A stretch of DNA of 64,000 nt from positions 62,001 to 126,000 of the forward strand of contig JAGVKQ010000023.1 of assembly GCA_020050435.1 (NCBI GenBank). Reading direction: 5' to 3'. The DNA comes from Candidatus Caenarcanales bacterium. GTDB lineage: Bacteria > Cyanobacteriota > Vampirovibrionia > 2-02-FULL-35-15. Both the position numbers and the translations under genes were made by a program. Positions within the stretch are counted from its first letter, which is position 1, and each line of letters starts with the position of its first letter. Shown here piece after piece: positions 1-64,000 of this stretch. The notes below the pieces were generated by a model. That model was not told where the DNA came from. It ran no database searches and saw only the letters and a list, made by a program, of their open reading frames with translations.

Positions 1-2249
1 TCAAGATTACTTACAAAACCACATCTAACAAAGATTCCTTCAAAAAGATCATGACTTAGTAGTGCATTCTCTGGTGTTCGCCCTTTTAATGCTGCTTCAA
101 AAACATCTACATCATAAATTCCTTTTCCTGCATAAGTAGCTTCTTCAAATAAATCCTGATAGATATCAGACACAGCAAAAGTATAAGGATCAATTCCACA
201 GGGACCAGAAAATAATCTTTGGAAAATAGAGCTATTTGATCTAGACGGAAGAGAAGACATAATTCTTGGTTGTAATATTCCATATCCGTCAACAACACGA
301 GAAGAGCCTGAATCAAAACGAGGTCTATTTAATGGATGAGCCATTGTGCCAACTAAATGATTTACCATGCCTATAGGCATTCTAGTGTCTGCATCAAGAG
401 TGATTACATATTTAATATTTTGTGGGATGGCAAGCTCTTCTTCATTATTTAAGAAAATATGAGTAGTGTTTGTAGCCCCACGCAAAAGACAATTAAACTC
501 ATGAAGTTTTCCCCTCTTACGCTCCCATCCCATCCATTTCTTTTCACTTGGATTCCAATTACGTTCTCTATGGAAAAGAAAAAAACGTTTTTTTCCATTC
601 TGCAAATGACCATACCGAAAATTTAATTTTTCAATTCCTTGAGCTGCCACATCAAGTAATTCAGAATCTTCAGGACAATTTTGTTTATCTGAATCTTTCC
701 AGTCTGAAAGTAGGGCAAAATGTACAACCCCATCTGGATTTGAAAGATAATGGACTTCAAGCTGATCTAAGTGCTCTTCAACAGTTGCTTTATTAATTAG
801 AAGAATAGGAACGACTACAAAGGTACTCAACGAATCAGGGACACCATTTGATAATTTAATTCTTGGCAAATAACGCGGTCCAACAATAATAACTACAAAC
901 CTATTTAAGAAGGCAACAACAATATCAGATGCAGGGAAAAATGCAGATATTGAAAGAAGGATAAGCCCCCAGAGAGTGACATTAGACTGCCAACTTACAA
1001 AAACAGGAACAGCCAATAAAGCAAAAGTAAGAACTAGGATAGTGCTAATATAACCAATCTTTGCATGTGAAATATAAAAATCTAGAAATCTTCGCCTAAA
1101 GGTTGGAGTGAAATTTATTTCATCTTCTAATATCCGTCGACCTGAAGAAATGAGATAATAACCTGGATCAGCTTTTTTTTCATTAAAAGATTTATCCGTT
1201 AATTGTGAAGTAGTTTTATATTTTTCCGTTTTTGAAATTACAAGTTTTGCTATATCTAATTCTGTATAATTTGAACCTTTTGCAAGTTCTTCAATAGTAT
1301 GGCGATAATAATCCTGAGTAGTAAAGTCAACAGTAGCAAAAACAGGATTAGATCTTAGTATAGAGTCAACCAAACTAACTGAATCAAAGAAAGCACGCCA
1401 GTCAAAAGCAGAGATTAATCTCATACTAGTAATAATATTTCTAACTGTTACATTAGCTGCTGACTGATTATTATGTTCAAGTGCAACAATTTCATCTGAA
1501 GTCACACCCATTCCTAAAAGCTTTTCATTTAGCCAGGATAAAGCAGGTGTTACAGAAGGATCTTGATATCGCAAACGTTGAATAAGTTGTACTAAAAAAG
1601 GTTTTCTTAATTGTTTTGATCCAAGACTATGCAAAAAAGCTTCAGCAACCTTAGGATCACCGCCATCTAATCCTAATAATTCATCGGCTATTTTATCTGC
1701 AGCCTTACGTGCCTGCAAAGAACTCACAATGCCAGCACTTAAATGTCTTAAATTTTCAATTAATATCACACGAAGGGTAATTGCTATTGCCCAAAGTTCA
1801 CCAATAGTTAGAGGCTGAATATTTTGATAAGAACGAACAAACTGGGTTAGTAACTCAGGGTCAAAACGACTATCAGTATGAGCAACAAAAGCCCACGATA
1901 AACCATATACACGCGGATAGCCTTTTAAATAACCTTCAGCAAGTTTTGGCAGTTCTCTATAAAACCCTATGGGAAGGTGCTCACTTATATCTCTTAATTG
2001 TCCTTCTATTATATGAAAATTATCAATCAGCCACTCAGCAGCAGATGTAATAGCTTGTTTTTGACTTACTGCTTCACCTATAACCTGATAACAATCAGAG
2101 AGAATTTTCTTATTATCCTTCAGTCTTCTAGAAAGGTTATATCCTTCTCTGGGATCATTCGTAACTTCCTGAGCTGTTGCCAGGCTTTCAGCATGCTGCT
2201 TTAACCTTTCAACACTAAAGATTTCTGAACGTATAGGCTCTTCAGCCAA
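1..2249 (-). CDS. ndvB: Cyclic beta-1,2-glucan synthase, N-terminal part (partial)
   Basis: This frame is open on the minus strand from about 2290 to the left edge, so only roughly the first 750 residues of a protein that is usually 2,700-2,900 aa are present. Landmarks of the NdvB/ChvB family (GT84) appear in order: an N-terminal block reading SVERLKQHAESLA, hydrophobic helices encoded around 880-1090, then VGPRYLPRIKL, LLSDWKDS, MGWERKRGKLHE, the glycosyltransferase DxD motif in ITLDADTRMP (about 388-415), MAHPLNRPRFD and SHDLFEGIF. The enzyme polymerises UDP-glucose into cyclic beta-1,2-glucan at the inner membrane. No in-frame ATG lies between the upstream TGA and the conserved region. 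TTG at 2249 is the only usual start, and no ribosome binding site is evident there, so the start is uncertain. Confidence 0.85.
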   Translation of the reverse strand, partial: MAEEPIRSEIFSVERLKQHAESLATAQEVTNDPREGYNLSRRLKDNKKILSDCYQVIGEAVSQKQAITSAAEWLIDNFHIIEGQLRDISEHLPIGFYRELPKLAEGYLKGYPRVYGLSWAFVAHTDSRFDPELLTQFVRSYQNIQPLTIGELWAIAITLRVILIENLRHLSAGIVSSLQARKAADKIADELLGLDGGDPKVAEAFLHSLGSKQLRKPFLVQLIQRLRYQDPSVTPALSWLNEKLLGMGVTSDEIVALEHNNQSAANVTVRNIITSMRLISAFDWRAFFDSVSLVDSILRSNPVFATVDFTTQDYYRHTIEELAKGSNYTELDIAKLVISKTEKYKTTSQLTDKSFNEKKADPGYYLISSGRRILEDEINFTPTFRRRFLDFYISHAKIGYISTILVLTFALLAVPVFVSWQSNVTLWGLILLSISAFFPASDIVVAFLNRFVVIIVGPRYLPRIKLSNGVPDSLSTFVVVPILLINKATVEEHLDQLEVHYLSNPDGVVHFALLSDWKDSDKQNCPEDSELLDVAAQGIEKLNFRYGHLQNGKKRFFLFHRERNWNPSEKKWMGWERKRGKLHEFNCLLRGATNTTHIFLNNEEELAIPQNIKYVITLDADTRMPIGMVNHLVGTMAHPLNRPRFDSGSSRVVDGYGILQPRIMSSLPSRSNSSIFQRLFSGPCGIDPYTFAVSDIYQDLFEEATYAGKGIYDVDVFEAALKGRTPENALLSHDLFEGIFVRCGFVSNL

Positions 2250-2454
2250 ATCATCAGAAATAATATATTCATATTTAAAATGATTAGAATATTTAATATA
2301 TGCTCACTATCTATTGTTTAACTTCTTACTGCTCTATTATACCTTTATAATAAATACATTTTTCTACAGCTTGCCATGATGATAAGAAATAATAAATTGC
2401 ACAATTAAATACACATTGAGTAAAAGAAAATTTATATTTTAATTTAAGTCTTAT

Positions 2455-2487
2455 AAAAAAATAAGGGCATAAAAATTATGCCCTTAT
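2455..2487 (-). terminator. Intrinsic terminator of the RRM gene
   Basis: A perfect 12-bp stem (ATAAGGGCATAA / TTATGCCCTTAT, 3-nt loop, 2461-2487) is followed on the minus strand by six T residues (2455-2460). It sits about 40 bp past the RRM stop codon, a classical rho-independent terminator. Confidence 0.85.
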
Positions 2488-2527
2488 CAATAATTATATT
2501 ATTTTTGACTACAGTAAAAAAATAGAA

Positions 2528-2839
2528 TTAATATCTATTTCTTCCACCGCCACCGCCGCCGCCTCTAAATCCGCCGCCACTTCTATCATCAGTCTTTTCT
2601 TTAGCAACGCTAGCATTGATAGCTCTGCCTTTAACTTCAGATCCGTTTAAAGCTTCAATAGCTGCTTCAACACTGCTTTCAGAATTCATTTCAACGAAAC
2701 CAAACCCTCTTGAACGGTTTGTATCTCTATCAAGAATAACTTTAGCTGAAACAACTTCACCATATTGCTTGAAAAGGTCTTCAAGATCAAAATCTGTAAC
2801 TTGAAACGATAAATTACCAACAAATATTTTTTTAGACAT
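2528..2839 (-). CDS. Glycine-rich RRM RNA-binding protein
   Basis: This 103-aa protein has a single RNA recognition motif followed by a glycine/arginine tail. RNP2 (KIFVGNL, residues 4-10) and RNP1 (RGFGFVE, 44-50) are intact, including the aromatic residues that stack on RNA. The last 16 residues are nearly all G with R, F and Y. This matches the cyanobacterial Rbp family, often linked to cold response and mRNA localisation. AGAGGA lies 8 nt before the ATG. It is monocistronic, ends in a strong terminator, and has a leader of up to about 150 nt with a short 5-bp hairpin (2950-2970) that could be regulatory. Confidence 0.93.
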   Translation of the reverse strand: MSKKIFVGNLSFQVTDFDLEDLFKQYGEVVSAKVILDRDTNRSRGFGFVEMNSESSVEAAIEALNGSEVKGRAINASVAKEKTDDRSGGGFRGGGGGGGRNRY

Positions 2840-3054
2840 TATTTTCCTCTTTTATTTAGGTACTGAGAACTTCAAAAGAGGATAAATAAAATTTGATTTA
2901 AACATTAACTTAACTCTCTTATCAAGATCACAAACACCCATTTTCCATACTAGCCTGACGATCAAGCTAGGAGTTAATATACCACAAAAAATGCAAAAAT
3001 AGGTATGTCACTATATTTTTTACAAATAAATTTGTATAGAGGATTATTAAAAAC

Positions 3055-3210
3055 ATAATTTAATCGCTCTAACTGAGCCTGAACCTCTTTATTTTCAAGG
3101 TATTCATCAAAAATCATTTTTCTATCTACCACTCCATGCGGAGTAAATTCAATAATTTTATTTGATACGGATTGAACTAGATTATGATCATGAGACTTTA
3201 TAAGAACTAC
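3055..3210 (-). pseudogene. C-terminal fragment of a duplicated ABC-F gene
   Basis: Translated on the minus strand this stretch reads VVLIKSHDHNLVQSVSNK and continues through FTPHGVVDRKM and DEYLENKEVQAQLERL. It matches the last ~51 residues of the ABC-F protein at 5040-6659 with only about six differences. Homology begins at the base next to the stop codon of the hydrolase at 3211, and the native stop is lost: the frame runs on with unrelated codons to a TAA at 2974. No start codon or ATPase domain is present. It is the tail of a former second ABC-F copy. Confidence 0.88.
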
Positions 3211-4011
3211 TCAAATTGTTGAAATAAACTCACCCACTACTTGATTAAATCGTTCACTCTCTTCTAAAAATGGACAATGCCCACTTTTCTCAAATATAAC
3301 CAATTTTGACTCTGCAATAGATTCTTGCAAATGCTTAGCTGCGCCCAGAGATATAAGTTTCTCATCGCGACCAAAACAAAGTAGTGTAGGAATAGAAATT
3401 TTTGTCAAGACTGGTCTATAGTCACGAACAGATTGATCAAAAAAGACAGCACTAGCTATAGATTCTGGCATTAATATCATTTCATCATACATCCATTCAG
3501 TATCAGAAGTAGATGGTTTAGAAAAAAACATAGAAGGAATAAAGTTTTGAACTAATGTCTTCCTGTCAGTTTGCAAAGATGACATCATTCCACAGAGAGT
3601 AGAAAAATCAAGCACACCTTCTGGAAAATCTGGATATTTAAAATCAGATGCAGCTTCATCTACAATTACCGTAGCGCAAATATTTTCAGCACCAAACTGG
3701 TCTAAATAATCCCAAATTACAAATGCTCCCATGGACCAGCCAACAAGAACAACATCTTTTAGTTTTAGAGACGTAATTAAATTACGTAAATCCTGAGCAT
3801 AAACAGGCATAGTATGTCCAGTTTGGACATGGGTAGATTTACCATGTCCACGAAAATCAAGAGCAATGGCCCTATGAGTACGAGAAAAATATGGTAATTG
3901 GTTAGCAAAAAAACGACTGCTCATCCAGACCCCATGCAAGAAGATAATAGGTGAGCCTGTCCCCATTTCATCATAATGGAGGGTAGCACTAGGAATACTG
4001 AGATGAGGCAT
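3211..4011 (-). CDS. Alpha/beta-fold hydrolase
   Basis: The 266-aa product has the alpha/beta-hydrolase catalytic signature. The oxyanion segment is FLHGVW (24-29), the nucleophile is Ser93 in GWSMG, the acid is probably Asp216 in GRDE, and the base is His245 in SGHCPF. No signal peptide is seen, so it is cytoplasmic. The closest general class is the esterase/lactonase/haloperoxidase-like group; the substrate cannot be read from sequence. The 3' end abuts a fragment of an ABC-F gene, so this gene sits at a rearrangement junction. It is divergent from the cpaB-like gene, with a promoter region in 4012-4111. Confidence 0.85.
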   Translation of the reverse strand: MPHLSIPSATLHYDEMGTGSPIIFLHGVWMSSRFFANQLPYFSRTHRAIALDFRGHGKSTHVQTGHTMPVYAQDLRNLITSLKLKDVVLVGWSMGAFVIWDYLDQFGAENICATVIVDEAASDFKYPDFPEGVLDFSTLCGMMSSLQTDRKTLVQNFIPSMFFSKPSTSDTEWMYDEMILMPESIASAVFFDQSVRDYRPVLTKISIPTLLCFGRDEKLISLGAAKHLQESIAESKLVIFEKSGHCPFLEESERFNQVVGEFISTI

Positions 4012-4138
4012 AGTTTTTTTAGTATATCAAATGAAAAATATTATATAAGGAAAAAATTAAATATTATCTTGTCATCTGTTTTATTTAAGCCTAGTTTGCA
4101 TTCTCTCCTAGGTGGTAGATAAACATTATGGTAAGAAT

Positions 4139-5023
4139 ATGGAATTAGATAATGATACATTTGGGGACCCTCTCCCTACTATAAAAAAATCACCAAGGTT
4201 TAATCCTTTCTTTGGAATGGTTGCCATATCATTAGTTCTTGGATTAGCATCTGCTTTTGGAATCTGGGGATATTTAAGCAAGATTCAGAAAAAAGCACAA
4301 GAAGTAGCTCTTACTCGTAATGTGATTATTGCAGCTAAAGAAATAATGTCAGGCGCAAAAGTAACAGCAGAAGATTTAACCGTAAAAGCTCTTCCATTAA
4401 AAGAAGTACCAAATAATACTTCACCTAAAGCAGAAAGTTTTATTGGAAGAATACCCAAGACTACTATAGCTGCTGATGAAGTAATTTCTTTTGACAAACT
4501 ATTAGAAGAAAATTCACCAGGCGGCATTACATCTTTAATTCAAAAGGATCAAAGAGCAATTACTATTCGCGTAAACGATATTACTGGAGTTGGAGGTTTT
4601 ATTAACCCAGGAGACAGAGTAGATCTTTTATCTGTTGTAGATATTGGAAAAGGAGAATTGGTATCTAAAGCAATTTTACAAAATGTTCTTGTTATTGCTA
4701 TAGGAGAACTATTATTAGACCCCAATTCAAGAACAACTGTAGCTGCTCCAAAAGGAATAAATCAAGTAACATTTGCTTTAAATCTAAACGACTCGGAAAA
4801 ACTTAATCTTGCAGCAGCAAAAGGAGAAATTCGATTAGTATTAAAATCATTTAAAAACAAAGAAAAAGAAGACGACTTTGGTGCCCTAGCAAGTGATTTA
4901 TATGAAACTCCTGAAACTAAGACAAAGGTAGAAAACCCTAAAATTTATACTGCACCACCAGTTATAAAAAGAAAATCTGTAGAGATTATATTAGGAACAC
5001 AGAGAACAGCAGTTTATTTATAG
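4139..5023 (+). CDS. cpaB: Flp pilus assembly protein CpaB/RcpC-like
   Basis: The product has a short cytoplasmic N-terminus, one membrane helix (about residues 23-45), an SAF domain (VIIAAKEIMSGAKVTAEDL) and a RcpC/CpaB domain with AITIRVNDITGVGGFINPGDRVDLL, the family hallmark. CpaB is a periplasmic part of the Flp/Tad pilus machine. A GTG at 4112 would add nine residues; the ATG at 4139 is preferred but neither has a strong ribosome binding site. No other tad/cpa genes are in the window, so it is an orphan here. Ends face to face with the ABC-F gene, 16 bp apart. Confidence 0.85.
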   Translation: MELDNDTFGDPLPTIKKSPRFNPFFGMVAISLVLGLASAFGIWGYLSKIQKKAQEVALTRNVIIAAKEIMSGAKVTAEDLTVKALPLKEVPNNTSPKAESFIGRIPKTTIAADEVISFDKLLEENSPGGITSLIQKDQRAITIRVNDITGVGGFINPGDRVDLLSVVDIGKGELVSKAILQNVLVIAIGELLLDPNSRTTVAAPKGINQVTFALNLNDSEKLNLAAAKGEIRLVLKSFKNKEKEDDFGALASDLYETPETKTKVENPKIYTAPPVIKRKSVEIILGTQRTAVYL

Positions 5024-5039
5024 TATTTATATCTTTTAA

Positions 5040-6659
5040 TTATTTCATGCGTTGTAACTGAGCCTGAACATCTTTATTTTCAAGGTATTCATCAAAAGTC
5101 ATTTTTCTATCTACAACTCCATGTGGAGTAAATTCAATAATTCTATTTGAAACTGACTGTACTAAATTGTGATCATGAGAGTTTATAAGAACGACTCCCT
5201 TAAACTTTTCCAAGGCTGTATTCACAGCAACGATAGATTCTAAATCCAGATGATCAGTAGGACCATCAAGCATGACAACATTTGCTTTCGTAATCATCAT
5301 CTTAGAATACATAAGACGCATCTTCTCACCACCAGAGAGGACCTTCACCTTCTTTAAAGCATCTTCACCTGCAAATAACATACGCCCTAATAAACCACGA
5401 ACCTCTTCTAACGAAAGATCCTTTGAGAATTGCTGCAACCATCCAACAGCATCATAATTACACTCATCAAAGAAACTGCTATTGTCTTTAGGTAAATAAC
5501 TCATACTTGTAGTTTGCCCCCAAGCAAAAGTACCACTATCTGGTTTTGTAGTACCAGATAAAATGTCTAACAATGCAGTCTTAGCAAAATCATATTCACC
5601 AACAAAAGCAACTTTATCGCCAGGGTTAATTTCTAAATCAAACTTATTTATTACCTTTTCACCATTAATCGTTTTTGACAAACCTTTAACAGTTAAAACT
5701 TCATTCCCAATTTCTCTTTCACAATCAAAACTTATATAGGGATAACGTCTTGAAGAAGGTTTTATATCATCTAATGTGATTTTCTCAATTTGCTTTTTAC
5801 GAGAAGTTGCTTGCTTTGATTTTGAAGCATTTGCACTAAAACGTCTAACAAAGTCTTCCAACTCTTTTATTTGTTCTTCTTTTTTCTGGTTTGATTCAGA
5901 CAATAATCTTCTAGCCAATTCACTAGTTTCTTTCCAAAATTCATAATTTCCCGTAAATAGAGTAATTTGCTCATAATCAATATCAGCTATATGAGTACAA
6001 ACTTTATTTATAAAATGTCTATCATGCGAGACAACTATAACAGTAGATTTATAATTTAATAAAAAATCTTCTAACCAAGAAATAGTTTTTGTGTCGAGAT
6101 GGTTAGTAGGTTCATCTAATAACAATATTTCAGGGGTTCCAAAAAGTGCTTGAGCTAATAGTACTTTAACCTTCTCACTATCTAAAAGATCTTTCATCTT
6201 TTTTTCATGTAAATCATTAGCAATACCAAGCTCATTTAATAAAATAGCAGCTTCAGATTCAGCGCTCCAGCCATTAAATGCAGCAAACTCAGATTCTAAC
6301 TTTCCAATTAAAATGCCATCTTGATCAGTAAAGGTATCAGGATCCTTTGCATAAAGAACTTCTCTGGCTTCCATAACTTTATACAGCTCTTGATGTCCCA
6401 TAAAAACAGTTTTAAGTACAGTAAATTCATCATATTCAAAATGATCTTGTTTTAAAACAGCAACTCTATCGTTTGGACCTTTACCAACTGAACCAGTAGA
6501 AGGTGAGATTTCACCTGAAAGAATTTTAAGAAAAGTAGATTTCCCTGAACCATTAGCGCCTATAATCCCATAGCAATTATCATCAGAGAACCTGATATTA
6601 ACGTTTTCAAATAATTTTCTTCCACCAAAAGATAAAGAGAGGTTATAAGTTTCTATCAT
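5040..6659 (-). CDS. ybiT: ABC-F ATPase, YbiT-like, with degenerate second half
   Basis: This 539-aa protein has two nucleotide-binding domains, a linker with FVRRFSANASKSKQATSRKK and no membrane domain, as in ABC-F translation factors. Linker and overall pattern resemble YbiT most. NBD1 keeps Walker A (GANGSGKST, 34-42) and Walker B with LLLDEPTNHLD, but its signature loop reads MKDLLDSEKV instead of LSGGE. NBD2 keeps LSGGEK (441-446), yet its Walker A is GEYDFAKTA (354-362) and Walker B reads MLDGPTDHLD, with Gly in place of the catalytic Glu; the switch reads NSHDH. One composite ATP site (NBD1 Walker plus NBD2 signature) could work while the other looks dead. The likely role is at the ribosomal E site. 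Confidence 0.9.
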   Translation of the reverse strand: MIETYNLSLSFGGRKLFENVNIRFSDDNCYGIIGANGSGKSTFLKILSGEISPSTGSVGKGPNDRVAVLKQDHFEYDEFTVLKTVFMGHQELYKVMEAREVLYAKDPDTFTDQDGILIGKLESEFAAFNGWSAESEAAILLNELGIANDLHEKKMKDLLDSEKVKVLLAQALFGTPEILLLDEPTNHLDTKTISWLEDFLLNYKSTVIVVSHDRHFINKVCTHIADIDYEQITLFTGNYEFWKETSELARRLLSESNQKKEEQIKELEDFVRRFSANASKSKQATSRKKQIEKITLDDIKPSSRRYPYISFDCEREIGNEVLTVKGLSKTINGEKVINKFDLEINPGDKVAFVGEYDFAKTALLDILSGTTKPDSGTFAWGQTTSMSYLPKDNSSFFDECNYDAVGWLQQFSKDLSLEEVRGLLGRMLFAGEDALKKVKVLSGGEKMRLMYSKMMITKANVVMLDGPTDHLDLESIVAVNTALEKFKGVVLINSHDHNLVQSVSNRIIEFTPHGVVDRKMTFDEYLENKDVQAQLQRMK

Positions 6660-6745
6660 TTAAAGTCCTTAGAAAAAATTAAGCGAGTGATGATTTTAGC
6701 ATAAATACATCTTACGAATCAGTAAATTATATTGATAATAATTAA

Positions 6746-7135
6746 TTAATCATTAATTATTTTTCCATCTGTATAGAACCAGATGGAGCTCTCTTTTACA
6801 AAGCTACTTATTTCATGAAGACTACCAATTTTAGAATCAATAGAATACTTTGCAACAAATTCAACAATACCTTTAGAATCAGCATCTCCACCTTTTTCTT
6901 TATTTAAGATCTGCAATCCAATCCAATTTATTTTTTGAGAATTTAGATTTAACGATTTGGGTCTTGTTGATTTATGCCAAGTTTCAAGTAAGTATTTTTC
7001 ATTTTTAAAAACAAATGCTGAGTAGCGAGATTTCATTAAAATTTCTGCGGTCTTAGCAAATCCTAATTTTTCATGAAAATATCCACAACAGTTTTTATAA
7101 GATTCATTACTGGCACATGGGCAAATCAAGTTCAT
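6746..7135 (-). CDS. ychJ: YchJ-family SEC-C motif protein
   Basis: The 129-aa product begins with a cysteine cluster (CPCASNESYKNCC) typical of SEC-C zinc motifs, followed by the YchJ/UPF0225 core: ILMKSRYSAFVFKNEKYLLETW with HKSTRP, and a C-terminal half with EFVAKY. The fold is NTF2/cystatin-like. The molecular role of YchJ proteins is not established; a metal-binding accessory role is usual speculation. Short for the family (about 150 aa) but the domain is complete. Divergent from the membrane protein at 7158. Confidence 0.85.
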   Translation of the reverse strand: MNLICPCASNESYKNCCGYFHEKLGFAKTAEILMKSRYSAFVFKNEKYLLETWHKSTRPKSLNLNSQKINWIGLQILNKEKGGDADSKGIVEFVAKYSIDSKIGSLHEISSFVKESSIWFYTDGKIIND

Positions 7136-7157
7136 AACTATAGATTATAATACTAAT

Positions 7158-7781
7158 ATGCAAACCATTAGTCCAACCTCATCCAGGTCTTTTTTTGGAA
7201 ACTTAATGCTTTTATTTTTTACAGCTTTATGGAATGGCTTTCTTGTATTTTTTATAACTTCACTAAGTCTAACAAAGACTCACTTTACTCTTTTTAAGGT
7301 CTTCTTTTTTCTTTTTACAATTCCATTTATTTTAGTGGGTCTCTTTCTTATATTAATTACAATAATGGCATTCATTCAGGATTCTACTTTCTTTTTTATC
7401 GGGAAAAGACCAAAACTAACAGTGGACTTAGATCTTATTAAGCCTGGTGACGAGATCAAAGTAACTTATTTTCAAACATTTAAAAAAAATCTTATTTTAG
7501 AGATGTACAATTTAGAGCTTAATGGAAGAAAGTTTATAAAAAAAAATGGTGCCATAACATCCAGAGATGAAAAAGAATTTTACAAAATAGAAGAAAGTAA
7601 CATTCAATGCTTTCAAGAACAAGAAATCATTAAACAATATGCCATTAAAATACCCACTAAAGAAGTCCTAAGTGAACTTATAGAAGGTAATTTAATAGAT
7701 ATAGAACTTAAAGTCAGATATAAAACCTCTGTTAGTAATATTACATTTACAGAAGATTTCAAGCTTAAAGTAGAAGTCTAA
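7158..7781 (+). CDS. Conserved membrane protein, unknown function
   Basis: The 207-aa product has two strongly hydrophobic helices in the first 75 residues and a soluble domain of about 130 residues rich in beta-prone segments (LTVDLDLIKPGDEIKVTYFQ). The order TM-TM-beta domain resembles small DUF3592-type membrane proteins, but I do not recognise a family. The 3' end is 2 bp from the convergent secreted protein gene at 7784. Confidence 0.7.
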   Translation: MQTISPTSSRSFFGNLMLLFFTALWNGFLVFFITSLSLTKTHFTLFKVFFFLFTIPFILVGLFLILITIMAFIQDSTFFFIGKRPKLTVDLDLIKPGDEIKVTYFQTFKKNLILEMYNLELNGRKFIKKNGAITSRDEKEFYKIEESNIQCFQEQEIIKQYAIKIPTKEVLSELIEGNLIDIELKVRYKTSVSNITFTEDFKLKVEV

Positions 7782-7783
7782 GA

Positions 7784-8662
7784 CTAAACGGTCCCCTCAT
7801 CTTCAGGAAAATCAGGGATGGTAAAGCCTGAAGATGTACCAAAACTGCCAGATGTGCCAAATCCAGGAGGAAAAGTAAATCCTGAAGAACTACCAAAATC
7901 AGGAATAGTAAAACCAGAAGAACTTCCATCAGGGAACCCCGAAGTACTAGAAGTAGTTCCTGATGTACTGCCAGAAGTACTAGTGTTACAAAGCATACTT
8001 GATCCACTAGAATTAGAACCTGTAAAGGAAAACTTAACTGGATATAAGCTTCCTGAAATTACAGTACTAGGAACAGATCTAACTTTACTGAAATCAAAGT
8101 CTTTTATACAATCATTTTTGGGATCAAGAGTAACAACACTCATCGTAATAGGCGCATTTTGAACCATTGCAGTAAAGCTAACATCTAAACAACCATCAGC
8201 TCTCTTATTCAGGATTTCAACACTTCCATCTACCATATAAGTACTTTCACTTTCAGAAGGTGAACCTTTGCTCACTGAAGTTATTTTTGTTTTTGATTTT
8301 TTACCACTTGACTCAGAGAATATAAGTAAAACTTTTGAGCTAGCACTAGCAAGAGAAAAACTATCTCCATGTTCAATAGTTAAAATATCTCCAGCTTTAA
8401 GATTATTGTATTCATCAGCAGTAAGATTAAAATTTAAACTTACAAATGCTGCTTTTCCACCCCTTTTAGCACTGGAAAATGAAAGAGAAGGAGTAGTCCC
8501 AGAACCAAGATCACAAGTAACAGAGGGATTAGAAGCAGAGCCCTTATCAGCTTTATATGCAACATTATCAATTTTTACACCACTAACACTGTTTGCAGCA
8601 TAAGTTATGCCAGCAAAACAAAGCAAAGAAAGTATTAGACTTAAAAGTAATGTATTTTTCAT
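7784..8662 (-). CDS. Secreted protein with Ser/Gly/Phe/Pro repeat tail
   Basis: The product (292 aa) opens with a signal peptide (cleavage after about residue 22, ITYA). A beta-rich domain of ~190 residues follows, with SVSGVKIDNVAYK and FNLTADEYNNLKAGD, reminiscent of cohesin-like adhesion domains but not confidently assignable. The last ~70 residues are low complexity and carry SSGFTIPDF or close variants several times (SGFTIPDFGS, SGFTFPPGFG, SGFTIPDFPE). It is likely extracellular or surface-associated. No sorting signal or anchor is visible at the C-terminus. Confidence 0.75.
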   Translation of the reverse strand: MKNTLLLSLILSLLCFAGITYAANSVSGVKIDNVAYKADKGSASNPSVTCDLGSGTTPSLSFSSAKRGGKAAFVSLNFNLTADEYNNLKAGDILTIEHGDSFSLASASSKVLLIFSESSGKKSKTKITSVSKGSPSESESTYMVDGSVEILNKRADGCLDVSFTAMVQNAPITMSVVTLDPKNDCIKDFDFSKVRSVPSTVISGSLYPVKFSFTGSNSSGSSMLCNTSTSGSTSGTTSSTSGFPDGSSSGFTIPDFGSSSGFTFPPGFGTSGSFGTSSGFTIPDFPEDEGTV

Positions 8663-8766
8663 TTTATTTCTCCCTAATAAATACTCTTAAATCTTTTCAT
8701 AAAAAGCAAGATTTAAAGCAAATAGTAAAGCAATGTAAAACTAGATAAAAACTAAATGTTTAAAAA

Positions 8767-10125
8767 TTAATATAAGTGAAATATTGATGCATCTATTTCA
8801 GTTTCAAACTCTCTTGTATATACTCTTGTTAAAGCAGCACTAATTTCATGTGGAGGTTTATCGGCTAATGCTATAGCCTGATTAGCTAAATCTTCATATT
8901 TATACTTACCATAGTTGCTAATATCAAGTGAGTTTTGCGTAATTCCTAACTCATCAGCTAAGAGTTGAATAGCAAACTTTGAATAAAAAAATTGTTCTCG
9001 ATTAAACGCAGGACTACTACTTAGAGGACATACATTACTAATCCACTGATATAACATAACATTATAATCTCTACTAATTTCTCCTTTTTTAAATGAACAA
9101 GCAAGCTGAAAAATTGCATAATCTAAAATAGGATCAAGAGGACGCTTTTGGGGATCTGCTTTCTGAGCTTTATAGATTTCATAGAGAAGTCCACCTTCTT
9201 TTAGTCTTTTTTCTGCAAATCGTGCATAGAATTGTGGGTCTAGAGTTACAATTTGAGAATTTAAAGCTATCTCTTCTTGAGTATGGTGGGCAGCACCTGA
9301 AATAGTTCTTGCAAATGCATCTTCTACAGATAAAGAAAAAAGAGCAGAAGGATTATGAGTTTCAATTAATTTACCTGCAGCATGGTTTCCTGCTTTATAA
9401 ATATATGGACTTAAGCCACGCATGACCAATTCAGAATCTCCAGGCAAAGAATTAGCAACCTCTATTACCCCCACAGCTTGAAAATTAAGCATGTCCAGAT
9501 TTGAAGCGATTGATCCAGTAGTATCAAATCTAGCTATATATTCGCTAGATTGAGCGGGAATACCATTTAAAAAATATGCATTTAAAGGACGTCCTAATGG
9601 AGCATAATGAAGTTCACCTAAGACTCCAGCAACTTCTAAATTATTAAAATGACTTAGAGCATCTCTACCTTGATTAATTTTTCTATACACATATAAATCT
9701 TTTTTACTAAACCACATATCATTTAACAGAGAAATTGTAAGTCTAAATTTATCAAACTTAGTATAAGGTTCAAGAACTGGTTCATTTAAACGCTGAGAAA
9801 TTTTATCTACCATTTCTTTCCAAGGAACTTCATCTGCACTAGAATTAGGCAAATCAGATCCTAAATTTCTTAAACGAGAAAAGTCGTTAGGTATAAAATC
9901 TGAATCCATTAAAACAAATAATGGAGTTAATAAATGATGATTAATAAATCTCTCATATTGAACATTTTTAACAGATGCATTCTCAGTTAACAACCTTACT
10001 GCAATTTGCCTTAAAGGAAGGACAATACTATTGTTAAAATCAATAGACTTAGGGACTAGAGAACTATTTATTCCCCAGTCAGGAGCTGTAAAAGGGAGCT
10101 GTGGAAAGAGAGAAACTCTATTCAT
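8767..10125 (-). CDS. Hypothetical protein co-transcribed with a sensor kinase
   Basis: I do not recognise this 452-aa protein. It is soluble, without signal peptide or membrane helices, mostly helical, and contains a long acidic and aromatic middle section (LGELHYAPLGRPLNAYFLNG). Its start overlaps the end of the upstream histidine kinase gene by 8 bp, so the two are translationally coupled. It may be the output or partner of that kinase; this is inference from operon structure only. Confidence 0.75.
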   Translation of the reverse strand: MNRVSLFPQLPFTAPDWGINSSLVPKSIDFNNSIVLPLRQIAVRLLTENASVKNVQYERFINHHLLTPLFVLMDSDFIPNDFSRLRNLGSDLPNSSADEVPWKEMVDKISQRLNEPVLEPYTKFDKFRLTISLLNDMWFSKKDLYVYRKINQGRDALSHFNNLEVAGVLGELHYAPLGRPLNAYFLNGIPAQSSEYIARFDTTGSIASNLDMLNFQAVGVIEVANSLPGDSELVMRGLSPYIYKAGNHAAGKLIETHNPSALFSLSVEDAFARTISGAAHHTQEEIALNSQIVTLDPQFYARFAEKRLKEGGLLYEIYKAQKADPQKRPLDPILDYAIFQLACSFKKGEISRDYNVMLYQWISNVCPLSSSPAFNREQFFYSKFAIQLLADELGITQNSLDISNYGKYKYEDLANQAIALADKPPHEISAALTRVYTREFETEIDASIFHLY

Positions 10126-11677
10126 TTATAACTCCGACTTTTATTAAATGTGCCTTTATTGATTCCATAAGAGTCTTTACTTTAATAGGCTTACCTAGAG
10201 AAACAACAAGACCATCACTAGAAAGTTGAAATGTAGAAGGTTTAGCATTTCCAGAAGTAAAAAAGTATTTTATTCCTCTAAAATTCGAACCATCAATTAT
10301 TCTTATGGCATCATCACCATTTATTGTCCCTACAACTTCTTTATCTGCAATTATTACATGGGGAAGCTCATCTAATCCTACTTCGCGTAATTTTTGAAAA
10401 AGCTCATCAGCACTAGAAAAAGGAACCATCTTTATACCAAAGTTCTTTTCTAAATTATAATCAATAGGCTCACGAATACAAGGTTCATCCTCTAACATAT
10501 AGATTATTGGTATTTTGCTAGTAGATTTCTTTTCAAAATTTGATTTTATTTTAGCCAAGTCTATTAAAGCGTCAAGATCTAAAACTCTAGGTAAGGTAAT
10601 AGTAAATTTGGTGTGGTGACTAGCCACCTCTGTAGAAGAATCTACAGTAATAGTCCCACCAGCAGCCTCAATAGTCTTTTTAACTATAGCTAAACCTAAC
10701 CCTTTATTATCCCCTTGAATTTCACTCTTAGTTTCACCAAGAGTAGCACTAACTCCCTCATCAAAAATATTAGGTAAAAGTTCTGAAGGAATTCCAGATC
10801 CATTATCTTCTATAATAATTACGACTTTATCTGGACCAGATTCATCAAAATCAATCTTTATAGAGCATTGAACAAGATAATCAACTTTTTTTGCAGCCTT
10901 ATCAGAGTTAGAAATAAGATTTAAAATAGCATTTCTAAATAAGTGCTTATCGATGTTTACTGTAACATCATGTTCAGTTTCAGTAGCATCTGATATTCTT
11001 AGTGCAATTTTTCTTTCTTCAGAAAAAACATCAAGAGCAGATAATAAATGAGTGATTTGCTTACAAACTTTTGTATGTTCGGCATTACCGATAAAGCTCA
11101 CCTCATTATCCTGTGAAAATCTTTCAAGATGTTCAATGATTCCTTTAAGATTTGATCTTATTGTTTTATAGCTAGCCTCAGCCCTTACATCACTCCCCAA
11201 GAAGCCATCACCATGGAAAGTATTTCTAAATACAGTAAATAGTTCCACTAAACTATCAACATTATCTCTAGATTCATTCTTAGCTAAATCCATATCAGAT
11301 CTAGCTTTTTCACTAAAACTTTTACCCAAAAGAGCAAAGAATGAATTCTCACCAGAAAAATGAGACTGAATATACTCATGCAACTGATCAACCTCAGTCG
11401 CCAAACTATAAGGTCTAACATTGTCCAAATTTCCATCAACAATAGTAATCATATTTCTAACTTCATGCTCTAAAATTGAAAGGTTTCTTAAATGACTAGA
11501 GATTTCAACCTCATTCACATCAATAAATTCAAAACGTCCTAGAGCGAGGTCTACTGGCAAGGGAACAGAAGGAGTAGGATCTGCAATAAGAACCGGCTCA
11601 ATCACTGGAACAGGTTTAGATCTTCTCCAAAAAGCCAGAGAAGAAAAGAAAGAATAAAATGTAGCTAAAGGTCGCAT
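10118..11677 (-). CDS. Histidine kinase with C-terminal receiver domain
   Basis: The protein (about 519 aa from ATG 11677, which has GAGGG 10 nt upstream; a longer frame opens at 11716) has an N-terminal hydrophobic stretch, a possible phospho-acceptor His in LEHEVRN, a HATPase_c domain with N-box NLISNSDKAAKK, G1 DNGSGIP and G2 GLGLAIVKKTIEAAGG, and a receiver domain (IIYMLEDEPCIRE ... HVIIADKEV ... GKPIKV) whose DK positions the phospho-acceptor Asp and whose Lys is conserved. There is no PAS, HAMP or periplasmic sensor. The order kinase then receiver is that of a hybrid kinase; the signal may come through a partner. Confidence 0.85.
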   Translation of the reverse strand: MRPLATFYSFFSSLAFWRRSKPVPVIEPVLIADPTPSVPLPVDLALGRFEFIDVNEVEISSHLRNLSILEHEVRNMITIVDGNLDNVRPYSLATEVDQLHEYIQSHFSGENSFFALLGKSFSEKARSDMDLAKNESRDNVDSLVELFTVFRNTFHGDGFLGSDVRAEASYKTIRSNLKGIIEHLERFSQDNEVSFIGNAEHTKVCKQITHLLSALDVFSEERKIALRISDATETEHDVTVNIDKHLFRNAILNLISNSDKAAKKVDYLVQCSIKIDFDESGPDKVVIIIEDNGSGIPSELLPNIFDEGVSATLGETKSEIQGDNKGLGLAIVKKTIEAAGGTITVDSSTEVASHHTKFTITLPRVLDLDALIDLAKIKSNFEKKSTSKIPIIYMLEDEPCIREPIDYNLEKNFGIKMVPFSSADELFQKLREVGLDELPHVIIADKEVVGTINGDDAIRIIDGSNFRGIKYFFTSGNAKPSTFQLSSDGLVVSLGKPIKVKTLMESIKAHLIKVGVINE

Positions 11678-11821
11678 TAAGATCAAGCCCTCAATTAAAC
11701 AAATCCAGACTATCAAGATTTAATAGTAAATAAATTAAATTCTTCTAATGTAAGAGAGTATTATTAAAGCCTTAAGAATAACTTTAGATTTTATATGTAT
11801 TTCATCAGAGTAAAAAGATAT

Positions 11822-13066
11822 TTAATTTGATTGATTTGCAGGGTGATCTGCCCAGACTAGCTTTTTCTTATTAGTTTTAACTTCTACCATGGTTATACAG
11901 CTTTCCACTGGACAGACTAAACTACATAGATTACAGCCCACACAAGTATCTTCTATAATTTTAGGAACTCTTGTATTTGGTAAAAGTTCAATGGACTGAT
12001 GTGCACCATCTTCACAAGCGATATAACATAGCTGACAAGAAATACATTTGACAGGGTCTATGTGAGCAATAACTTTATAATTCAAATCTAACTCTTGCCA
12101 CTTTCTAAGTTTTTTTGCTGCAATGCCTTTTAATTCAATAACACTTTTCATTTTATTAGCATCTAAATAATTACTTACACCAGCATTTAAATCTGTTGCA
12201 ATTCTAAATCCATAATGCATGACAGCAGTACAAACCTGAACAGTAGTAGCTCCCATTAAAAAGTATTCCACAGCATCCTGCCAGGTTTCAATTCCACCAA
12301 TTCCAGAAATGGGTAGCTTAAAGTCAGGATGATTAGTAAGCTCAGCAAGCATGTTTAGTGCTATGGGTTTAACTGCTGGTCCACAATAACCACCATGAGT
12401 AGAATGTCCAGCTACAGTAGGATTCGGTGCCATGGTTTCAAGATTAACTCCAGTCACAGAGTTTATAGTGTTTATCAAAGATACAGCATTTGCACCACCA
12501 CGCTGGGCAGCTAATGCTGGTTTAGTTATGTCAGTAACATTTGGAGTAAGTTTAACAATTACAGGTTTTGTAGCAACATCTGTTACCCATGAAGTAATAC
12601 GCTCACAGACATCTGGATTCTGTCCAACAGCTGATCCCATGCCTCTTTCACACACACCATGTGGACAGCCATAATTTAATTCAAAACCATCAATTCCAAT
12701 ATCTTCACAACGTTTTATGCAATCATGCCATTCTTCTTTTTTCTCAAACATCATAGAAGCTATCAATGCATTTTTAGGAAATTTCTTTTTTACCTCTTTC
12801 ATTTCTTTTAAATTAGTTTCAAGAGACCGATCAGTTATAAGCTCTATATTATTTAAGCCCATCATTCTATTATTTTTATATGCAACTGCACTATAGCGAC
12901 TGGATACATTTACGATAGGAACTCCAAGCGTTTTCCACACAGCTCCACCCCAACCAGCACGAAATGCATTCATTACCTGATAACCAGTATTTGTAGGAGG
13001 AGCAGATGCTAGCCAAAAAGGATTTGGTGTTATTATTCCTGCAAAGCCTGTCTCAAGGTTAGCCAT
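11822..13066 (-). CDS. preA: Dihydropyrimidine dehydrogenase, catalytic subunit PreA
   Basis: The 414-aa product is an FMN/dihydroorotate-dehydrogenase-like barrel followed by two [4Fe-4S] motifs. It shows NYGCPHGVCERGMGSA, VIVKLTPNVTDI, SLINTINSVTGV, HGGYCGPAVKPIALNM and ISGIGGIETW, all typical of bacterial PreA. The C-terminus has CISCQLCYIAC and CVGCNLCSLVC for two clusters. With PreT it reduces uracil or thymine to the 5,6-dihydro form using NAD(P)H, the first step of reductive pyrimidine breakdown. It is the last gene of the seven-gene operon, 16 bp after preT. Confidence 0.95.
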   Translation of the reverse strand: MANLETGFAGIITPNPFWLASAPPTNTGYQVMNAFRAGWGGAVWKTLGVPIVNVSSRYSAVAYKNNRMMGLNNIELITDRSLETNLKEMKEVKKKFPKNALIASMMFEKKEEWHDCIKRCEDIGIDGFELNYGCPHGVCERGMGSAVGQNPDVCERITSWVTDVATKPVIVKLTPNVTDITKPALAAQRGGANAVSLINTINSVTGVNLETMAPNPTVAGHSTHGGYCGPAVKPIALNMLAELTNHPDFKLPISGIGGIETWQDAVEYFLMGATTVQVCTAVMHYGFRIATDLNAGVSNYLDANKMKSVIELKGIAAKKLRKWQELDLNYKVIAHIDPVKCISCQLCYIACEDGAHQSIELLPNTRVPKIIEDTCVGCNLCSLVCPVESCITMVEVKTNKKKLVWADHPANQSN

Positions 13067-13082
13067 TACAATTCAATCTCCA

Positions 13083-14396
13083 TTATTTCTTTTTCATTAA
13101 ATATTTATCAATTCCTCTTGCAGCATCCCGACCATTTGCGACTGCATTAACAACTTCTTTCCCACCATTAATACAATCCCCACCAGCAAAGTATTTTGGA
13201 TTTGTAGTTTGAAAATCTTTATTTACGACCACTTTCCCATCATCAAGTTTAAGCTTAGAAATAGATTTAAAAAAGTCAATCATTTTTTCCTGACCTCTTG
13301 CAATTATCACCATATCGCAAGGAATAACAAACTGTGAATCTTTCACAGTGTTAATTTCAGATTTACGAGAACTGCTTTTTAATTTATTTTTAATACACTT
13401 CAAGCCATCAACTTTCTTTTTCCCAAGGATTTCAATAGGAGAAGTCAAGTAAACAAACTTAACATCATGTTTTTTTGCATGTTCAACTTCAAAACTATAA
13501 GCAGTTTGCTCTTTTTCTGAGCGCCTATATATGACTGTTACACTTGCACCTAAAAGAGAGGACTCTACAGCAGCATCAATCGCTGTATTCCCCCCACCTA
13601 TGACTACAACATTTTTTCCTACATTTACTTTTAAATCTTTATCTCTCAGGTTATAAATGAATTCAGTAGCACCATAAACACCTGACAAATCTTCTCCAGG
13701 AATATTGATTTTTTTTGACCCACCAAGTCCAGCACCTAGAAAAATAGCATCAAATTCTTTTTCAAGCTTGCTGGGATTTTCAATGGGGGAATTAGTCTTA
13801 ATTTCAAAACCTATAGCTGAAACATATTTTAATTCCTGAATAGCATCTTTATTAGAAAATTTGTATGGTGCTACCCCATACATATTCAATCCACCAGCTT
13901 TTTTATTCGCTTCGTAAACAACAACTTTATGTCCTAGCATGGTAAGTTCATGTGCACATGCAAGTCCAGCTGGACCTGCACCAATTATTGCCACTTTTTT
14001 ACCAGTAGATTTTCCTTTCTCAAAGAAATGAATATTTTTATCAATAGCATGACCAGTAGCATAAGCCTGAAGCCTTCCTATATCTATGGGCTTTTCATTT
14101 AAATCATGATAAACACATGCCCCTTCACATAAAACACTGGTAGGACAAACTTGACCGCAAGATTTTCCTAAAATATTTTGACTAAAAATAGTTTTTGCAG
14201 AACCAAGAGTATTCTTTGTCATTATTTGTCTTATAAACATAGGGATATCTATAGATGTAGGACAAGCAATAATACAAGGTGCATCATGACAAAAAAGACA
14301 ACGGGAAGATTCAACAACTGCCTCAGAAGGAGTCATTTGAGGTTTAATTTTTTCAAATTTTTTATTTAGATCTTCCAATTTACTATTTCTTTTCAC
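13083..14396 (-). CDS. preT: Dihydropyrimidine dehydrogenase, NAD(P)-binding subunit PreT
   Basis: The 437-aa product resembles glutamate synthase small subunits. N-terminal iron-sulfur cysteines are CLFCHDAPC and CGQVCPTSVLCEGAC; FAD and NAD(P) sites follow (GAGPAGLACAHE and VIGGGNTAIDAA), with a C-terminal FAGGDCINGG flavin motif. It passes electrons from NAD(P)H to PreA. It overlaps the end of the permease gene by 14 bp and precedes preA, which confirms pairing as a two-subunit dihydropyrimidine dehydrogenase rather than as GltD. Confidence 0.95.
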   Translation of the reverse strand: MKRNSKLEDLNKKFEKIKPQMTPSEAVVESSRCLFCHDAPCIIACPTSIDIPMFIRQIMTKNTLGSAKTIFSQNILGKSCGQVCPTSVLCEGACVYHDLNEKPIDIGRLQAYATGHAIDKNIHFFEKGKSTGKKVAIIGAGPAGLACAHELTMLGHKVVVYEANKKAGGLNMYGVAPYKFSNKDAIQELKYVSAIGFEIKTNSPIENPSKLEKEFDAIFLGAGLGGSKKINIPGEDLSGVYGATEFIYNLRDKDLKVNVGKNVVVIGGGNTAIDAAVESSLLGASVTVIYRRSEKEQTAYSFEVEHAKKHDVKFVYLTSPIEILGKKKVDGLKCIKNKLKSSSRKSEINTVKDSQFVIPCDMVIIARGQEKMIDFFKSISKLKLDDGKVVVNKDFQTTNPKYFAGGDCINGGKEVVNAVANGRDAARGIDKYLMKKK

Positions 14397-15843
14397 CCCT
14401 CATAGCTACATAATAACAAAGACTGGATAACGATAAACCTATAAACCAGGCATAGTGATATAAGTCAGTTACAAAAAGAGGAAAGAGTTCTTTATTTATG
14501 ACATTAATTTGCATTAAAAATCCAGGGATGTTTGGAACTATTCCAAATGCCAAGGCAATTAAAGCTTTATAGTTATATCCATTTTTATAAGTATATTTCC
14601 CATCTATACGATAGAGGTCATCCACATCAACCTTTGTTTTTTTAACAAGAAAATAATCTGTCAAAAGAATACCTGTAACTGGTCCTAATAATGCTGAATA
14701 ACCTATAAGCCACGTAAAAATATAACCATTTGGATCTTGAATTAACTTCCAGGGCATAATCAAGATTCCAATAACAGCAGTAATCAATCCACCTTTTTTA
14801 AAATCAATCTTAGAAGGACACAGATTAGAAAAATCGTTAGCAGGAGCAACAATGTTTGCTGCAGCATTCATAGCAATAGTAGCTAAACAAATAATGCCCA
14901 TAGAAATAAAAACAATAAATTTGTTTTCAAATCTACTGATCAAATCTACTGGATTCCAAATATACTTTCCATAAATCAGAAATGTAGCCATAGTTACTAT
15001 GACTCCTATAGAAGCAATAAAGGTCATAGTAGGTGGTAATCCAACTGCCTGACCAATGATTTGAGCTTTTTGATTTTTAGCATATCTAGTGAAATCAGGA
15101 ATATTTAAACTCAATGTAGCCCAATAACCAATAATTCCAGTCAGTGCAGGAAAGAAAAAAGCTAAAAATTCTTTAGTTGTCTTAAATTTAGAAGGACTTA
15201 AAAGCATCTGATCCAGCCCAAATGCATTTATAAATGCCCATGACAATAATACAACTCCACTCAGAAAAAGAATCGGTGCACAAAAACCTTCCAATACTTT
15301 AATAGCTTCTATGCCCTTAAAAATCAAAATTACATTTATGCTCCAGAAGAGAATAAAACATAAAAAAGGAATCAATGAAACTCCCATGAATTCAGGAAGA
15401 ATAGTTGGGAAATCAGCAGCACCACTCCAAAGTATAGTTAGCATGGTCATTAAGGCAGATCCACCTATCCAGCACTGAATACCAAACCAACCACAAGCCA
15501 CAATCGCCCTTAAAAGAGCTGGAATATTAGCTCCTTTTACACCAAAGCTTAAACGTGCATAAACTGGAAATGGAATACCATACTTAACACCCACATGCCC
15601 ATTTAAAATCATAGGAAATAAAACAATGGTATTTCCTAAAAGTACAGTAAATACTGCCTGAAAGAAACTCATCCCACCATCGATAAGAGAAGATGCAATC
15701 ATGTAAGAAGGAATACAAATGCACATTCCAACCCACAAGGTTATATAATTCCACGATGTCCAAGTTTGTTTTTCTTTTGGAACGGGGGCTAAATCATCGT
15801 TAAATAATGTCGAATCAAAATTTGAATTGTTTACTTTTTCCAT
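14383..15843 (-). CDS. NCS1-family pyrimidine/allantoin permease
   Basis: The 486-aa integral membrane protein has about 12 hydrophobic helices. The N-terminal TWTSWNYITLWVGMCI and later ATLSLNIPDFTRYAK are hallmarks of the nucleobase:cation symporter-1 family (PucI, Mhp1, FurA relatives). NCS1 carriers import uracil, thymine, allantoin, hydantoins or cytosine with Na+ or H+. Its position inside the pyrimidine catabolic operon points to uracil, thymine or a dihydropyrimidine as substrate; the specificity cannot be read directly. Confidence 0.9.
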   Translation of the reverse strand: MEKVNNSNFDSTLFNDDLAPVPKEKQTWTSWNYITLWVGMCICIPSYMIASSLIDGGMSFFQAVFTVLLGNTIVLFPMILNGHVGVKYGIPFPVYARLSFGVKGANIPALLRAIVACGWFGIQCWIGGSALMTMLTILWSGAADFPTILPEFMGVSLIPFLCFILFWSINVILIFKGIEAIKVLEGFCAPILFLSGVVLLSWAFINAFGLDQMLLSPSKFKTTKEFLAFFFPALTGIIGYWATLSLNIPDFTRYAKNQKAQIIGQAVGLPPTMTFIASIGVIVTMATFLIYGKYIWNPVDLISRFENKFIVFISMGIICLATIAMNAAANIVAPANDFSNLCPSKIDFKKGGLITAVIGILIMPWKLIQDPNGYIFTWLIGYSALLGPVTGILLTDYFLVKKTKVDVDDLYRIDGKYTYKNGYNYKALIALAFGIVPNIPGFLMQINVINKELFPLFVTDLYHYAWFIGLSLSSLCYYVAMRGEKK

Positions 15844-15861
15844 AATAATTAAAAGAGCAGA

Positions 15862-17190
15862 CTAGCGTTGTTTTGCTAATTCAAAAAAGGCTTCATCTAA
15901 AACAGAAATTATCTTCTCAACTTGTTTTTTATTTATAGACAATGGAGGCGTGATTCTAATTACATTACCAAGAAAACCACCCTTACCAATCAATAAACCA
16001 CGATCTTTTGCAAACTCCATAACTTCAAGGGTTTCATCCTTGGCATATTCTTTTGTTTTTCTATCTTTTACAAGTTCAATTCCTACCAACAATCCACGTC
16101 CTCTTACATCGCCGATAACTTCATGCTTTTTCATAAGATCTTTCAATCCACTTAAAAGAATATCTCCCATTTCTTTTGCATTTTGAATTAATTTCTCTTC
16201 TTCAATTATATCCATAGTAACTAGTGCTTGTTTAGTCTGATAAGGATCACCACCAAATGTATTAAAGTAAAGCTTTCCGCCCATAGCCTGAGCTATATCA
16301 TTTTTCATAAGAACAGCACCGATAGGTGCACCATTACCAAAACCTTTTGCAGTGGTAATAATATCTGCATCAATTTTTAATTCTTTAGTAAGGAAAAAGT
16401 TACCCCCGCCTCTACCAGAAGCAGTTTGAACTTCATCACTAATATACTTTCCACCATAATTATGAGTAATTTTACAGACCTCATGAAAATACTCAGCAGG
16501 GGGACTGATAAATCCACCCACACCCATTACAGGTTCAGCTATAAATGCTGCGATTTTTCCATGAGTAGAAGTCTGAATAGTGGTTTCCACGTTTTTTGCA
16601 CATTCTAAACTACAACTCTCAGGCTTAAGATTAAAAGGGCAGCGATAACAATATGGCTCCATTGCAGAAGTAGTAGAAGCAACGGGTTGAGCTTTAAAAC
16701 GCCATGAGCTTTGACCACAATTTGCAAGCGTACCTGATGTCCCACCATGATATCCATGTCTAAGATTTACAACCATGGTTTCACCAGTAGCATTACGTGC
16801 TGCAATAAATGCTAATTCATTAGCCTCAGATCCAGAGTTTGTAAAAGAACATTTATCAAGTCCTTTTGGTGCTTCACTTATTACTTTTTCTGTGAGCTCT
16901 GCAATATGCTTATTTAAATAAATAGTCGATGTATGCTGGATTTCATCATCCTTTAGCATTTCAATAAGGGCTTCTTTTATTTTAGGGTGATTATGACCTG
17001 CTGAAATACAAACGATACCACCAAAAGAATCTAAATATTCATTGCCTTTTTCATCATAGACATAACAACCTTTTCCTTTTACAAGCTGAAGAGGATTTTT
17101 ATAATACAAAAATGCTGTAGGTAAAAAATGACTTTTCCTCGTATCAAGAATTTCTTCATTTGTTAAATTTGATTTATTTTTTAAGTCCAT
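15862..17190 (-). CDS. Class III aminotransferase, beta-alanine type (AGXT2/PYD4-like)
   Basis: The 442-aa PLP enzyme has the class III signature SDEVQTASGRGG and the Schiff-base Lys in TTAKGFGNGAP. The block TSGSEANELA binds PLP. A cysteine-rich insert (YCYRCPFNLK ... SCSLECAKN) is characteristic of the AGXT2/PYD4 branch. In this operon it most plausibly transaminates beta-alanine (or beta-aminoisobutyrate from thymine) with pyruvate or 2-oxoglutarate, yielding malonate semialdehyde. Only 1 nt separates it from the beta-ureidopropionase gene. Confidence 0.9.
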   Translation of the reverse strand: MDLKNKSNLTNEEILDTRKSHFLPTAFLYYKNPLQLVKGKGCYVYDEKGNEYLDSFGGIVCISAGHNHPKIKEALIEMLKDDEIQHTSTIYLNKHIAELTEKVISEAPKGLDKCSFTNSGSEANELAFIAARNATGETMVVNLRHGYHGGTSGTLANCGQSSWRFKAQPVASTTSAMEPYCYRCPFNLKPESCSLECAKNVETTIQTSTHGKIAAFIAEPVMGVGGFISPPAEYFHEVCKITHNYGGKYISDEVQTASGRGGGNFFLTKELKIDADIITTAKGFGNGAPIGAVLMKNDIAQAMGGKLYFNTFGGDPYQTKQALVTMDIIEEEKLIQNAKEMGDILLSGLKDLMKKHEVIGDVRGRGLLVGIELVKDRKTKEYAKDETLEVMEFAKDRGLLIGKGGFLGNVIRITPPLSINKKQVEKIISVLDEAFFELAKQR

Positions 17191-17191
17191 T

Positions 17192-18064
17192 TTATAATTC
17201 CACTAATTGTTTATAAGTTTCGGGTCTTCTATCTCTATAAAACTGCCAAAGTTCTCTGACTTCTTTTATTTCATTTAAATCAATATCACAAACTAAAAGT
17301 TCATCTTTATCGCGTGAAGCTTGCGCAATGATATTCCCCTTGGGTCCGACAACATAAGAAGATCCATAAAACTCACCAATGTTCCATGGAGCCTCAGTTC
17401 CAACTCTGTTTATAGCACCAACAAAATATCCATTTGCAACTGCATGAGCTGGTTGTTCTATTTTCCATAAATACTCTGAAAGTCCAGCGACAGTAGCTGA
17501 AGGATTAAAAACTATTTCAGCTCCACTAAGTCCAAGACATCTGGCTCCATCAGGAAAATGCCTGTCATAGCAAATATATACACCAATATCAGCGTACTTA
17601 GTTTTAAAAATAGGGTAGCCTAAATTACCAGGCTTAAAGAAAAACTTTTCCCAAAAACCTTTTACCTGAGGAATATGATTTTTTCTATATTTACCTAAGT
17701 ACTTTCCATCAGCATCAATAACGCTGGCAGTATTGTAGTAAACACCAGTCATTTCCTTTTCATATATAGGAACAACTATTACCATATTATATTTTTTAGC
17801 ATAGTCCATCATTAGTTTTGTAGTAGGACCATCTGGAATAGGCTCAGCTAAGTCATACCACTTTGAATCCTGTGAAGGACAAAAATATGGACCCGTAAAC
17901 ACTTCCTGAAAACAAAGGATTTGTACATTTTTTTTAGCTGCTTCTTCTATAAAAGGGATGTGAGCTTTTAGCATGCCTTGCCTATGCTCTTCGCATGAAG
18001 CATCAGTCGATACTTTATTAGCCATTTGAATTAGCCCTATTTTCACTGGTCTTTTCTCTGACAT
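17192..18064 (-). CDS. pydC: Beta-ureidopropionase (N-carbamoyl-beta-alanine amidohydrolase)
   Basis: The 290-aa nitrilase-superfamily enzyme has the Glu-Lys-Cys triad: Glu54 in CFQEVFTGPYF, Lys in KYRKNHIPQ, and Cys in YICYDRHFPDGAR. The segments FNPSATVAGLSEYLWKIEQP and GAINRVGTEAPW are specific to beta-ureidopropionase or close N-carbamoyl hydrolases rather than nitrilases. It hydrolyses N-carbamoyl-beta-alanine to beta-alanine, CO2 and ammonia, step three of the pathway. It sits 12 bp after the dihydropyrimidinase gene. Confidence 0.93.
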   Translation of the reverse strand: MSEKRPVKIGLIQMANKVSTDASCEEHRQGMLKAHIPFIEEAAKKNVQILCFQEVFTGPYFCPSQDSKWYDLAEPIPDGPTTKLMMDYAKKYNMVIVVPIYEKEMTGVYYNTASVIDADGKYLGKYRKNHIPQVKGFWEKFFFKPGNLGYPIFKTKYADIGVYICYDRHFPDGARCLGLSGAEIVFNPSATVAGLSEYLWKIEQPAHAVANGYFVGAINRVGTEAPWNIGEFYGSSYVVGPKGNIIAQASRDKDELLVCDIDLNEIKEVRELWQFYRDRRPETYKQLVEL

Positions 18065-18076
18065 AATTAACCCTTT

Positions 18077-19501
18077 CTATTTGGCTGATTTAGTAAACTC
18101 TTTTTCACAAACATATTCTTTGTTATGAGGACTACGTTTAATATATTTTCCAAATCCTTTTCCTATTAAAGATTGACCATTATCAATGGCAACGGTTCCC
18201 CTTAAAATTACTGTTTTACATTTTCCATTCACTTTCCATCCTTCAAATGCAGAGTAGTCACAATTTTGATGGTGCGTTTTAACAGAAATTGTATGATTTA
18301 CATTCGGGTCAAAAATAACTATATCTGCATCAGCCCCAGGAGAAATCGTACCCTTTTTAGGAAACATGCCAAATATCTTGGCAGCATTAGTAGAAGTCAG
18401 CTCTACGAATTTATTTAATGAGATTTTATTTTTTAACACACCTTCTGAAAACAACAGCTCCATTCTATGCTCTACACCAGGCATGCCATTTGGGATTTTC
18501 GAAAAATCATTTATCCCCATATTTTTCTGCTCCATACAAAATGGGCAGTGATCAGTAGCCACTGTGTGTAAAAGCCCTTGGTTTATAGCATTCCAAAGTG
18601 CAATTCTATCTTTTTCTTTTCTTAAAGGTGGACTCATAATCCATTTTGAACCTTCAAAACCTTCAGTTTCATAAAGCGACTCATCTAATAAAAGATATTG
18701 AATACAAGTTTCTACATTTACTTTCTGATTTCTTTTAGTAGCTTCACGAACTCTGTTTACGGCTCCTTCACATGTCATATGAACAACATAAAGCGGATGT
18801 CCACCCTGATATGCCATATCTATAATTCTTCCTGTAGCTTCGGTCTCAGCAATCTCAGGGCGAGTAAGGTAATGGTATCTAGGCGACAAGTTACCATTGG
18901 CTTTCGCTTCAGTAACCAACTCATCAATCATGTCACCGTTTTCACAGTGAGAAATAACCATGGCACCATATTTACCAGCTTCTTTCATGAGTCCGATAAT
19001 CTGGCGATCATCTACCATCAAAGCACCTTTATAAGCCATAAAAACTTTAAAAGAAGAGATGCCATCTTTTTCACAAATGTCTTTAATTTCGCTCACAGTA
19101 TTTTTATTGAAATCAGTAACTCCCATATGAAATGCATAATCACCCACTGCATTTCCATCAGCTTTTTTATGCCAGGAATCCAAGGCATCTCTTAATGATT
19201 TTCCTTGGGTTTGAATAGCAAAGTCAATAATAGTAGTAGTTCCACCATGCAGCCCAGCAAGTGTACCCGACTCAAAATTATCGCTGGCATAAGTACCCAT
19301 AAAAGGTAAGTCCATATGAGTATGCGGATCTATTCCACCTGGGAATAAATACATTCCATTAGCATCGATAGTTTTATCAGCTGTTAATTTTAAATCTTTT
19401 CCAATAGTGTGAACTTTTTCATCTTCAATATAAACATCAGCAATGTACTTATCTGAAGCAGTGACAACAGTTCCATTTTTGATTAAAAGTGATTTCACCA
19501 T
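18077..19501 (-). CDS. hydA: Dihydropyrimidinase
   Basis: The 474-aa amidohydrolase-superfamily enzyme has His60/His62 (GGIDPHTHMDLP), the lysine that becomes carboxylated (SFKVFMAYKGALMVDD), further metal His in ISHCENGD and YVVHMTCEG, and Asp in VATDHCPF. These fit the dinuclear zinc centre of dihydropyrimidinase/hydantoinase. It opens dihydrouracil or dihydrothymine to the N-carbamoyl-beta-amino acid. It overlaps the dehydrogenase gene by 7 bp and lies next to beta-ureidopropionase, supporting dihydropyrimidinase over allantoinase. Confidence 0.95.
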   Translation of the reverse strand: MVKSLLIKNGTVVTASDKYIADVYIEDEKVHTIGKDLKLTADKTIDANGMYLFPGGIDPHTHMDLPFMGTYASDNFESGTLAGLHGGTTTIIDFAIQTQGKSLRDALDSWHKKADGNAVGDYAFHMGVTDFNKNTVSEIKDICEKDGISSFKVFMAYKGALMVDDRQIIGLMKEAGKYGAMVISHCENGDMIDELVTEAKANGNLSPRYHYLTRPEIAETEATGRIIDMAYQGGHPLYVVHMTCEGAVNRVREATKRNQKVNVETCIQYLLLDESLYETEGFEGSKWIMSPPLRKEKDRIALWNAINQGLLHTVATDHCPFCMEQKNMGINDFSKIPNGMPGVEHRMELLFSEGVLKNKISLNKFVELTSTNAAKIFGMFPKKGTISPGADADIVIFDPNVNHTISVKTHHQNCDYSAFEGWKVNGKCKTVILRGTVAIDNGQSLIGKGFGKYIKRSPHNKEYVCEKEFTKSAK

Positions 19502-21015
19502 ATACTAGAATCCTTTACCCATCTTTGAACGGTAACCTTAGTATCAGTATAAAAATCTACAGAGGCCTGACCATGTGCTTTCACATCACCGAAAAACGAA
19601 GCCTTAGATCCACCGAAAGAGAAAAATGCCATAGGTGCCGGCACTCCAATATTTATACCAATCATACTAGGATCCACTTCATAAGAGAATTTTCTAGCCG
19701 CAGCACCGCTGGAAGTAAACAATGAAGCAGTATTTCCATACTCTGAACTATTAAGCCACTCAATAGCATCGTCCAGAGTTTTTACATTAGCAAGGCAAAT
19801 GACTGGACCAAAGATTTCTTCTTTTGCAACTCTCATATCCTTTTTCACTTCAGAAATTATTGAAGGTTTTAAGAAATAGCCTTTTAAGTTTTCTACTCCT
19901 TCTCTTCCATCCAGTAAGATTTTCCCACCTTCATCAGATGCAGACTGTATAAGACCTTTAACTCTAGTTCTAGCTTCTTCTGAAATTACAGGACCAATGG
20001 TCGTTAAAGAATCAAGTCCATCTCCAACAATAGCTTCTTTTGCTTTTTTAACAATAGCTTCCTGAAACTTTGAATAAACATCTCCAACACAGAGAATTAC
20101 AGATCCAGCAAGGCATCTTTGACCTGCACATCCAGTACATGATTCAAATACAGTTTTTACGGCAAGGTCTAAGTTAGCATCTGGAAGTACAACCATAAAG
20201 TTTTTAGCACCACCAAGAGCCTGTACTCTTTTTCCATGCGAAGCAGCAGTCTGATAAACATATTTTGCAACAGGAGTAGATCCAACAAAAGAAAGTCCAG
20301 CAATGTCAGGATGAGAACAAATAGAGTTCACAACTTCTTTACTTCCATGAACTAGATTCATTACACCTTTTGGCATACCTGCTTCTTCAATCAATTCAAA
20401 AACTCTAACCTGAGTAAGTGGAACTCTTTCGCTAGGTTTTAAAATAAATGTATTTCCAGAAGCTACTGCAAATGGCCAAAACCAGAAAGGAACCATAGGG
20501 GGAAAATTAAAAGGAGTAATGGCAGCAAAAACTCCCATAGGTCTTCTAATAGCATGACAGTCAATTCCAGAAGCAATATCTTCAGATGACTTTCCCATTA
20601 ATAATGTAGGCATTCCACATGCAGTTTCAATCATCTGGATTCCACGTCTTACATCACCACGTGACTCTACTAATGTTTTTCCATTTTCCTGAGTACAGAG
20701 CCTGGCTAAATCTTCAGAATTTTTTTCAAGAAGTGTTTTTAATTTAAAGAAAACTTGGGCTCTGTCAATTACTGGAGTCTGCCTCCAGGTTTTAAAGGCT
20801 TCTTTTGCAGCAATAACTGCCGAGTCTACATCTTCCTTTTTTCCAATGGGACATTTTCCAATTAACTGTTTATTTGCAGGATTAATAACATCAAGAGATT
20901 CTTTTCCTAAAGATTCAATCCATTTACCATTTATATAGTTTTTAACAGGTGAAACATTTTTTACGTTTTCATCTGGACTCATAATTGCTGTCTTTTCATT
21001 TTGGTTTTGAGGCAT
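19495..21015 (-). CDS. mmsA: CoA-acylating methylmalonate/malonate-semialdehyde dehydrogenase
   Basis: The 506-aa aldehyde dehydrogenase has the MmsA/IolA signature: YINGKWIES, FAAITPFNFPPMVPFWFWP, ALGGAKNFMVVLPDA and the nucleophile in GCAGQRCLAGS. This branch needs CoA and NAD and releases CO2. From the uracil branch it would give acetyl-CoA (from malonate semialdehyde), from thymine propionyl-CoA. It is the first gene of the seven-gene operon; spacing across the operon ranges from overlaps to 18 bp. Confidence 0.95.
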   Translation of the reverse strand: MPQNQNEKTAIMSPDENVKNVSPVKNYINGKWIESLGKESLDVINPANKQLIGKCPIGKKEDVDSAVIAAKEAFKTWRQTPVIDRAQVFFKLKTLLEKNSEDLARLCTQENGKTLVESRGDVRRGIQMIETACGMPTLLMGKSSEDIASGIDCHAIRRPMGVFAAITPFNFPPMVPFWFWPFAVASGNTFILKPSERVPLTQVRVFELIEEAGMPKGVMNLVHGSKEVVNSICSHPDIAGLSFVGSTPVAKYVYQTAASHGKRVQALGGAKNFMVVLPDANLDLAVKTVFESCTGCAGQRCLAGSVILCVGDVYSKFQEAIVKKAKEAIVGDGLDSLTTIGPVISEEARTRVKGLIQSASDEGGKILLDGREGVENLKGYFLKPSIISEVKKDMRVAKEEIFGPVICLANVKTLDDAIEWLNSSEYGNTASLFTSSGAAARKFSYEVDPSMIGINIGVPAPMAFFSFGGSKASFFGDVKAHGQASVDFYTDTKVTVQRWVKDSSIW

Positions 21016-21034
21016 ATTCTTCTTTCTTACATTG

Positions 21035-21064
21035 ATTATATTTATAAACTAATATAAGATACAA
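21035..21064 (-). promoter_or_regulatory. Putative promoter of the pyrimidine catabolic operon
   Basis: On the minus strand TTGTAT (21059-21064) and TATAAT (21035-21040) are 18 nt apart, with the mmsA start codon 19 nt past the -10 box. A short imperfect inverted repeat (ACTTT...AAAGT) lies just upstream and could be an operator. No regulator gene is in the cluster. Confidence 0.45.
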
Positions 21065-21132
21065 GTATATTACGTTTTTCACTTTGAAAATATAAAGTAC
21101 ACAGAATTATATAAATGAATAATAGAAAATCT

Positions 21133-21831
21133 CTAGATTTCACCTTCAAATTGACCATTAGTAAATTTAACCTTCCTGATTAAATTACCATCAAAGCCAT
21201 TTCTTACGAATATACCATCAGGGAACCCAGCAGTCCACTGTTGCTCCTGCCTTAGAACTGATCCAGAATCTCTTTGAGAATCTTTACTGTATACAATTCT
21301 TCCACCATCTAAAAGACCATTCTTATAATTTTCAACTGTATCAACGACACCATTTGGAAAGGACTTAGTAACTTCCCCATTAATAAACCCATTGATATAA
21401 TTCCCCTCAATAATTACCATACTATTTTCACTTACTGAGAATGTTCCATTTGGAATAGATTTGGTAAGAGATATTTGAAGCTTTAGATTTTTCTCTTTAT
21501 CAGGGCTTCCACAAGAATATATCTCCCCCATAGATTCAGTACAAACAAAATCCTCATCAAAATCATGCAAATGAACATTCAATTCAAATAATTCAAATGG
21601 TTTACTAGAAATATTACTAACAGTTGTTTTAGTACCATTTTTTGAAGGAGATTTAACAACTTCGTTCTTTATCTCTTCTTTAACAGGCACAGGGATATCT
21701 GCATCAATATCTTTCTTTTCTTTTACTGCTGTTTTAATAGCTTTTGGGGATTGATTAATAAAATAATAAATACCACCACCAATTACTGCAAGAATTAAAG
21801 CCACTATAACTATCAATAGATTAGGTTTCAT
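21133..21831 (-). CDS. Membrane-anchored MORN-like repeat protein
   Basis: The 232-aa product starts with a signal anchor (LLIVIVALILAVIGGGIYYFI) and a Lys-rich linker. The C-terminal ~110 residues contain repeated motifs of the MORN-variant/YwqK type: YINGFINGEVTKSFPNG, ENYKNGLLDGGRIVY, TAGFPDGIF, KFTNGQFEGEI. Such repeats form beta-hairpin stacks; the function is unknown. GGGAGA upstream supports the ATG at 21831 over an earlier GTG at 21849. Confidence 0.75.
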   Translation of the reverse strand: MKPNLLIVIVALILAVIGGGIYYFINQSPKAIKTAVKEKKDIDADIPVPVKEEIKNEVVKSPSKNGTKTTVSNISSKPFELFELNVHLHDFDEDFVCTESMGEIYSCGSPDKEKNLKLQISLTKSIPNGTFSVSENSMVIIEGNYINGFINGEVTKSFPNGVVDTVENYKNGLLDGGRIVYSKDSQRDSGSVLRQEQQWTAGFPDGIFVRNGFDGNLIRKVKFTNGQFEGEI

Positions 21832-21965
21832 AAGATAAATTTCTCCCACTTACATTACAAGTGTTAAATTCCCTCCAGACAATGGTTCTTAACAAAGACT
21901 TATTCCGTCAATTTTAATTATTTTTACTGAGGGTATTATTTAAATTTTAGTATTAGCCCCAATGC

Positions 21966-22559
21966 CTATATTTTCACAAAAACTAAAGTTCTATTATTTG
22001 CTGGCATTTCAAAATCATTTAACAAAGTAAAACCATTAAGTAACATATTTTCACTTACATCTTCAAACGAACAAATAGTACTTAATGGGTTTAATTCTTT
22101 CAACCAAACATCAAAGTCAGCATTACTTTGAGAAGTATATTTGCCATTATAATTAAAAGGTCCATAAATAATAACCAATGCATTTTTCTTCAGATTCTCA
22201 CCACACAACTGCATAAAGATTTCAACCTTTTTCCATCCAATAATATGGAAGGTGTTTGCGGTAAAAATTAAGTCAAAATCACCAATAGGAAAATCATCTT
22301 TGTCAATTTCAAACTCTAAAGGACCTTTTATGTTTGAAATATTTGATTCCTTTAACCATAACCCTATCCCTTCATGATTTGATTTAACATCAGAACATGT
22401 CCATAAAAGGTGAGGGAATTCTGAAGCCAAAGATACAGCATGTTGTCCCGTACCAGAGCCGACTTCTAATAGAGTCTTATGTTTATCTCCAATTACCTGT
22501 TTTAAAACATTTAAAATGGGGGCAGAGTTTCTTTCACATGATGATGAATAGGGTTTCAT
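21966..22559 (-). CDS. DUF938 class I SAM-dependent methyltransferase-like protein
   Basis: The 197-aa protein has the DUF938 opening (SSSCERNSAPIL), the SAM-binding motif LLEVGSGTGQHAVSLA, LLWTCSD as motif II, and FDLIFTANTFHIIGW. The family is widespread in Proteobacteria and Cyanobacteria; its substrate is not established to my knowledge. It stands alone between secreted protein genes. Confidence 0.88.
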   Translation of the reverse strand: MKPYSSSCERNSAPILNVLKQVIGDKHKTLLEVGSGTGQHAVSLASEFPHLLWTCSDVKSNHEGIGLWLKESNISNIKGPLEFEIDKDDFPIGDFDLIFTANTFHIIGWKKVEIFMQLCGENLKKNALVIIYGPFNYNGKYTSQSNADFDVWLKELNPLSTICSFEDVSENMLLNGFTLLNDFEMPANNRTLVFVKI

Positions 22560-22601
22560 ACTAGAAAGTTTAAACCATTAATGAGATTTCTTCAAAACTT
22601 C

Positions 22602-22955
22602 TTACGGTTTAGGTAAATTAACTGGAGCAAGAATTGTAGATGGAGCAAATGTTGGCATGGAAACAGCCATTGCAAAAGGTGTAATTGATGGTACAGGAGT
22701 AGAAAGTGGCAAAGTTGGGCTAAAAGCATCTAAGGGTCTTCCGGTTTCTACTGGCTTACAATAACAAGCAGGGGGATTAGAGCTATAAAAAAAAACCGTT
22801 TGTGGTGGCATCTGTGATTGGCATCTATGAATACAAGCATAATACGTGTCACCAGGCTGTACTATATTCACACCTTGAGGCTCTGCAAAACTTTTATCAC
22901 AAACAAATATTAAACTAAATAAAAGAATAAGAACCAATCCATTTGCTGATTTCAT
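22602..22955 (-). CDS. Small secreted cysteine- and proline-rich protein
   Basis: The 117-aa product has a signal peptide (cleavage near residue 24, SFAE), four cysteines in a compact block (CIHRC ... ACYCK) and a tail rich in Pro, Thr and Ala. It is probably disulfide-bonded and extracytoplasmic. Function unknown. It is upstream-adjacent on the same strand to DUF938 and downstream of the exosortase, but has no membrane helix at its C-terminus and so does not look like an exosortase substrate. Confidence 0.7.
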   Translation of the reverse strand: MKSANGLVLILLFSLIFVCDKSFAEPQGVNIVQPGDTYYACIHRCQSQMPPQTVFFYSSNPPACYCKPVETGRPLDAFSPTLPLSTPVPSITPFAMAVSMPTFAPSTILAPVNLPKP

Positions 22956-23115
22956 TTCTCTACCTCTCTTACTACTTTCACACTATGGGTTAAAAAGAAG
23001 TTAATTTATTAGGGACAAACCCAAGTTTCTTTGTTAATCATCTGAGATATTTTTAGAAATCTAGTGACAATTGCAAGTAATACTATAAATCTTTAATTTC
23101 AGATGTCAGGGAATA

Positions 23116-24003
23116 TTAACTTTTAACAGTATTAGCTTTTCTGGAAACATAAGACCAAACACCTATATAAATAGATATTCCAATAAAATACAGTAACCAC
23201 CCTACATTAGAATGATAAAGCTTAATAATTGCTTTAGCTCCATCCCCAGAACCAGATGTTTCAGCGACAGACATGCCAAAAATAAAATAACTTACGATTC
23301 TTACTATATTCAAAAAATACATGTAATAGATTCCAATAAAATATCCTAAAAAAACAGATTTAGACTTTAATAAATCATCATTCAATTGCAATAAAAAAAT
23401 TGAAAAAGCAGTTACAAACATTAAAACTCCTTCTAATCCACTACAAGGAGAATAGATTGAAATTTTAAAAAGTGGACAAGAAAGAGTAAGATTATTTATT
23501 ATTGAAACATTGTCAAAGCCTAATAAATTAATAACACTAGAAGCCAATCTACAAGTACTAGAACATAAGTACATCCAGGCAAAATCATTTAATACAGGGT
23601 AAACTACAATAACAAATGATAGAGGTAAAAGAAATAAAAATTTAAATCGATGCTTAAATACAAGATTCAAATCTATAAAATAAAATATAGAAGTAAAAAA
23701 CACAAAAAATGACAACAAAAGTATAAAAAAGACACTTACATATGAAGTTAACAAAGAAAGATCTTTTTTAATAATTAAAGTAATGCCAATATAGAAAGCT
23801 GACAAGAAAAGGTTAAGAGCAACAATTTTAAAATTTAGTTTAGATAAAACGTTATTCTTCTTACTAATTTCTTGAAGTAAAAGATATAAAGCAGAAAAAC
23901 CTACAAACAAATAATAAGAACTAATCTGATAAGTAATAATTGTAAAACGGCTTAATAAAAATAATTCAAGAAGAGGAACGAGAAGAATAATAATTTCTTT
24001 CAT
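23116..24003 (-). CDS. Exosortase/archaeosortase-family transpeptidase
   Basis: The 295-aa polytopic membrane protein (about eight helices) carries the three invariant catalytic residues of the exosortase family: Cys187 in SPCSGLEG, Arg235 in LNIVRIVSYF and His264 in YHSNVGW, at the expected spacing. These enzymes cleave a C-terminal sorting signal (motif, membrane helix, basic residues) and pass the protein to an envelope acceptor. I cannot assign a subtype. A 59-aa candidate substrate is encoded divergently 165 bp away (24168). No EPS cluster is adjacent. Confidence 0.88.
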   Translation of the reverse strand: MKEIIILLVPLLELFLLSRFTIITYQISSYYLFVGFSALYLLLQEISKKNNVLSKLNFKIVALNLFLSAFYIGITLIIKKDLSLLTSYVSVFFILLLSFFVFFTSIFYFIDLNLVFKHRFKFLFLLPLSFVIVVYPVLNDFAWMYLCSSTCRLASSVINLLGFDNVSIINNLTLSCPLFKISIYSPCSGLEGVLMFVTAFSIFLLQLNDDLLKSKSVFLGYFIGIYYMYFLNIVRIVSYFIFGMSVAETSGSGDGAKAIIKLYHSNVGWLLYFIGISIYIGVWSYVSRKANTVKS

Positions 24004-24167
24004 AGGATATATCTTAAACCACCCCTATTCTTTAAAGGAGAATTGTTATATTTTGTAGGGTTAACAGAGCATACATTGTATACTTAAAAAGATTATCATT
24101 TACTTATTAAGTGGGTTTTTAAAAGAAGAAAAACTTGATCTAAATTAAAATAAAATAGGAGAAAATC

Positions 24168-24347
24168 ATGAAACTAAAGTCTCTGTTAAATTCATCACTA
24201 CTAGCACTAATAATTATAAATATTCTAGCTATCCCTTCTTATGCCAGCGGTGCTGCACCAGAAATCCCAGCAGGATTTGGACCTATGATAGTAACTGGAA
24301 TAGTATTAGCTACTACTGCTTTTAAAAGCTTTATCAATAAAAATTAA
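24168..24347 (+). CDS. Tiny putative exosortase substrate (EIPAGFGP protein)
   Basis: This 59-aa gene has an excellent ribosome binding site (AGGAG, 7 nt before ATG). The protein is a signal peptide (1-26, cleavage near SYA), a short linker, the motif PEIPAGFGP (31-39), one hydrophobic segment (40-52) and a basic end (KSFINKN). This is the architecture of a PEP-CTERM-type sorting tail with almost no cargo. The 67-aa protein at 30693 has the same layout and the related motif KEIPEGWGP. Divergent from the exosortase gene; its end overlaps the convergent hydroxylase gene by 14 bp. A substrate role is inferred. Confidence 0.7.
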   Translation: MKLKSLLNSSLLALIIINILAIPSYASGAAPEIPAGFGPMIVTGIVLATTAFKSFINKN

Positions 24348-25119
24348 GTCGATTCTTAACGGGACTTACAAATGGAGTAATCAATATTCCAGGAAAATCT
24401 TGCCAGCGTGGATGAGTAAATTCTTTAAGTCCAAAATTTAGTTCTTTAAGGTTTTCCTTTACCTTATAAGTTTTAAATAGCCTATCCCAGAAAGAAAATA
24501 CACTTCCATAGTTTGAATTAGTTTCAAATATTTTATCTGAATGGTGGATCCTATGCATATTAGGAGTAACAATTAAGATTTTAATAAAATCATCCAACTC
24601 ATCAGGCAACGGTAAATTAATGTGATTAAAGATCGCCACTAAAGCATACAGTATCTGATAAATCAAATACTGCTGCAGCGTTATACCAAAGAATGGGAAA
24701 ATGAAAAATAAAAAAAGAACATTAGATACTAAGGTTTCACCTATATGTGTTCGAAACGCTGTACTAGCATCGACAAATAAATCAGTATGGTGAACTCTAT
24801 GAAATCTCCAAAGAAATGGAACCTGATGAGTAGCTATATGTAAAAAATAAGTGCCAATATCACAAATAAAAATAACAACTATAATTTCAAGAAAATATGG
24901 TAGATTCAGCTTTCCTAACAGGGAGAAATTCCATACATTGATAGGGGGAAAGTACTTAGCTAGAAAAAATATGACATATATAGAAATCATATTAAAAAAC
25001 TTAACAGCAATATTTTGTGCAGCATGATGCCACCGGTCAGCTTTAAAAGTCAACCAAGGAGACTTGCCTTCTAAAAAAAACATTATTCCGAGGAATACAA
25101 ATTCAAAGATTTCCTTCAC
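24334..25119 (-). CDS. Fatty acid hydroxylase / sterol desaturase family protein
   Basis: The 261-aa membrane protein has the histidine boxes of the diiron hydroxylase superfamily: HIATH (HX3H), HRVHH (HX2HH), a central H in FNHINLPLPD, and HRIHH. Four or more hydrophobic helices surround them. Family members hydroxylate or desaturate fatty acids, carotenoids or sterols at the membrane. The substrate is unknown; the geranylgeranyl reductase nearby hints at isoprenoid lipids, but that gene is on the other strand. Confidence 0.9.
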   Translation of the reverse strand: MKEIFEFVFLGIMFFLEGKSPWLTFKADRWHHAAQNIAVKFFNMISIYVIFFLAKYFPPINVWNFSLLGKLNLPYFLEIIVVIFICDIGTYFLHIATHQVPFLWRFHRVHHTDLFVDASTAFRTHIGETLVSNVLFLFFIFPFFGITLQQYLIYQILYALVAIFNHINLPLPDELDDFIKILIVTPNMHRIHHSDKIFETNSNYGSVFSFWDRLFKTYKVKENLKELNFGLKEFTHPRWQDFPGILITPFVSPVKNRLNFY

Positions 25120-25190
25120 AATATCTCCAAGCTCTGATAATTATAGTATAAAGAAAAGACAAAAGAATTGCATTACAGTAGTATATTCTT

Positions 25191-26111
25191 ATGAGTGTAA
25201 TTCTATCTGTCAAAAATTTAAATAAGGTTTACAAAGGTGATTTTAAAGCTCTAAACAATATTAACCTTGAAATAAACAAAGGTGAAATATTTGCATTGCT
25301 TGGACCAAATGGTGCAGGCAAAACTACTCTTATAAATATAATTTGTGGAATAGTAAACCCCACAAATGGAGAGATCTTAGTAGACGGATTTGACAACATT
25401 AAAGACTTTAGAAAAACAAGGTCTTTAATTGGACTAGTTCCACAAGAACTTGTAGGCGAAGCATTTGAAACAGTCTGGAATACAGTAAACTTTAGCAGAG
25501 GACTTTTTGGAAAACCAGCAGATCATGCTTACGTAGAAAAAACTATTAAACAACTTTCTTTGTGGGATAAAAAAGACAGTAAAATGATGACTCTTTCTGG
25601 TGGAATGAAAAGACGTGTAATGATTGCTAAAGCTCTCTCTCATGAACCTAAGATTTTATTTTTAGATGAGCCTACTGCTGGCGTAGATGTTAGCCTAAGA
25701 CAAGACATGTGGAAACAAGTAAGAGCCCTTCAGGAAAGTGGAGTAACTATCATTTTAACGACTCACTATATAGAAGAAGCAGAAGAAATGGCAGATAGAA
25801 TTGGGGTTATCAATAATGGCGAAATTATAGTTACAGAGAATAAAATTGATTTAATGAAAAAGCTAGGTAGCAAACAATTAATTTTAGAATTATATGATCC
25901 TCTAAATTTCATCCCATCATCTCTATCTAAGTGGACATTAGAATTGAACAGCGATAAGTCTCAGCTAACTTACACCTATGACAGCATAAAAGAAAACAGC
26001 ATTCCTGATTTACTTTCTGCCATTTGTTCAGCAGGGATACTATTTAAAGATATTCACACAAAACAAAGCTCTCTTGAAGACATATTCATTAAACTGGTTA
26101 AAAAATCATGA
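25191..26111 (+). CDS. yadG: ABC exporter ATP-binding protein (YadG-like)
   Basis: The 306-aa product has a full set of ABC motifs: Walker [12 protein letters not shown]-loop VPQELV, signature LSGGMKRR, Walker [13 protein letters not shown] and switch [14 protein letters not shown], plus a C-terminal extension typical of ABC-2 drug/lipid exporters. It overlaps the permease gene by 4 bp (ATGA). Best described as YadG of the YadGH pair; substrate unknown. Confidence 0.92.
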
Positions 26112-26869
26112 ACCTTCACTCCATTAAAGCTATCTATAATTTTGAAATGGCTCGCTGGTGGCGTACTGTAGGACAGAGTATTTTATCTCCAGTAATTTCT
26201 ACTACACTTTATTTTGTAGTTTTTGGTTCAGCTATAGGCTCACGAATTGCAGAGATTGACGGAATTAGCTATGGATCATTTATAGTACCTGGGTTAGTAA
26301 TGCTGGCAGTTCTTACAGAGAGCATTTCAAATGCATCATTTGGGATTTACTTCCCCAAATTTACTGGCAGTATTTACGAAGTCCTTTCAGCACCAATTTC
26401 TTATGTAGAGATTTTACTAGGTTATGTAGGGGCAGCCGCCACTAAATCAATTATTTTAGGCATTATGATTTTAACTACTGCCAGCTTTTTCGTACCGCTT
26501 CAAATTCAGCACCCTTTTGTAATGTTATTTTTCCTGGTATTAACTTCTCTTACCTTTTGCCTGTTTGGGTTTATTATAGGATTATGGGCTGACGGTTTTG
26601 AAAAATTACAAATCATACCAGCACTTATTATCACTCCACTCACATTTTTAGGAGGAAGTTTTTATACTATAAGTATGCTTCCTCCATTCTGGCAAAAGGT
26701 TTCGCTATTTAACCCAGTGGTCTATCTTATTAGTGGATTCCGCTGGAGCTTTTACGAAAAGTCAGACGTAAGCTTAAAACTAAGCTTAATTATGGTTTCT
26801 ATTTTTCTTTTAGTCTGCATTATTCTGATTAGGTGGATATTTAAAACTGGCTACAGACTAAAGAACTGA
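26108..26869 (+). CDS. yadH: ABC-2 type permease (YadH-like)
   Basis: The 253-aa protein has six predicted membrane helices and ABC-2 permease motifs: [30 protein letters not shown] and [19 protein letters not shown] with [12 protein letters not shown]. These match YadH closely in pattern. With the upstream ATPase it forms a homodimeric exporter, probably of a lipid, polysaccharide or drug. Followed after 60 bp by a flavoprotein gene on the same strand. Confidence 0.92.
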
Positions 26870-26929
26870 TCATGGCATGACTTTATTCGCCAACTATGTT
26901 AGAGAAAAAGTTGTTACTATTATAAACAG

Positions 26930-28123
26930 ATGAAAACATATGACCTAATTGTATGTGGTGCAGGTCCAGGTGGTTCAATAGCTGCTAGAAATGCTGCTCA
27001 AAAAGGTTTAAAGGTTGCTCTTATAGAAAAAGAGAGGCTTCCTCGACATAAAACATGTGGTGGTGGTATACCAAGCACTGTTATAGAACATTTACAAGAA
27101 TTAGATCCTGAAACTTTTATTGAATCAAAAGTTAAACACATGAGACATACCTGGAATTTCACAGATGAAGCTACTTCAGCAATCAATCTACCAGATAGTG
27201 ATAATGATTTGTCTATTTGGATGGTCAGAAGAAATGTTTTTGATAATGCACTAGCAATGCAAGCAGTTATGGCAGGAGCTGACTTGATTGAAGAGACAAC
27301 AGTTTCATCTATTAAAAGAGAAAATGGTGAAATTAAACTTTATGCAAAACAAAAAAATAACAGAGAGGATTTTATAGCAAAATCAAGATATTTAATAGGT
27401 GCAGATGGTGCAAAAGGACAAGTTTCTAAAGTTGCTGGATTAAGACCTAATCGTAAAAATGTGACAGCAATAGAAATAGAATACCCATATGAGTGGAGAT
27501 CAGGAAATCAAGACTTAAGACTAGATGTAATGCACCTTGAATATGGAGCAATCCCAGGAGGTTATGCATGGGTATTTCCGAAAAAAAATCACTTGAATAT
27601 TGGTGGAGGTATTATTGACAACAGATTTTTAAGTGTTGGTCAAAACCAAAAAGAAATTATACACAAAGCGATATCAGGATATTTAGATCATCTAGAGATA
27701 CCTCATGATAAAAATAAATTAACCTATTTTGCACACCCTATACCTATTTGGAATGGAAAAGAACAACTACATACTGATGATAGTCACATATTACTGGTAG
27801 GTGATGCTGCTGGTCTTGTAAATCCTTACTTAGGAGATGGTATTTCTCATGCAATTACAAGTGGATCTATAGCTGCAGAATGTGTAGCTAATAATACTGT
27901 AGATCAATATACAGATAAAATTTACGATAAACTAGGATCACATTTTGATGCTTCACTAAGATTAGCAAACATATTTTACAGATTCCCAAGATTACTCTAT
28001 CCACTGGTAAAACGCTCTAGATCAGCACATCATGCAATGGAAATGCTACGCGGAAATACACCAAGATTATCTACACCTATATCACAGTTCATATTCAACT
28101 GGATGTTGGGGTTTAAACATTAA
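26930..28123 (+). CDS. Geranylgeranyl reductase family FAD-dependent oxidoreductase
   Basis: The 397-aa flavoprotein has the N-terminal dinucleotide fold (CGAGPGGSIAARNAA), the family motif LPRHKTCGGGIP with the conserved cysteine region, GADGAKGQVSKVAGL, and the FAD-binding VGDAAGLVNPYLGDGISHAI. ChlP/GGR-family enzymes saturate isoprenoid chains of chlorophyll, quinones or archaeal lipids. No chlorophyll genes are here, so a quinone or polyprenol substrate is likelier. Possibly an operon with the ABC exporter. Confidence 0.88.
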   Translation: MKTYDLIVCGAGPGGSIAARNAAQKGLKVALIEKERLPRHKTCGGGIPSTVIEHLQELDPETFIESKVKHMRHTWNFTDEATSAINLPDSDNDLSIWMVRRNVFDNALAMQAVMAGADLIEETTVSSIKRENGEIKLYAKQKNNREDFIAKSRYLIGADGAKGQVSKVAGLRPNRKNVTAIEIEYPYEWRSGNQDLRLDVMHLEYGAIPGGYAWVFPKKNHLNIGGGIIDNRFLSVGQNQKEIIHKAISGYLDHLEIPHDKNKLTYFAHPIPIWNGKEQLHTDDSHILLVGDAAGLVNPYLGDGISHAITSGSIAAECVANNTVDQYTDKIYDKLGSHFDASLRLANIFYRFPRLLYPLVKRSRSAHHAMEMLRGNTPRLSTPISQFIFNWMLGFKH

Positions 28124-28270
28124 TGATTAATTTTCTCTAACAACAAGTGAGTAATATAAGAATTTATCGAATAAAAAAAACTTGCATACAAATTAAACGG
28201 GGAAATACAGTATAGAAAATTAAGAAAATCTAAAAGTAGTTTTAAATTTTTCCATTTAAGTTATTATTAA

Positions 28271-28735
28271 ATGCCGAAATTTAAAACTATGACTTTATCA
28301 ACACCAACACACGTTCAAGGACACCTTCCTCCATATCTTCGCTACAGAGAAGCGATGTTAGCTTTAAAACAACAAAATGGTGCAAACAGAGCATCCACTG
28401 CATTTACAAGTTCAACTCCACCAACTCCTCCTTGTCAATTTAAAGCTTTACTTGCATGTCCAACCTTAGTAGAAATAAAATTATCCCCAAGTCCAGATCT
28501 GACTCGTTGTGTAAACAATCCTACTTTTCATACAGCCAACAATGGCGAAGTATTCATTGTAAGAGGACAAGCAACAACTGGTACGGATGTTTTGTGGGCT
28601 ACAAGACATGGGCGAATTTTGGCTTTAAGTAATAGAGAGTTATTTCCAAATGCAAAAAGAGTATGTTTTATCCCAAACAGATACGAAGATAATAAACATT
28701 TCGGATCAGCACCAAGAATTGATTATATAAATTAA
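28271..28735 (+). CDS. Hypothetical protein
   Basis: The 154-aa product is soluble with no signal peptide. The first third is rich in Thr, Pro and Ala (TSSTPPTPPC); the rest (FKALLACPTLVEIKL, NNGEVFIVRGQA) looks like a small beta-rich domain. I do not recognise a family. The start is supported only by frame and position; no strong ribosome binding site is seen. Confidence 0.6.
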   Translation: MPKFKTMTLSTPTHVQGHLPPYLRYREAMLALKQQNGANRASTAFTSSTPPTPPCQFKALLACPTLVEIKLSPSPDLTRCVNNPTFHTANNGEVFIVRGQATTGTDVLWATRHGRILALSNRELFPNAKRVCFIPNRYEDNKHFGSAPRIDYIN

Positions 28736-28818
28736 CTTTTCAATCAATTTAAAATTACATTAAGAAAAACTTTAGAATTTAGACTAGAAAGTTAAATCAC
28801 CTTGTTAAACTATAATCA

Positions 28819-30606
28819 ATGAAAAAAGATTATCTCACAAAATCAGATTTTATAATTGCTGAATCCTGCCCTACAAAACTGTATTATAAAAAATTAGCGT
28901 ATCCAAGCATTCTAGAAGAAGATGATTATTTAAAGCTCTTAGCTGACGGTGGATATATAGTAGGTAAAATGGCTAGATTACTTTATCCTGATGGAATTGA
29001 AATAAAGATAGATGAAGGAATTGAGAAAGCTGTAGAAAAAACTAAAGAGCTATTAAAAAAAGAAAGTATAACTTTATTTGAACCTATTATTAATATTGAT
29101 GGGTTATTTGTAAAAATTGATATCTTAGTAAAAAAAAATAATACTTTTGATCTCATAGAAGTAAAATCTAAATCTTTTAATAGCGAAGAAGGTAAAGAAC
29201 TTTTTATTCGAAAGAAAAATGACTGGAAACCTTATTTAGAGGATGTAGCCTACCAATCATATGTTTTAAGCAAAGAGTATCCAAATACTAAAATTAATTC
29301 TTTTCTCATGCTGCCAGACAAAGCAAAGAGAACAAAAATAGAAGGACTAGCTTCCTGGTTTAAATTAAATAAAATTGGAAAGAGTTATGATGTTCAGTTT
29401 ACTGGAAACCTAGAGGAGCTCAGGAAAGATGACATTCTTACATGCGTACAGATCAATGAAGAAGTAGAAAAACTATTACAGACTGTTGATAAAAACTCAA
29501 AGCTATATTTAGAAAGCATTTTTCCAGAAGTAAAAAAAATCCCCACAGAAATTAGCAAAGACTGTAAAGAGTGTGAATATAAACACAAAGCAAATATTCA
29601 AAGAAATGGTTTTGCAGAATGCTGGGGGAATTTAGCATTTACGGAGCCACACATCTTTGATCTTTATTTTATGGGCACAATAGGTGGATTTAAAAATCCT
29701 ATAGTGAATACACTAATAAAAGAAGGGAAAGTTAATATTTATGACATACCCTTAAATAAATTATCTGGCATAAGAGGAGAACGGCAAAGAATCCAACTCT
29801 CAAAGACTAAAGCTAATGAAGAGTGGGTTTCAGATAAAATGAAATCTGTTTTAGATAAATTTCAATATCCTTTATATTTTATAGATTTTGAAACTTCCAG
29901 AATGGCTATTCCTTATCATAAGAATATGAGACCCTATGAACAGGTAACCTTTCAATGGAGTGTCCATAAGATTAATTCTCCAGGCTCTGAGCCTGAGCAC
30001 TTTGAGTGGATTAACTTAGAAGAGTCATTCCCTAATTTCAAATTTGCAAAGTCACTTATGAACTGCATAGGCGAAGATGGAACAGTTTTCATGTGGGCAA
30101 CTCATGAAAACACCACACTTAGAGATATCTTTGAACAAATGGAAATTTACAAATACGAAGATCCAGACTTAAGAAAATGGCTAAATGAATTAGTGAAATT
30201 CAGTAGTGATAGTCCAGGTAGATTAGTAGACATGAATGATTTAACCTTAAAAAACTATTTTCATCCAGAAATGAAAGGGAAGACTTCACTAAAATATGTT
30301 TTGCCTGCTATCTGGAAAAACAATTCTTATTTACATGAAATCCCTTGGTTAAAAGAATACTTGAAAAAAGAAGGAACAGAAACATTAGATCCATATGAAA
30401 CTCTCCAAGCCATAGAAATAGCAGGCAAAGCAGAATTAGTAAAAGAAGGAACAGGAGCTATGAGAGCCTACCAAGAACTGCTCTACGGCATAAACAAAGA
30501 CAATCCAGAGGCAAAACAACAATGGGCAAAAATACTACTTCAGTACTGCAAACTAGACACAATGGCAATGGTAATTGTTTGGTTGCATTGGAAGAATCAG
30601 TACTAG
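28819..30606 (+). CDS. DUF2779 protein: Cas4/RecB-like nuclease fused to a DEDD-type exonuclease
   Basis: The 595-aa protein has an N-terminal PD-(D/E)XK nuclease region (LTKSDFIIAESCPTKLYYKK; catalytic FDLIEVKSKS), with Cys15 plus CKEC...C (about residues 251-270) that could hold an iron-sulfur cluster as in Cas4/AddB. The C-terminal half starts YFIDFETSRMAIP and ends with YCKLDTMAMVIVW, the first and last acidic motifs of an RNase-H-like 3'-5' exonuclease. DUF2779 proteins are widespread and poorly studied; DNA repair or defence is likely. A tail fragment of a second copy lies at 53140. Confidence 0.88.
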   Translation: MKKDYLTKSDFIIAESCPTKLYYKKLAYPSILEEDDYLKLLADGGYIVGKMARLLYPDGIEIKIDEGIEKAVEKTKELLKKESITLFEPIINIDGLFVKIDILVKKNNTFDLIEVKSKSFNSEEGKELFIRKKNDWKPYLEDVAYQSYVLSKEYPNTKINSFLMLPDKAKRTKIEGLASWFKLNKIGKSYDVQFTGNLEELRKDDILTCVQINEEVEKLLQTVDKNSKLYLESIFPEVKKIPTEISKDCKECEYKHKANIQRNGFAECWGNLAFTEPHIFDLYFMGTIGGFKNPIVNTLIKEGKVNIYDIPLNKLSGIRGERQRIQLSKTKANEEWVSDKMKSVLDKFQYPLYFIDFETSRMAIPYHKNMRPYEQVTFQWSVHKINSPGSEPEHFEWINLEESFPNFKFAKSLMNCIGEDGTVFMWATHENTTLRDIFEQMEIYKYEDPDLRKWLNELVKFSSDSPGRLVDMNDLTLKNYFHPEMKGKTSLKYVLPAIWKNNSYLHEIPWLKEYLKKEGTETLDPYETLQAIEIAGKAELVKEGTGAMRAYQELLYGINKDNPEAKQQWAKILLQYCKLDTMAMVIVWLHWKNQY

Positions 30607-30692
30607 CTCTATTTGTATAAAAATAAATGAGAAGTATAATAACTTCATATGCCTTTGCTATAGGCAATATTAAATACAAAGGAGTATTTTTT

Positions 30693-30896
30693 ATGAGAGC
30701 GACGAACCGTCTATTAAAGTCATTTTATTTATTTGCACTAATTTACATACTTTCAGAGGCACCATGCTTTGCAAGCATAACCATACCAAAAGAAATTCCT
30801 GAAGGATGGGGTCCTTTACTAGCCTGCTTTATGTCAGTAGCAGTTGTAATAATAAAAAGCTCTAACTTAATACCACTTTTAAAGAAGATATATTAA
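30693..30896 (+). CDS. Tiny putative exosortase substrate (EIPEGWGP protein)
   Basis: AAAGGAG lies 8 nt before the ATG at 30693, so this start is chosen over a longer frame from 30627. The 67-aa protein has a signal peptide (cleavage near CFA, residue 27), the motif KEIPEGWGP (33-41), a hydrophobic segment (42-54) and a Lys-containing end (LLKKIY). It aligns end to end with the 59-aa protein next to the exosortase gene (24168): same order, motif EIPxG(F/W)GP, same spacing. Its role as a sorting substrate is inferred. Confidence 0.65.
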   Translation: MRATNRLLKSFYLFALIYILSEAPCFASITIPKEIPEGWGPLLACFMSVAVVIIKSSNLIPLLKKIY

Positions 30897-31096
30897 GGAC
30901 ACTCTGTCGGACTTCCTGGAGTACCTGGACATTTCTCTCTTTTTGGGGCAGGAAACTTCGCAGGTTCAGGAGGTGCTACAGGAGGTGGCGGAGAAGCCGG
31001 GGGAGGAGTAGTTTCTTCTCTTCTTCTTTGTGGAGGCGCTTTTGGTACCACAGCAGGTGATGCATTAGAAGGAAATCTAGAACCAATAACTCTCAT
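30893..31096 (-). CDS. Small proline-rich basic protein
   Basis: The 67-aa product is dominated by Pro, Ala, Arg and Lys (PPPASPPPPVAPPEP in the middle) and ends in CPGTPGSPTECP. GGGAG lies 9-10 nt before its ATG, and it starts 4 bp after the 637-aa gene at 31101 on the same strand, so it is probably a real co-transcribed gene. No function can be assigned. Confidence 0.5.
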   Translation of the reverse strand: MRVIGSRFPSNASPAVVPKAPPQRRREETTPPPASPPPPVAPPEPAKFPAPKREKCPGTPGSPTECP

Positions 31097-31100
31097 TTAA

Positions 31101-33014
31101 TTATCTCCCTAATAATTGTAGAATTTCTTTTCCTATAGCCCCATTTTGATTACTTACTACTGCTAAATTAGCCTGCTCATTTGCAGCATCACCTAAAAAA
31201 CGCTCCCACTTTCTAAGTCCATCAGAACCCAGCATATTTCTCCATTTCCCAACATCACTAGATCTAAAATTGTCAGATTTTTGGTCTGGTGGACGTCCAT
31301 CAAAGAATTGAAAATCACCATCTGACTTGTCTTTAAAATATACCAAATTACCATCAACAAATCCACAGTTCTCAACCATTATTGGATCAATTGAATGACT
31401 AAGTAATGGATAAGGAAATAAAACAGGTCGCTCATTAGGTATTTCTAGAGCAGTTTTCCATTTAACTATTTCTCTTAGCATCCTAAATTTGTCTTGGGTA
31501 AAGTAGCCATGTTGTTGATCATATTGGTATCCCAAATTATACAATCTGTTTCCTTCATTTAATAAATCAAGCTGAGAAAAAGCAAAGAACTGAGCATTTA
31601 AAACATCTTCATGCATACTTAAAAGGAATTCTGGATTATTTTCCACAAAGTCACCTGCCTGGCAATATTGATCAACCATGAAGTTCAACATAGACTCTTT
31701 TGGAATTCCAAAACACATGCCAGATAAAGTTTCTAAAGAATTAATCTTAATAGCTTCTTCCTTAAATCGTGCTTCAAAAGTAGCTGGATTAAAAATATGA
31801 TTTTCTCCAACATTCCTCAATGGATCGCTTAAAAATTCCAAAACATACTTTCTAGGAATTAAATAAGCAGGTCTTTGTGTAGGGTTTACGAAATGATCAT
31901 TAAAAGCAATTAAAGAATACTCCTCACCTTTTATTTTCATCATTGCTGGGTTATCAACCAAGACAAGACCTCTTGAATGAACAAAGGTTGTGTTTTTTAA
32001 TTGGTTAACATTATTTACCAAATAATGATTGTAAAGTTCAACTACAGCTTCTGCTGATGAATTAATAAAGCCTTGATTCGGTGCAAATCTTGATTGAATA
32101 TGTCCTTCTGGGAAAAGATTTCCATGCAACCCTCTCACCATAATTCCAGGACCTGGAAAATCATTAACTGTATAGGTTTCATTTTCATTTTTTAATTTAT
32201 CCAATGGGGAGAATCGAACATATTTAAAATCACTATTTTTACTACCACCACCATTGGGCTTATTAACTTGTCTAATAAACTTTTCAAAATGCCATAAATT
32301 ATCTAATTTAGTGGACCTCATGGCATATGTCCATTGACCAAAGTTAGTTCTTAAGTTTAAAGACCTTTCATTAGCAAACAATGATTCACGAATAACCCTA
32401 TTGAAATTACTAGAATCAGGGTTTACATCTAAATCAAACACCCTTGAAGTAGTAGAATCAGGGTTTAAATAATATTCTAAAGCATTATAATAATAAGGTA
32501 GTATGTCAGGTCCATAAACAGCGGTTTTCATCAAAGCTTCTTCTACTTTCCATTTCTCATCATCAGAAAAATCAACTTCACTTAATCCATCTCTAGATAC
32601 AAGCATTGAAAGCGCATGAGTTTTCATTTTAGAAAAAGTTGGAGGGAAAAGTCCTCGCCTATATTGTCGAATTAGTTCTTCTCTTTCAGATTCTCGCCCA
32701 AAAACAATAGCTCCACCAGTAGGATTGCTTCTTAATTCTGCCATCATATCTGCATAATTATAAGGATCAGGGAATTCATATTCTGGGACTTCACAAAAAA
32801 GTACTTTTTCACTTAATGAGGGAGAGACATCACTGTGAGGTTTAAGTACGAAGTGAGGAAAAGGGGAAACACGTAACATCCCACCATATTGATTTGATTC
32901 TATAAAAGGATTTATGGGAGTCGGTCCAAACCTAGAAAAATAACGATCTGCATTATCATTACTTGGTTTAGCAACAATATTAATTAAATGTTTTAATGGG
33001 TGAATACTTGTCAT
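31101..33014 (-). CDS. Large hypothetical protein
   Basis: I do not recognise this 637-aa soluble protein. It has no signal peptide or membrane segment. Internal features include a charged region GRESEREELIRQYRRG, aromatic-rich blocks (PYPLLSHSIDP) and a C-terminal segment with SSDVGKWRNMLGSDGLRKW. It forms a small operon with the proline-rich 67-aa gene. The style resembles other large lineage-specific proteins in this window (for example 8767-10125). Confidence 0.7.
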   Translation of the reverse strand: MTSIHPLKHLINIVAKPSNDNADRYFSRFGPTPINPFIESNQYGGMLRVSPFPHFVLKPHSDVSPSLSEKVLFCEVPEYEFPDPYNYADMMAELRSNPTGGAIVFGRESEREELIRQYRRGLFPPTFSKMKTHALSMLVSRDGLSEVDFSDDEKWKVEEALMKTAVYGPDILPYYYNALEYYLNPDSTTSRVFDLDVNPDSSNFNRVIRESLFANERSLNLRTNFGQWTYAMRSTKLDNLWHFEKFIRQVNKPNGGGSKNSDFKYVRFSPLDKLKNENETYTVNDFPGPGIMVRGLHGNLFPEGHIQSRFAPNQGFINSSAEAVVELYNHYLVNNVNQLKNTTFVHSRGLVLVDNPAMMKIKGEEYSLIAFNDHFVNPTQRPAYLIPRKYVLEFLSDPLRNVGENHIFNPATFEARFKEEAIKINSLETLSGMCFGIPKESMLNFMVDQYCQAGDFVENNPEFLLSMHEDVLNAQFFAFSQLDLLNEGNRLYNLGYQYDQQHGYFTQDKFRMLREIVKWKTALEIPNERPVLFPYPLLSHSIDPIMVENCGFVDGNLVYFKDKSDGDFQFFDGRPPDQKSDNFRSSDVGKWRNMLGSDGLRKWERFLGDAANEQANLAVVSNQNGAIGKEILQLLGR

Positions 33015-33128
33015 TTAAATGAATTAGAACGATTCTATCTTTTTAAGAGCAAAAAGACTGAAGGGTTTATATTTTTTTTATAATTTCGGATCTAGATTTT
33101 GCATATTTAACCTAAAAACAATCAATAT

Positions 33129-33167
33129 GTCATTATTTCAATACTGTCATTATTTCAATACTGTCAT
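33129..33167. repeat. 17-bp tandem direct repeat
   Basis: GTCATTATTTCAATACT occurs twice in direct succession, with a partial third unit starting GTCAT. It lies in the 243-bp gap upstream of the secreted protein gene at 33258 and could be a regulatory or slippage site. Confidence 0.7.
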
Positions 33168-33257
33168 ACTTTCATAGATTTAATCTACTTCTAATCTAAT
33201 TAGTGGAGTGAAATCAGGTGGACTAAGGGCAAATTAAGAATATTACGAGGTTTTGAA

Positions 33258-34070
33258 ATGAAAAAATATTTAAAGATAGTACTCTCAATTGCTTTTGCAT
33301 TTTTTATTATTGGTAATAATATTGGTCTTGAAACTAAGGTTCATGCTTATACAGAATGTCTTTCTGGAAAAGTAGGTAAACTTCTTGGACAAAGCTGTAA
33401 AGGTGACTCTCTAATGAGTGCAACAACTGAGACAAACACTATTGAAGTAAAGATAAAGGATAATGGAGACATAATTTGTTTTGCTTGGTGTGATTGCACT
33501 GCCAATTTAGTTCCTACTACAACATGCGAAGGTGCAGGTTTTATAAAGCCAAAAGGTGCAGAATATTGTGAGATGCTTAAGGATAGTGGGAAGTTTAAGT
33601 CCGTTATAGAAGAGAAAATTCCTGATAATAAAAATCTGAGTGATGATGAAAGAAAAGAATATTGTTTAAAACGATTTGGGGATTCAGATCCTAATTCTAC
33701 TAATTGTGATCAGGCTTGCAAAAGTGGCGTGGAAGGGTACTCAGAGAAAGGAGCTGAGGTTAATTGTTGTGAGCCAATAACCCCTCCAGGAATAGATCCA
33801 TCACCAATAAATCCTCCAACGGTAGATCCTTTGAGTCCTTTACCTTTACCAGAAAGCCCTCCACCAGCAGACCCTCTAAATCCTTTGCCTGCTCCAAGAA
33901 CCCCTCCAACGGTAGATCCTTTGAGTCCTTTACCTTTACCAGAAAGCCCTCCACCAGTAGAACCTCTAAATCCTTTACCTGCTGCAAGAACCCCTCCAAC
34001 AGTAGATCCTTTAAATCCTAGAGTTCTACCATTCACACCTCCAGTGATAAATCCTCTGAAGCCGTATTAA
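33258..34070 (+). CDS. Secreted cysteine-rich protein with 30-aa proline repeats
   Basis: The 270-aa product has a signal peptide (cleavage near VHAY, residue 31), a cysteine-rich domain of ~135 residues (about 14 Cys, including CFAWCDC and CEPITPPG) and a proline-rich tail. The tail has a 30-residue unit beginning PPTVDPLSPLPLPESPPP and ending LNPLPAPRT, repeated about 2.5 times at the DNA level with period 90 bp. It is probably exported and wall- or surface-associated; the tail resembles a cell-wall spanning linker. Function unknown. Confidence 0.75.
   Translation: MKKYLKIVLSIAFAFFIIGNNIGLETKVHAYTECLSGKVGKLLGQSCKGDSLMSATTETNTIEVKIKDNGDIICFAWCDCTANLVPTTTCEGAGFIKPKGAEYCEMLKDSGKFKSVIEEKIPDNKNLSDDERKEYCLKRFGDSDPNSTNCDQACKSGVEGYSEKGAEVNCCEPITPPGIDPSPINPPTVDPLSPLPLPESPPPADPLNPLPAPRTPPTVDPLSPLPLPESPPPVEPLNPLPAARTPPTVDPLNPRVLPFTPPVINPLKPY
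33813..34050. repeat. 90-bp tandem repeat inside a coding region
   Basis: Two near-identical 90-bp units (starting 33813 and 33903) plus degenerate partial units encode the proline-rich tail of the secreted protein. This is a likely site of length variation. Confidence 0.75.
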
Positions 34071-34074
34071 GGTA

Positions 34075-34098
34075 GTTTCGACAAGCTCAGGCAACAGT
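34075..34098. repeat. Dispersed TTCGACA repeat, single arm
   Basis: TTTCGACAAGCTCAGGCAAC lies just past the 33258 gene. The same core, in inverted pairs, recurs at 36226, 40318 and 47436. Confidence 0.5.
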
Positions 34099-34138
34099 CA
34101 CATTTAATACCATTTCTATTGCTCTAAAGGGATAAAAA

Positions 34139-34426
34139 TTAAGCTAAAGCTAACAATCTTAAAGGAACTAATCTTTTATCAACCATTGCAGCACCATAAA
34201 ACGATTTTTTATCTAATTTGACCTCAACATCTGGAGGTTTAACAAGAGAGGTATGATTTAAATTTTTTCTATTGGGAATAGTTTTTTTCAATGAATGTTT
34301 ATTGGAGTCTTCTGACTTTTCACTAAAGTTAAAAGCTTCTTCACTCCCTTTATATTGCAAACTATTATTCTTAGTAGAAAAACTATTCTTCCCTGGAAGT
34401 AAAATAACAAGTAATTTATTTGCCAT
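34139..34426 (-). CDS. Small hypothetical basic protein
   Basis: GAGGTG precedes ATG 34426, preferred over the frame start at 34441. The 95-aa product is hydrophilic, with many Lys, Ser and Asn, and starts MANKLLVILLPGK. No family is recognised. It is followed by a large AT-rich gap. Confidence 0.45.
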   Translation of the reverse strand: MANKLLVILLPGKNSFSTKNNSLQYKGSEEAFNFSEKSEDSNKHSLKKTIPNRKNLNHTSLVKPPDVEVKLDKKSFYGAAMVDKRLVPLRLLALA

Positions 34427-34441
34427 AACGATGCACCTCAA

Positions 34442-35044
34442 CCTCTAAATTTTACTACTTTACAAGGTATGAAATATTTTCTTATTGAGAAGGTATCAAT
34501 AAGACTGTTAATTTTAGAATCATTTAATGAATGATATTAAAGAGTAATTCTATTAACAATCACTAATTAAGAGCATTTCATCATATAAAGGATAAAGTAG
34601 AAATTCCTACTTGCTAAGCTCCAAGTAGGAGACTAGGATACTAGGAACAATACATTAGCTCTTACAAAGAGAACCAAAAGATTTCTATCCATAAATCAGC
34701 AAACTCTATTTAACGACATCTTTCAAACAGTAGAATGCTGAATAGAAGAAGAAGAAATTATTTAATCAAAAAAAATATAGAAATTTTAACAAGAAAAAAA
34801 GTTGAAAAAAAAATCTAAAGATTATGAGTATTAGAGATAAAAAGAACTTAGGGGTAAAGTCCTAAATTATCTAAAGAGAGTTTTATATATTTTCAATAGA
34901 CAAAAAGATTAATATTCTTTTTAAGTTTATCTTCAACATTTCTAATCAAAAGCAGTGATTATCACTTAACATTATTTAATAGCAAAAGAGGTTCTTTAAT
35001 ATAGAAGCCTATAATTTCAATAGAAAGAAAAGGAGAATCTTAAG
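34442..35044. other. AT-rich gap with a hairpin and a duplicated leader segment
   Basis: No convincing gene is seen in these 600 bp. A 9-bp perfect hairpin (TCCTACTTG / CAAGTAGGA, 34605-34630, 8-nt loop) has no T-run and could be part of a small RNA. The segment from about 34850 to 34980 resembles 38480-38590 upstream of the small protein gene at 38616. Confidence 0.4.
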
Positions 35045-35395
35045 ATGAAAGAATTTGCAATATGCTTACTATCACTTATATTAGCGATGTTCAGCCTATT
35101 AGCTGCACTTGCTAATCATCGTCCTTATCAAAACCAAGTAAATATTCACTTAAATGAAGCCAGCCATGAATTCTTTGATGACAATGATGTTCCAGAAGCA
35201 GCTAAAGAAATAAGACTAACAGTTAATTTGCTTAGAAATAAAAATAGGAATTCCAATTTAATTGATAGGGTAAAAATCGACAACTCTATTAATAAGCTAG
35301 AAACTTTAGCTAAAAAAATGGAACGAGGGGCACCGGTTAAAGGAAAAGATTTTAACAATGCAATAGCTACGGCTAGAAATGCAGTAAAAAATTAA
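35045..35395 (+). CDS. Small exported helical protein
   Basis: AAAGGAG lies 9 nt upstream of the ATG. The 116-aa product has an N-terminal hydrophobic signal (residues 3-23) and a helical, charged remainder (EAAKEIRLTVNLLRNKNR, KLETLAKKMERG). No family recognised. It is 32 bp upstream of the 57-aa gene at 35428 and probably co-transcribed with it. Confidence 0.65.
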   Translation: MKEFAICLLSLILAMFSLLAALANHRPYQNQVNIHLNEASHEFFDDNDVPEAAKEIRLTVNLLRNKNRNSNLIDRVKIDNSINKLETLAKKMERGAPVKGKDFNNAIATARNAVKN

Positions 35396-35427
35396 TTCTG
35401 TAAACTTACAAAAAAAAGGAGTAGTTT

Positions 35428-35601
35428 ATGAGTAAAAAAAACGACAATGAAAATAGTGGTACAAAAGAAAGAGAAAATTGTAAGCCAGACCAAATGAAGG
35501 CTAATGATACTAAGTATGAGCTTAAAGGCGACAATAAATGTATAAAACCTGATCCTGCCAGCAAAGACAATAACCTTGATAAGGAGAAAAATAATAGCTG
35601 A
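35428..35601 (+). CDS. Small disordered Lys/Asn/Asp-rich protein, copy 1
   Basis: This 57-aa protein has a good ribosome binding site (AAAAAAAGGAG). It starts MSKKNDNENSGTKE and is almost wholly hydrophilic and predicted disordered. It is paralogous to the 77-aa protein at 38616: both share TKE(R/K)E, the block C(K)xDQMK(A/G)ND and DxASKD(N/D)N. The opposite strand also has an open frame with hydrophobic codons, but the ribosome binding sites and paralogy favour this strand. Confidence 0.6.
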   Translation: MSKKNDNENSGTKERENCKPDQMKANDTKYELKGDNKCIKPDPASKDNNLDKEKNNS

Positions 35602-35778
35602 AGTACTAACAGCAAAAGCAGCAACTAATAGAAAGAAGACAGAATAAAAGGAGGCAAATAATAAGATTTTGATTTCCATTGATAAAGAAAGCTTAACTAT
35701 TTACAGTTAATATATCCTTTAAAAGGAGCATATTTAAGGGCTATAGCTTTGTCAACTTTAAATAATAGAATATTCAAA

Positions 35779-36126
35779 ATGAATTTAAAAAATCAATACA
35801 TTCAACTTTTAATCATAATAGTCTTTTCAATTTTTACAATTACTCCGGCAAAAGCATTACTATTAGAGAATTGCTTAGAAACCATAAATCTTGACCCCGA
35901 CTCATGGTCAGAAGAGGAATCAGCGGAAGTGGGTAAATGCCTTTACATTGAGCTTATAAATCAAGGAATGAAGCCTTGCAATCAGGAATGCCTTTCAAAA
36001 TTAACCCCCTTAGAACTAAAGCAACATATTGAAAATAGAGTTGCTAGAATGCGCAAGATATTAGACGAAGAGCAAACAAGAAGAACACTACAAACTATAA
36101 ACATAAAACCCCCAAGAGTGCTTTAA
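35779..36126 (+). CDS. Small secreted protein
   Basis: The 115-aa product (from ATG 35779; a TTG 30 bp upstream is an alternative) has a signal peptide with cleavage near PAKA. The mature part has four cysteines (ENCLETI, GKCLYIE, MKPCNQEC) and ends in a basic helix (ENRVARMRKILDEEQTRR). The pattern suggests two disulfides. No family recognised. It lies upstream of the PBP1A gene but 220 bp away. Confidence 0.6.
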   Translation: MNLKNQYIQLLIIIVFSIFTITPAKALLLENCLETINLDPDSWSEEESAEVGKCLYIELINQGMKPCNQECLSKLTPLELKQHIENRVARMRKILDEEQTRRTLQTINIKPPRVL

Positions 36127-36225
36127 ACTTAACCACCTGGCTTTGACTAAGCCTGTCAGGCAACATTATGCAACCAGAGTAAGCTCCCTACACATATAAT
36201 AGTTTGAAGATTAGGATATCACCTG

Positions 36226-36262
36226 AGCTTATTGAGGATGTCACCTGAACTTGTTGAAGGCA
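36226..36262. repeat. Dispersed TTCGACA-type repeat, degenerate pair
   Basis: CCTGAGCTTATTGAGGATG and CACCTGAACTTGTTGAAGGC are degenerate direct copies of the repeat arm best seen at 47436-47501. A further degenerate copy (AAGCCTGTCAGGCAAC) is at 36151. Confidence 0.45.
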
Positions 36263-36349
36263 ACGGTTCTCAAACAAATCATCCTTGAGTTCAATATCTT
36301 TTCCAATACAAGATGGTTAAGCTTATACGATTGAACCAGTCAGGGACAA

Positions 36350-38350
36350 ATGTTTGATAAAAAGTATAAATCTTATTTAAAGTTATTCTTCACTAAAAAG
36401 ACTAATAGACTTTTTATTTTTTTAGCTTTTGTTATAGGGGCTGGAATTGGTACTTATTTAGTCCTTCCATCATTAAATAATTTTTTTGATTTACCTAATC
36501 TTGATAACGTACAAGAATATGAGCTTATTAGCTCTATTGAACTTTATGACTACAATGATAAATTTGTAGGATTTTTATCAGCAGAAGAAGATAGACAAGT
36601 TGTCCCTTTAAGTGAAATCTCCCCTTACTTACAACGAGCTGTTTTAGCCATAGAAGATAAAGATTTTTATGCTCATAGAGGAATTGATCCATCAGCAATT
36701 ATAAGAGCAATTTTCATAAATCTTCAGTCCCAAAGAATCGTTGAAGGAGCTAGCACCATTACTCAACAATTAGTTAAAAACCTTTTCATACCTGAGAATG
36801 AAAGAGGCCGAACATTTTCAAGAAAAGCAAAAGAAATTCTTTTAGCAATTGAGTTAGAAAAGAAAATTGATAAGGATGAAATTTTAGAACTTTATTTAAA
36901 CCAAGTTTTTTGGGGTAGTAGAGCATATGGAGCTCAAAGAGCGGCTCAAAAGTACTTTAATAAAAGTGCTAACAATTTAACTCTTAGTGAATCAGCATAT
37001 TTAGCGGGACTTTTGCAAGCCCCTAGTCGACTTTCAAAAAAAACAGATGAAGCAATACTAAGAAAAAACCTTGTATTAAAAAAAATGAATGAGTTTGGAT
37101 TTATTACAAATAAACAATATGAAAAGGGACAAAAAGAAAAACTTCAGTTCAGATCTACGCCAGGTCAATTTGAACTTTATCCTTATTATTTTTCATATGT
37201 ATTGGAAGAATTAAAACAACGATTTGATGTAAAAGATTTAAAAACAAGAGGCTATAAAGTTTATACAGGATTAGACCCTGATGCACAAATCAAAGCAGAG
37301 AGAATATTAAATCAAGAAATTAAAAATGCACCTTCAGGTGTAACACAATATGCTCTTGCTTCTATAGATATAAAAACAGGACAAGTAAGAGCTCTAGTAG
37401 GTGGAGTAGGGAATTACTGGAAACACCAGTGGAACAGAGCGACAAATCCTCACACAATTGGTTCTGCATTTAAGCCATTTGTTTATTTGTCTGCAATTGA
37501 AGCTAGATTAATCAACTCTGGCACAGAAGTTGATGATTCAGAAGTATCTTACCCTGACAACGATACACAGTGGGTACCAAGGAACTTTGATAACTCTTTC
37601 TGGGGAACCATTAATATTAGAGAAGCACTTGTAAACTCCAGAAATATTCCAGCAGTAAAAGTTGCACATTATGTTGGCATTAGAAATGTCATAAAAATGG
37701 CAAAAGCCTGTGGCATTGAAACTGAACTTCACCCAAACTTATCATTAGCTCTTGGTAGTGCAGCTATATCTCCATTAGAAGCTGCGGCTTCATATGCAAC
37801 ATTTGCTAGAGGTGGAATTTATATAAAGCCTATCTTAATAAGAAAAATTGAAGATCGCAATAAAAAAATTATAGAGAAGAATGATCCAGTGCAAATAAGA
37901 GTAGCTTCTTCTGATTCTGTTTCAGTTCTTATCAGCATCCTGCAAGATGTAGTCAAAAGGGGTACTGGTACTCTTGCAAGACTTGAGGATAGACCTGTTG
38001 CAGGGAAAACTGGCACATCAGACAAATCTAGAGATGTTTGGTTTATTGGTTTTACTCCTGATTATTCAACAGCCATATGGGGTGGGAATGACCACTCTCA
38101 ACCAATTTATGGAAAAGGTGTTACTGGGGGTGCAATTGTAGCTAGAGTTTGGAAAAAATATTACCAGGCATATTATGCAAATAAAGATATTTCAGCAGGA
38201 TCATTTCCTGACGAAGCATTGATGGAAGGAGTGCTAGCAGAATCTATCGAGTTTGCACCAGAAGGACATAAAACTAAAAGATCTGGATTCTTCTCAAAAT
38301 TATTTAGGAGACATAATAATAAAAATAACATAAGAGTAGCTACCAGGTAA
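36350..38350 (+). CDS. mrcA: Penicillin-binding protein 1A, bifunctional
   Basis: The 666-aa class A PBP has one N-terminal membrane helix (about 20-43), a GT51 glycosyltransferase domain (EDKDFYAHRGIDP with the catalytic Glu; GASTITQQLVKNLF; RKAKEILLAIELE) and a transpeptidase domain with the SxxK serine in GSAFKPF, SRN and KTGTSDKSRD. It polymerises and cross-links peptidoglycan. The C-terminus ends in a basic tail (KTKRSGFFSKLFRRH) that is probably disordered. Length is slightly short for PBP1A, without the OB-like insertion of gammaproteobacterial forms. Confidence 0.95.
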   Translation: MFDKKYKSYLKLFFTKKTNRLFIFLAFVIGAGIGTYLVLPSLNNFFDLPNLDNVQEYELISSIELYDYNDKFVGFLSAEEDRQVVPLSEISPYLQRAVLAIEDKDFYAHRGIDPSAIIRAIFINLQSQRIVEGASTITQQLVKNLFIPENERGRTFSRKAKEILLAIELEKKIDKDEILELYLNQVFWGSRAYGAQRAAQKYFNKSANNLTLSESAYLAGLLQAPSRLSKKTDEAILRKNLVLKKMNEFGFITNKQYEKGQKEKLQFRSTPGQFELYPYYFSYVLEELKQRFDVKDLKTRGYKVYTGLDPDAQIKAERILNQEIKNAPSGVTQYALASIDIKTGQVRALVGGVGNYWKHQWNRATNPHTIGSAFKPFVYLSAIEARLINSGTEVDDSEVSYPDNDTQWVPRNFDNSFWGTINIREALVNSRNIPAVKVAHYVGIRNVIKMAKACGIETELHPNLSLALGSAAISPLEAAASYATFARGGIYIKPILIRKIEDRNKKIIEKNDPVQIRVASSDSVSVLISILQDVVKRGTGTLARLEDRPVAGKTGTSDKSRDVWFIGFTPDYSTAIWGGNDHSQPIYGKGVTGGAIVARVWKKYYQAYYANKDISAGSFPDEALMEGVLAESIEFAPEGHKTKRSGFFSKLFRRHNNKNNIRVATR

Positions 38351-38615
38351 TTTAGAAAAATTCAACAATCAAAAGAATAAAAAAAATCATCCTTTAGTTC
38401 AATTTCATTTTAAAAACAATAGAGCTAAACTTACACAATGAAACCAGTTGATGGGAAGACATACAAGAGGAGTCATTAAATTACTAAAGAAGGGTTTTAA
38501 ATGTTTTCACTAGAATACAAAAAACAAACATCTTTTCAATTTATCTTTAGTAGTTTCCCCAACAGCCAGAATCATTATTTAATATTGGTTTGAAGTAAAA
38601 AAAAAGAGGTGAGTT
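38351..38615. other. Duplicated leader region upstream of the 77-aa gene
   Basis: Two stretches resemble sequence elsewhere: 38388-38458 matches 36270-36340 (AATCATCCTT(T/G)AGTTCAAT...GAAACCAGT), and 38480-38590 resembles 34850-34980. This suggests a segmental duplication around the PBP1A gene involving leaders of the small disordered proteins. No gene is seen in it. Confidence 0.45.
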
Positions 38616-38849
38616 ATGAGTAGAAAAGAGAACAATCAAAATGGCAGTACTAAAGAAAAAGAAAGAGAAGACTGCAAGACAGATCAAATGAAGGGTAATG
38701 ATCCTAAGTCCGATAATAAAATATACGCCAATAAAAGTACAAAATCTGATTCTGCCAGCAAAGACGACAACTCTGATAAAAACAGAAATAAAAATGAAGG
38801 TGCTGACAATAGAAACAGCAACAACAGAGAGAAAAAAGAAAGAGTGTAA
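38616..38849 (+). CDS. Small disordered Lys/Asn/Asp-rich protein, copy 2
   Basis: This 77-aa paralogue of the 57-aa protein at 35428 starts MSRKENNQNGSTKEKE and shares CKTDQMKGNDPK and SASKDDNSDK. AGAGGTGAG lies upstream. The protein is highly charged with no hydrophobic core. An intrinsic terminator follows at 38873. A role in stress or desiccation would be guesswork. Confidence 0.6.
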   Translation: MSRKENNQNGSTKEKEREDCKTDQMKGNDPKSDNKIYANKSTKSDSASKDDNSDKNRNKNEGADNRNSNNREKKERV

Positions 38850-38872
38850 TAAGAAACATTCCACCAAGAAAC

Positions 38873-38907
38873 AGTGCAATCCTTTAAAAAGATTGCACTA
38901 TTTTTTT
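38873..38907 (+). terminator. Intrinsic terminator after the 77-aa gene
   Basis: A 9-bp perfect stem (AGTGCAATC / GATTGCACT, loop of 9) is followed by ATTTTTTT. It marks the end of the small disordered protein transcript, which supports that strand as the coding one. Confidence 0.85.
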
Positions 38908-39027
38908 CACACTAAAACAAGAGATAGCTGAGCTAGATACTGAGCAACGTCGAAGTATGTTGAAAGCAACATACCAAAAGGACTTCCTGGTGAATTTAGT
39001 TTTATGCTAGCCTGCTCACTATTTCTT

Positions 39028-39408
39028 CTACTTCTTCCTAGATTTCGGAATTAAAGCAATAAATGCTTCTAATTGACCACCAATTAAATCAGGGATTAAG
39101 TTTCCCCGAGCAACCTCTTTTAAAGTTTCATGCTGGTATTTAGCATGTCCTATTAAAGTCCCAGCAAAAACACCACTCCAGGCTATTCCACCACTTGCAG
39201 CACCCACAGCAAGTGCACCAATTAACCCTAATGAATCTAAAGCCAAATTTCCTGTAACAATTCCAGCAACAGGAGCAGCTATATCTGCTCCAATATTTAA
39301 AACATTATGCACTCTCCTGTTTGAAGGATCTTTATGTCCAGCATTATAATGATCTCTACAAAATTGAAGGTAGTTTTTGGTTCTTGAATAAAAAGAAGAT
39401 ATTTTCAT
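39028..39408 (-). CDS. Small membrane protein, possibly Mpo1/DUF962-like
   Basis: The 126-aa product has an N-terminal segment YLQFCRDHYNAGHKDPSNRR with VHNVLNIGA, reminiscent of DUF962/Mpo1 proteins (H...NP.NR..H..G), and two Gly/Ala-rich hydrophobic segments. The match is by motif only. If right, it would be a small membrane protein related to fatty-acid 2-oxidation enzymes, but only part of the histidine set is visible. Confidence 0.6.
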   Translation of the reverse strand: MKISSFYSRTKNYLQFCRDHYNAGHKDPSNRRVHNVLNIGADIAAPVAGIVTGNLALDSLGLIGALAVGAASGGIAWSGVFAGTLIGHAKYQHETLKEVARGNLIPDLIGGQLEAFIALIPKSRKK

Positions 39409-39477
39409 AAAATAGATTTAAAGGCTTTAATTATTAGTTAAGAATTACTACTTTTACAAATATTACTTATAAAAACA

Positions 39478-40167
39478 TCAGCTTTTTTTACTATCATTAT
39501 AAATAATGTAAGCTGCATGACCAATTTCTTGGATAACTTTACCTTCTATATCAACATTCATTTGTACTTCCCCAATAAAAATATCAAATTTGCCTTTTGC
39601 ATAATCAAATTCATCAGCCCATCGATCTACCAAGTAGTCAACAACCTCTTCTGGTGGAGCTGCTTTAGCGTCAGTGGCTTCTTTTTTTAATCCATATAAA
39701 GCTGTAGCAGTTGTAGGAAAATCTAAATAACTTCCAATTGCCATAAACCTAACATGATCATCAGCTATTAGTTGTTTTAAAGTTTGTTTTGCTTCATCTA
39801 TAGTTAAAGACTCAAAAGCCAATAATCTTTGAGATTGTTCACCAAGTTCAAGCCTTTCAATCACTTCATCATTTCTTTGTATAAAAGTAGCTATTACAGC
39901 AAGTCCACCAGGTACATTAGCATTAAGTGGGAGAGTATATAAATCATACCTAGCAGCAGGACCATCATTTTGCTGAGCAAACTCAACCTGCATATCAATT
40001 ACTTGATCATTAATTGGCATTGAAGCAGAGGGAAGTCCTTTATTGATCAATTCTTCCGCTCCAGCAGCAGCTATAAAATTAACTCTCTTATTAGAAAACA
40101 AGTTCTTTAGTCTAGCTGTTAAATCTCTAGGTGACAAACCTAGTCCTATAATTCTTTTATGTGACAT
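39478..40167 (-). CDS. Hypothetical cytoplasmic protein
   Basis: The 229-aa product starts MSHKRIIGLGLSPRDLTARL and shows LYTLPLNANVPGGLAVIATF and PPEEVVDYLVDRWADEFDY. The opening and the general layout faintly recall the Maf/HAM1 nucleotide pyrophosphatase fold, but the catalytic motifs are not there, so no function is given. No signal peptide. Monocistronic. Confidence 0.65.
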   Translation of the reverse strand: MSHKRIIGLGLSPRDLTARLKNLFSNKRVNFIAAAGAEELINKGLPSASMPINDQVIDMQVEFAQQNDGPAARYDLYTLPLNANVPGGLAVIATFIQRNDEVIERLELGEQSQRLLAFESLTIDEAKQTLKQLIADDHVRFMAIGSYLDFPTTATALYGLKKEATDAKAAPPEEVVDYLVDRWADEFDYAKGKFDIFIGEVQMNVDIEGKVIQEIGHAAYIIYNDSKKS

Positions 40168-40317
40168 ATTATTCTCCCCATTAAATTGAAATAATTCTAT
40201 TACATAAGGGTAAAGAGGTAAAAAAAATTAATTATTCCTTTAACATATACAGGTTCAACTTGATAGGGACTTCATCTAAATTAAATATTTTTTATTTTTA
40301 GAATTATCAAAGCAGTT

Positions 40318-40362
40318 GGTTTCGACAGGCTATTTGCCTTAGCCTGTTGAAGACAACGCTTC
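40318..40362. repeat. Dispersed TTCGACA inverted repeat
   Basis: GTTTCGACAGGCTATTTGCC and TTAGCCTGTTGAAGACAAC form an imperfect inverted repeat with arms TTCGACAGGCT / AGCCTGTTGAA. It lies in the 400-bp gap between divergent genes, which otherwise holds AT-rich sequence with no recognisable gene. Confidence 0.6.
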
Positions 40363-40576
40363 TGAGGATTATTTCGTTTGAAACAAACCTGTAATTCATT
40401 TGATTTCCATCTATACAAAATTAACAAAATCGTTCTAAAAAAGTTCAACAATTTGCCATTTAAAAGACTTAAAAAGTGTTTTTAAATTGTATTTGCTTAT
40501 AAAGCAATATTTATATTTGTTTTATTAAGTTTTTATTTGTATAATTTTTCCTAGTTTATTTTCAAGCAATTTGTTT

Positions 40577-41947
40577 ATGACATCTATTTTAAATAATTAT
40601 GGTTCAGTGCAATATTCTTCCCCTGCATTACGTTTAATGCAAACAGGTTGGACTTTTCCAAAAGATGTTGACTTATCTGTGATTGAAGGTACAGGGAGTT
40701 TGAATGAAAGATTAGAGCAAGCCAATAGTGCAATCGCTGCTATAGAACAAAGAATAACTACATCAGCTGGGACGGGTGAAGATGAACTTCTTCACAATAT
40801 AGCCTGGTTGCCATTAATTCAGCTGAGACAACAGTTAGCTGCACAAGCATTTAAAGAAATGCCTAGAACTAAAGTAGAGTATGACGAAGCGACACAGGTG
40901 ATAAATGATATTCTACGTGCTGCTATAAGAAAAAAAACAGGCTCAGAGCATAACCCTGTAAATAGAATTGAAGGATTCGCTGATGAAGTTGCTTTAGTAA
41001 CAGCGTGTCTATTAGATGCAGAAGGTCAAGAACATGCTACGCACGGTGTAAGCAGAATACTTACATATGCTCAAGCTATATTAGATGGGAAAATTAAAAC
41101 AGATGGAGTCGTAACATTAGAACATGAAACCCCAGGAAAATTAAGTTTTAACGGTGGAGGTACATTTGGTCAAGTAGCTGTTCAGATGGCACTTCAAGGT
41201 GCACTCAATAATATGGATACTTTGCCTGATGATTCTGCATTAATGGTCACTATGAAAAATGCATCTCATGCAGGTAGATTAGAGTGGATTTTAAGACAAG
41301 CAACTAGAAAAGGTTATCATTCCTTTGCTTTATTTAATGTAGACGGAAAAGGTAGAACTGCACCTTTTGGTGGTGCCGAATCCAGATTAGGAACGAATCC
41401 CATCGCTATGGGAGTTTCTACTGGTATAGATCAGGATGGAATAGTTGGAGATTCAGCTACGACAGCCTGGGCTGAAGGTGCAGTAAGAATTGCATACTTG
41501 AATAATCTTACTGTTCCATTAGATGTTTTAACTACTCCAGATGGTGAACCTACTATACATCCTGCAGGTGTATATAAAGAAGGAGGTCCTCCAGATTTAC
41601 TTCTTCCAATAGGAGGAGATGTAGCTGCATATAAAGGATCTGTATTTGGACAAATGGTTAAACTTTTAGTGGATGCTACTTCTGGAAGAAAAGCAGGAAA
41701 TCCAGTAGGAACACCAGGACACAACAATTTATTACTTGTGTTGAATAAAGGTGATCAAAGTAGTTTTACTACCGTAGCCGATAATGCTGCTTATTTAAGA
41801 AACTGTCCTCCAAAGCCCGGGCATACTGTTCATTTGCCAGGAGTTGGTGGATTAGAAAGATTAGGATTGGCAAGACAAAATGGATTAAAAATTGCAACTG
41901 GAACATGGGAAAAAGTATTAGAGTTACATAGAAAAGTTTGTGCTTAG
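40577..41947 (+). CDS. Malate/L-lactate dehydrogenase family (Ldh_2) oxidoreductase
   Basis: The 456-aa protein (ATG at 40577) contains the Ldh_2/YlbC-type signature: HATHGVSRILTYAQAIL (about 154-170), GGGTFGQVAVQMAL, NASHAGRLEWI with the catalytic-type His, RLGTNPIAMGV and the NAD-site segment DSATTAWAEGAVRIA. Such enzymes oxidise 2-hydroxyacids (malate, lactate, ureidoglycolate) with NAD(P). The family usually starts near residue 20 of this domain; here an extra ~115-residue N-terminus precedes it. It is 6 bp upstream of the next gene. Confidence 0.82.
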   Translation: MTSILNNYGSVQYSSPALRLMQTGWTFPKDVDLSVIEGTGSLNERLEQANSAIAAIEQRITTSAGTGEDELLHNIAWLPLIQLRQQLAAQAFKEMPRTKVEYDEATQVINDILRAAIRKKTGSEHNPVNRIEGFADEVALVTACLLDAEGQEHATHGVSRILTYAQAILDGKIKTDGVVTLEHETPGKLSFNGGGTFGQVAVQMALQGALNNMDTLPDDSALMVTMKNASHAGRLEWILRQATRKGYHSFALFNVDGKGRTAPFGGAESRLGTNPIAMGVSTGIDQDGIVGDSATTAWAEGAVRIAYLNNLTVPLDVLTTPDGEPTIHPAGVYKEGGPPDLLLPIGGDVAAYKGSVFGQMVKLLVDATSGRKAGNPVGTPGHNNLLLVLNKGDQSSFTTVADNAAYLRNCPPKPGHTVHLPGVGGLERLGLARQNGLKIATGTWEKVLELHRKVCA

Positions 41948-41953
41948 AAAACC

Positions 41954-42844
41954 ATGAACACAATTGTAAAGAGATTTTTAGTGCCATTTATACTAATGCC
42001 ACCAATAGCTTTATCTCTGGCTGAAGATAAACCAGCACCACAATCCACAGTTCAAAGAGAAGCAGCAATAAAAAAATTCTTACCTACATCCGATAAAAAT
42101 GAACACAACTTAATTAATTTAAATAATGTATACATGGCTAAAGAATTAGCAGGAAGAGCGAGTATAGATCCACTATTACAGGACACTGAAAAACTTCGTG
42201 CAAAGTTAAAAGAAACAATAAAAACTCAAAAGCATGCATACACTGATGTGCTTGTGAAACATAATGGTAGACCTGATGCTGTCGATTCTCTTTCAAGAAG
42301 TCAGCTTATAAGAATTTCTATTCTTATGGATGATCTTTTAAATGGTGATTTGGTAAATGATATTGGAAAAATTATAGATTCTACAGAGAAAAACAAAGAA
42401 GCAGGCGGACTTGTACTAATAAAAGAAGGAAAGGTACATTTCAAAGCACTACCAAACGCTTCGACTGGAATCAACTCCCCACAGTTTAATGCAAACTACT
42501 TATTTCCTGATGATTCTTTCAAAGAAGCAAATGCATTTCTTTTTCATACACATCCATTTATAAAAGGTCAGGGTTCCAGTAATGGACCTAGCTGGAATAT
42601 GCAAGCAAGCAGATTAGGTGTGTCAATTACAGGAGACACTGGAGTAGCTTTAGCTATGAGTAAACAATACGGTGAGACTCATCATCTTGTAATAAGTACA
42701 GTTGGAGATCCCGTAGTTAGAAAGTTTAATATTGATTATTTTGGTGGGGAAGCAACAAATGCTAAAGAACCCAAAAATCAGTTTGATACAGAGTCTCTAC
42801 TTGAGCATATAACGATACTTGATCTGGGGATTTTTAAGTATTAG
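41954..42844 (+). CDS. Secreted protein with possible JAMM-like motif
   Basis: The 296-aa product begins with a signal peptide (cleavage near LSLAE, about residue 23). Near the C-terminus EANAFLFHTHPFI is followed by QASRLGVSITGD, recalling the E...HxHP...S..D zinc site of JAB/MPN peptidases, though the spacing is not exact. The middle is helical and charged. It is 6 bp after the Ldh_2 gene, so probably one operon. The JAMM idea is tentative. Confidence 0.65.
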   Translation: MNTIVKRFLVPFILMPPIALSLAEDKPAPQSTVQREAAIKKFLPTSDKNEHNLINLNNVYMAKELAGRASIDPLLQDTEKLRAKLKETIKTQKHAYTDVLVKHNGRPDAVDSLSRSQLIRISILMDDLLNGDLVNDIGKIIDSTEKNKEAGGLVLIKEGKVHFKALPNASTGINSPQFNANYLFPDDSFKEANAFLFHTHPFIKGQGSSNGPSWNMQASRLGVSITGDTGVALAMSKQYGETHHLVISTVGDPVVRKFNIDYFGGEATNAKEPKNQFDTESLLEHITILDLGIFKY

Positions 42845-42970
42845 ATATTTCATAGAACTAATTATTAAATATTTTTAAGGTTAGCAAGTTTTGATTTTTA
42901 ATATAAAGTACTTAACCTAAGATCTAGCATGTTGTAGTAACATAAAAACTAAGTTTTTTTTATAATCAAT

Positions 42971-44239
42971 ATGACACCTATTGTTCAACCTATAAACTTT
43001 AATTCAGCGACATATAGTCGCAGAAGATTTTTACAAGGCAGCACAGTTACTGTAGCAGAATTAGCTTGTAGAAATATTTTAGGAATGGAACCTGACAAAA
43101 AGTTAAGCCAAAAACCCATTGTTTTTATAAAGCTAGATGGTGGGGCAAGTTTATTTGATCTGTTTGAAATGGAGCCTCACCCGAGAGTGGACAGAATTTA
43201 TGAGCCTATAGACACATCAGTACCAGGACTTCAGATTTCAGAACTTCTTCCTCATCTTTCACAACAAATGCACAGAATGATGCTTATAAAAACACTCACA
43301 CACGGTGAAGGTACACATTTTAATGCCCAAGCAATTACAACAATAGGTAACAAAGAAACATTAGGTGGAGAGGACACCTTAGATTTTAAACATCCAGGAA
43401 GATTTATTGAGCTGGGAAAACAACAATTACCCCATGATGGACTAGGCAATGTTGTAATTAATAGTAGTTATGGATTTACACCACCCGTAGGATTAATAAA
43501 TGAAGTTACTCCACATTCAAGAAAAACTGAAAAAGGTGATTTAACTAATCCTTTTGGTGAGCCTTCACAATTCTCTAGCAGAAGACAAGAATTAAGAGAT
43601 TTAGTTAATAGATTTGAAAGTGTCTCCACTATCAACACTCCTGAAACCCAAGGTTTTGTTAACGCTCGTGAAGCAGGCTTTAATACATTGGATAGAGATT
43701 TAGGTAGTGCATTTAATTTAGATACTGCATCAAGAACTGATAGAGAAAGATATGGAATAAATGAATTAGGGGTATTTTCTAAATCTGCTCTTACAGCAAG
43801 AAGACTAATAGAAAAAGGACTTCCCATTGTTACGATAGCAAATGGTGACTGGGATTATCATGCAGGAATAAAAATGTACATGGATGAACACATGCCAGAA
43901 GTTGATAAACCGCTAGCTGCTCTCATAGAAGATATGGATGCCATCGGTGGAATGGTAATTTTCACTACTGAGTTTGCAAGATCACCTAAAATAAATGATG
44001 GACTAGGAAGACACCACTGGACGGAAGCTAATTTTGGCTGTATATCTGGTTTTCATCCAGGAACAGTAGTAGGAAAAATCGATGGTGGCGGAAAATCTGT
44101 TTATCCTCTTTCTAACGGAAAATTTCTTCCTACAGCAATTTATGCAGCAGGCTACAATCCACTCCTTGTAAGATCAACTGGTGGAGTATTAACCCAGGTC
44201 AAAGTGGATGGATTCACTAGGTCAGAATTATCAAGTTAA
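42971..44239 (+). CDS. DUF1501 protein (alkaline-phosphatase/sulfatase-like fold)
   Basis: The 422-aa product has a Tat-like N-terminus (SRRRFLQGSTVTVAELA) and DUF1501 landmarks: FIKLDGGASLFDLFEM, LPHLSQQMHRMMLIKTLTHGEGTHFNA, GLPIVTIANGDWDYH, MVIFTTEFARSPKIND and GRHHWTEANFGCISG. DUF1501 proteins are related to metal-dependent phosphatase/sulfatase folds and are often exported; substrates are mostly unknown. It is shorter than planctomycete members. A 67-bp palindromic repeat unit starts directly after the stop. Confidence 0.85.
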   Translation: MTPIVQPINFNSATYSRRRFLQGSTVTVAELACRNILGMEPDKKLSQKPIVFIKLDGGASLFDLFEMEPHPRVDRIYEPIDTSVPGLQISELLPHLSQQMHRMMLIKTLTHGEGTHFNAQAITTIGNKETLGGEDTLDFKHPGRFIELGKQQLPHDGLGNVVINSSYGFTPPVGLINEVTPHSRKTEKGDLTNPFGEPSQFSSRRQELRDLVNRFESVSTINTPETQGFVNAREAGFNTLDRDLGSAFNLDTASRTDRERYGINELGVFSKSALTARRLIEKGLPIVTIANGDWDYHAGIKMYMDEHMPEVDKPLAALIEDMDAIGGMVIFTTEFARSPKINDGLGRHHWTEANFGCISGFHPGTVVGKIDGGGKSVYPLSNGKFLPTAIYAAGYNPLLVRSTGGVLTQVKVDGFTRSELSS

Positions 44240-44304
44240 TCGCCAATGCTGGTAGGTACCGAACAATGTTCGGTACCTACACATGCCACAATAAAACAAA
44301 AAAA
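44238..44304. repeat. REP-like palindromic unit, intergenic copy
   Basis: A perfect 29-bp palindrome (arms GTAGGTACCGAACA / TGTTCGGTACCTAC around one base, 44252-44280) sits in a ~67-bp unit that matches 51941-52007 with about four differences, flanks included (AATGCTG left; ACATGNCACAATAAAACAAA right). The other copy lies inside the coding region of the REP-associated transposase. It lies between DUF1501 and umuD. Confidence 0.88.
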
Positions 44305-44412
44305 ACAAGTAAATTACTAATACCTTTTTTCAGTACTCCATAATTAGCGTAGTTAAGATTTGGGCACACTAGTTTTTAAAAAACTTTTGACTTCTGGTAG
44401 GATTAGCAAACA

Positions 44413-44808
44413 ATGAAAGAAGATTTTATATTACTACTTCCAGATTCACCTATTCATGCTGGTTTCCCTTCACCAGCACAAGATAGCTTTCCATCATCAA
44501 GCAGCTTAAATCTAAATAGCTATTTAATTAAAAATGAGAATGCTACTACCTTATTCAGAGTACGTGGAGATTCCATGAAAGATGCAGGGCTTCTTGATGG
44601 TGATATTATATTTGTAACTTACGGACAAGAATCAAAAGCAGGAGATATCGTTATTGCTGATGTAGATGGTGAAAGAACCATTAAGTTTTTATGTTTTGAT
44701 AATCAAGGGGCATATTTAGAACCAGCAAATAAGTCTTTTAAATCAATTCGCCCACAAGAAAATCTAACAATTGTTGGTGTGGTTACTGCTATGTGTAGAA
44801 AATATTAA
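44413..44808 (+). CDS. umuD: UmuD-like SOS S24 peptidase / Pol V accessory subunit
   Basis: The 131-aa protein has the LexA/UmuD catalytic dyad: Ser54 in VRGDSMKDAG and Lys91 in GERTIKFL, 37 residues apart as in UmuD. A cleavage site Ala-Gly occurs at 16-17 (IHAGFPS). RecA-stimulated self-cleavage would give UmuD', which activates the polymerase. It lies 18 bp before umuC. No clear LexA operator is recognised. Confidence 0.92.
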   Translation: MKEDFILLLPDSPIHAGFPSPAQDSFPSSSSLNLNSYLIKNENATTLFRVRGDSMKDAGLLDGDIIFVTYGQESKAGDIVIADVDGERTIKFLCFDNQGAYLEPANKSFKSIRPQENLTIVGVVTAMCRKY

Positions 44809-44826
44809 TTTTTCAATTATAAAACT

Positions 44827-46095
44827 ATGGAAATTACAACAAGATCTTGGACTCAAGCAATAGCACTTGTTGATTGTGACAATTTTTTTGTCTCATGCGA
44901 ACTTCTACTTAATCCAAAATTAAAAGGGAAACCTGTTTGTGTACTTAGTAATAATGACGGCTGTGTAATATCCAGATCGAAAGAAGCAAAAAGGCTTAAT
45001 ATAAAAATGGGAGAGCCTGTTTTTTTAGCCAGGAAGAGAGTCCCTGAAGCAATTTATCTTTCTAGTAATTTCCACCATTACGGTATAGTCTCAGATAAAA
45101 TAATGAATATTTTAAAAAGCTTCACTCCTGAAGTAGAGGTTTATTCTATTGATGAAGCATTTGTAGACTTAACAGGTGTAAGACAAATGTTTAAGAAACC
45201 CTATCTTGAAATCATAAAAGATATAAGGGAAAAGGTCTTGAAAGAAACGGGCATTCCTGTTTCTATTGGTGTAAGCCTTTCTAAAGTATTAGCAAAGATT
45301 GCAACTAAAATTGCTAAAGATAAAAGTGATGGTCTCTTCTCTATTTCAGGGAAAGAACTTAGAGAAACACTTCCAAAAATATCAATTGGTTCAATATGGC
45401 AAATCGGGCATAATACAGAAAGTCTACTTTTAAAACATGGGATAGACAATGCCTATAAACTTGCATGCCAAGATGAAAAGTGGGTTGAGAAAACACTTAC
45501 TAAAAAAGGCTTGGAATTACAGATGGAAATGAAAGGCTATTCCATATGGAAGGTAGACACGAAAGGGCAAGAAATAAAAGGAATACAAAGGACTAAATCG
45601 TTTGCTAGCTCTACAAATGATAAAGAGATTATAAGAGGTGCTCTTTTCTATCATCTACACAAAGCTCTTACAGAACTCAGAAGAAAGAATCTAAAAGCAG
45701 GGCTTCTAAGCATAATGCTACGTAGAAAAGACTTTCAGTCTTTTTCATTAAATACAATAATTGATCCACCTAGCAACTTTGAGTTTGATTTTACAAATAG
45801 GATAAACAGTTTATTTAATAACCTATATAAAGAAGGTTTATATAGAAGCTGTGGTATTCATTTAACCAATTTCACATCTGGAGAAACAGAACAATTAAAC
45901 TTATTTAGCCAAACCCTCTCTCTATCAAATAAGAAAAAAGAGAGCTTAGCAGAGACATGGGATTCCATTGAACAGAGGTTTGGCAAACAATCTTTAAGAA
46001 CTGCTTCTATGCCTTCACTTAATTACCTAGATAAACGTGCCATAAGAGGAATTGAAACATTTTCTAGCTTTGAGTATCTGCCGGAAGTTAGGTGA
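44827..46095 (+). CDS. umuC: UmuC-like Y-family DNA polymerase
   Basis: The 422-aa protein shows Y-family motifs: ALVDCDNFFVSCE (first metal Asp), LSNNDGCVISRSKEAK, YSIDEAFVDLTG (second acidic pair), VSIGVSLSKVLAKIA (helix-hairpin region) and a C-terminal region with QLNLFS, a beta-clamp-like QxxLF peptide. With UmuD' it forms the error-prone translesion polymerase Pol V. Ends with a likely hairpin terminator at 46100. Confidence 0.95.
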   Translation: MEITTRSWTQAIALVDCDNFFVSCELLLNPKLKGKPVCVLSNNDGCVISRSKEAKRLNIKMGEPVFLARKRVPEAIYLSSNFHHYGIVSDKIMNILKSFTPEVEVYSIDEAFVDLTGVRQMFKKPYLEIIKDIREKVLKETGIPVSIGVSLSKVLAKIATKIAKDKSDGLFSISGKELRETLPKISIGSIWQIGHNTESLLLKHGIDNAYKLACQDEKWVEKTLTKKGLELQMEMKGYSIWKVDTKGQEIKGIQRTKSFASSTNDKEIIRGALFYHLHKALTELRRKNLKAGLLSIMLRRKDFQSFSLNTIIDPPSNFEFDFTNRINSLFNNLYKEGLYRSCGIHLTNFTSGETEQLNLFSQTLSLSNKKKESLAETWDSIEQRFGKQSLRTASMPSLNYLDKRAIRGIETFSSFEYLPEVR

Positions 46096-46099
46096 GGTT

Positions 46100-46130
46100 T
46101 ATTTCTTAGATTAGAAATAGTGATATTTTT
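46100..46130 (+). terminator. Probable terminator after umuC
   Basis: A 7-bp stem (TATTTCT / AGAAATA, 46100-46119, 6-nt loop) is followed by GTGATATTTTTC, a weak T-run. It is 4 bp past the umuC stop. Confidence 0.5.
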
Positions 46131-46265
46131 CTTCTCACAGTGAAATCCCTACATCTTATTAAAAGTTATTTTTTAAATATGGCTATATTTATTGTTGTAA
46201 GGCAGCAAAAACAGCTTGTTGGGAATTTTCCTTTAGTGGTATATGTACACTAGTGGAGAAAATGT

Positions 46266-47414
46266 ATGTTTAAAAAATATTTTGTTTTATTAATTGGTTT
46301 TTTGGTTTTATCAAGCAGCTTAAATTCTAAAGCAGCTACCATTACTAGTTCAACACTTGATACATATACTATAACGTTAACAGGTAATGATTTAAATAAT
46401 GTTTCAGGATTAAATATCACTGTAAAGCTTCCGAGAAAACAGGCTGACATAACCACAGGCATAACATTTTCTGGAATGGGAGCCAGTACCCTACTTTCCA
46501 CTGTAACTGGCCCTACAGGCGAAGATTATTTAATTAGCTTAGTATTAAATGGAATGATAACTGATGGAAAAGCTACTATCACAGGTATGATTGTAGAAGG
46601 TTCTATAATCAATGGTGCTGAATTTTTAGTAACAGGAATTACTAGAGATGGTGGAACGGATTTAACCAGTGCCCTAACTACAGATATTTCATTTAGCAAT
46701 TCAAAAGCTACTCCAACTCCAACTCCTGTTGCTACTTCCACGCCAGCTTCTGCTCCTGTGGTGACTGCTACACCTACACCTGTATCAGAAGCAGTTCAAG
46801 ATATTATAGATATAATCGACCCAAATGGTGAAACAGAAATTAATGCAGAAGAAATTCAAAACGCACTTAATAATAGTCAAATAAAAGAATTTGCTCTTAC
46901 TACTAGTAAAAATGTGCAGTTAAAAAAGAATGGACTTAATAAAATCTACATTAGAATGAGTGGAATCTTTAAAAAGAATTTTCCAGCAAAGTATTTGCAT
47001 TGTTATATCTTCTCAGACAATGCAATAACAGGTAACCATGTGGGTGACTATATAACCTCAACTAATCCTGCTTATTTTGCTAATCTTGCTAGTGTAAGCG
47101 GTGCGAAGTATAGATTCACTAAAAGAGTTGCTCTTTCTGTTTTGCCTACACCAGATACTGATGGGGAAAAGATCTTAAATGGGGAAATACAATCAATACC
47201 TTTAGAATTTACTGTTTATTGTTTTGCTATTGATAAAAGCCTTGACCAATATGCAAATTCTATAGGGGTTAAAGTACCTAATCTTACATTTTCAGAAATA
47301 TCTAGTTATGCATTCCCTTATAATGTTTTACCTACTGCAAATGTAGCATTATTTGGAAATTCTACATCTACAAAGATAACTGCACCTAAAGCTGCTACTG
47401 TGGGTGGGAATTAG
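46266..47414 (+). CDS. Secreted protein with cohesin-like N-terminal domain
   Basis: The 382-aa product has a signal peptide (cleavage near SKA, residue ~24), a beta-rich domain of ~115 residues (YTITLTGNDLNNVSGLNI, ATITGMIVEGSIINGAE) with the pattern of cohesin/fibronectin-type modules, a Thr/Pro linker (TPTPTPVATSTPASAP), an acidic DPNGETEINAEEI segment resembling a dockerin/EF-hand, and a C-terminal domain. It suggests an extracellular binding protein. The domains are named by resemblance only. Confidence 0.7.
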   Translation: MFKKYFVLLIGFLVLSSSLNSKAATITSSTLDTYTITLTGNDLNNVSGLNITVKLPRKQADITTGITFSGMGASTLLSTVTGPTGEDYLISLVLNGMITDGKATITGMIVEGSIINGAEFLVTGITRDGGTDLTSALTTDISFSNSKATPTPTPVATSTPASAPVVTATPTPVSEAVQDIIDIIDPNGETEINAEEIQNALNNSQIKEFALTTSKNVQLKKNGLNKIYIRMSGIFKKNFPAKYLHCYIFSDNAITGNHVGDYITSTNPAYFANLASVSGAKYRFTKRVALSVLPTPDTDGEKILNGEIQSIPLEFTVYCFAIDKSLDQYANSIGVKVPNLTFSEISSYAFPYNVLPTANVALFGNSTSTKITAPKAATVGGN

Positions 47415-47435
47415 AGTAGTATTAAATTAATGTAT

Positions 47436-47501
47436 GTAGAGGTAATTTCGACAAGCTCAATCACCGGAAAAATTGCCTGAGCATGTCGAAGGCACCTCTA
47501 C
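47436..47501. repeat. Dispersed TTCGACA inverted repeat, best copy
   Basis: Nested inverted repeat: outer arms GTAGAGGT / ACCTCTAC (47436-47443, 47494-47501) and inner arms TTCGACAAGCTCA / TGAGCATGTCGAA with one mismatch. It lies between convergent genes 21 bp and 4 bp away and can act as a bidirectional terminator-like hairpin. Confidence 0.82.
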
Positions 47502-47505
47502 ACTA

Positions 47506-48408
47506 CTACGAAATTCCCAAGCGCATTATCTCCAAAAGCATTTTCTGTGTTAAGAAATCAGGATCTTGTAGATTTGATTCAAACTCTCTTATACCAACAT
47601 CCATAACGGGTCTTAAAACATTAAAATAATAATCACTTCTTTCATCTGAAGGAAATTTAATATCTACCATATCTGGATCAAGTCCTTGTCTTCTTATCTC
47701 AGCTCTCATTTCAGCAATTACTTCAGGAAGATTCAAATATTCACCAATGCCAGGTAAAAGCTGAATAAAAGCTAATTGATTTAGCGGGGAGGAGTCCCTT
47801 AAATGTTTTACAGAATTCTTAACTGTGCGAATACCATACAACTTTAATCCAAACATTGAAACAAGATCACCTTTAACTGCTTGTTCATGCAATGCTTTTA
47901 AATCACTTGAGACCTTCTCAAATCCTTCTTTGTCCGGGAATGAATAAGTACCGACTTCTGTTCCAAACAGAAAATCTTCAATCTGCTGAGCTTCAATTGC
48001 AGCTAGAATTCTATTATGAATTAAGGTACCAGCTTTTCTTTCTTTTGTAGAAAATGCAATAGGACTTACAGTCTCTGGATAGATCTTTATTCTTGATAAT
48101 TCAGAATCTATAAACTCGCTAGGAGTATCATGCATACCAGACAATATGTTCATCTCAAAACGAAGACAGGGATGGAGATGTGCCTGGGCAGCTGTTTGAA
48201 GTCTTGATACATCTTGAATAGTACCAAGAATTTCATCATAACAATGTCCTAAATCCTTCGGATCTTCTTCTCTCCAACTCAACTCATCATTTTTAACAAT
48301 TTGTGACTGTCCATGTTCTTTTTTAAGAACACAAACATTCACACAATTCTGGACATGAGCGACAGCCAATCCATAATAAGCATTTGGTGGAGATAAGTTT
48401 AAAGACAT
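47506..48408 (-). CDS. Hypothetical protein, paralogue A
   Basis: The 300-aa product shares its framework with the protein at 49275: an opening Y(Y)GLAVAHxxNxVxxCVLKKE, a later SW(R/K) plus acidic stretch, a middle LSGMHDTP-type region, and a C-terminal (F)xxDERSDYYFNVLRP block. No signal peptide is seen. Cysteines in NVCVLKKE are shared. Unknown family; the two copies flank a CheD-like gene, which suggests a functional cluster. Confidence 0.68.
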   Translation of the reverse strand: MSLNLSPPNAYYGLAVAHVQNCVNVCVLKKEHGQSQIVKNDELSWREEDPKDLGHCYDEILGTIQDVSRLQTAAQAHLHPCLRFEMNILSGMHDTPSEFIDSELSRIKIYPETVSPIAFSTKERKAGTLIHNRILAAIEAQQIEDFLFGTEVGTYSFPDKEGFEKVSSDLKALHEQAVKGDLVSMFGLKLYGIRTVKNSVKHLRDSSPLNQLAFIQLLPGIGEYLNLPEVIAEMRAEIRRQGLDPDMVDIKFPSDERSDYYFNVLRPVMDVGIREFESNLQDPDFLTQKMLLEIMRLGIS

Positions 48409-48530
48409 AATTTTAGAATTTCAGAATTAAAATGATACTAAAATCAAGCATTAAAGTACATTAAGATTTGGATTTTTAGGCTTTATTTAGATTTTATTAA
48501 TCATTAAGAAAGAAATTCTTTTCTTATTTA

Positions 48531-49250
48531 CTAAATCAATTGTTCAAACCCATCAACAGCTAATGTTTTACGAGCTAAATTATTAAATTTCGTTCTGTAA
48601 TCAAAGTCATCACACCATATATTGCTAGGATATTGAAATCTAGCTCCACCATGCACAACTAATCCTTGAGTTTCAATTCTTTCACTGGCTTTAATATCAC
48701 GAACTAAAGAGACATTCTCCAGTAATGAAGGATCTATTCGATATATTGCCTCTAATATTTTTATTGAAGTCCAGAACTGGAGTAGACTTCCTGGCATAAC
48801 ATTAAATTCTGAGTCTGCAAGGTTCATCCCTAATTTTTCTGCTCTTATTATGGACTGCGTAATTTCACCAACGCTTGTTGAAGAGGGAAAAGAGTGAAGC
48901 AAATAGTCTAGATTTTCGATAGGATAAACTATTCTCAATGCAGCACAGGGACCCAATCCATCAGTAGCTAAAAAATATGTCCCATTTGCAATGGCTGCAT
49001 GACCATAATCAACATATATGCTATTTTTAGGTTTTCGAGTTGCATCAGGCTTGCTTTCAAAAACTCTCTCAACAGGAGTAAAACCATCTTCGACTAAACC
49101 CAGATAAAGATCACATAGTGAAATAGAAATATCATCTCTGTGTTTATCATTTTCCCGAGATCCATGAATTTCATCTTTAACCCAAGCAAAGTGTTTTTCA
49201 TCCAACTTTATCTTGGGCACTTGAAAAACATTAATGTTACTTACCTGCAA
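48531..49250 (-). CDS. Hypothetical protein with CheD-like motif
   Basis: The 239-aa product has FLATDGLGPCAALRIVYP followed by YLLHSFPSSTSVGE, recalling the CheD deamidase signature (LGSCV...H.mLP) with Cys and His at similar spacing. CheD and related CNF/YfiH-like folds deamidate glutamines. Whether this is an active deamidase is inference. It lies between two paralogous genes (47506 and 49275) on the same strand, 24 bp after the latter and 120 bp before the former. Confidence 0.65.
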   Translation of the reverse strand: MQVSNINVFQVPKIKLDEKHFAWVKDEIHGSRENDKHRDDISISLCDLYLGLVEDGFTPVERVFESKPDATRKPKNSIYVDYGHAAIANGTYFLATDGLGPCAALRIVYPIENLDYLLHSFPSSTSVGEITQSIIRAEKLGMNLADSEFNVMPGSLLQFWTSIKILEAIYRIDPSLLENVSLVRDIKASERIETQGLVVHGGARFQYPSNIWCDDFDYRTKFNNLARKTLAVDGFEQLI

Positions 49251-49274
49251 TTAATTCACCTGTAAGAAAAGCTA

Positions 49275-50126
49275 CTACCACTTTAACTTCTTCTCTACTC
49301 TATCGCTAAAGTACTCTACAGTAGGCGCTACTACATCAACATAGTGTTCATGATGTTCATCGCCATCAAAATGTATCCTATGGTACTTTAACCCATATGT
49401 ACGTTCAAAACCAGTAGTAAAAGCGGCTCTAGCTTCATCAAATCTAAAAAACCTAGTAATAGGACTTTTTGCGTTGACAAAAATTGGTACGGGTCTATTT
49501 GGAAAAAAATTATTATTTCTAGTTGTTCTAACAACCTCTTCTTTAATTGATTTTCCAGTAGCTTCTCCTGATGCTTTTGCTAGTGATATAAGATGAGCTT
49601 TTGCTTCAGGATCTCCAGCCATAGCCTTATCATAGACAGGCTGAAGTTGATCCATTACTTGCGCAACTTGTGGCAAAACAGTATTTGCTGCATTTGGATC
49701 TGGAGGTAAACTAGTGTATGCACCCAGCATAGGATATTGCTTATCTCTTTTCCAGAGTGAATTCTGCCTAACTGCTTGATAAATATTTTTTACAAAGGGT
49801 GGTGAATTTGAAGGAATCTTCACATCACAAGTAGTATTGGTTTGAGCATAAGGTGAAAGTGAAGGAGCACTAAGATCACAATCAAAGAAACCAATACATG
49901 TAGGCATGACATAGTCCTTATGACCTTCTCCCCTTTGTAATTTCATTGTTTGATTAAAAGTTTCTACGATGCGTTCAGCTGTGTCACCATCAAGATCATT
50001 GCTTTTCCAGCTCGTTGGATGCATTTCTGGTTGTGCTATAGGTGATTCTTTTTTCAGCACACTACAAGAAACCGTGTTTTTGTGACACGAAACAGCTACA
50101 CCATAAGCTCTATTTATATAAGACAT
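49275..50126 (-). CDS. Hypothetical protein, paralogue B
   Basis: The 283-aa product starts MSYINRAYGVAVSCHKNTVS and matches paralogue A at 47506 in N-terminal (AYGVAVSxxxNTVSCSVLKKE) and C-terminal (FDGDEHHEHYVDVVAP) blocks. A Cys in SCSVLKKE is shared. No signal peptide or known motif. It begins a three-gene minus-strand run (49275, 48531, 47506) and lies just left of the putative island boundary. Confidence 0.68.
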   Translation of the reverse strand: MSYINRAYGVAVSCHKNTVSCSVLKKESPIAQPEMHPTSWKSNDLDGDTAERIVETFNQTMKLQRGEGHKDYVMPTCIGFFDCDLSAPSLSPYAQTNTTCDVKIPSNSPPFVKNIYQAVRQNSLWKRDKQYPMLGAYTSLPPDPNAANTVLPQVAQVMDQLQPVYDKAMAGDPEAKAHLISLAKASGEATGKSIKEEVVRTTRNNNFFPNRPVPIFVNAKSPITRFFRFDEARAAFTTGFERTYGLKYHRIHFDGDEHHEHYVDVVAPTVEYFSDRVEKKLKW

Positions 50127-50297
50127 AAAAAAAGTTTAAACCAAGTTTTAAATTATGATATTAAATTAATTTAATCTTGCAATGTATTTCTAATTAAAAA
50201 ATTATAAATATAAATTAAATGCATTAGCAAAGCTCGGATTTGTCTGATTTGTTGCCCTTCAAATAGTGGACATCAGTGAGCTATATCTAATCTTCAA

Positions 50298-50308
50298 AAC
50301 TGGCGGGG
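50298..50308. repeat. Putative attachment site: copy of tRNA-Asp 3' end
   Basis: AACTGGCGGGG here matches 60661-60671, which is the 3' end of tRNA-Asp with its CCA. In an AT-rich genome an 11-nt GC-rich match by chance is unlikely. The following bases (ACTCATGAAC) also resemble tRNA ACTCGAAC after an 8-nt gap, so this may be a decayed tRNA tail. Confidence 0.45.
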
Positions 50309-50454
50309 ACTCATGAACAGTATCCAAAATAGTTAAAAGTACTCGGAGTTTAACTCAACTATCTTAGTTAAGAAGCGGTTTTGGTTAAATCAACCAATTT
50401 CTTAAAAAAAACCAACTATTTTTAGTTCTTATTAACTCTATCCATAAAATACGT

Positions 50455-50482
50455 TTGTATAGGCAACTGTATTTGGTATAAT
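50455..50482 (+). promoter_or_regulatory. Near-consensus promoter of the toxin-antitoxin operon
   Basis: TTGTAT (50455-50460) and TATAAT (50477-50482) are 16 nt apart. The GTG start of the toxin gene lies 7 nt after the -10 box, so the mRNA is probably leaderless. Confidence 0.6.
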
Positions 50483-50488
50483 ATATTT

Positions 50489-50746
50489 GTGAAGCTAATA
50501 AAATGGAATGAGCTAAAAAACGATAGATTAAAGAAATCTAGAGGCGTTTCATTTAATGAGATTATCAGGGGAAGACTAATTGCTGTTAAAAGACATCCAA
50601 ATAGAGAATACCAAGATATCATGCTGTTTGAATATAAGAACTATATTTGGGTAGTGCCTTTTGTTAAATCAAATGGGGAAATATTCTTGAAAACTCTTTT
50701 TCCAAGCAGGAAATATACAAAATTATTTAAGGAAGGTAAATTATGA
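50489..50746 (+). CDS. BrnT-like toxin
   Basis: The 85-aa basic protein starts with GTG at the expected transcription start. It has NDRLKKSRGVSFNEIIRG, the pattern of the BrnT/DUF4258-type ribonuclease toxins (R..K..VSF.E), and FLKTLFPSRKYTKLF at the end. The gene order toxin then antitoxin, with a 4-bp overlap, is that of BrnTA modules. It probably inhibits translation by RNA cleavage until bound by its partner. The family call is by pattern and context. Confidence 0.72.
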   Translation: MKLIKWNELKNDRLKKSRGVSFNEIIRGRLIAVKRHPNREYQDIMLFEYKNYIWVVPFVKSNGEIFLKTLFPSRKYTKLFKEGKL

Positions 50747-50991
50747 AGAAAATTAAGCTGAATAAAGAAGAACAACTAATTGAAAATGAGTTAAGCAGTT
50801 ATCTCAATGTAACGACTTCTGAATTTAATGAAATTGCTGATTCATTAAGAGCCAGAAAGAAAGATGCTGTAATGAATATAAGAATCAATAAGAAAGATCT
50901 TGAAGCAATTAAACAAATATCCAAAAAGCTTGGAGTAAAATATCAATCCTTTATTTCAGAACTAATTCATAGAGCAGCGAAGAGTGCTTAA
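50743..50991 (+). CDS. CopG/BrnA-like ribbon-helix-helix antitoxin
   Basis: The 82-aa protein ends in a ribbon-helix-helix DNA-binding region: MNIRINKKDLEAIKQISKKL then GVKYQSFISELIHRAA, typical of CopG/BrnA antitoxins. The N-terminal half (EEQLIENELSSYLN) is the likely toxin-binding part. It overlaps the toxin gene by 4 bp (ATGA) and should repress the promoter at 50455. Confidence 0.8.
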   Translation: MKKIKLNKEEQLIENELSSYLNVTTSEFNEIADSLRARKKDAVMNIRINKKDLEAIKQISKKLGVKYQSFISELIHRAAKSA

Positions 50992-51044
50992 AAAAGGTTA
51001 TTTCACGAACCACAGATAAGACTCGAAATAAATTATTTAATATT

Positions 51045-51172
51045 AGCTGGAATTAAGCTTTAATGCTGATTTTGAAAAGATTCGGGGCTTATGCGATAAA
51101 CTTAGAACCTTTTTTAGAGAGAATCCTGAGAAGTTAATTAGGGTTTTAAGGATGCTTGAAATGGCTGCTTAA
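51045..51172 (+). pseudogene. Short coding remnant
   Basis: An open stretch of ~41 codons directly follows a TAG and reads DFEKIRGLCDKLRTFFRENP with EKLIRVLRMLEMAA before TAA. It has no start codon and a protein-like helical composition. Its origin is unknown; it looks like a gene tail left after deletion in the island. Confidence 0.4.
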
Positions 51173-51235
51173 ATAATTTCACGGATGTAACCCACGGTTA
51201 CAGCTTTTTTATTTATCTTGTTGTATATTGTTTCT

Positions 51236-51691
51236 ATGGTTAAAGCTGAAGAGTTAAATAAAGGTGAAGTAATAATTTACAAGACTAAAGGTGGGAAAAC
51301 ATCTTTAGAAGTTAAGCTTGAAAAAGATACCGTTTGGCTAAGCCAGCAGCAGATTACTCAGCTTTTTAATAGAGATAGAACTGTTATTACTAAACATATT
51401 AATAATGTCTTTAAAGAGAAAGAATTAGACGAAAAAAGCAATGTGCAAAAAATGAACATTCCAAATTCAGATAAGCCTGTTGCTTTCTATTCTTTAGATA
51501 TAGTCATCTCCGTCGGTTATAGGGTTAAATCTAAAGAAGGTACTCAATTTCGTATTTGGGCTAATCAGGTCTTAAAAGATTATCTTATAAAAGGCTATGC
51601 AATAAATCACAAAAGACTACCCGAAACTAATTTAAGAGAGCTAGAAGAAAAGGTCTTGCACAAATGCCAATTAGAGAAAATAAAAAATTAA
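51236..51691 (+). CDS. RhuM-family protein, truncated
   Basis: The 151-aa product (ATG 51236; the frame opens at 51218) has the RhuM N-terminal domain: KTSLEVKLEKDTVWLSQQQI, TQLFNRDRTVITKHINNVF, and YSLDIVISVGYRVKS with GTQFRIWANQVLKDYL. Full-length RhuM proteins are around 330 aa; this one stops after NHKRLPETNLRELEEKVLHK, where the reading frame runs into the transposase gene, which starts 28 bp before its stop. It is probably inactivated by that insertion. RhuM-type proteins occur in pathogenicity and defence islands. Confidence 0.8.
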   Translation: MVKAEELNKGEVIIYKTKGGKTSLEVKLEKDTVWLSQQQITQLFNRDRTVITKHINNVFKEKELDEKSNVQKMNIPNSDKPVAFYSLDIVISVGYRVKSKEGTQFRIWANQVLKDYLIKGYAINHKRLPETNLRELEEKVLHKCQLEKIKN

Positions 51692-52218
51692 GATTAGAGA
51701 ATTTTGATTATTCTTTACCAGGATGGTACTACGTTACAATCTGCACCAAAGACAGAATTAAATATTTTGGACAAATTAAAAACAATAAAATGATTTTTAA
51801 TAATTATGGACAGATTGTCTTAAATGTTTGGAATCAAATACCGGAATATTATAAAAATGTATCAATCGATGAATCGATCCTTATGCCTAATCATCTGCAT
51901 GGAATTATTGTAATTGGAAACAATGCAAAGGCAATAAAAAAATCGTCAATGCTGGTAGGTACCGAACATTGTTCGGTACCTACACATGACACAATAAAAC
52001 AAAAAAATAATTATGGGTTATTATCAAAAATCATCAAATCATTTAAAGAAATTACGGTTAAAACAATTCGACAAAATTATAATGATTTTGATTTTTCATG
52101 GCAAAAATCATTTTATGACCACATAATTAGAAAAGAATATGCCCTCTATAATATTCAAAAATATATTAAAGAAAATTATGGTTCTTTATTATTAAAACCA
52201 CCTGCAAAGCTTATATAG
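51664..52218 (+). CDS. REP-associated tyrosine transposase (RAYT, Y1/IS200-like)
   Basis: The 184-aa protein has the HUH motif MPNHLHGIIVI (His77, His79) and a C-terminal helix with candidate catalytic tyrosines in YDHIIRKEYALYNIQKYI. The N-terminal RLENFDYSLPGWYYVTICT is typical of RAYTs. Residues 98-107 (VGTEHCSVPT) are encoded by a perfect 29-bp palindrome that also occurs intergenically at 44252. RAYTs cut single-stranded palindromic REP hairpins, so the palindrome is the likely substrate. Its 3' end overlaps the convergent DUF6602 gene by 43 bp. Confidence 0.9.
   Translation: MPIRENKKLRLENFDYSLPGWYYVTICTKDRIKYFGQIKNNKMIFNNYGQIVLNVWNQIPEYYKNVSIDESILMPNHLHGIIVIGNNAKAIKKSSMLVGTEHCSVPTHDTIKQKNNYGLLSKIIKSFKEITVKTIRQNYNDFDFSWQKSFYDHIIRKEYALYNIQKYIKENYGSLLLKPPAKLI
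51941..52007. repeat. REP-like palindromic unit inside the transposase gene
   Basis: The same ~67-bp unit as at 44238-44304, with the 29-bp palindrome at 51955-51983 (centre T instead of A). It is in frame and part of the transposase coding sequence. Confidence 0.88.
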
Positions 52219-53036
52219 TCACTAAGTTCTGGATAAAGGATTGTTTTTCCTGTAGCCATTTGAAAAATATAATTAGCAAAACAGTTAAAGTGAGTATATT
52301 TATTTTGACCAGGAGTAAGAAAATTGTTTTTTAGGTTAACACTTCTAAAAACAGGATGCATTAAGTTTTTATGACCAAGAGTTGGATCATTGTAGTAATA
52401 AAGTAATAAACCATCTTCAATACTTAATATAAGATTATGTTTAAACCCATGATATAGATTTTGATCATAAAGTGTACTTATATCTGCAGCCAAGTTACTT
52501 AAATTAAAGTCAAATCTATGACATATTAGAAAAGTGAAGATTTGATCTTCGTTAAAATTAATAGGATCAAACGGTGAATCTCCCAGCTTAATACTTCTTT
52601 TTAAGAAAGAGGGATTCTTAATTTTTGTTCTATATTCTTTAAACTTACTTAATTTATTTATGGCATCTTTCAACGCCGATTTATCAACAATAGATTTAAC
52701 TTCACCAACTCCACAAACTGTCTCAATCGGGAAAAATCTTTGTCTGTTTTCAGATTGTATTAATGGAGTAACTTCAGGATCGTAAATTATAATATCAGCC
52801 TGAGTACTAACATTATTGTTTGCGTCTATTACAAAACCATTTGTAATATCTAAATTACCAGGGATAAAGAATCTAAGAAAATCTTTACATATTGCTTCGC
52901 GATAAACGCCATATTCTCCAGGATGCGCTAGTTTTCCATTTGAGTCATAGAAAAGACTTTTAGACGTTAAAAGAAAAGCCTGTTTAAATATTTCAACTTG
53001 CTCTATAAGTAAACTTTCTACAATTGTGCTTGCCAT
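52176..53036 (-). CDS. DUF6602 protein, PD-(D/E)XK-like nuclease candidate
   Basis: The 286-aa product (ATG 53036; a TTG upstream at 53054 is less likely) has HPGEYGVYREAICKDFLRFF, GNLDITNGFVIDANN, QADIIIYDPEVTPLI and FFPIETVCGVGEVKSIVDK. The D...ExK spacing (ADIIIYD / GEVKS) resembles a PD-(D/E)XK nuclease core, as suggested for DUF6602. Such proteins are common in defence islands. It ends convergently over the transposase gene. Nuclease activity is inferred. Confidence 0.78.
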   Translation of the reverse strand: MASTIVESLLIEQVEIFKQAFLLTSKSLFYDSNGKLAHPGEYGVYREAICKDFLRFFIPGNLDITNGFVIDANNNVSTQADIIIYDPEVTPLIQSENRQRFFPIETVCGVGEVKSIVDKSALKDAINKLSKFKEYRTKIKNPSFLKRSIKLGDSPFDPINFNEDQIFTFLICHRFDFNLSNLAADISTLYDQNLYHGFKHNLILSIEDGLLLYYYNDPTLGHKNLMHPVFRSVNLKNNFLTPGQNKYTHFNCFANYIFQMATGKTILYPELSDYISFAGGFNNKEP

Positions 53037-53139
53037 ACAATTAACGCCTTTCAAAAATAGTGGTTTTATTTTAACTCATTTTCTATATACATTTAGTATG
53101 ATTTTAAACCTGTAAAATGAAATTTAAAATTGTATAGTT

Positions 53140-53262
53140 CTTAAACAAAGACAATCCAGAAGCAAAACAAAATTGGGCAGAAATACTACTACAATACTGT
53201 AAATTAGACACCATGGCTATGGTAATTATTTGGTTGCATTGGGAGAGGCTAGTTAAGAAATA
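53140..53262 (+). pseudogene. C-terminal fragment of a DUF2779 nuclease
   Basis: Codons reading NKDNPEAKQNWAEILLQYCK then LDTMAMVIIWLHWERLVKK match the last ~35 residues of the DUF2779 protein at 28819-30606, with high nucleotide identity. The tail after LHW differs (ERLVKK against KNQY), so it came from a related but distinct copy. No upstream coding sequence remains; the left edge is at about 53140. Confidence 0.88.
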
Positions 53263-53424
53263 AGGTTTTACTAAAATAACAAAACTTTTATATAATTCTT
53301 GAATTTCAATCCTGTATATGATACAAATTTACTCAATTAAAGGGATTTATAGAGTTTAGTCAAAGTAGATTAACCTTACTGTTAGTGGACAGACTACTAA
53401 CAATTTACCTTTAAAGGAGACAAT

Positions 53425-53769
53425 ATGGACCTTAGAACTGATTTTATAAATGCAATTCACTCAATGAATAAACTGGAAATAACTTTCTTTTCAAAAGAAG
53501 ACAAGGGAAATTTAATAAGGCTTTGCGCACCTCTAGATATAGGACCTATGAGAAGAAATAATCAAATAATAAATAACGGGATAGAAATGTTTCACGTATG
53601 GGATTATTCAAGCGATAAGAAACCGCATCCTTTAGCATTACATTCTATTAAAATAAAAAGCTACAGGGTACTAAAAGACAAGTTTGATCCTGGAGATTTT
53701 GATTTTAGTGTTTTCAAGTACTCATTTTTTATTCCAAGAGACTGGGGAAAAGATACAGTATCAATCTAA
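53425..53769 (+). CDS. Conserved hypothetical protein
   Basis: AAAGGAG lies 5 nt upstream of the ATG. The 114-aa product has LEITFFSKEDKGNLIRLCAP and DIGPMRR then HVWDYSSDKKPHPLAL, a pattern (basic-residue pocket, HxWDY.SD) that recalls WYL-type ligand domains but is shorter. No DNA-binding domain is present. Unknown function; could be a single-domain regulator. Confidence 0.65.
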   Translation: MDLRTDFINAIHSMNKLEITFFSKEDKGNLIRLCAPLDIGPMRRNNQIINNGIEMFHVWDYSSDKKPHPLALHSIKIKSYRVLKDKFDPGDFDFSVFKYSFFIPRDWGKDTVSI

Positions 53770-53845
53770 CTATAACTGGGCTATAAAGATTAGTGCTGAC
53801 TGGGTTTTAGATTTAAAGGAATGATGAGTATAATTACATCTATAA

Positions 53846-54613
53846 ATGCAAGAAATATTAGAAAAAATTAAGCCTGGCGACATAATACTAACGGGCAAAA
53901 GAGGGTTTCTATTAAATTCATTACCAATAAGATTTTCTAATTTTTTCAAATCAGGAATAAAGAATAGATTATGGACACATTCGGCTATTTACATTGGTGA
54001 TGATTATATTATTGAGTCCATAATTTCACCAAGCAAAGGTGTTATCAAAAGGAAATTGTCCGATTCTTATTTAAAGAACGAATATGATATTTTAACTTTA
54101 AGAAGAATCCCATACACTAAATACAATTATTCAAAAGTAGTAAATTATTGTAAAAGTAGGGAAAAATCTGGCTATGATTTCAAAGCGTTAACTTATTTTT
54201 TCTTAATGGAGATAATCCCTTCACCATTAGTTTCTTTAATTTCTAATGATACCGTAGACCAACTATTAAACAATAGTAATAATTATTTCTGCTCAGAACT
54301 TGTAGCTGAAGCACTATTAATGTCGGGGGACTATTGTTTTGATAGAGCTCCTAATCAGATAAGACCTTTAGATTTTTTAAGAAATAGCTACTGTTTTCAA
54401 ATAATCCATGAAGATAAAGCCAAAGAACCAAACTGGAAAAATACAGTTTTTAACATAGGGTATTTCATAGGAATAATTATTTGGGGAATAATCTTAATAT
54501 CAATAGTATTAAGTATATTAATAATAATTGCTACTGCTTTCATATTTTTTTTGGGCAAAACAAAGAAAAAAGATGAGCCTAATATAGAGCCTAAAGTTCA
54601 AAATGAACTATAA
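53846..54613 (+). CDS. Permuted NlpC/P60-like hydrolase with C-terminal membrane helix
   Basis: The 255-aa product opens with ILEKIKPGDIILTGKRG and has the catalytic His in WTHSAIYIGDDYIIE and the Cys in NNYFCSELVAEALL, the circularly permuted order of YiiX/YebB-type papain-like amidases. A hydrophobic helix near the end (about 212-240) anchors it to the membrane, followed by a lysine-rich tail. These enzymes cleave amides in peptidoglycan or lipids. Confidence 0.82.
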   Translation: MQEILEKIKPGDIILTGKRGFLLNSLPIRFSNFFKSGIKNRLWTHSAIYIGDDYIIESIISPSKGVIKRKLSDSYLKNEYDILTLRRIPYTKYNYSKVVNYCKSREKSGYDFKALTYFFLMEIIPSPLVSLISNDTVDQLLNNSNNYFCSELVAEALLMSGDYCFDRAPNQIRPLDFLRNSYCFQIIHEDKAKEPNWKNTVFNIGYFIGIIIWGIILISIVLSILIIIATAFIFFLGKTKKKDEPNIEPKVQNEL

Positions 54614-54743
54614 ATAAGTTTTTAGCTTTTTATAAGATTGATGATACTAGCCTAACATTGGGTTTAGATTTGAAAGATATTTAATTATCAGCTCTTATCA
54701 TGAGCCCTAATTAGTTTAAATGTATATTTTCAATTATAAAATA

Positions 54744-57158
54744 TTAACTTCTTTGATAATCTTTATTTCCACACTCACACCTTAAATTTTTATACTTCTC
54801 AACATATTCAATCAACTTATTACAATCACTACATTTCAATAAGATTTCTAATTCAATAATCTTATCCCAAGCAGCGCTTAAATCATCAACATTAGTGCTT
54901 GTAGAATTATCATGAGATTCAAGATTCCCTAACACTGTTGTTGTAATAAGCTTTTCAAAAACTTCTTTATGAACGACTTTAGGATACTTTTTTAATTGAG
55001 AATTTACCGCTTGGCATAATTCATTAGGGGTTCTTTGTTCATTAAAGTCATTTAACCTAAAGGGGAGTTCAGCTTTAATTTTAAATGCTACTTCTTTAAG
55101 TAGTTTTTCAAGGTATATTCTTACATCATTCCCTAAACTTTCAGCAATTCTATTTTCTATGTTAGAAATTATTTTCTGTCTTAAGGACTTGGTTATTTCT
55201 TCAATTTTTGATCCATCATTATTATCCCATTTAATATTTTTAACAATCCATTTACCTTTTACCAATCTTGAAAAAATTTGAAACCAGCTTTCTTCATGTG
55301 TAAAAGCAATAATTTGGTGCTCTTTAGAATACTTATGAATTAATAACTCTGCAAATCTTTGCCTATGAGTTGAATCAAAGCTTGATATTACATCATCAAG
55401 AATAAACATTTTATTACATTTATTATACTTATTCATAGACATAAGAAAATATGCAATACCCAAACTATTAATTCTTGATTCATTAAAATATTTTTTTGGT
55501 GGGTAATCTTTATTACCCTGAAAATCATAATAAAGAGTTATACCATTAAGGTCACCAGTTTCTTCATCTTCCAGCAAACTCAAACTAACATTTTGTATCC
55601 TTCCATCTGTATACATTTCTTGATATAAATCATTAATATCTTTAGATAAATTTGTCAAGAAGTTAGTAAGACCTTCTTTTTGCTTTTTTAGAAATTCAGA
55701 ATAAGAGATTCTAAGTGATTCAACAAGCAGTTTATACACTTCTTGCTCTTTATTTAATTCTACTTTTCTTAGATATGCTATTTTTGCTCTTGTTAGTTTT
55801 TCTAATATATCAAATCTTAAATTATCTTTTTTTTGTTTTTTAATTGTTTCTATTCTAGAAGTCAACTCTTCAATAGTTGCTTTTAACTCTTTTTCATCAA
55901 TTTGTGGCTCATCAATAATTTTTATTTTTCCACACTCAAGCTTATTCTCCCTCAATAATTTTCCATATTTATTTAAATTATTCACCAAATCAGTTACGCT
56001 GATTTTCAATTCAGAATATGCTACTTCTGTTAAATGCTTCTCTCTTAATGTAAAAGTCCATTGTTCAATACAAAGATCTAACAGATTTTGAGTTTCTTTT
56101 TTAAGTTCTTTATTTTTATCTACTTCTTCTTTCTGCTTTTTAAGCTTATCCATTCTTTCGCTAATTTCAGACAGTAACTCATCCTTATTCTTATTTTGTA
56201 AACATAAAGGACATTCATCCTCATCAACAAATCCATTCCTTAAAAGACTTACACCCGCATTTAAAAGAAGTTCAAATTCTTGATTTTTCAATGTCTCAAT
56301 ATTTTCAGAAATAGATTTATAGTGTTCTATATATTTACTATGAAGTTCTTTTAAGTTGGATAGCTGAGGAATTAATGCAGCCAATTGGTCCTTAATTCTA
56401 ATTAAAAAATTAATTTCTTCAGTAATTTTTCCATCTTCAGCTTGTTTTATTAAATCAATAGTTTTATTTACATCATTTAAAGATTCTAATTTTCTTATTG
56501 GAAGTGGTGAAATCAATTCATTTATAGCATTAATAAACTCTACTTCAGAATTGACATTTTGCTTTAGTGTTTCCAACAAATATCCTTGCTCTCTACTTTT
56601 TGCATCTTCAAATGATTTCGCTTCCATTTCTGATTTTAACTTATTCAAGGAAGCTCTGAGTTTATCTTTTCTATCCGTTACCACATTAAAACCAATAATT
56701 TTCGACAAACTTTCAAGCTTTTCAGATTTTTTCCCTATAACAAATCTAGCGAGTTCTTGATTTCGCAACATTATATGTTCATTTTTTCTTGTTGCTTCTA
56801 AGTAATTTTTAAACTCTTGAGATTCGTTAGAAAAAACTGTATCTAGATTCCCTCTATTGTTGGTTACAATTGATTTTCTACAATTCAGCTTATTATCAGA
56901 GAATTCAATCTCGACAAAAGCTTCTTCAGAAGGAGCCAAATTAACATTCCGAAGAGCTGGAATTCCACCTCGACCAATTTCTTCATTAGACAAATGTTCA
57001 ACCGAACCTTTGTAAAACCATTCTATTGCGTCTGTTATACTGCTTTTTCCACTTCCATTATCGCCATAAATCAGTATTGATTCCCCGTCCAAGGGGAGTT
57101 CAATTTCTTTTTTAATTCCTCTTATTCCTTTGATATGTAATTTTTTAATTTTCGCCAC
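54744..57158 (-). CDS. SMC/RecN-like AAA ATPase with zinc hook
   Basis: The 804-aa protein has an N-terminal Walker A (GDNGSGKSS, 32-40) and signature-like region, two long coiled-coil arms, a CPLC zinc-hook-like motif (DEDECPLCLQNK) between them, and a C-terminal half with FNESRINSLGIAYFL and Walker B MFILDDVISSFD, then QIIAFTHEESWF. The end carries CSDC and CEC, a zinc ribbon. It fits the Rad50/SMC-like ATPases of bacterial defence. The upstream small gene overlaps it by 14 bp; a GIY-YIG nuclease gene precedes that. It probably senses or holds DNA for its nuclease partner. Confidence 0.88.
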   Translation of the reverse strand: MAKIKKLHIKGIRGIKKEIELPLDGESILIYGDNGSGKSSITDAIEWFYKGSVEHLSNEEIGRGGIPALRNVNLAPSEEAFVEIEFSDNKLNCRKSIVTNNRGNLDTVFSNESQEFKNYLEATRKNEHIMLRNQELARFVIGKKSEKLESLSKIIGFNVVTDRKDKLRASLNKLKSEMEAKSFEDAKSREQGYLLETLKQNVNSEVEFINAINELISPLPIRKLESLNDVNKTIDLIKQAEDGKITEEINFLIRIKDQLAALIPQLSNLKELHSKYIEHYKSISENIETLKNQEFELLLNAGVSLLRNGFVDEDECPLCLQNKNKDELLSEISERMDKLKKQKEEVDKNKELKKETQNLLDLCIEQWTFTLREKHLTEVAYSELKISVTDLVNNLNKYGKLLRENKLECGKIKIIDEPQIDEKELKATIEELTSRIETIKKQKKDNLRFDILEKLTRAKIAYLRKVELNKEQEVYKLLVESLRISYSEFLKKQKEGLTNFLTNLSKDINDLYQEMYTDGRIQNVSLSLLEDEETGDLNGITLYYDFQGNKDYPPKKYFNESRINSLGIAYFLMSMNKYNKCNKMFILDDVISSFDSTHRQRFAELLIHKYSKEHQIIAFTHEESWFQIFSRLVKGKWIVKNIKWDNNDGSKIEEITKSLRQKIISNIENRIAESLGNDVRIYLEKLLKEVAFKIKAELPFRLNDFNEQRTPNELCQAVNSQLKKYPKVVHKEVFEKLITTTVLGNLESHDNSTSTNVDDLSAAWDKIIELEILLKCSDCNKLIEYVEKYKNLRCECGNKDYQRS

Positions 57159-57375
57159 TTGCTAATTTTTCCTTTTTTAATTCAGCCAGAGCATTATAAA
57201 TCTTTGTATCAGAAAAAGTGTTTTCCTTATGTAATCGCAAAAGAATATCTGCTATCTCAGGGTCTACTCCTTCAACAGATTTTAAATTAGAAAAAAAGTC
57301 ATCTACTATTTTTTGCCCACTAATTTCTAATTCTTCCTCTATTTGCTCTCTTTTATTAGTTATTATTGAACTCAT
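57145..57375 (-). CDS. Small helical protein linked to SMC-like ATPase
   Basis: The 76-aa product is charged and helical (REQIEEELEISGQKIVDDFF, ALAELKKEKLASGEN). It has no known domain. It overlaps the ATPase gene by 14 bp and follows the GIY-YIG gene by 21 bp, so the three are likely translated from one mRNA and could form a complex. It might be a regulator or adaptor of the nuclease and ATPase. Confidence 0.7.
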   Translation of the reverse strand: MSSIITNKREQIEEELEISGQKIVDDFFSNLKSVEGVDPEIADILLRLHKENTFSDTKIYNALAELKKEKLASGEN

Positions 57376-57396
57376 ATTTTTCTCTTTTCTTCCTTA

Positions 57397-57849
57397 TTAC
57401 TCAAAGTATTGCCAATTAATTAACAGCTTTAAATTTACATCAAAGTTTAAGACTTCAAAGCCTGACTTATTATTGCATATAGGATAAACGCCATAATTTT
57501 GTACAAAATCTAAAATAAAATAACTTTCAAGATCTTCAATTCTATACTTCCAAATATTTTTAAGCATTTCAAAGTTAAGGTATGTAAAATAAGTATTATC
57601 AATCGATCTATAATTTTTAATCCCCATATTCCCTGAAGTCCCATCATAATGGCTACAGATTCTACTTCCTATACTGTTAGTTCTCATTTCACTCATACCA
57701 ATGTAAATCAATTTTGAGCTCTTTGACGGATAATTAATAGACTTACTCTGCAAAAAAATGAAATACAAACCAACCATTCCTTGCAAACTTTGAAAATTGT
57801 TAGGCTCAAATTTTGCTGGTGAATCAAAGTTTATTTTATACGTATTCAT
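57397..57849 (-). CDS. GIY-YIG nuclease-like protein
   Basis: The product (150 aa from ATG 57849; a TTG at 57873 is possible) shows GIY-YIG landmarks: MVGLYFIFL (GIY), KLIYIGMSE (YIG), the catalytic Arg in GSRICSHYDG, and the metal Glu in IEDLESYFILDFVQ followed by GVYPICNNK. Motif order and spacing match small single-domain GIY-YIG endonucleases. It is first in the operon with the 76-aa and SMC-like ATPase genes. It probably cuts DNA under ATPase control. Confidence 0.78.
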   Translation of the reverse strand: MNTYKINFDSPAKFEPNNFQSLQGMVGLYFIFLQSKSINYPSKSSKLIYIGMSEMRTNSIGSRICSHYDGTSGNMGIKNYRSIDNTYFTYLNFEMLKNIWKYRIEDLESYFILDFVQNYGVYPICNNKSGFEVLNFDVNLKLLINWQYFE

Positions 57850-57988
57850 CTTATTTTGTAATAATTCTACCAATTTTGAATCTTCTTAACCATCTATTTC
57901 TAACTCAGCATAAGATACACACTATTTAGCCTTCAAATCAGCACATATTCAAGCTTGCCTAAAATTTTATAACTGAAAAAGCCACCTA

Positions 57989-58846
57989 TTAATTTCTTAC
58001 AAAAATCGAATGAAAGTAATCACTGTAAAATGGATCTATTCCTGCAGCTTTATAATCCTCCATCATAATCATTTCACCGATGGGACTTGGATGCTTTGGA
58101 AGCTTGTCTGTTTTATCAAGATCAATATATCCAGTAGGATTTTTTCTTATACCATGGGTACAGGCAAATCCATAGCCTTCTGGCTCAAAGCCATTAGTTT
58201 TAGGTCCAAGAATTACCCCATCACCACTAAGGGTAACTGCTTCTATATTTCCCATAATAGATCCACATATATTTTCTATTTCAGGTCTAGTTTCTCTGTT
58301 ATTTCTAAACGGAGACTCAATACCACACAGGTAAAATACTACTCTACCTTTATTACCAGTTGCTCTGGCTTCTTCCAGGAATGGTACGATATCATTTTTT
58401 CTAAAATAAGAACCAAATTCTCCAAATTCTTTAAACTCATTTTTAAGTCTAATATTTTTGCCTAATTGAAAATCTACTCCTACATAGGATCTTGCACCAA
58501 ATATTTGTGCAATTACCCTTGGCATAAAGGAACTAGCTGGATTCCCACAACCAAGATCAACAAAAACCTTACCTGCAATTAATTTCTTTAATTTCATGCC
58601 TAACTCATTTAATCTAGATGATTCCAATGCTTCTAATACTTGCTTTTGTATATTAGGATCTTCTACTAATTGCTTGTATGTTAATGCTGGTAATCCTAAG
58701 TCTAATTCTTTAATAAGGCTAGTTGAATGAGCTTTTTGAAGGATATTAAAACATGTTTTAGCTTGGATTTCATCAGTTGGAAATATTTTCCTATAAGGAG
58801 CAGGTGTTGAGAGTTGTGCAGATGATGGTTTTATGATTTGACCCAT
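57989..58846 (-). CDS. Putative class I SAM-dependent methyltransferase-like protein
   Basis: The 285-aa product has a Rossmann-type glycine loop in AGKVFVDLGCGNP, followed by SYVGVDFQLGKNI as the second acidic motif and RVVFYLCGIESP. The C-terminal part contains SPIGEMIMMEDYK. These fit a class I methyltransferase core; no target motif (NPPY, for instance) is present, so the substrate is not DNA adenine by sequence. Standalone gene in the island. Confidence 0.7.
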   Translation of the reverse strand: MGQIIKPSSAQLSTPAPYRKIFPTDEIQAKTCFNILQKAHSTSLIKELDLGLPALTYKQLVEDPNIQKQVLEALESSRLNELGMKLKKLIAGKVFVDLGCGNPASSFMPRVIAQIFGARSYVGVDFQLGKNIRLKNEFKEFGEFGSYFRKNDIVPFLEEARATGNKGRVVFYLCGIESPFRNNRETRPEIENICGSIMGNIEAVTLSGDGVILGPKTNGFEPEGYGFACTHGIRKNPTGYIDLDKTDKLPKHPSPIGEMIMMEDYKAAGIDPFYSDYFHSIFVRN

Positions 58847-59021
58847 AATAAATCTTTTTTATAAAAATAAATGTATTCACTTACATTAATACAAAGTAAT
58901 AAAAAAAATATTTTTTATAATTACGAGCTATTCAATGTTAATTATTTTTAATGGACTAGTACTTATCTACTACCTATAGCCTTCAAATCTGCATAAAATC
59001 ACATCAACTAAGCAAAGCCTA

Positions 59022-59606
59022 TTAACTCTTAAGTCTATCAATTAAATCTTCAACTGGAATAATTCCATCACCCAATTGGCCTTCAGATTTAGATATAAAA
59101 ACTCCAGTTTGGTTGTAAATATCTTCCAACACTACATCTATTTGTGGACAGAGAACAAGACAATCGCCAGTAGATGGGTTTTTACTGCCATTTAAATTTT
59201 TATAATCAATAACTAAATCTACATCAGAAGGGTGGGAAAATAATTCATAATTACAATGTACAAGAAGTACTTCATCCCCAACTTTCATATGAGACTTTGA
59301 ACCTTCAAAATGATCATGAATAAAATCATAAGAATACTTTTTAGGATAAATACCCCATCTAGGTTCTCCTTCGACATGACTTCCTGTTATACCAACAGGC
59401 ATGACTTGAAATCTTCCATATCTGCCATCAATAATTTTTGGTAACATATCACTTGCCATTTCCAAAGCAGTTACTACAGCAGCTTTTGACAAAAGAACAG
59501 CCTCATCACTTTCTGCAATTCCACCAGATGTAAATCCAGGAGTACTAGATTGAGTTCTAGTATAGTGATTTGTTCTAAAGGTGCGTACAGGACAAATACG
59601 TGTCAT
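59022..59606 (-). CDS. Nucleotidyltransferase-fold-like hypothetical protein
   Basis: The frame opens at 59681, but AGGAAA lies 8 nt before ATG 59606, giving 194 aa. VGITGSHVEGEP (G-S-x-x-x-G), SDVDLVIDYKN (DxD) and CPQIDVVLED resemble the three acidic elements of the minimal nucleotidyltransferase fold, as in CCA-adding or MNT proteins. A long insertion separates the GS and DVD elements, which is unusual. Standalone; target unknown. Confidence 0.55.
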   Translation of the reverse strand: MTRICPVRTFRTNHYTRTQSSTPGFTSGGIAESDEAVLLSKAAVVTALEMASDMLPKIIDGRYGRFQVMPVGITGSHVEGEPRWGIYPKKYSYDFIHDHFEGSKSHMKVGDEVLLVHCNYELFSHPSDVDLVIDYKNLNGSKNPSTGDCLVLCPQIDVVLEDIYNQTGVFISKSEGQLGDGIIPVEDLIDRLKS

Positions 59607-59872
59607 AAATGCATTTCCTACTAATAAATGCTTGGATAAAAATACTCTAGCATAGGCAAATAGTAGAAATATTAAATCCATCTAATCTAAAACTAAAGAA
59701 AATATAAACAAGGGGGTTTTATCAGTTTTTTGTAGCCTTAATAACTTCAAATCAGAATGCCCTAAAGCAAGTGGAGTTATATTAATAGGCTTTCCAAAGT
59801 TTCCTAACAACAAACAATCAACAATTATAAAGCTATAAAAGTTTTACTTGATTAATTTTTAATAGTGATTTT

Positions 59873-60262
59873 TTATTTTTCACTCTTATCTCTTAAACTG
59901 TTTAAAAGCTTAATATGCTTATTTTTAATTCTTTCATATATTTCTTTAGCTAAATCTTGCTTATATGTATGAGAGGTTAGATTTCTATCCTCAAGCATAT
60001 CTATCCAACCTTGACCGTCTTCAAATAGTTTTTCTCTAAAAGCTTCTTTAATAGTTATTTTTGGAGAATTTGTGCTAACCCCTCTTTCTTGAAGTATTGC
60101 CCTTAAAAGTTTCCATGCTAATTCAAAAGTAAATTCAAATCTTTGAATAGTACCATCAAGAATAGTAGAACTCTTTGATAGATCCTCTTTTAATGATTCA
60201 TTAAGTCTATTTAATGCTTCTTTATAATCTATAAGCAATTCTTTTATTTTACTTTGATTCAT
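59873..60262 (-). CDS. HEPN-domain protein (HI0074 family)
   Basis: The 129-aa helical protein belongs to the HI0074/nucleotidyltransferase substrate-binding family of HEPN domains: RFEFTFELAWKLLRAILQER and DMLEDRNLTSHTYKQ. RNLTSH is the R-x4-H motif of HEPN ribonucleases. HEPN/MNT pairs are type VII toxin-antitoxin modules, where MNT AMPylates the HEPN toxin. It overlaps the MNT frame by 14 bp. Confidence 0.88.
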   Translation of the reverse strand: MNQSKIKELLIDYKEALNRLNESLKEDLSKSSTILDGTIQRFEFTFELAWKLLRAILQERGVSTNSPKITIKEAFREKLFEDGQGWIDMLEDRNLTSHTYKQDLAKEIYERIKNKHIKLLNSLRDKSEK

Positions 60263-60551
60263 ACAGAACTTTTCCTTTAAGGACAGCCTCTTTTAAACTA
60301 TCTTTTGTTATACCATAAAAGTTTATTAAATCAATTTTTAAAGGTGTAGAAAGCTCTTCTTCTAAGTTAAAATGAACTAGATTTACATCAGAACTATCCC
60401 AACTTTCATCGACTATAGCTATATCGATATCAGAAGTTTCTCTATAAGTATCCGTGGCTCTAGAACCATATAAAACTATCTTTTTAACAGGCTTATGAGA
60501 AAGTATCTTTTCAATTAACTCTTCGGTTAACTTATCTGGAACACCGTTAAT
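60249..60551 (-). CDS. MNT nucleotidyltransferase antitoxin without canonical start
   Basis: The minus-strand frame from about 60603 to the TAA at 60249 reads KKIVLYGSRATDTYRETSDI with DIAIVDESWD and KIDLINFYG, a clear MNT domain (GS...DxD). It overlaps the HEPN gene by 14 bp. No ATG, GTG or TTG occurs between the upstream TAG and the domain; ATT at 60551 is the best candidate start. Either it uses ATT, or the start was lost. Confidence 0.7.
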   Translation of the reverse strand: MNGVPDKLTEELIEKILSHKPVKKIVLYGSRATDTYRETSDIDIAIVDESWDSSDVNLVHFNLEEELSTPLKIDLINFYGITKDSLKEAVLKGKVLYESK

Positions 60552-60660
60552 TTTATTTTTAATACTTATATTTTTAAAGGATTTATTTAAGTTTAAAAGT
60601 AAATCCTATCCCGCTAATTAAGATATATCTGGAAGCCCAAACTTGTTTTGAGCATTATTT

Positions 60661-60671
60661 AAACTGGCGGG
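60661..60671. repeat. Putative attachment site within tRNA-Asp 3' end
   Basis: AACTGGCGGGG includes the last acceptor-stem bases, discriminator and CCA of tRNA-Asp and two bases beyond. It is the direct repeat partner of 50298-50308. Confidence 0.45.
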
Positions 60672-60740
60672 GCCGACGAGACTCGAACTCGCGACCTCAT
60701 GCGTGACAGGCATGCGTTCTAACCAACTGAACTACGACCC
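60664..60740 (-). tRNA. trnD: tRNA-Asp (GTC anticodon)
   Basis: Read on the minus strand the gene begins GGGGTCGTAGTTCAG. The acceptor stem GGGGTCG/CGGCCCC pairs with one wobble, the D-arm is TCAGTTGGTTAGA, the anticodon loop CTGTCAC gives GTC, and the T arm has GTTCGAGTC. The discriminator G and the encoded CCA end at 60664. Upstream (60741-60770) are short ATAAGTTG repeats. Its 3' end equals the 11-nt repeat at 50298. Confidence 0.97.
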
Positions 60741-60941
60741 CGTATAAGTTGCAAGTTATAAGTTGTAAGTCTCAAGGAGAACTTAAAGCTTTAAATTGCA
60801 CTGGTAAATTTTACCAAAGTAATATCAACGTCACTATTTTTTTAATCAGGATTCGGAAAGGCAAGGATTATTATAACTTAATTGATATTAGATAGAAGAA
60901 ATTTAAGCCAAATACCCATAATGAAATGTAATAACAATAGC

Positions 60942-61613
60942 TTAAATACTATTATTTTCACAGACATCTGGTGTTAGATTGCTATTTTGATCTGCATTTA
61001 GAGCATTATATAATCTGTCCAAATACTTATCTGTATTTTTCTTTACCACTAAAGCAATTTCACTTGGAATACATTGATTGTTAATTATAGGCTGTGACAT
61101 TCCTCCGCTACTAGAAGAACCACTACCAGACATACCAGCCATAGTTCCTGCCATAGTAGTACTACAGCCTGCTCTTTCTGGGTGATGACCACAGATACAT
61201 TTCACATCTCCAGCCGTGCAGTGATGAAAAGCAATTTCAGCTTCTGGGCTTTCCTCTAATCTATTACCAGTAATAGCATCACACGATGTATTTAAAATAT
61301 TTTCAATTCTTTCACTAATAGCATCATAGTAAAGTTTCAAGATTTCAGCATTACATCCACCATCAGTTTTAATAAGTTTAATCAATGGTTCCCTATTAAA
61401 AGCTTTATAGTTTATAAAATGCTCTGTTTGATATTTTTTTGTTTTTTTAATTTCATGATGAATACCGTTTAAAGCTTCTAAAGCTATCTGGTCCTGAATA
61501 AACTGGGGAATAGTGTTTGAGCTTTTCGCATGAATAGAAGTAGATTCTGATTTTACAAAAAAAGTGAAAATAATTGAGACTATGATTAAAAGAAGAGATG
61601 ATTTGATTTTCAT
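60942..61613 (-). CDS. Secreted cysteine-containing protein
   Basis: The 223-aa product has a signal peptide (about 1-30), a helical middle (LEALNGIHHEIKKTKKYQ), a cysteine region (HCTAGDVKCICGHHPERAGC) and a Gly/Ser-rich segment (MSGSGSSSSGGMSQ). Disulfide bonds are likely. No family recognised. Divergent from the gene at 61760. Confidence 0.68.
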   Translation of the reverse strand: MKIKSSLLLIIVSIIFTFFVKSESTSIHAKSSNTIPQFIQDQIALEALNGIHHEIKKTKKYQTEHFINYKAFNREPLIKLIKTDGGCNAEILKLYYDAISERIENILNTSCDAITGNRLEESPEAEIAFHHCTAGDVKCICGHHPERAGCSTTMAGTMAGMSGSGSSSSGGMSQPIINNQCIPSEIALVVKKNTDKYLDRLYNALNADQNSNLTPDVCENNSI

Positions 61614-61759
61614 AATTAATCTCCTAGATCCTTAGCTTGATTATATATAGTTTTGCTTTCTAGTTATTAAATTTGGATTTTATAACTTTACCTATAAGTA
61701 AAAACGTAAGAACCAACTCTAATTAAGCTATAATCTGATGTATAAAGGAGAAATAAGTT

Positions 61760-62299
61760 TTGAATATCCTTATCGCCATTGTACTTTTATTATCAAGCAT
61801 TTTTACTGCAAATATTTCAATAGCTCAGGAAGCCACCCCTTCTCCCAGTCCAACTGACAACGGACCTTGTAAGGTAACCTTGAATTGTGGAGAAAAAGGG
61901 TTTCTTACCAAAGAAGAAATCAGAGCTTTTAATCCAAAATTATCACAAAAGAAAATAAACTATCTTTACAATCTTCAATTTAAATTTACGGACGTTTTCA
62001 AAAAAGAATTTACTCGTGATGCAAGATTTTTTACAATTCCTAAAAGCGTTTGCACTGATTTCAACTGGACCATTAACACTGCAAATGGGTATTTAGTAAA
62101 GGACTCGGTGGATTTATTAAAAAGCTCAGGCAATACTGACTTTGACAACTATGTAATGCATATAGTACAGCTCTGTGAACCTTTTGAAGGTTTAGTAGAT
62201 GATGTACCCAGTGGAAAATATTCTGAAGAAAAAATCAGATATATATTTAGCTACCTGATCTGCAAAAAAGAAAATGGCAAAGTTATAACTGTAAAATAA
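61760..62299 (+). CDS. Secreted protein, unknown function
   Basis: AAAGGAG 9 nt upstream supports a TTG start. The 179-aa product has a signal peptide (cleavage near ISIAQ), a short Pro/Ser linker (TPSPSPTDNG), and a domain with several cysteines (CKVTLNCGEKG, SVCTDFN, QLCEPFEG, YLICKKENG) probably in disulfides. First gene of a three-gene plus-strand operon. Confidence 0.7.
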   Translation: MNILIAIVLLLSSIFTANISIAQEATPSPSPTDNGPCKVTLNCGEKGFLTKEEIRAFNPKLSQKKINYLYNLQFKFTDVFKKEFTRDARFFTIPKSVCTDFNWTINTANGYLVKDSVDLLKSSGNTDFDNYVMHIVQLCEPFEGLVDDVPSGKYSEEKIRYIFSYLICKKENGKVITVK

Positions 62300-62755
62300 A
62301 TGTTTGAAAGTATATTAAAACCTAAAATAAAAAGAGTAGTTATCGTTTTATTTTTATTTTTTTATATTGATCTCATTCACATAATAAACGACTTCTTATG
62401 GGATAAAGCAAATAATTTTGCCGTAATAATTAGCCATGCTGAAGTAACAGAAAATGGACCTGTAATTCCTTTCTGGGCAGCAATGATACCTATATCCTTA
62501 GTAGCCCTTGCCACCATTATTTTTGTAGTTTTACTTTTTGCTACTTATTTTTATTTTCAGGATGACATAGATGTTGAAGAAGCTAAAATCTTACTAATTA
62601 TCTCAGCCTTTCTAGTTGGCATAAAAAAAGTCTTTTGCCTTCATTGCATGCTTATGGGATCCATAGCAACATTATTCTTTTTAATTCCAGGGCTTTTTGG
62701 TGTAAGTGCAGCATCTTTCATAGCTAAACTTATAAAAAGAGTTAAAAGTGAATAA
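62300..62755 (+). CDS. Small polytopic membrane protein
   Basis: Starts at the base right after the upstream stop codon, so it is translationally coupled. The 151-aa product has about four hydrophobic helices, with a charged loop after helix 2 (YFQDDIDVEEAK), and ends KLIKRVKSE. No family recognised. It precedes the UDP-sugar gene by 18 bp. Confidence 0.68.
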   Translation: MFESILKPKIKRVVIVLFLFFYIDLIHIINDFLWDKANNFAVIISHAEVTENGPVIPFWAAMIPISLVALATIIFVVLLFATYFYFQDDIDVEEAKILLIISAFLVGIKKVFCLHCMLMGSIATLFFLIPGLFGVSAASFIAKLIKRVKSE

Positions 62756-62773
62756 AGACGCTAGAATATATTT

Positions 62774-63706
62774 ATGCGTATCGTAATTACAGGAGCAGCA
62801 GGTTTTGTAGGATCACACTTAGTGGATATGTTTTTATCCCTGGGTTATGAAGTAGTTGCTATCGATAATTTAATTACTGGAAAAAGAAGTAATTTAACAG
62901 TAAATAAAAATCTTACTTTCTTAGAACAAAATGTTTATAAATATATTGAAGTAGAAGGAAAAGTGGATTGGGTTTTACATTTTGCCAGCCCTGCATCACC
63001 TATTGATTTCATGAAGTATCCTATTCCTATTTTAAAAGTAGGATCGAGCGGTACTATAAATTGTCTTGGTCTTGCTAAAGCCAAAGGTGCTAAGTTTTTT
63101 CTAGCTAGTACTTCTGAAGTTTATGGAGATCCATTGGAACATCCACAAAAAGAAACCTATGTAGGAAATGTAGATCCTATCTCAGAAAGATCTGTTTATG
63201 ATGAGTCAAAACGCTTTGCTGAAGCAGCGACTATGGCTTACCATCGTTTTCATAAAATAAACGTTAGAATTATCAGAATATTTAATACCTACGGACCCAG
63301 AATGAGACCTGAAGATGGAAGAGTGCTTTCAAACTTTATTACTCAGGCTATGACTGGAAAACCAATCACTGTTTATGGTGATGGCTCACAGACTAGAAGT
63401 TTTCAATATGTCAGTGATCTCGTAAATGGAATCACAAAACTTATGGATGTAGAATATCAACTACCTGTAAACCTTGGAAACCCAAATGAGTTCACCATTT
63501 TAGAACTTGCAAACATTGTTAAAAAAATTACAAACTCAAGCAGTGAAATTATTTTTAAACCATTACCTGATGCAGATCCTAAACGCAGACGACCAGACAT
63601 AAGCAGAGCTAAAGAAATATTAAAATGGGATTCAAAAGTCTCTCTTGAAGATGGTTTAAAGAAAATGATTGATTATTATAAGAGTATTGGTTTAACTAAG
63701 GTATAA
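62774..63706 (+). CDS. UDP-glucuronate decarboxylase (UDP-xylose synthase) family
   Basis: The 310-aa extended SDR protein has the NAD motif TGAAGFVGSHLVD, the Ser in ASTSEVYGDPLEHPQKE, and the catalytic YDESKRFAE (YxxxK). RIFNTYGPRMRPEDGRV and VYGDGSQTRSFQYVSDLV are typical of UXS. It converts UDP-glucuronate to UDP-xylose, feeding envelope polysaccharides. A UDP-glucose epimerase-like role is less likely. Confidence 0.9.
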   Translation: MRIVITGAAGFVGSHLVDMFLSLGYEVVAIDNLITGKRSNLTVNKNLTFLEQNVYKYIEVEGKVDWVLHFASPASPIDFMKYPIPILKVGSSGTINCLGLAKAKGAKFFLASTSEVYGDPLEHPQKETYVGNVDPISERSVYDESKRFAEAATMAYHRFHKINVRIIRIFNTYGPRMRPEDGRVLSNFITQAMTGKPITVYGDGSQTRSFQYVSDLVNGITKLMDVEYQLPVNLGNPNEFTILELANIVKKITNSSSEIIFKPLPDADPKRRRPDISRAKEILKWDSKVSLEDGLKKMIDYYKSIGLTKV

Positions 63707-63713
63707 ACTAAGA

Positions 63714-64000
63714 TCAAACCCATACGCTATGAACATCCTTTAAGTTATTATCTCTAATTTCTTTTAAACCTTCTAAAAGTACATTTGCATGACTAGCAAG
63801 ATGACTCACATTTAAATCACTTAGTGCTTGTAACATTCCAGGATTAGCACAAATTTCTTCCTGTATTAGTCTTTGACCAAGCAAAGAAACTTTATATGCA
63901 ATGCTTGAACCTGGCACATCTTTTGATGCTAGTGCTATCCCATAAAAATCAAAGACTCCCAGAGAAGCATACTCAGGGTTTCCATATCCTATTTGCTCTT
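63714..64000 (-). CDS. Hypothetical protein, C-terminal part (partial)
   Basis: The minus-strand frame is open from the right edge to the TGA at 63714, giving the last ~94 residues: GYGNPEYASLGVFDFYGIAL, LLGQRLIQEEICANPGM and a helical end LEGLKEIRDNNLKD. No start is inside the window. No family is recognised. Confidence 0.65.
   Translation of the reverse strand, partial: EQIGYGNPEYASLGVFDFYGIALASKDVPGSSIAYKVSLLGQRLIQEEICANPGMLQALSDLNVSHLASHANVLLEGLKEIRDNNLKDVHSVWV

Follow-up and report, generated by a model that had tools for sequence, protein, structure and literature searches.

Three adjacent genes in the window (the whole stretch of DNA analysed, 64,000 nt), encoding a GIY-YIG nuclease, a 76-aa protein and a Rad50/SMC-type ATPase, are read here as a mobile immune cassette in which a DNA-sensing ATPase complex would set loose or direct a non-specific GIY-YIG nuclease on the DNA of invaders, a reading to which we assign a probability of about 0.6. 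The cassette seems to be a hitherto undescribed form of the anti-phage or anti-plasmid immune systems that combine an ATPase with a nuclease, and its defence role is suggested by its architecture, mobility and neighbours. Judged by sequence comparison, the trio is that branch of a wider module of two genes which carries a nuclease, because distant relatives of the ATPase keep the small protein and are without the nuclease.

Gene layout and motifs

All three ORFs claimed by an earlier sequence-only reading of this DNA were found at their coordinates (Table 1). On the minus strand the order is nuclease, small gene, ATPase, with a gap of 21 bp between the first two genes and an overlap of 14 bp between the last two, in agreement with the description of genes that overlap or nearly touch. 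The ribosome-binding sites of the small gene and the ATPase gene are purine-rich, being AAGGAAGAAAAG for the 76-aa ORF, and AAGGA lies upstream of the GTG start of the ATPase; for the GIY-YIG ORF an alternative TTG start 24 bp upstream is also possible.

Table 1. Coordinates of the three genes and their motifs (positions in the window)
Feature	Position	Strand	Remark
GIY-YIG nuclease gene	57397-57849	-	150 aa; ATG start
GLY motif	57763-57771	-	nuclease residues 27-29
YIG motif	57697-57705	-	nuclease residues 49-51
R63/H67	57649-57663	-	nuclease catalytic residues
E108	57526-57528	-	nuclease catalytic residue
N126	57472-57474	-	nuclease catalytic residue
Small-protein gene	57145-57375	-	76 aa; ATG start
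ATPase gene	54744-57158	-	804 aa; GTG start
Coiled-coil ABC ATPase, Rad50/SMC-type	54744-57158	-	Pfam SMC_N 2e-11, over curated cut-off
Walker A GDNGSGKS, residues 32-39	57042-57065	-	ATPase
Rad50-type zinc-hook motif CPLC, residues 316-319	56202-56213	-	ATPase
Walker B ILDDVISSFD region, residues 585-595	55374-55406	-	ATPase
C-terminal helical domain with conserved N..H motif, residues 636-804	54747-55253	-	after H-loop; ends in zinc ribbon
Zinc ribbon CxxC...CxC (C776, C779, C794, C796)	54771-54833	-	ATPase C-terminus

Assignment of the nuclease

The GIY-YIG assignment was drawn from relatives, because the window's own protein had no Pfam match even at E = 1. Among the relatives GIY_YIG_2 was matched at 3.6e-4, and one relative matched Pfam GIY-YIG at 0.0064; the best score, 21.0 bits in a relative against a curated cut-off of 22.4, stays below the cut-offs of PF20815 and PF01541, a curated cut-off being a score threshold and not a biochemical defining feature of GIY-YIG nucleases. 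In an alignment of four homologues (39-61% identity) Y29, Y49, G51, R63, H67, E108 and N126 are invariant, and the GIY...YIG motif and the catalytic Arg, Glu and Asn follow in order. Moreover, hhalign aligned the family with a cyanobacterial protein that scores over the PF20815 cut-off (probability 91%, P 1e-6), with the GLY, YIG, R, H, E and N columns matched up, and the orthologue on an Aliiroseovarius plasmid is annotated as a 'GIY-YIG nuclease family protein'. Pfam matches of relatives, hhalign and invariant catalytic residues thus support the assignment made in the earlier reading. The AlphaFold model of this protein, from a two-sequence alignment, had a mean pLDDT of 31.

The protein consists of the catalytic domain only, with no separate DNA-binding domain. 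It shares with the GIY_YIG_2 nucleases (PF20815) the catalytic core with its R..H, E and N residues; its family differs in scoring under the curated cut-off, in having no cognate methyltransferase and in being tied to an ATPase.

The Rad50/SMC-type ATPase

Split heads, coiled coil and apical zinc hook, the marks of a Rad50/SMC-type ABC ATPase, were recognised in the 804-aa protein from its SMC_N match, its CPLC motif and PDB profile matches, among which SMC and Rad50 heads lead. The protein is as the sequence-only reading had described it, with both the CPLC hook and the C-terminal zinc ribbon in place. In comparisons with 21 ATPase relatives, Walker A, CPLC, signature, Walker B and H-loop (THE) are invariant or almost so; hook residues C316, P317 and C319 and Walker B residues D588 and D589 are invariant in 21/21.

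The C-terminal helical domain is kept in 18/21 relatives. An active HEPN RNase was considered for it and rejected, the match to DUF4145 being marginal (E 0.64) and the catalytic R-x4-6-H motif not being seen. The zinc ribbon is found in the trio ATPases of L013 and L004 described below; in L001 the ATPase is cut by the contig end.

Conservation of the trio

Side by side, these three genes were found again in three further genomes, so the trio is more than a chance arrangement. Gene order had been proposed earlier as a check, and the linkage is kept: in 4/4 loci, the window included, and across three phyla, the GIY-YIG homologue lies beside the small gene and the ATPase gene, though the statistics of this linkage are thin because only four GIY-YIG loci are known. 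Nuclease and ATPase identities with the window are 61% and 35% in another genome from the window's family (L003/L013), 61% and 37% in a Bacteroidetes MAG (L001), and 39% and 26% on a plasmid of Aliiroseovarius crassostreae (L004). The small protein (63-71 aa in the three other loci, at the same position) is about 40% identical, and the nuclease is the best conserved of the three. In L004 the nuclease gene points away from the overlapping small and ATPase genes and yet stays adjacent to them; this trio adjoins TniA/TniB/TniQ transposition genes, and a search around the L004 copy for the terminal repeats of a transposon gave none that convinced.

Whole-genome searches covered 386 genomes of one phylum, and in these the nuclease and the ATPase co-occur in exactly the same 2/386. 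One further GIY-YIG match, in G162, was a false positive, the GIY-YIG gene being absent at that place.

The small protein and nuclease-less relatives

The 76-aa protein is probably helical and had no significant match in the databases searched, Pfam and PADLOC included. More distant relatives of the ATPase (17-24% identity) are found on plasmids of Alphaproteobacteria, Bacteroidota and haloarchaea, where a small gene abuts or overlaps the start of the ATPase gene; in the annotated dyads no adjacent gene is annotated as GIY-YIG. A 45-95-aa ORF ending <=30 bp from the ATPase start was present in 15/15 of the annotated GIY-less relatives, but this test is loose and 24/41 other, unrelated control genes also passed it. 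Hence the homology of the small proteins rests on an HMM built solely from the small genes of GIY-less dyads, against which each of the four GIY-linked small proteins outscored its own 1000 shuffles. The Rhizobium locus L006 was rejected as a fusion of small protein and ATPase, plausible as this had looked by eye, since its small-protein HMM score was below shuffles and its ATPase sits on a very long branch and has no zinc ribbon.

These unnamed plasmid modules of a small protein and an AAA family ATPase resemble the trio in the homologous small protein, the ATPase, the CPxC hook (kept in all) and the C-terminal zinc ribbon (13/15), and differ from it in the missing GIY-YIG gene, the low ATPase identity and a separate position in the ATPase tree. 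In that tree all four ATPases with a linked GIY-YIG gene group together in a single clade (support 100/99) with one state change, a clade whose size of n = 4 limits any inference of gain or loss. Thus, of the three-gene set described by the sequence-only reading, the linkage holds, but the small gene and the ATPase gene belong to a broader two-gene module that mostly has no nuclease.

The dyads adjoin unrelated partners. In Halorhabdus (L005) the dyad sits within a BREX-5 operon, flanked by pglX and pglZ, and in Bradyrhizobium (L019) 34 bp after a DUF262 gene with HipA nearby; AbiE and abortive-infection genes lie near the L009 dyad, a DarT-like gene and a RES-family gene near that of L018, and some distant ATPase relatives lie near toxin-antitoxin genes.

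Since the commonest form of the ATPase and small-protein module is without the nuclease, the nuclease may be an accessory. A serious rival to the cassette reading, which we nevertheless consider unlikely, is that the small protein and the ATPase are a self-sufficient defence unit, with the C-terminal helical/zinc-ribbon domain part of its effector or sensor and the GIY-YIG protein an optional auxiliary. The small ORF before all 15 annotated GIY-less plasmid ATPases (with its weak control), the HMM homology, the conserved C-terminal domain and the varied partners are all consistent with this. Within its own clade, by contrast, the GIY-YIG protein looks integral, because it is the best conserved of the three, with 61% identity where the ATPase has 35-37% and the small protein about 40%, and no sampled member is without it.

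More broadly, and tentatively, the small protein with its zinc-ribbon Rad50-like ATPase could be an unrecognised portable DNA-sensing immunity module of archaea and several bacterial phyla, joined to varied partners (GIY-YIG here, BREX-5 in Halorhabdus, DUF262 in Bradyrhizobium), of which the window would hold a branch with its own acquired nuclease.

The distribution of the small gene also bears on whether the GIY-YIG protein could be a toxin and the 76-aa protein its antitoxin. Small size, adjacency and surroundings rich in toxin-antitoxin genes would suit such a unit, but across the wider family the small gene tracks the ATPase and not the nuclease, and in L004 it overlaps the ATPase gene while the nuclease gene runs in the opposite direction, which leaves this explanation scarcely credible.

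Comparison with named defence systems

The sequence-only reading could match the set to no named system, and the PADLOC models agree: they gave no match to a named system, were silent on the nuclease and the small protein, and scored the ATPase as generically SMC-like. Text searches of the literature did not find an operon of GIY-YIG and a Rad50/SMC-like defence ATPase, and earlier cataloguing of the ATPase clade is possible.

The closest named layout is that of Lamassu/ABC-3C/DdmABC, in which an effector, a small middle gene and a coiled-coil ABC ATPase follow each other and many members have a zinc hook. A divergent Lamassu would make the GIY-YIG protein LmuA, the 76-aa protein LmuC and the ATPase LmuB; the order effector, small gene, SMC-like gene is common to both (PMC10586767), the best PADLOC matches of the ATPase include LmuB models (3.8e-25), and the CPxC hook, also known in LmuB, is shared (PMC10586767). 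However, on an LmuB profile calibrated on 60 genomes the ATPase scored 80.8 bits, within the range of 56-84 of full-length housekeeping SMC proteins of ~1200 aa in related genomes and not well above that background, against 304 and 275 bits for the two strongest LmuB-type matches in relatives, and in several dyads mad3 scores equal those of LmuB. Walker B, generally changed from E to Q in LmuB, reads D588-D589 in all 21 relatives, and the ATPase here is longer and has the extra C-terminal zinc-ribbon domain. In a control locus (L108) the effector has 328 aa, the middle gene encodes 182 aa, and LmuB has 637 aa, reads D-Q in Walker B and lacks a C-terminal zinc ribbon; the corresponding features in the window are 150 aa, 76 aa and 804 aa, D-D and a zinc ribbon. 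The middle protein holds the same position and is half as large or less (166-182 aa in Lamassu-type controls), with no PADLOC model matching it; the effector is the bare GIY-YIG core, with no C-terminal docking domain and no PADLOC match, a type absent from the effector list of PMC10586767. Lamassu membership was rejected on the LmuB calibration and two control Lamassu-type loci. Because the LmuB score is at the level of housekeeping SMC and Walker B, size and C-terminus differ, the cassette is, as far as sequence can tell, not Lamassu, and a divergent form of that system is very improbable.

URI/GIY-YIG nucleases are reported in DndDE neighbourhoods (PMC10853773), and DndDE and the CxC-clade ABC ATPase/DndE systems (PbeABCD) likewise join a coiled-coil ABC ATPase to a small partner and recruited nucleases (PMC10853773). 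The cassette differs in its hook, which is CPLC and not CxC, and in having no DndE-like partner gene, modification genes or HKD-helicase; PbeC/DndD models gave weak scores in some relatives only, and no Dnd-type or modification gene was matched among the neighbours searched.

Genomic context and distribution

GC content is 26-31% at 50-58 kb, against 33-36% at 44-50 kb. Within this low-GC stretch lie genes for a NucC-like DUF6602 nuclease and a CopG-type antitoxin as well as a RhuM gene, with a HepT-type gene just past it, in keeping with the probable island with other nucleases and toxin-antitoxin genes that was proposed earlier. No att-type repeat of the tRNA-Asp gene (60665-60741) was found. 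In L013 the surroundings hold a type III R-M system and HepT/MNT pairs. Together with the Tni genes of L004 and the nearby DUF6602 nuclease, this context fits defence, and conserved linkage is thus accompanied by a defence-island setting. The anti-phage pattern suggested by the sequence-only reading stands in part: there is no named match, linkage is conserved and the context fits.

Zinc-hook ABC ATPase and nuclease are also the plan of Rad50-Mre11/SbcCD, and the genes could instead encode a complex for DNA repair or genome maintenance, an analogue of Mre11-Rad50 with GIY-YIG replacing Mre11 and no role in defence. The Rad50-like hook and heads, and SMC and Rad50 as best PDB matches, agree with such a function. 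However, the presence in 2/386 genomes of the phylum only, the plasmid copy beside Tni genes, and islands with R-M and toxin-antitoxin genes argue against it, and the window's genome has an SbcD of its own, which scores above the curated cut-off. This patchy, mobile distribution and the genome's own SbcD weaken the housekeeping explanation, which we regard as improbable; the cassette further differs from Rad50-Mre11/SbcCD in its GIY-YIG nuclease, short coiled coils and C-terminal zinc ribbon.

Searches of phage records had no match for nuclease or ATPase, and viral contigs none for the nuclease; among 2.9 million viral contigs the peptide patterns used found no clear family member, the 80 ATPase loci there matching mostly at the P-loop alone. 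Hence there is no sign of interplay with phages in these collections. Photosystem genes occur in genomes of the window's phylum and in none of its class as sampled, which makes a non-photosynthetic relative of the cyanobacteria the probable host.

Proposed mechanism and implications

In the immune cassette that we propose, complex formation, DNA sensing and the order of events are conjectured from the gene set. The ATPase would dimerise via its zinc hook, with the 76-aa protein as an obligate bound partner, probably near the heads. This complex would scan DNA for features that mark an invader, for example hairpins, stalled forks, or ends that are free or blocked by protein, and ATP-bound engagement would license, recruit or position the GIY-YIG protein. 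That protein, a catalytic domain with no targeting domain attached, would then cut DNA. As no methyltransferase is linked, discrimination would have to lie in the ATPase complex. The target may be the invader's DNA, in the style of Mre11-Rad50 or Wadjet, or all DNA, abortively, in the style of Lamassu; because the host has no modification gene to shield it, we slightly favour abortive or indiscriminate cutting.

Adjacency of the trio, its occurrence in the same 2/386 genomes, invariant catalytic and ATPase motifs and the single ATPase clade are on the side of a cassette. So are mobility and island context, patchy distribution, low GC, dyads beside conflict genes and the genome's own SbcD.

If the reading is right, the SMC/Rad50-type immune ATPases would gain a branch armed with GIY-YIG, and the two-gene sensor module met in BREX-5 and next to other conflict genes would be a wider family that so far has no name. 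With a sensor ATPase, a 76-aa linker and a 150-aa nuclease that has no targeting domain, the cassette would offer a compact and clean case for studying how a coiled-coil ATPase recognises foreign DNA and turns on a nuclease.

Dyads with other partners and Lamassu-type controls

In more distant relatives, the small gene and the ATPase gene form a dyad without the GIY-YIG nuclease gene, and one such dyad lies in a haloarchaeal BREX-5 operon (Table). On the Hymenobacter plasmids (L017 and L024), the dyad ATPase gene is directly followed by a gene for a ∼640-aa protein, for which no Pfam match was obtained in a search on the L017 protein, and in L024 a second gene, annotated as an MBL-fold hydrolase, comes after it. 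Thus, the Hymenobacter dyads possibly have a different partner set. Lamassu-type loci from related genomes, each with an effector, a middle gene of 166–182 aa and the SMC-like ATPase LmuB, served as controls.

Features around the operon, its relatives and the controls
Feature	Position	Strand	Remark
DUF2779 protein	28819-30606	+	
Candidate toxin-antitoxin pair	50489-50991	+	
DUF6602 protein	52176-53054	-	DUF6602 match 1.7e-25
Small protein	53425-53769	+	near operon
YaeF/YiiX-type permuted papain-like (C92) protein	53846-54613	+	adjoins operon
HepT-like/nucleotidyltransferase-substrate-binding gene	59873-60262	-	
tRNA-Asp gene	60665-60741	-	close to right edge of low-GC stretch
Small protein	L013:11943-12245		near operon copy
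DUF2779 protein	L013:12242-14041		
Small gene + ATPase dyad, haloarchaeal BREX-5 operon	L005:3733-6397		between pglX and pglZ
Dyad neighbourhood, Hymenobacter plasmids	L017:5910-8776; L024:5877-8776		
Lamassu-type three-gene loci, related genomes	L108:1492-4899; L110:1-3336		

Surroundings of the operon

The DUF6602 protein is also matched by NucC-type nuclease models (PADLOC, 3.8e-22), and its gene is solitary, with no obvious CD-NTase adjoining; the C92 protein carries a hydrophobic segment at its C-terminus. The low-GC stretch around the operon lies on the 3′ side of the tRNA-Asp gene, and a second copy of the tRNA end was not found elsewhere within the window. A CopG-type antitoxin (1e-6) and an upstream 85-aa ORF, BrnT-like by eye, probably constitute a toxin-antitoxin pair. 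No partner nucleotidyltransferase gene was found adjoining the HepT-like gene; complete HepT/MNT-type pairs lie near the operon copy of L013, a locus in another genome of the same family.

The small proteins near the two copies are weakly alike (26% identity, E 4e-5) and, judged by eye only, possibly share a WYL-like fold; the L013 gene is oriented divergently to the GIY-YIG gene and lies upstream of the DUF2779 gene. The latter adjoins the operon in L013 but is 24 kb distant in the window, and the DUF2779 gene and the operon may belong to one shared mobile gene pool.
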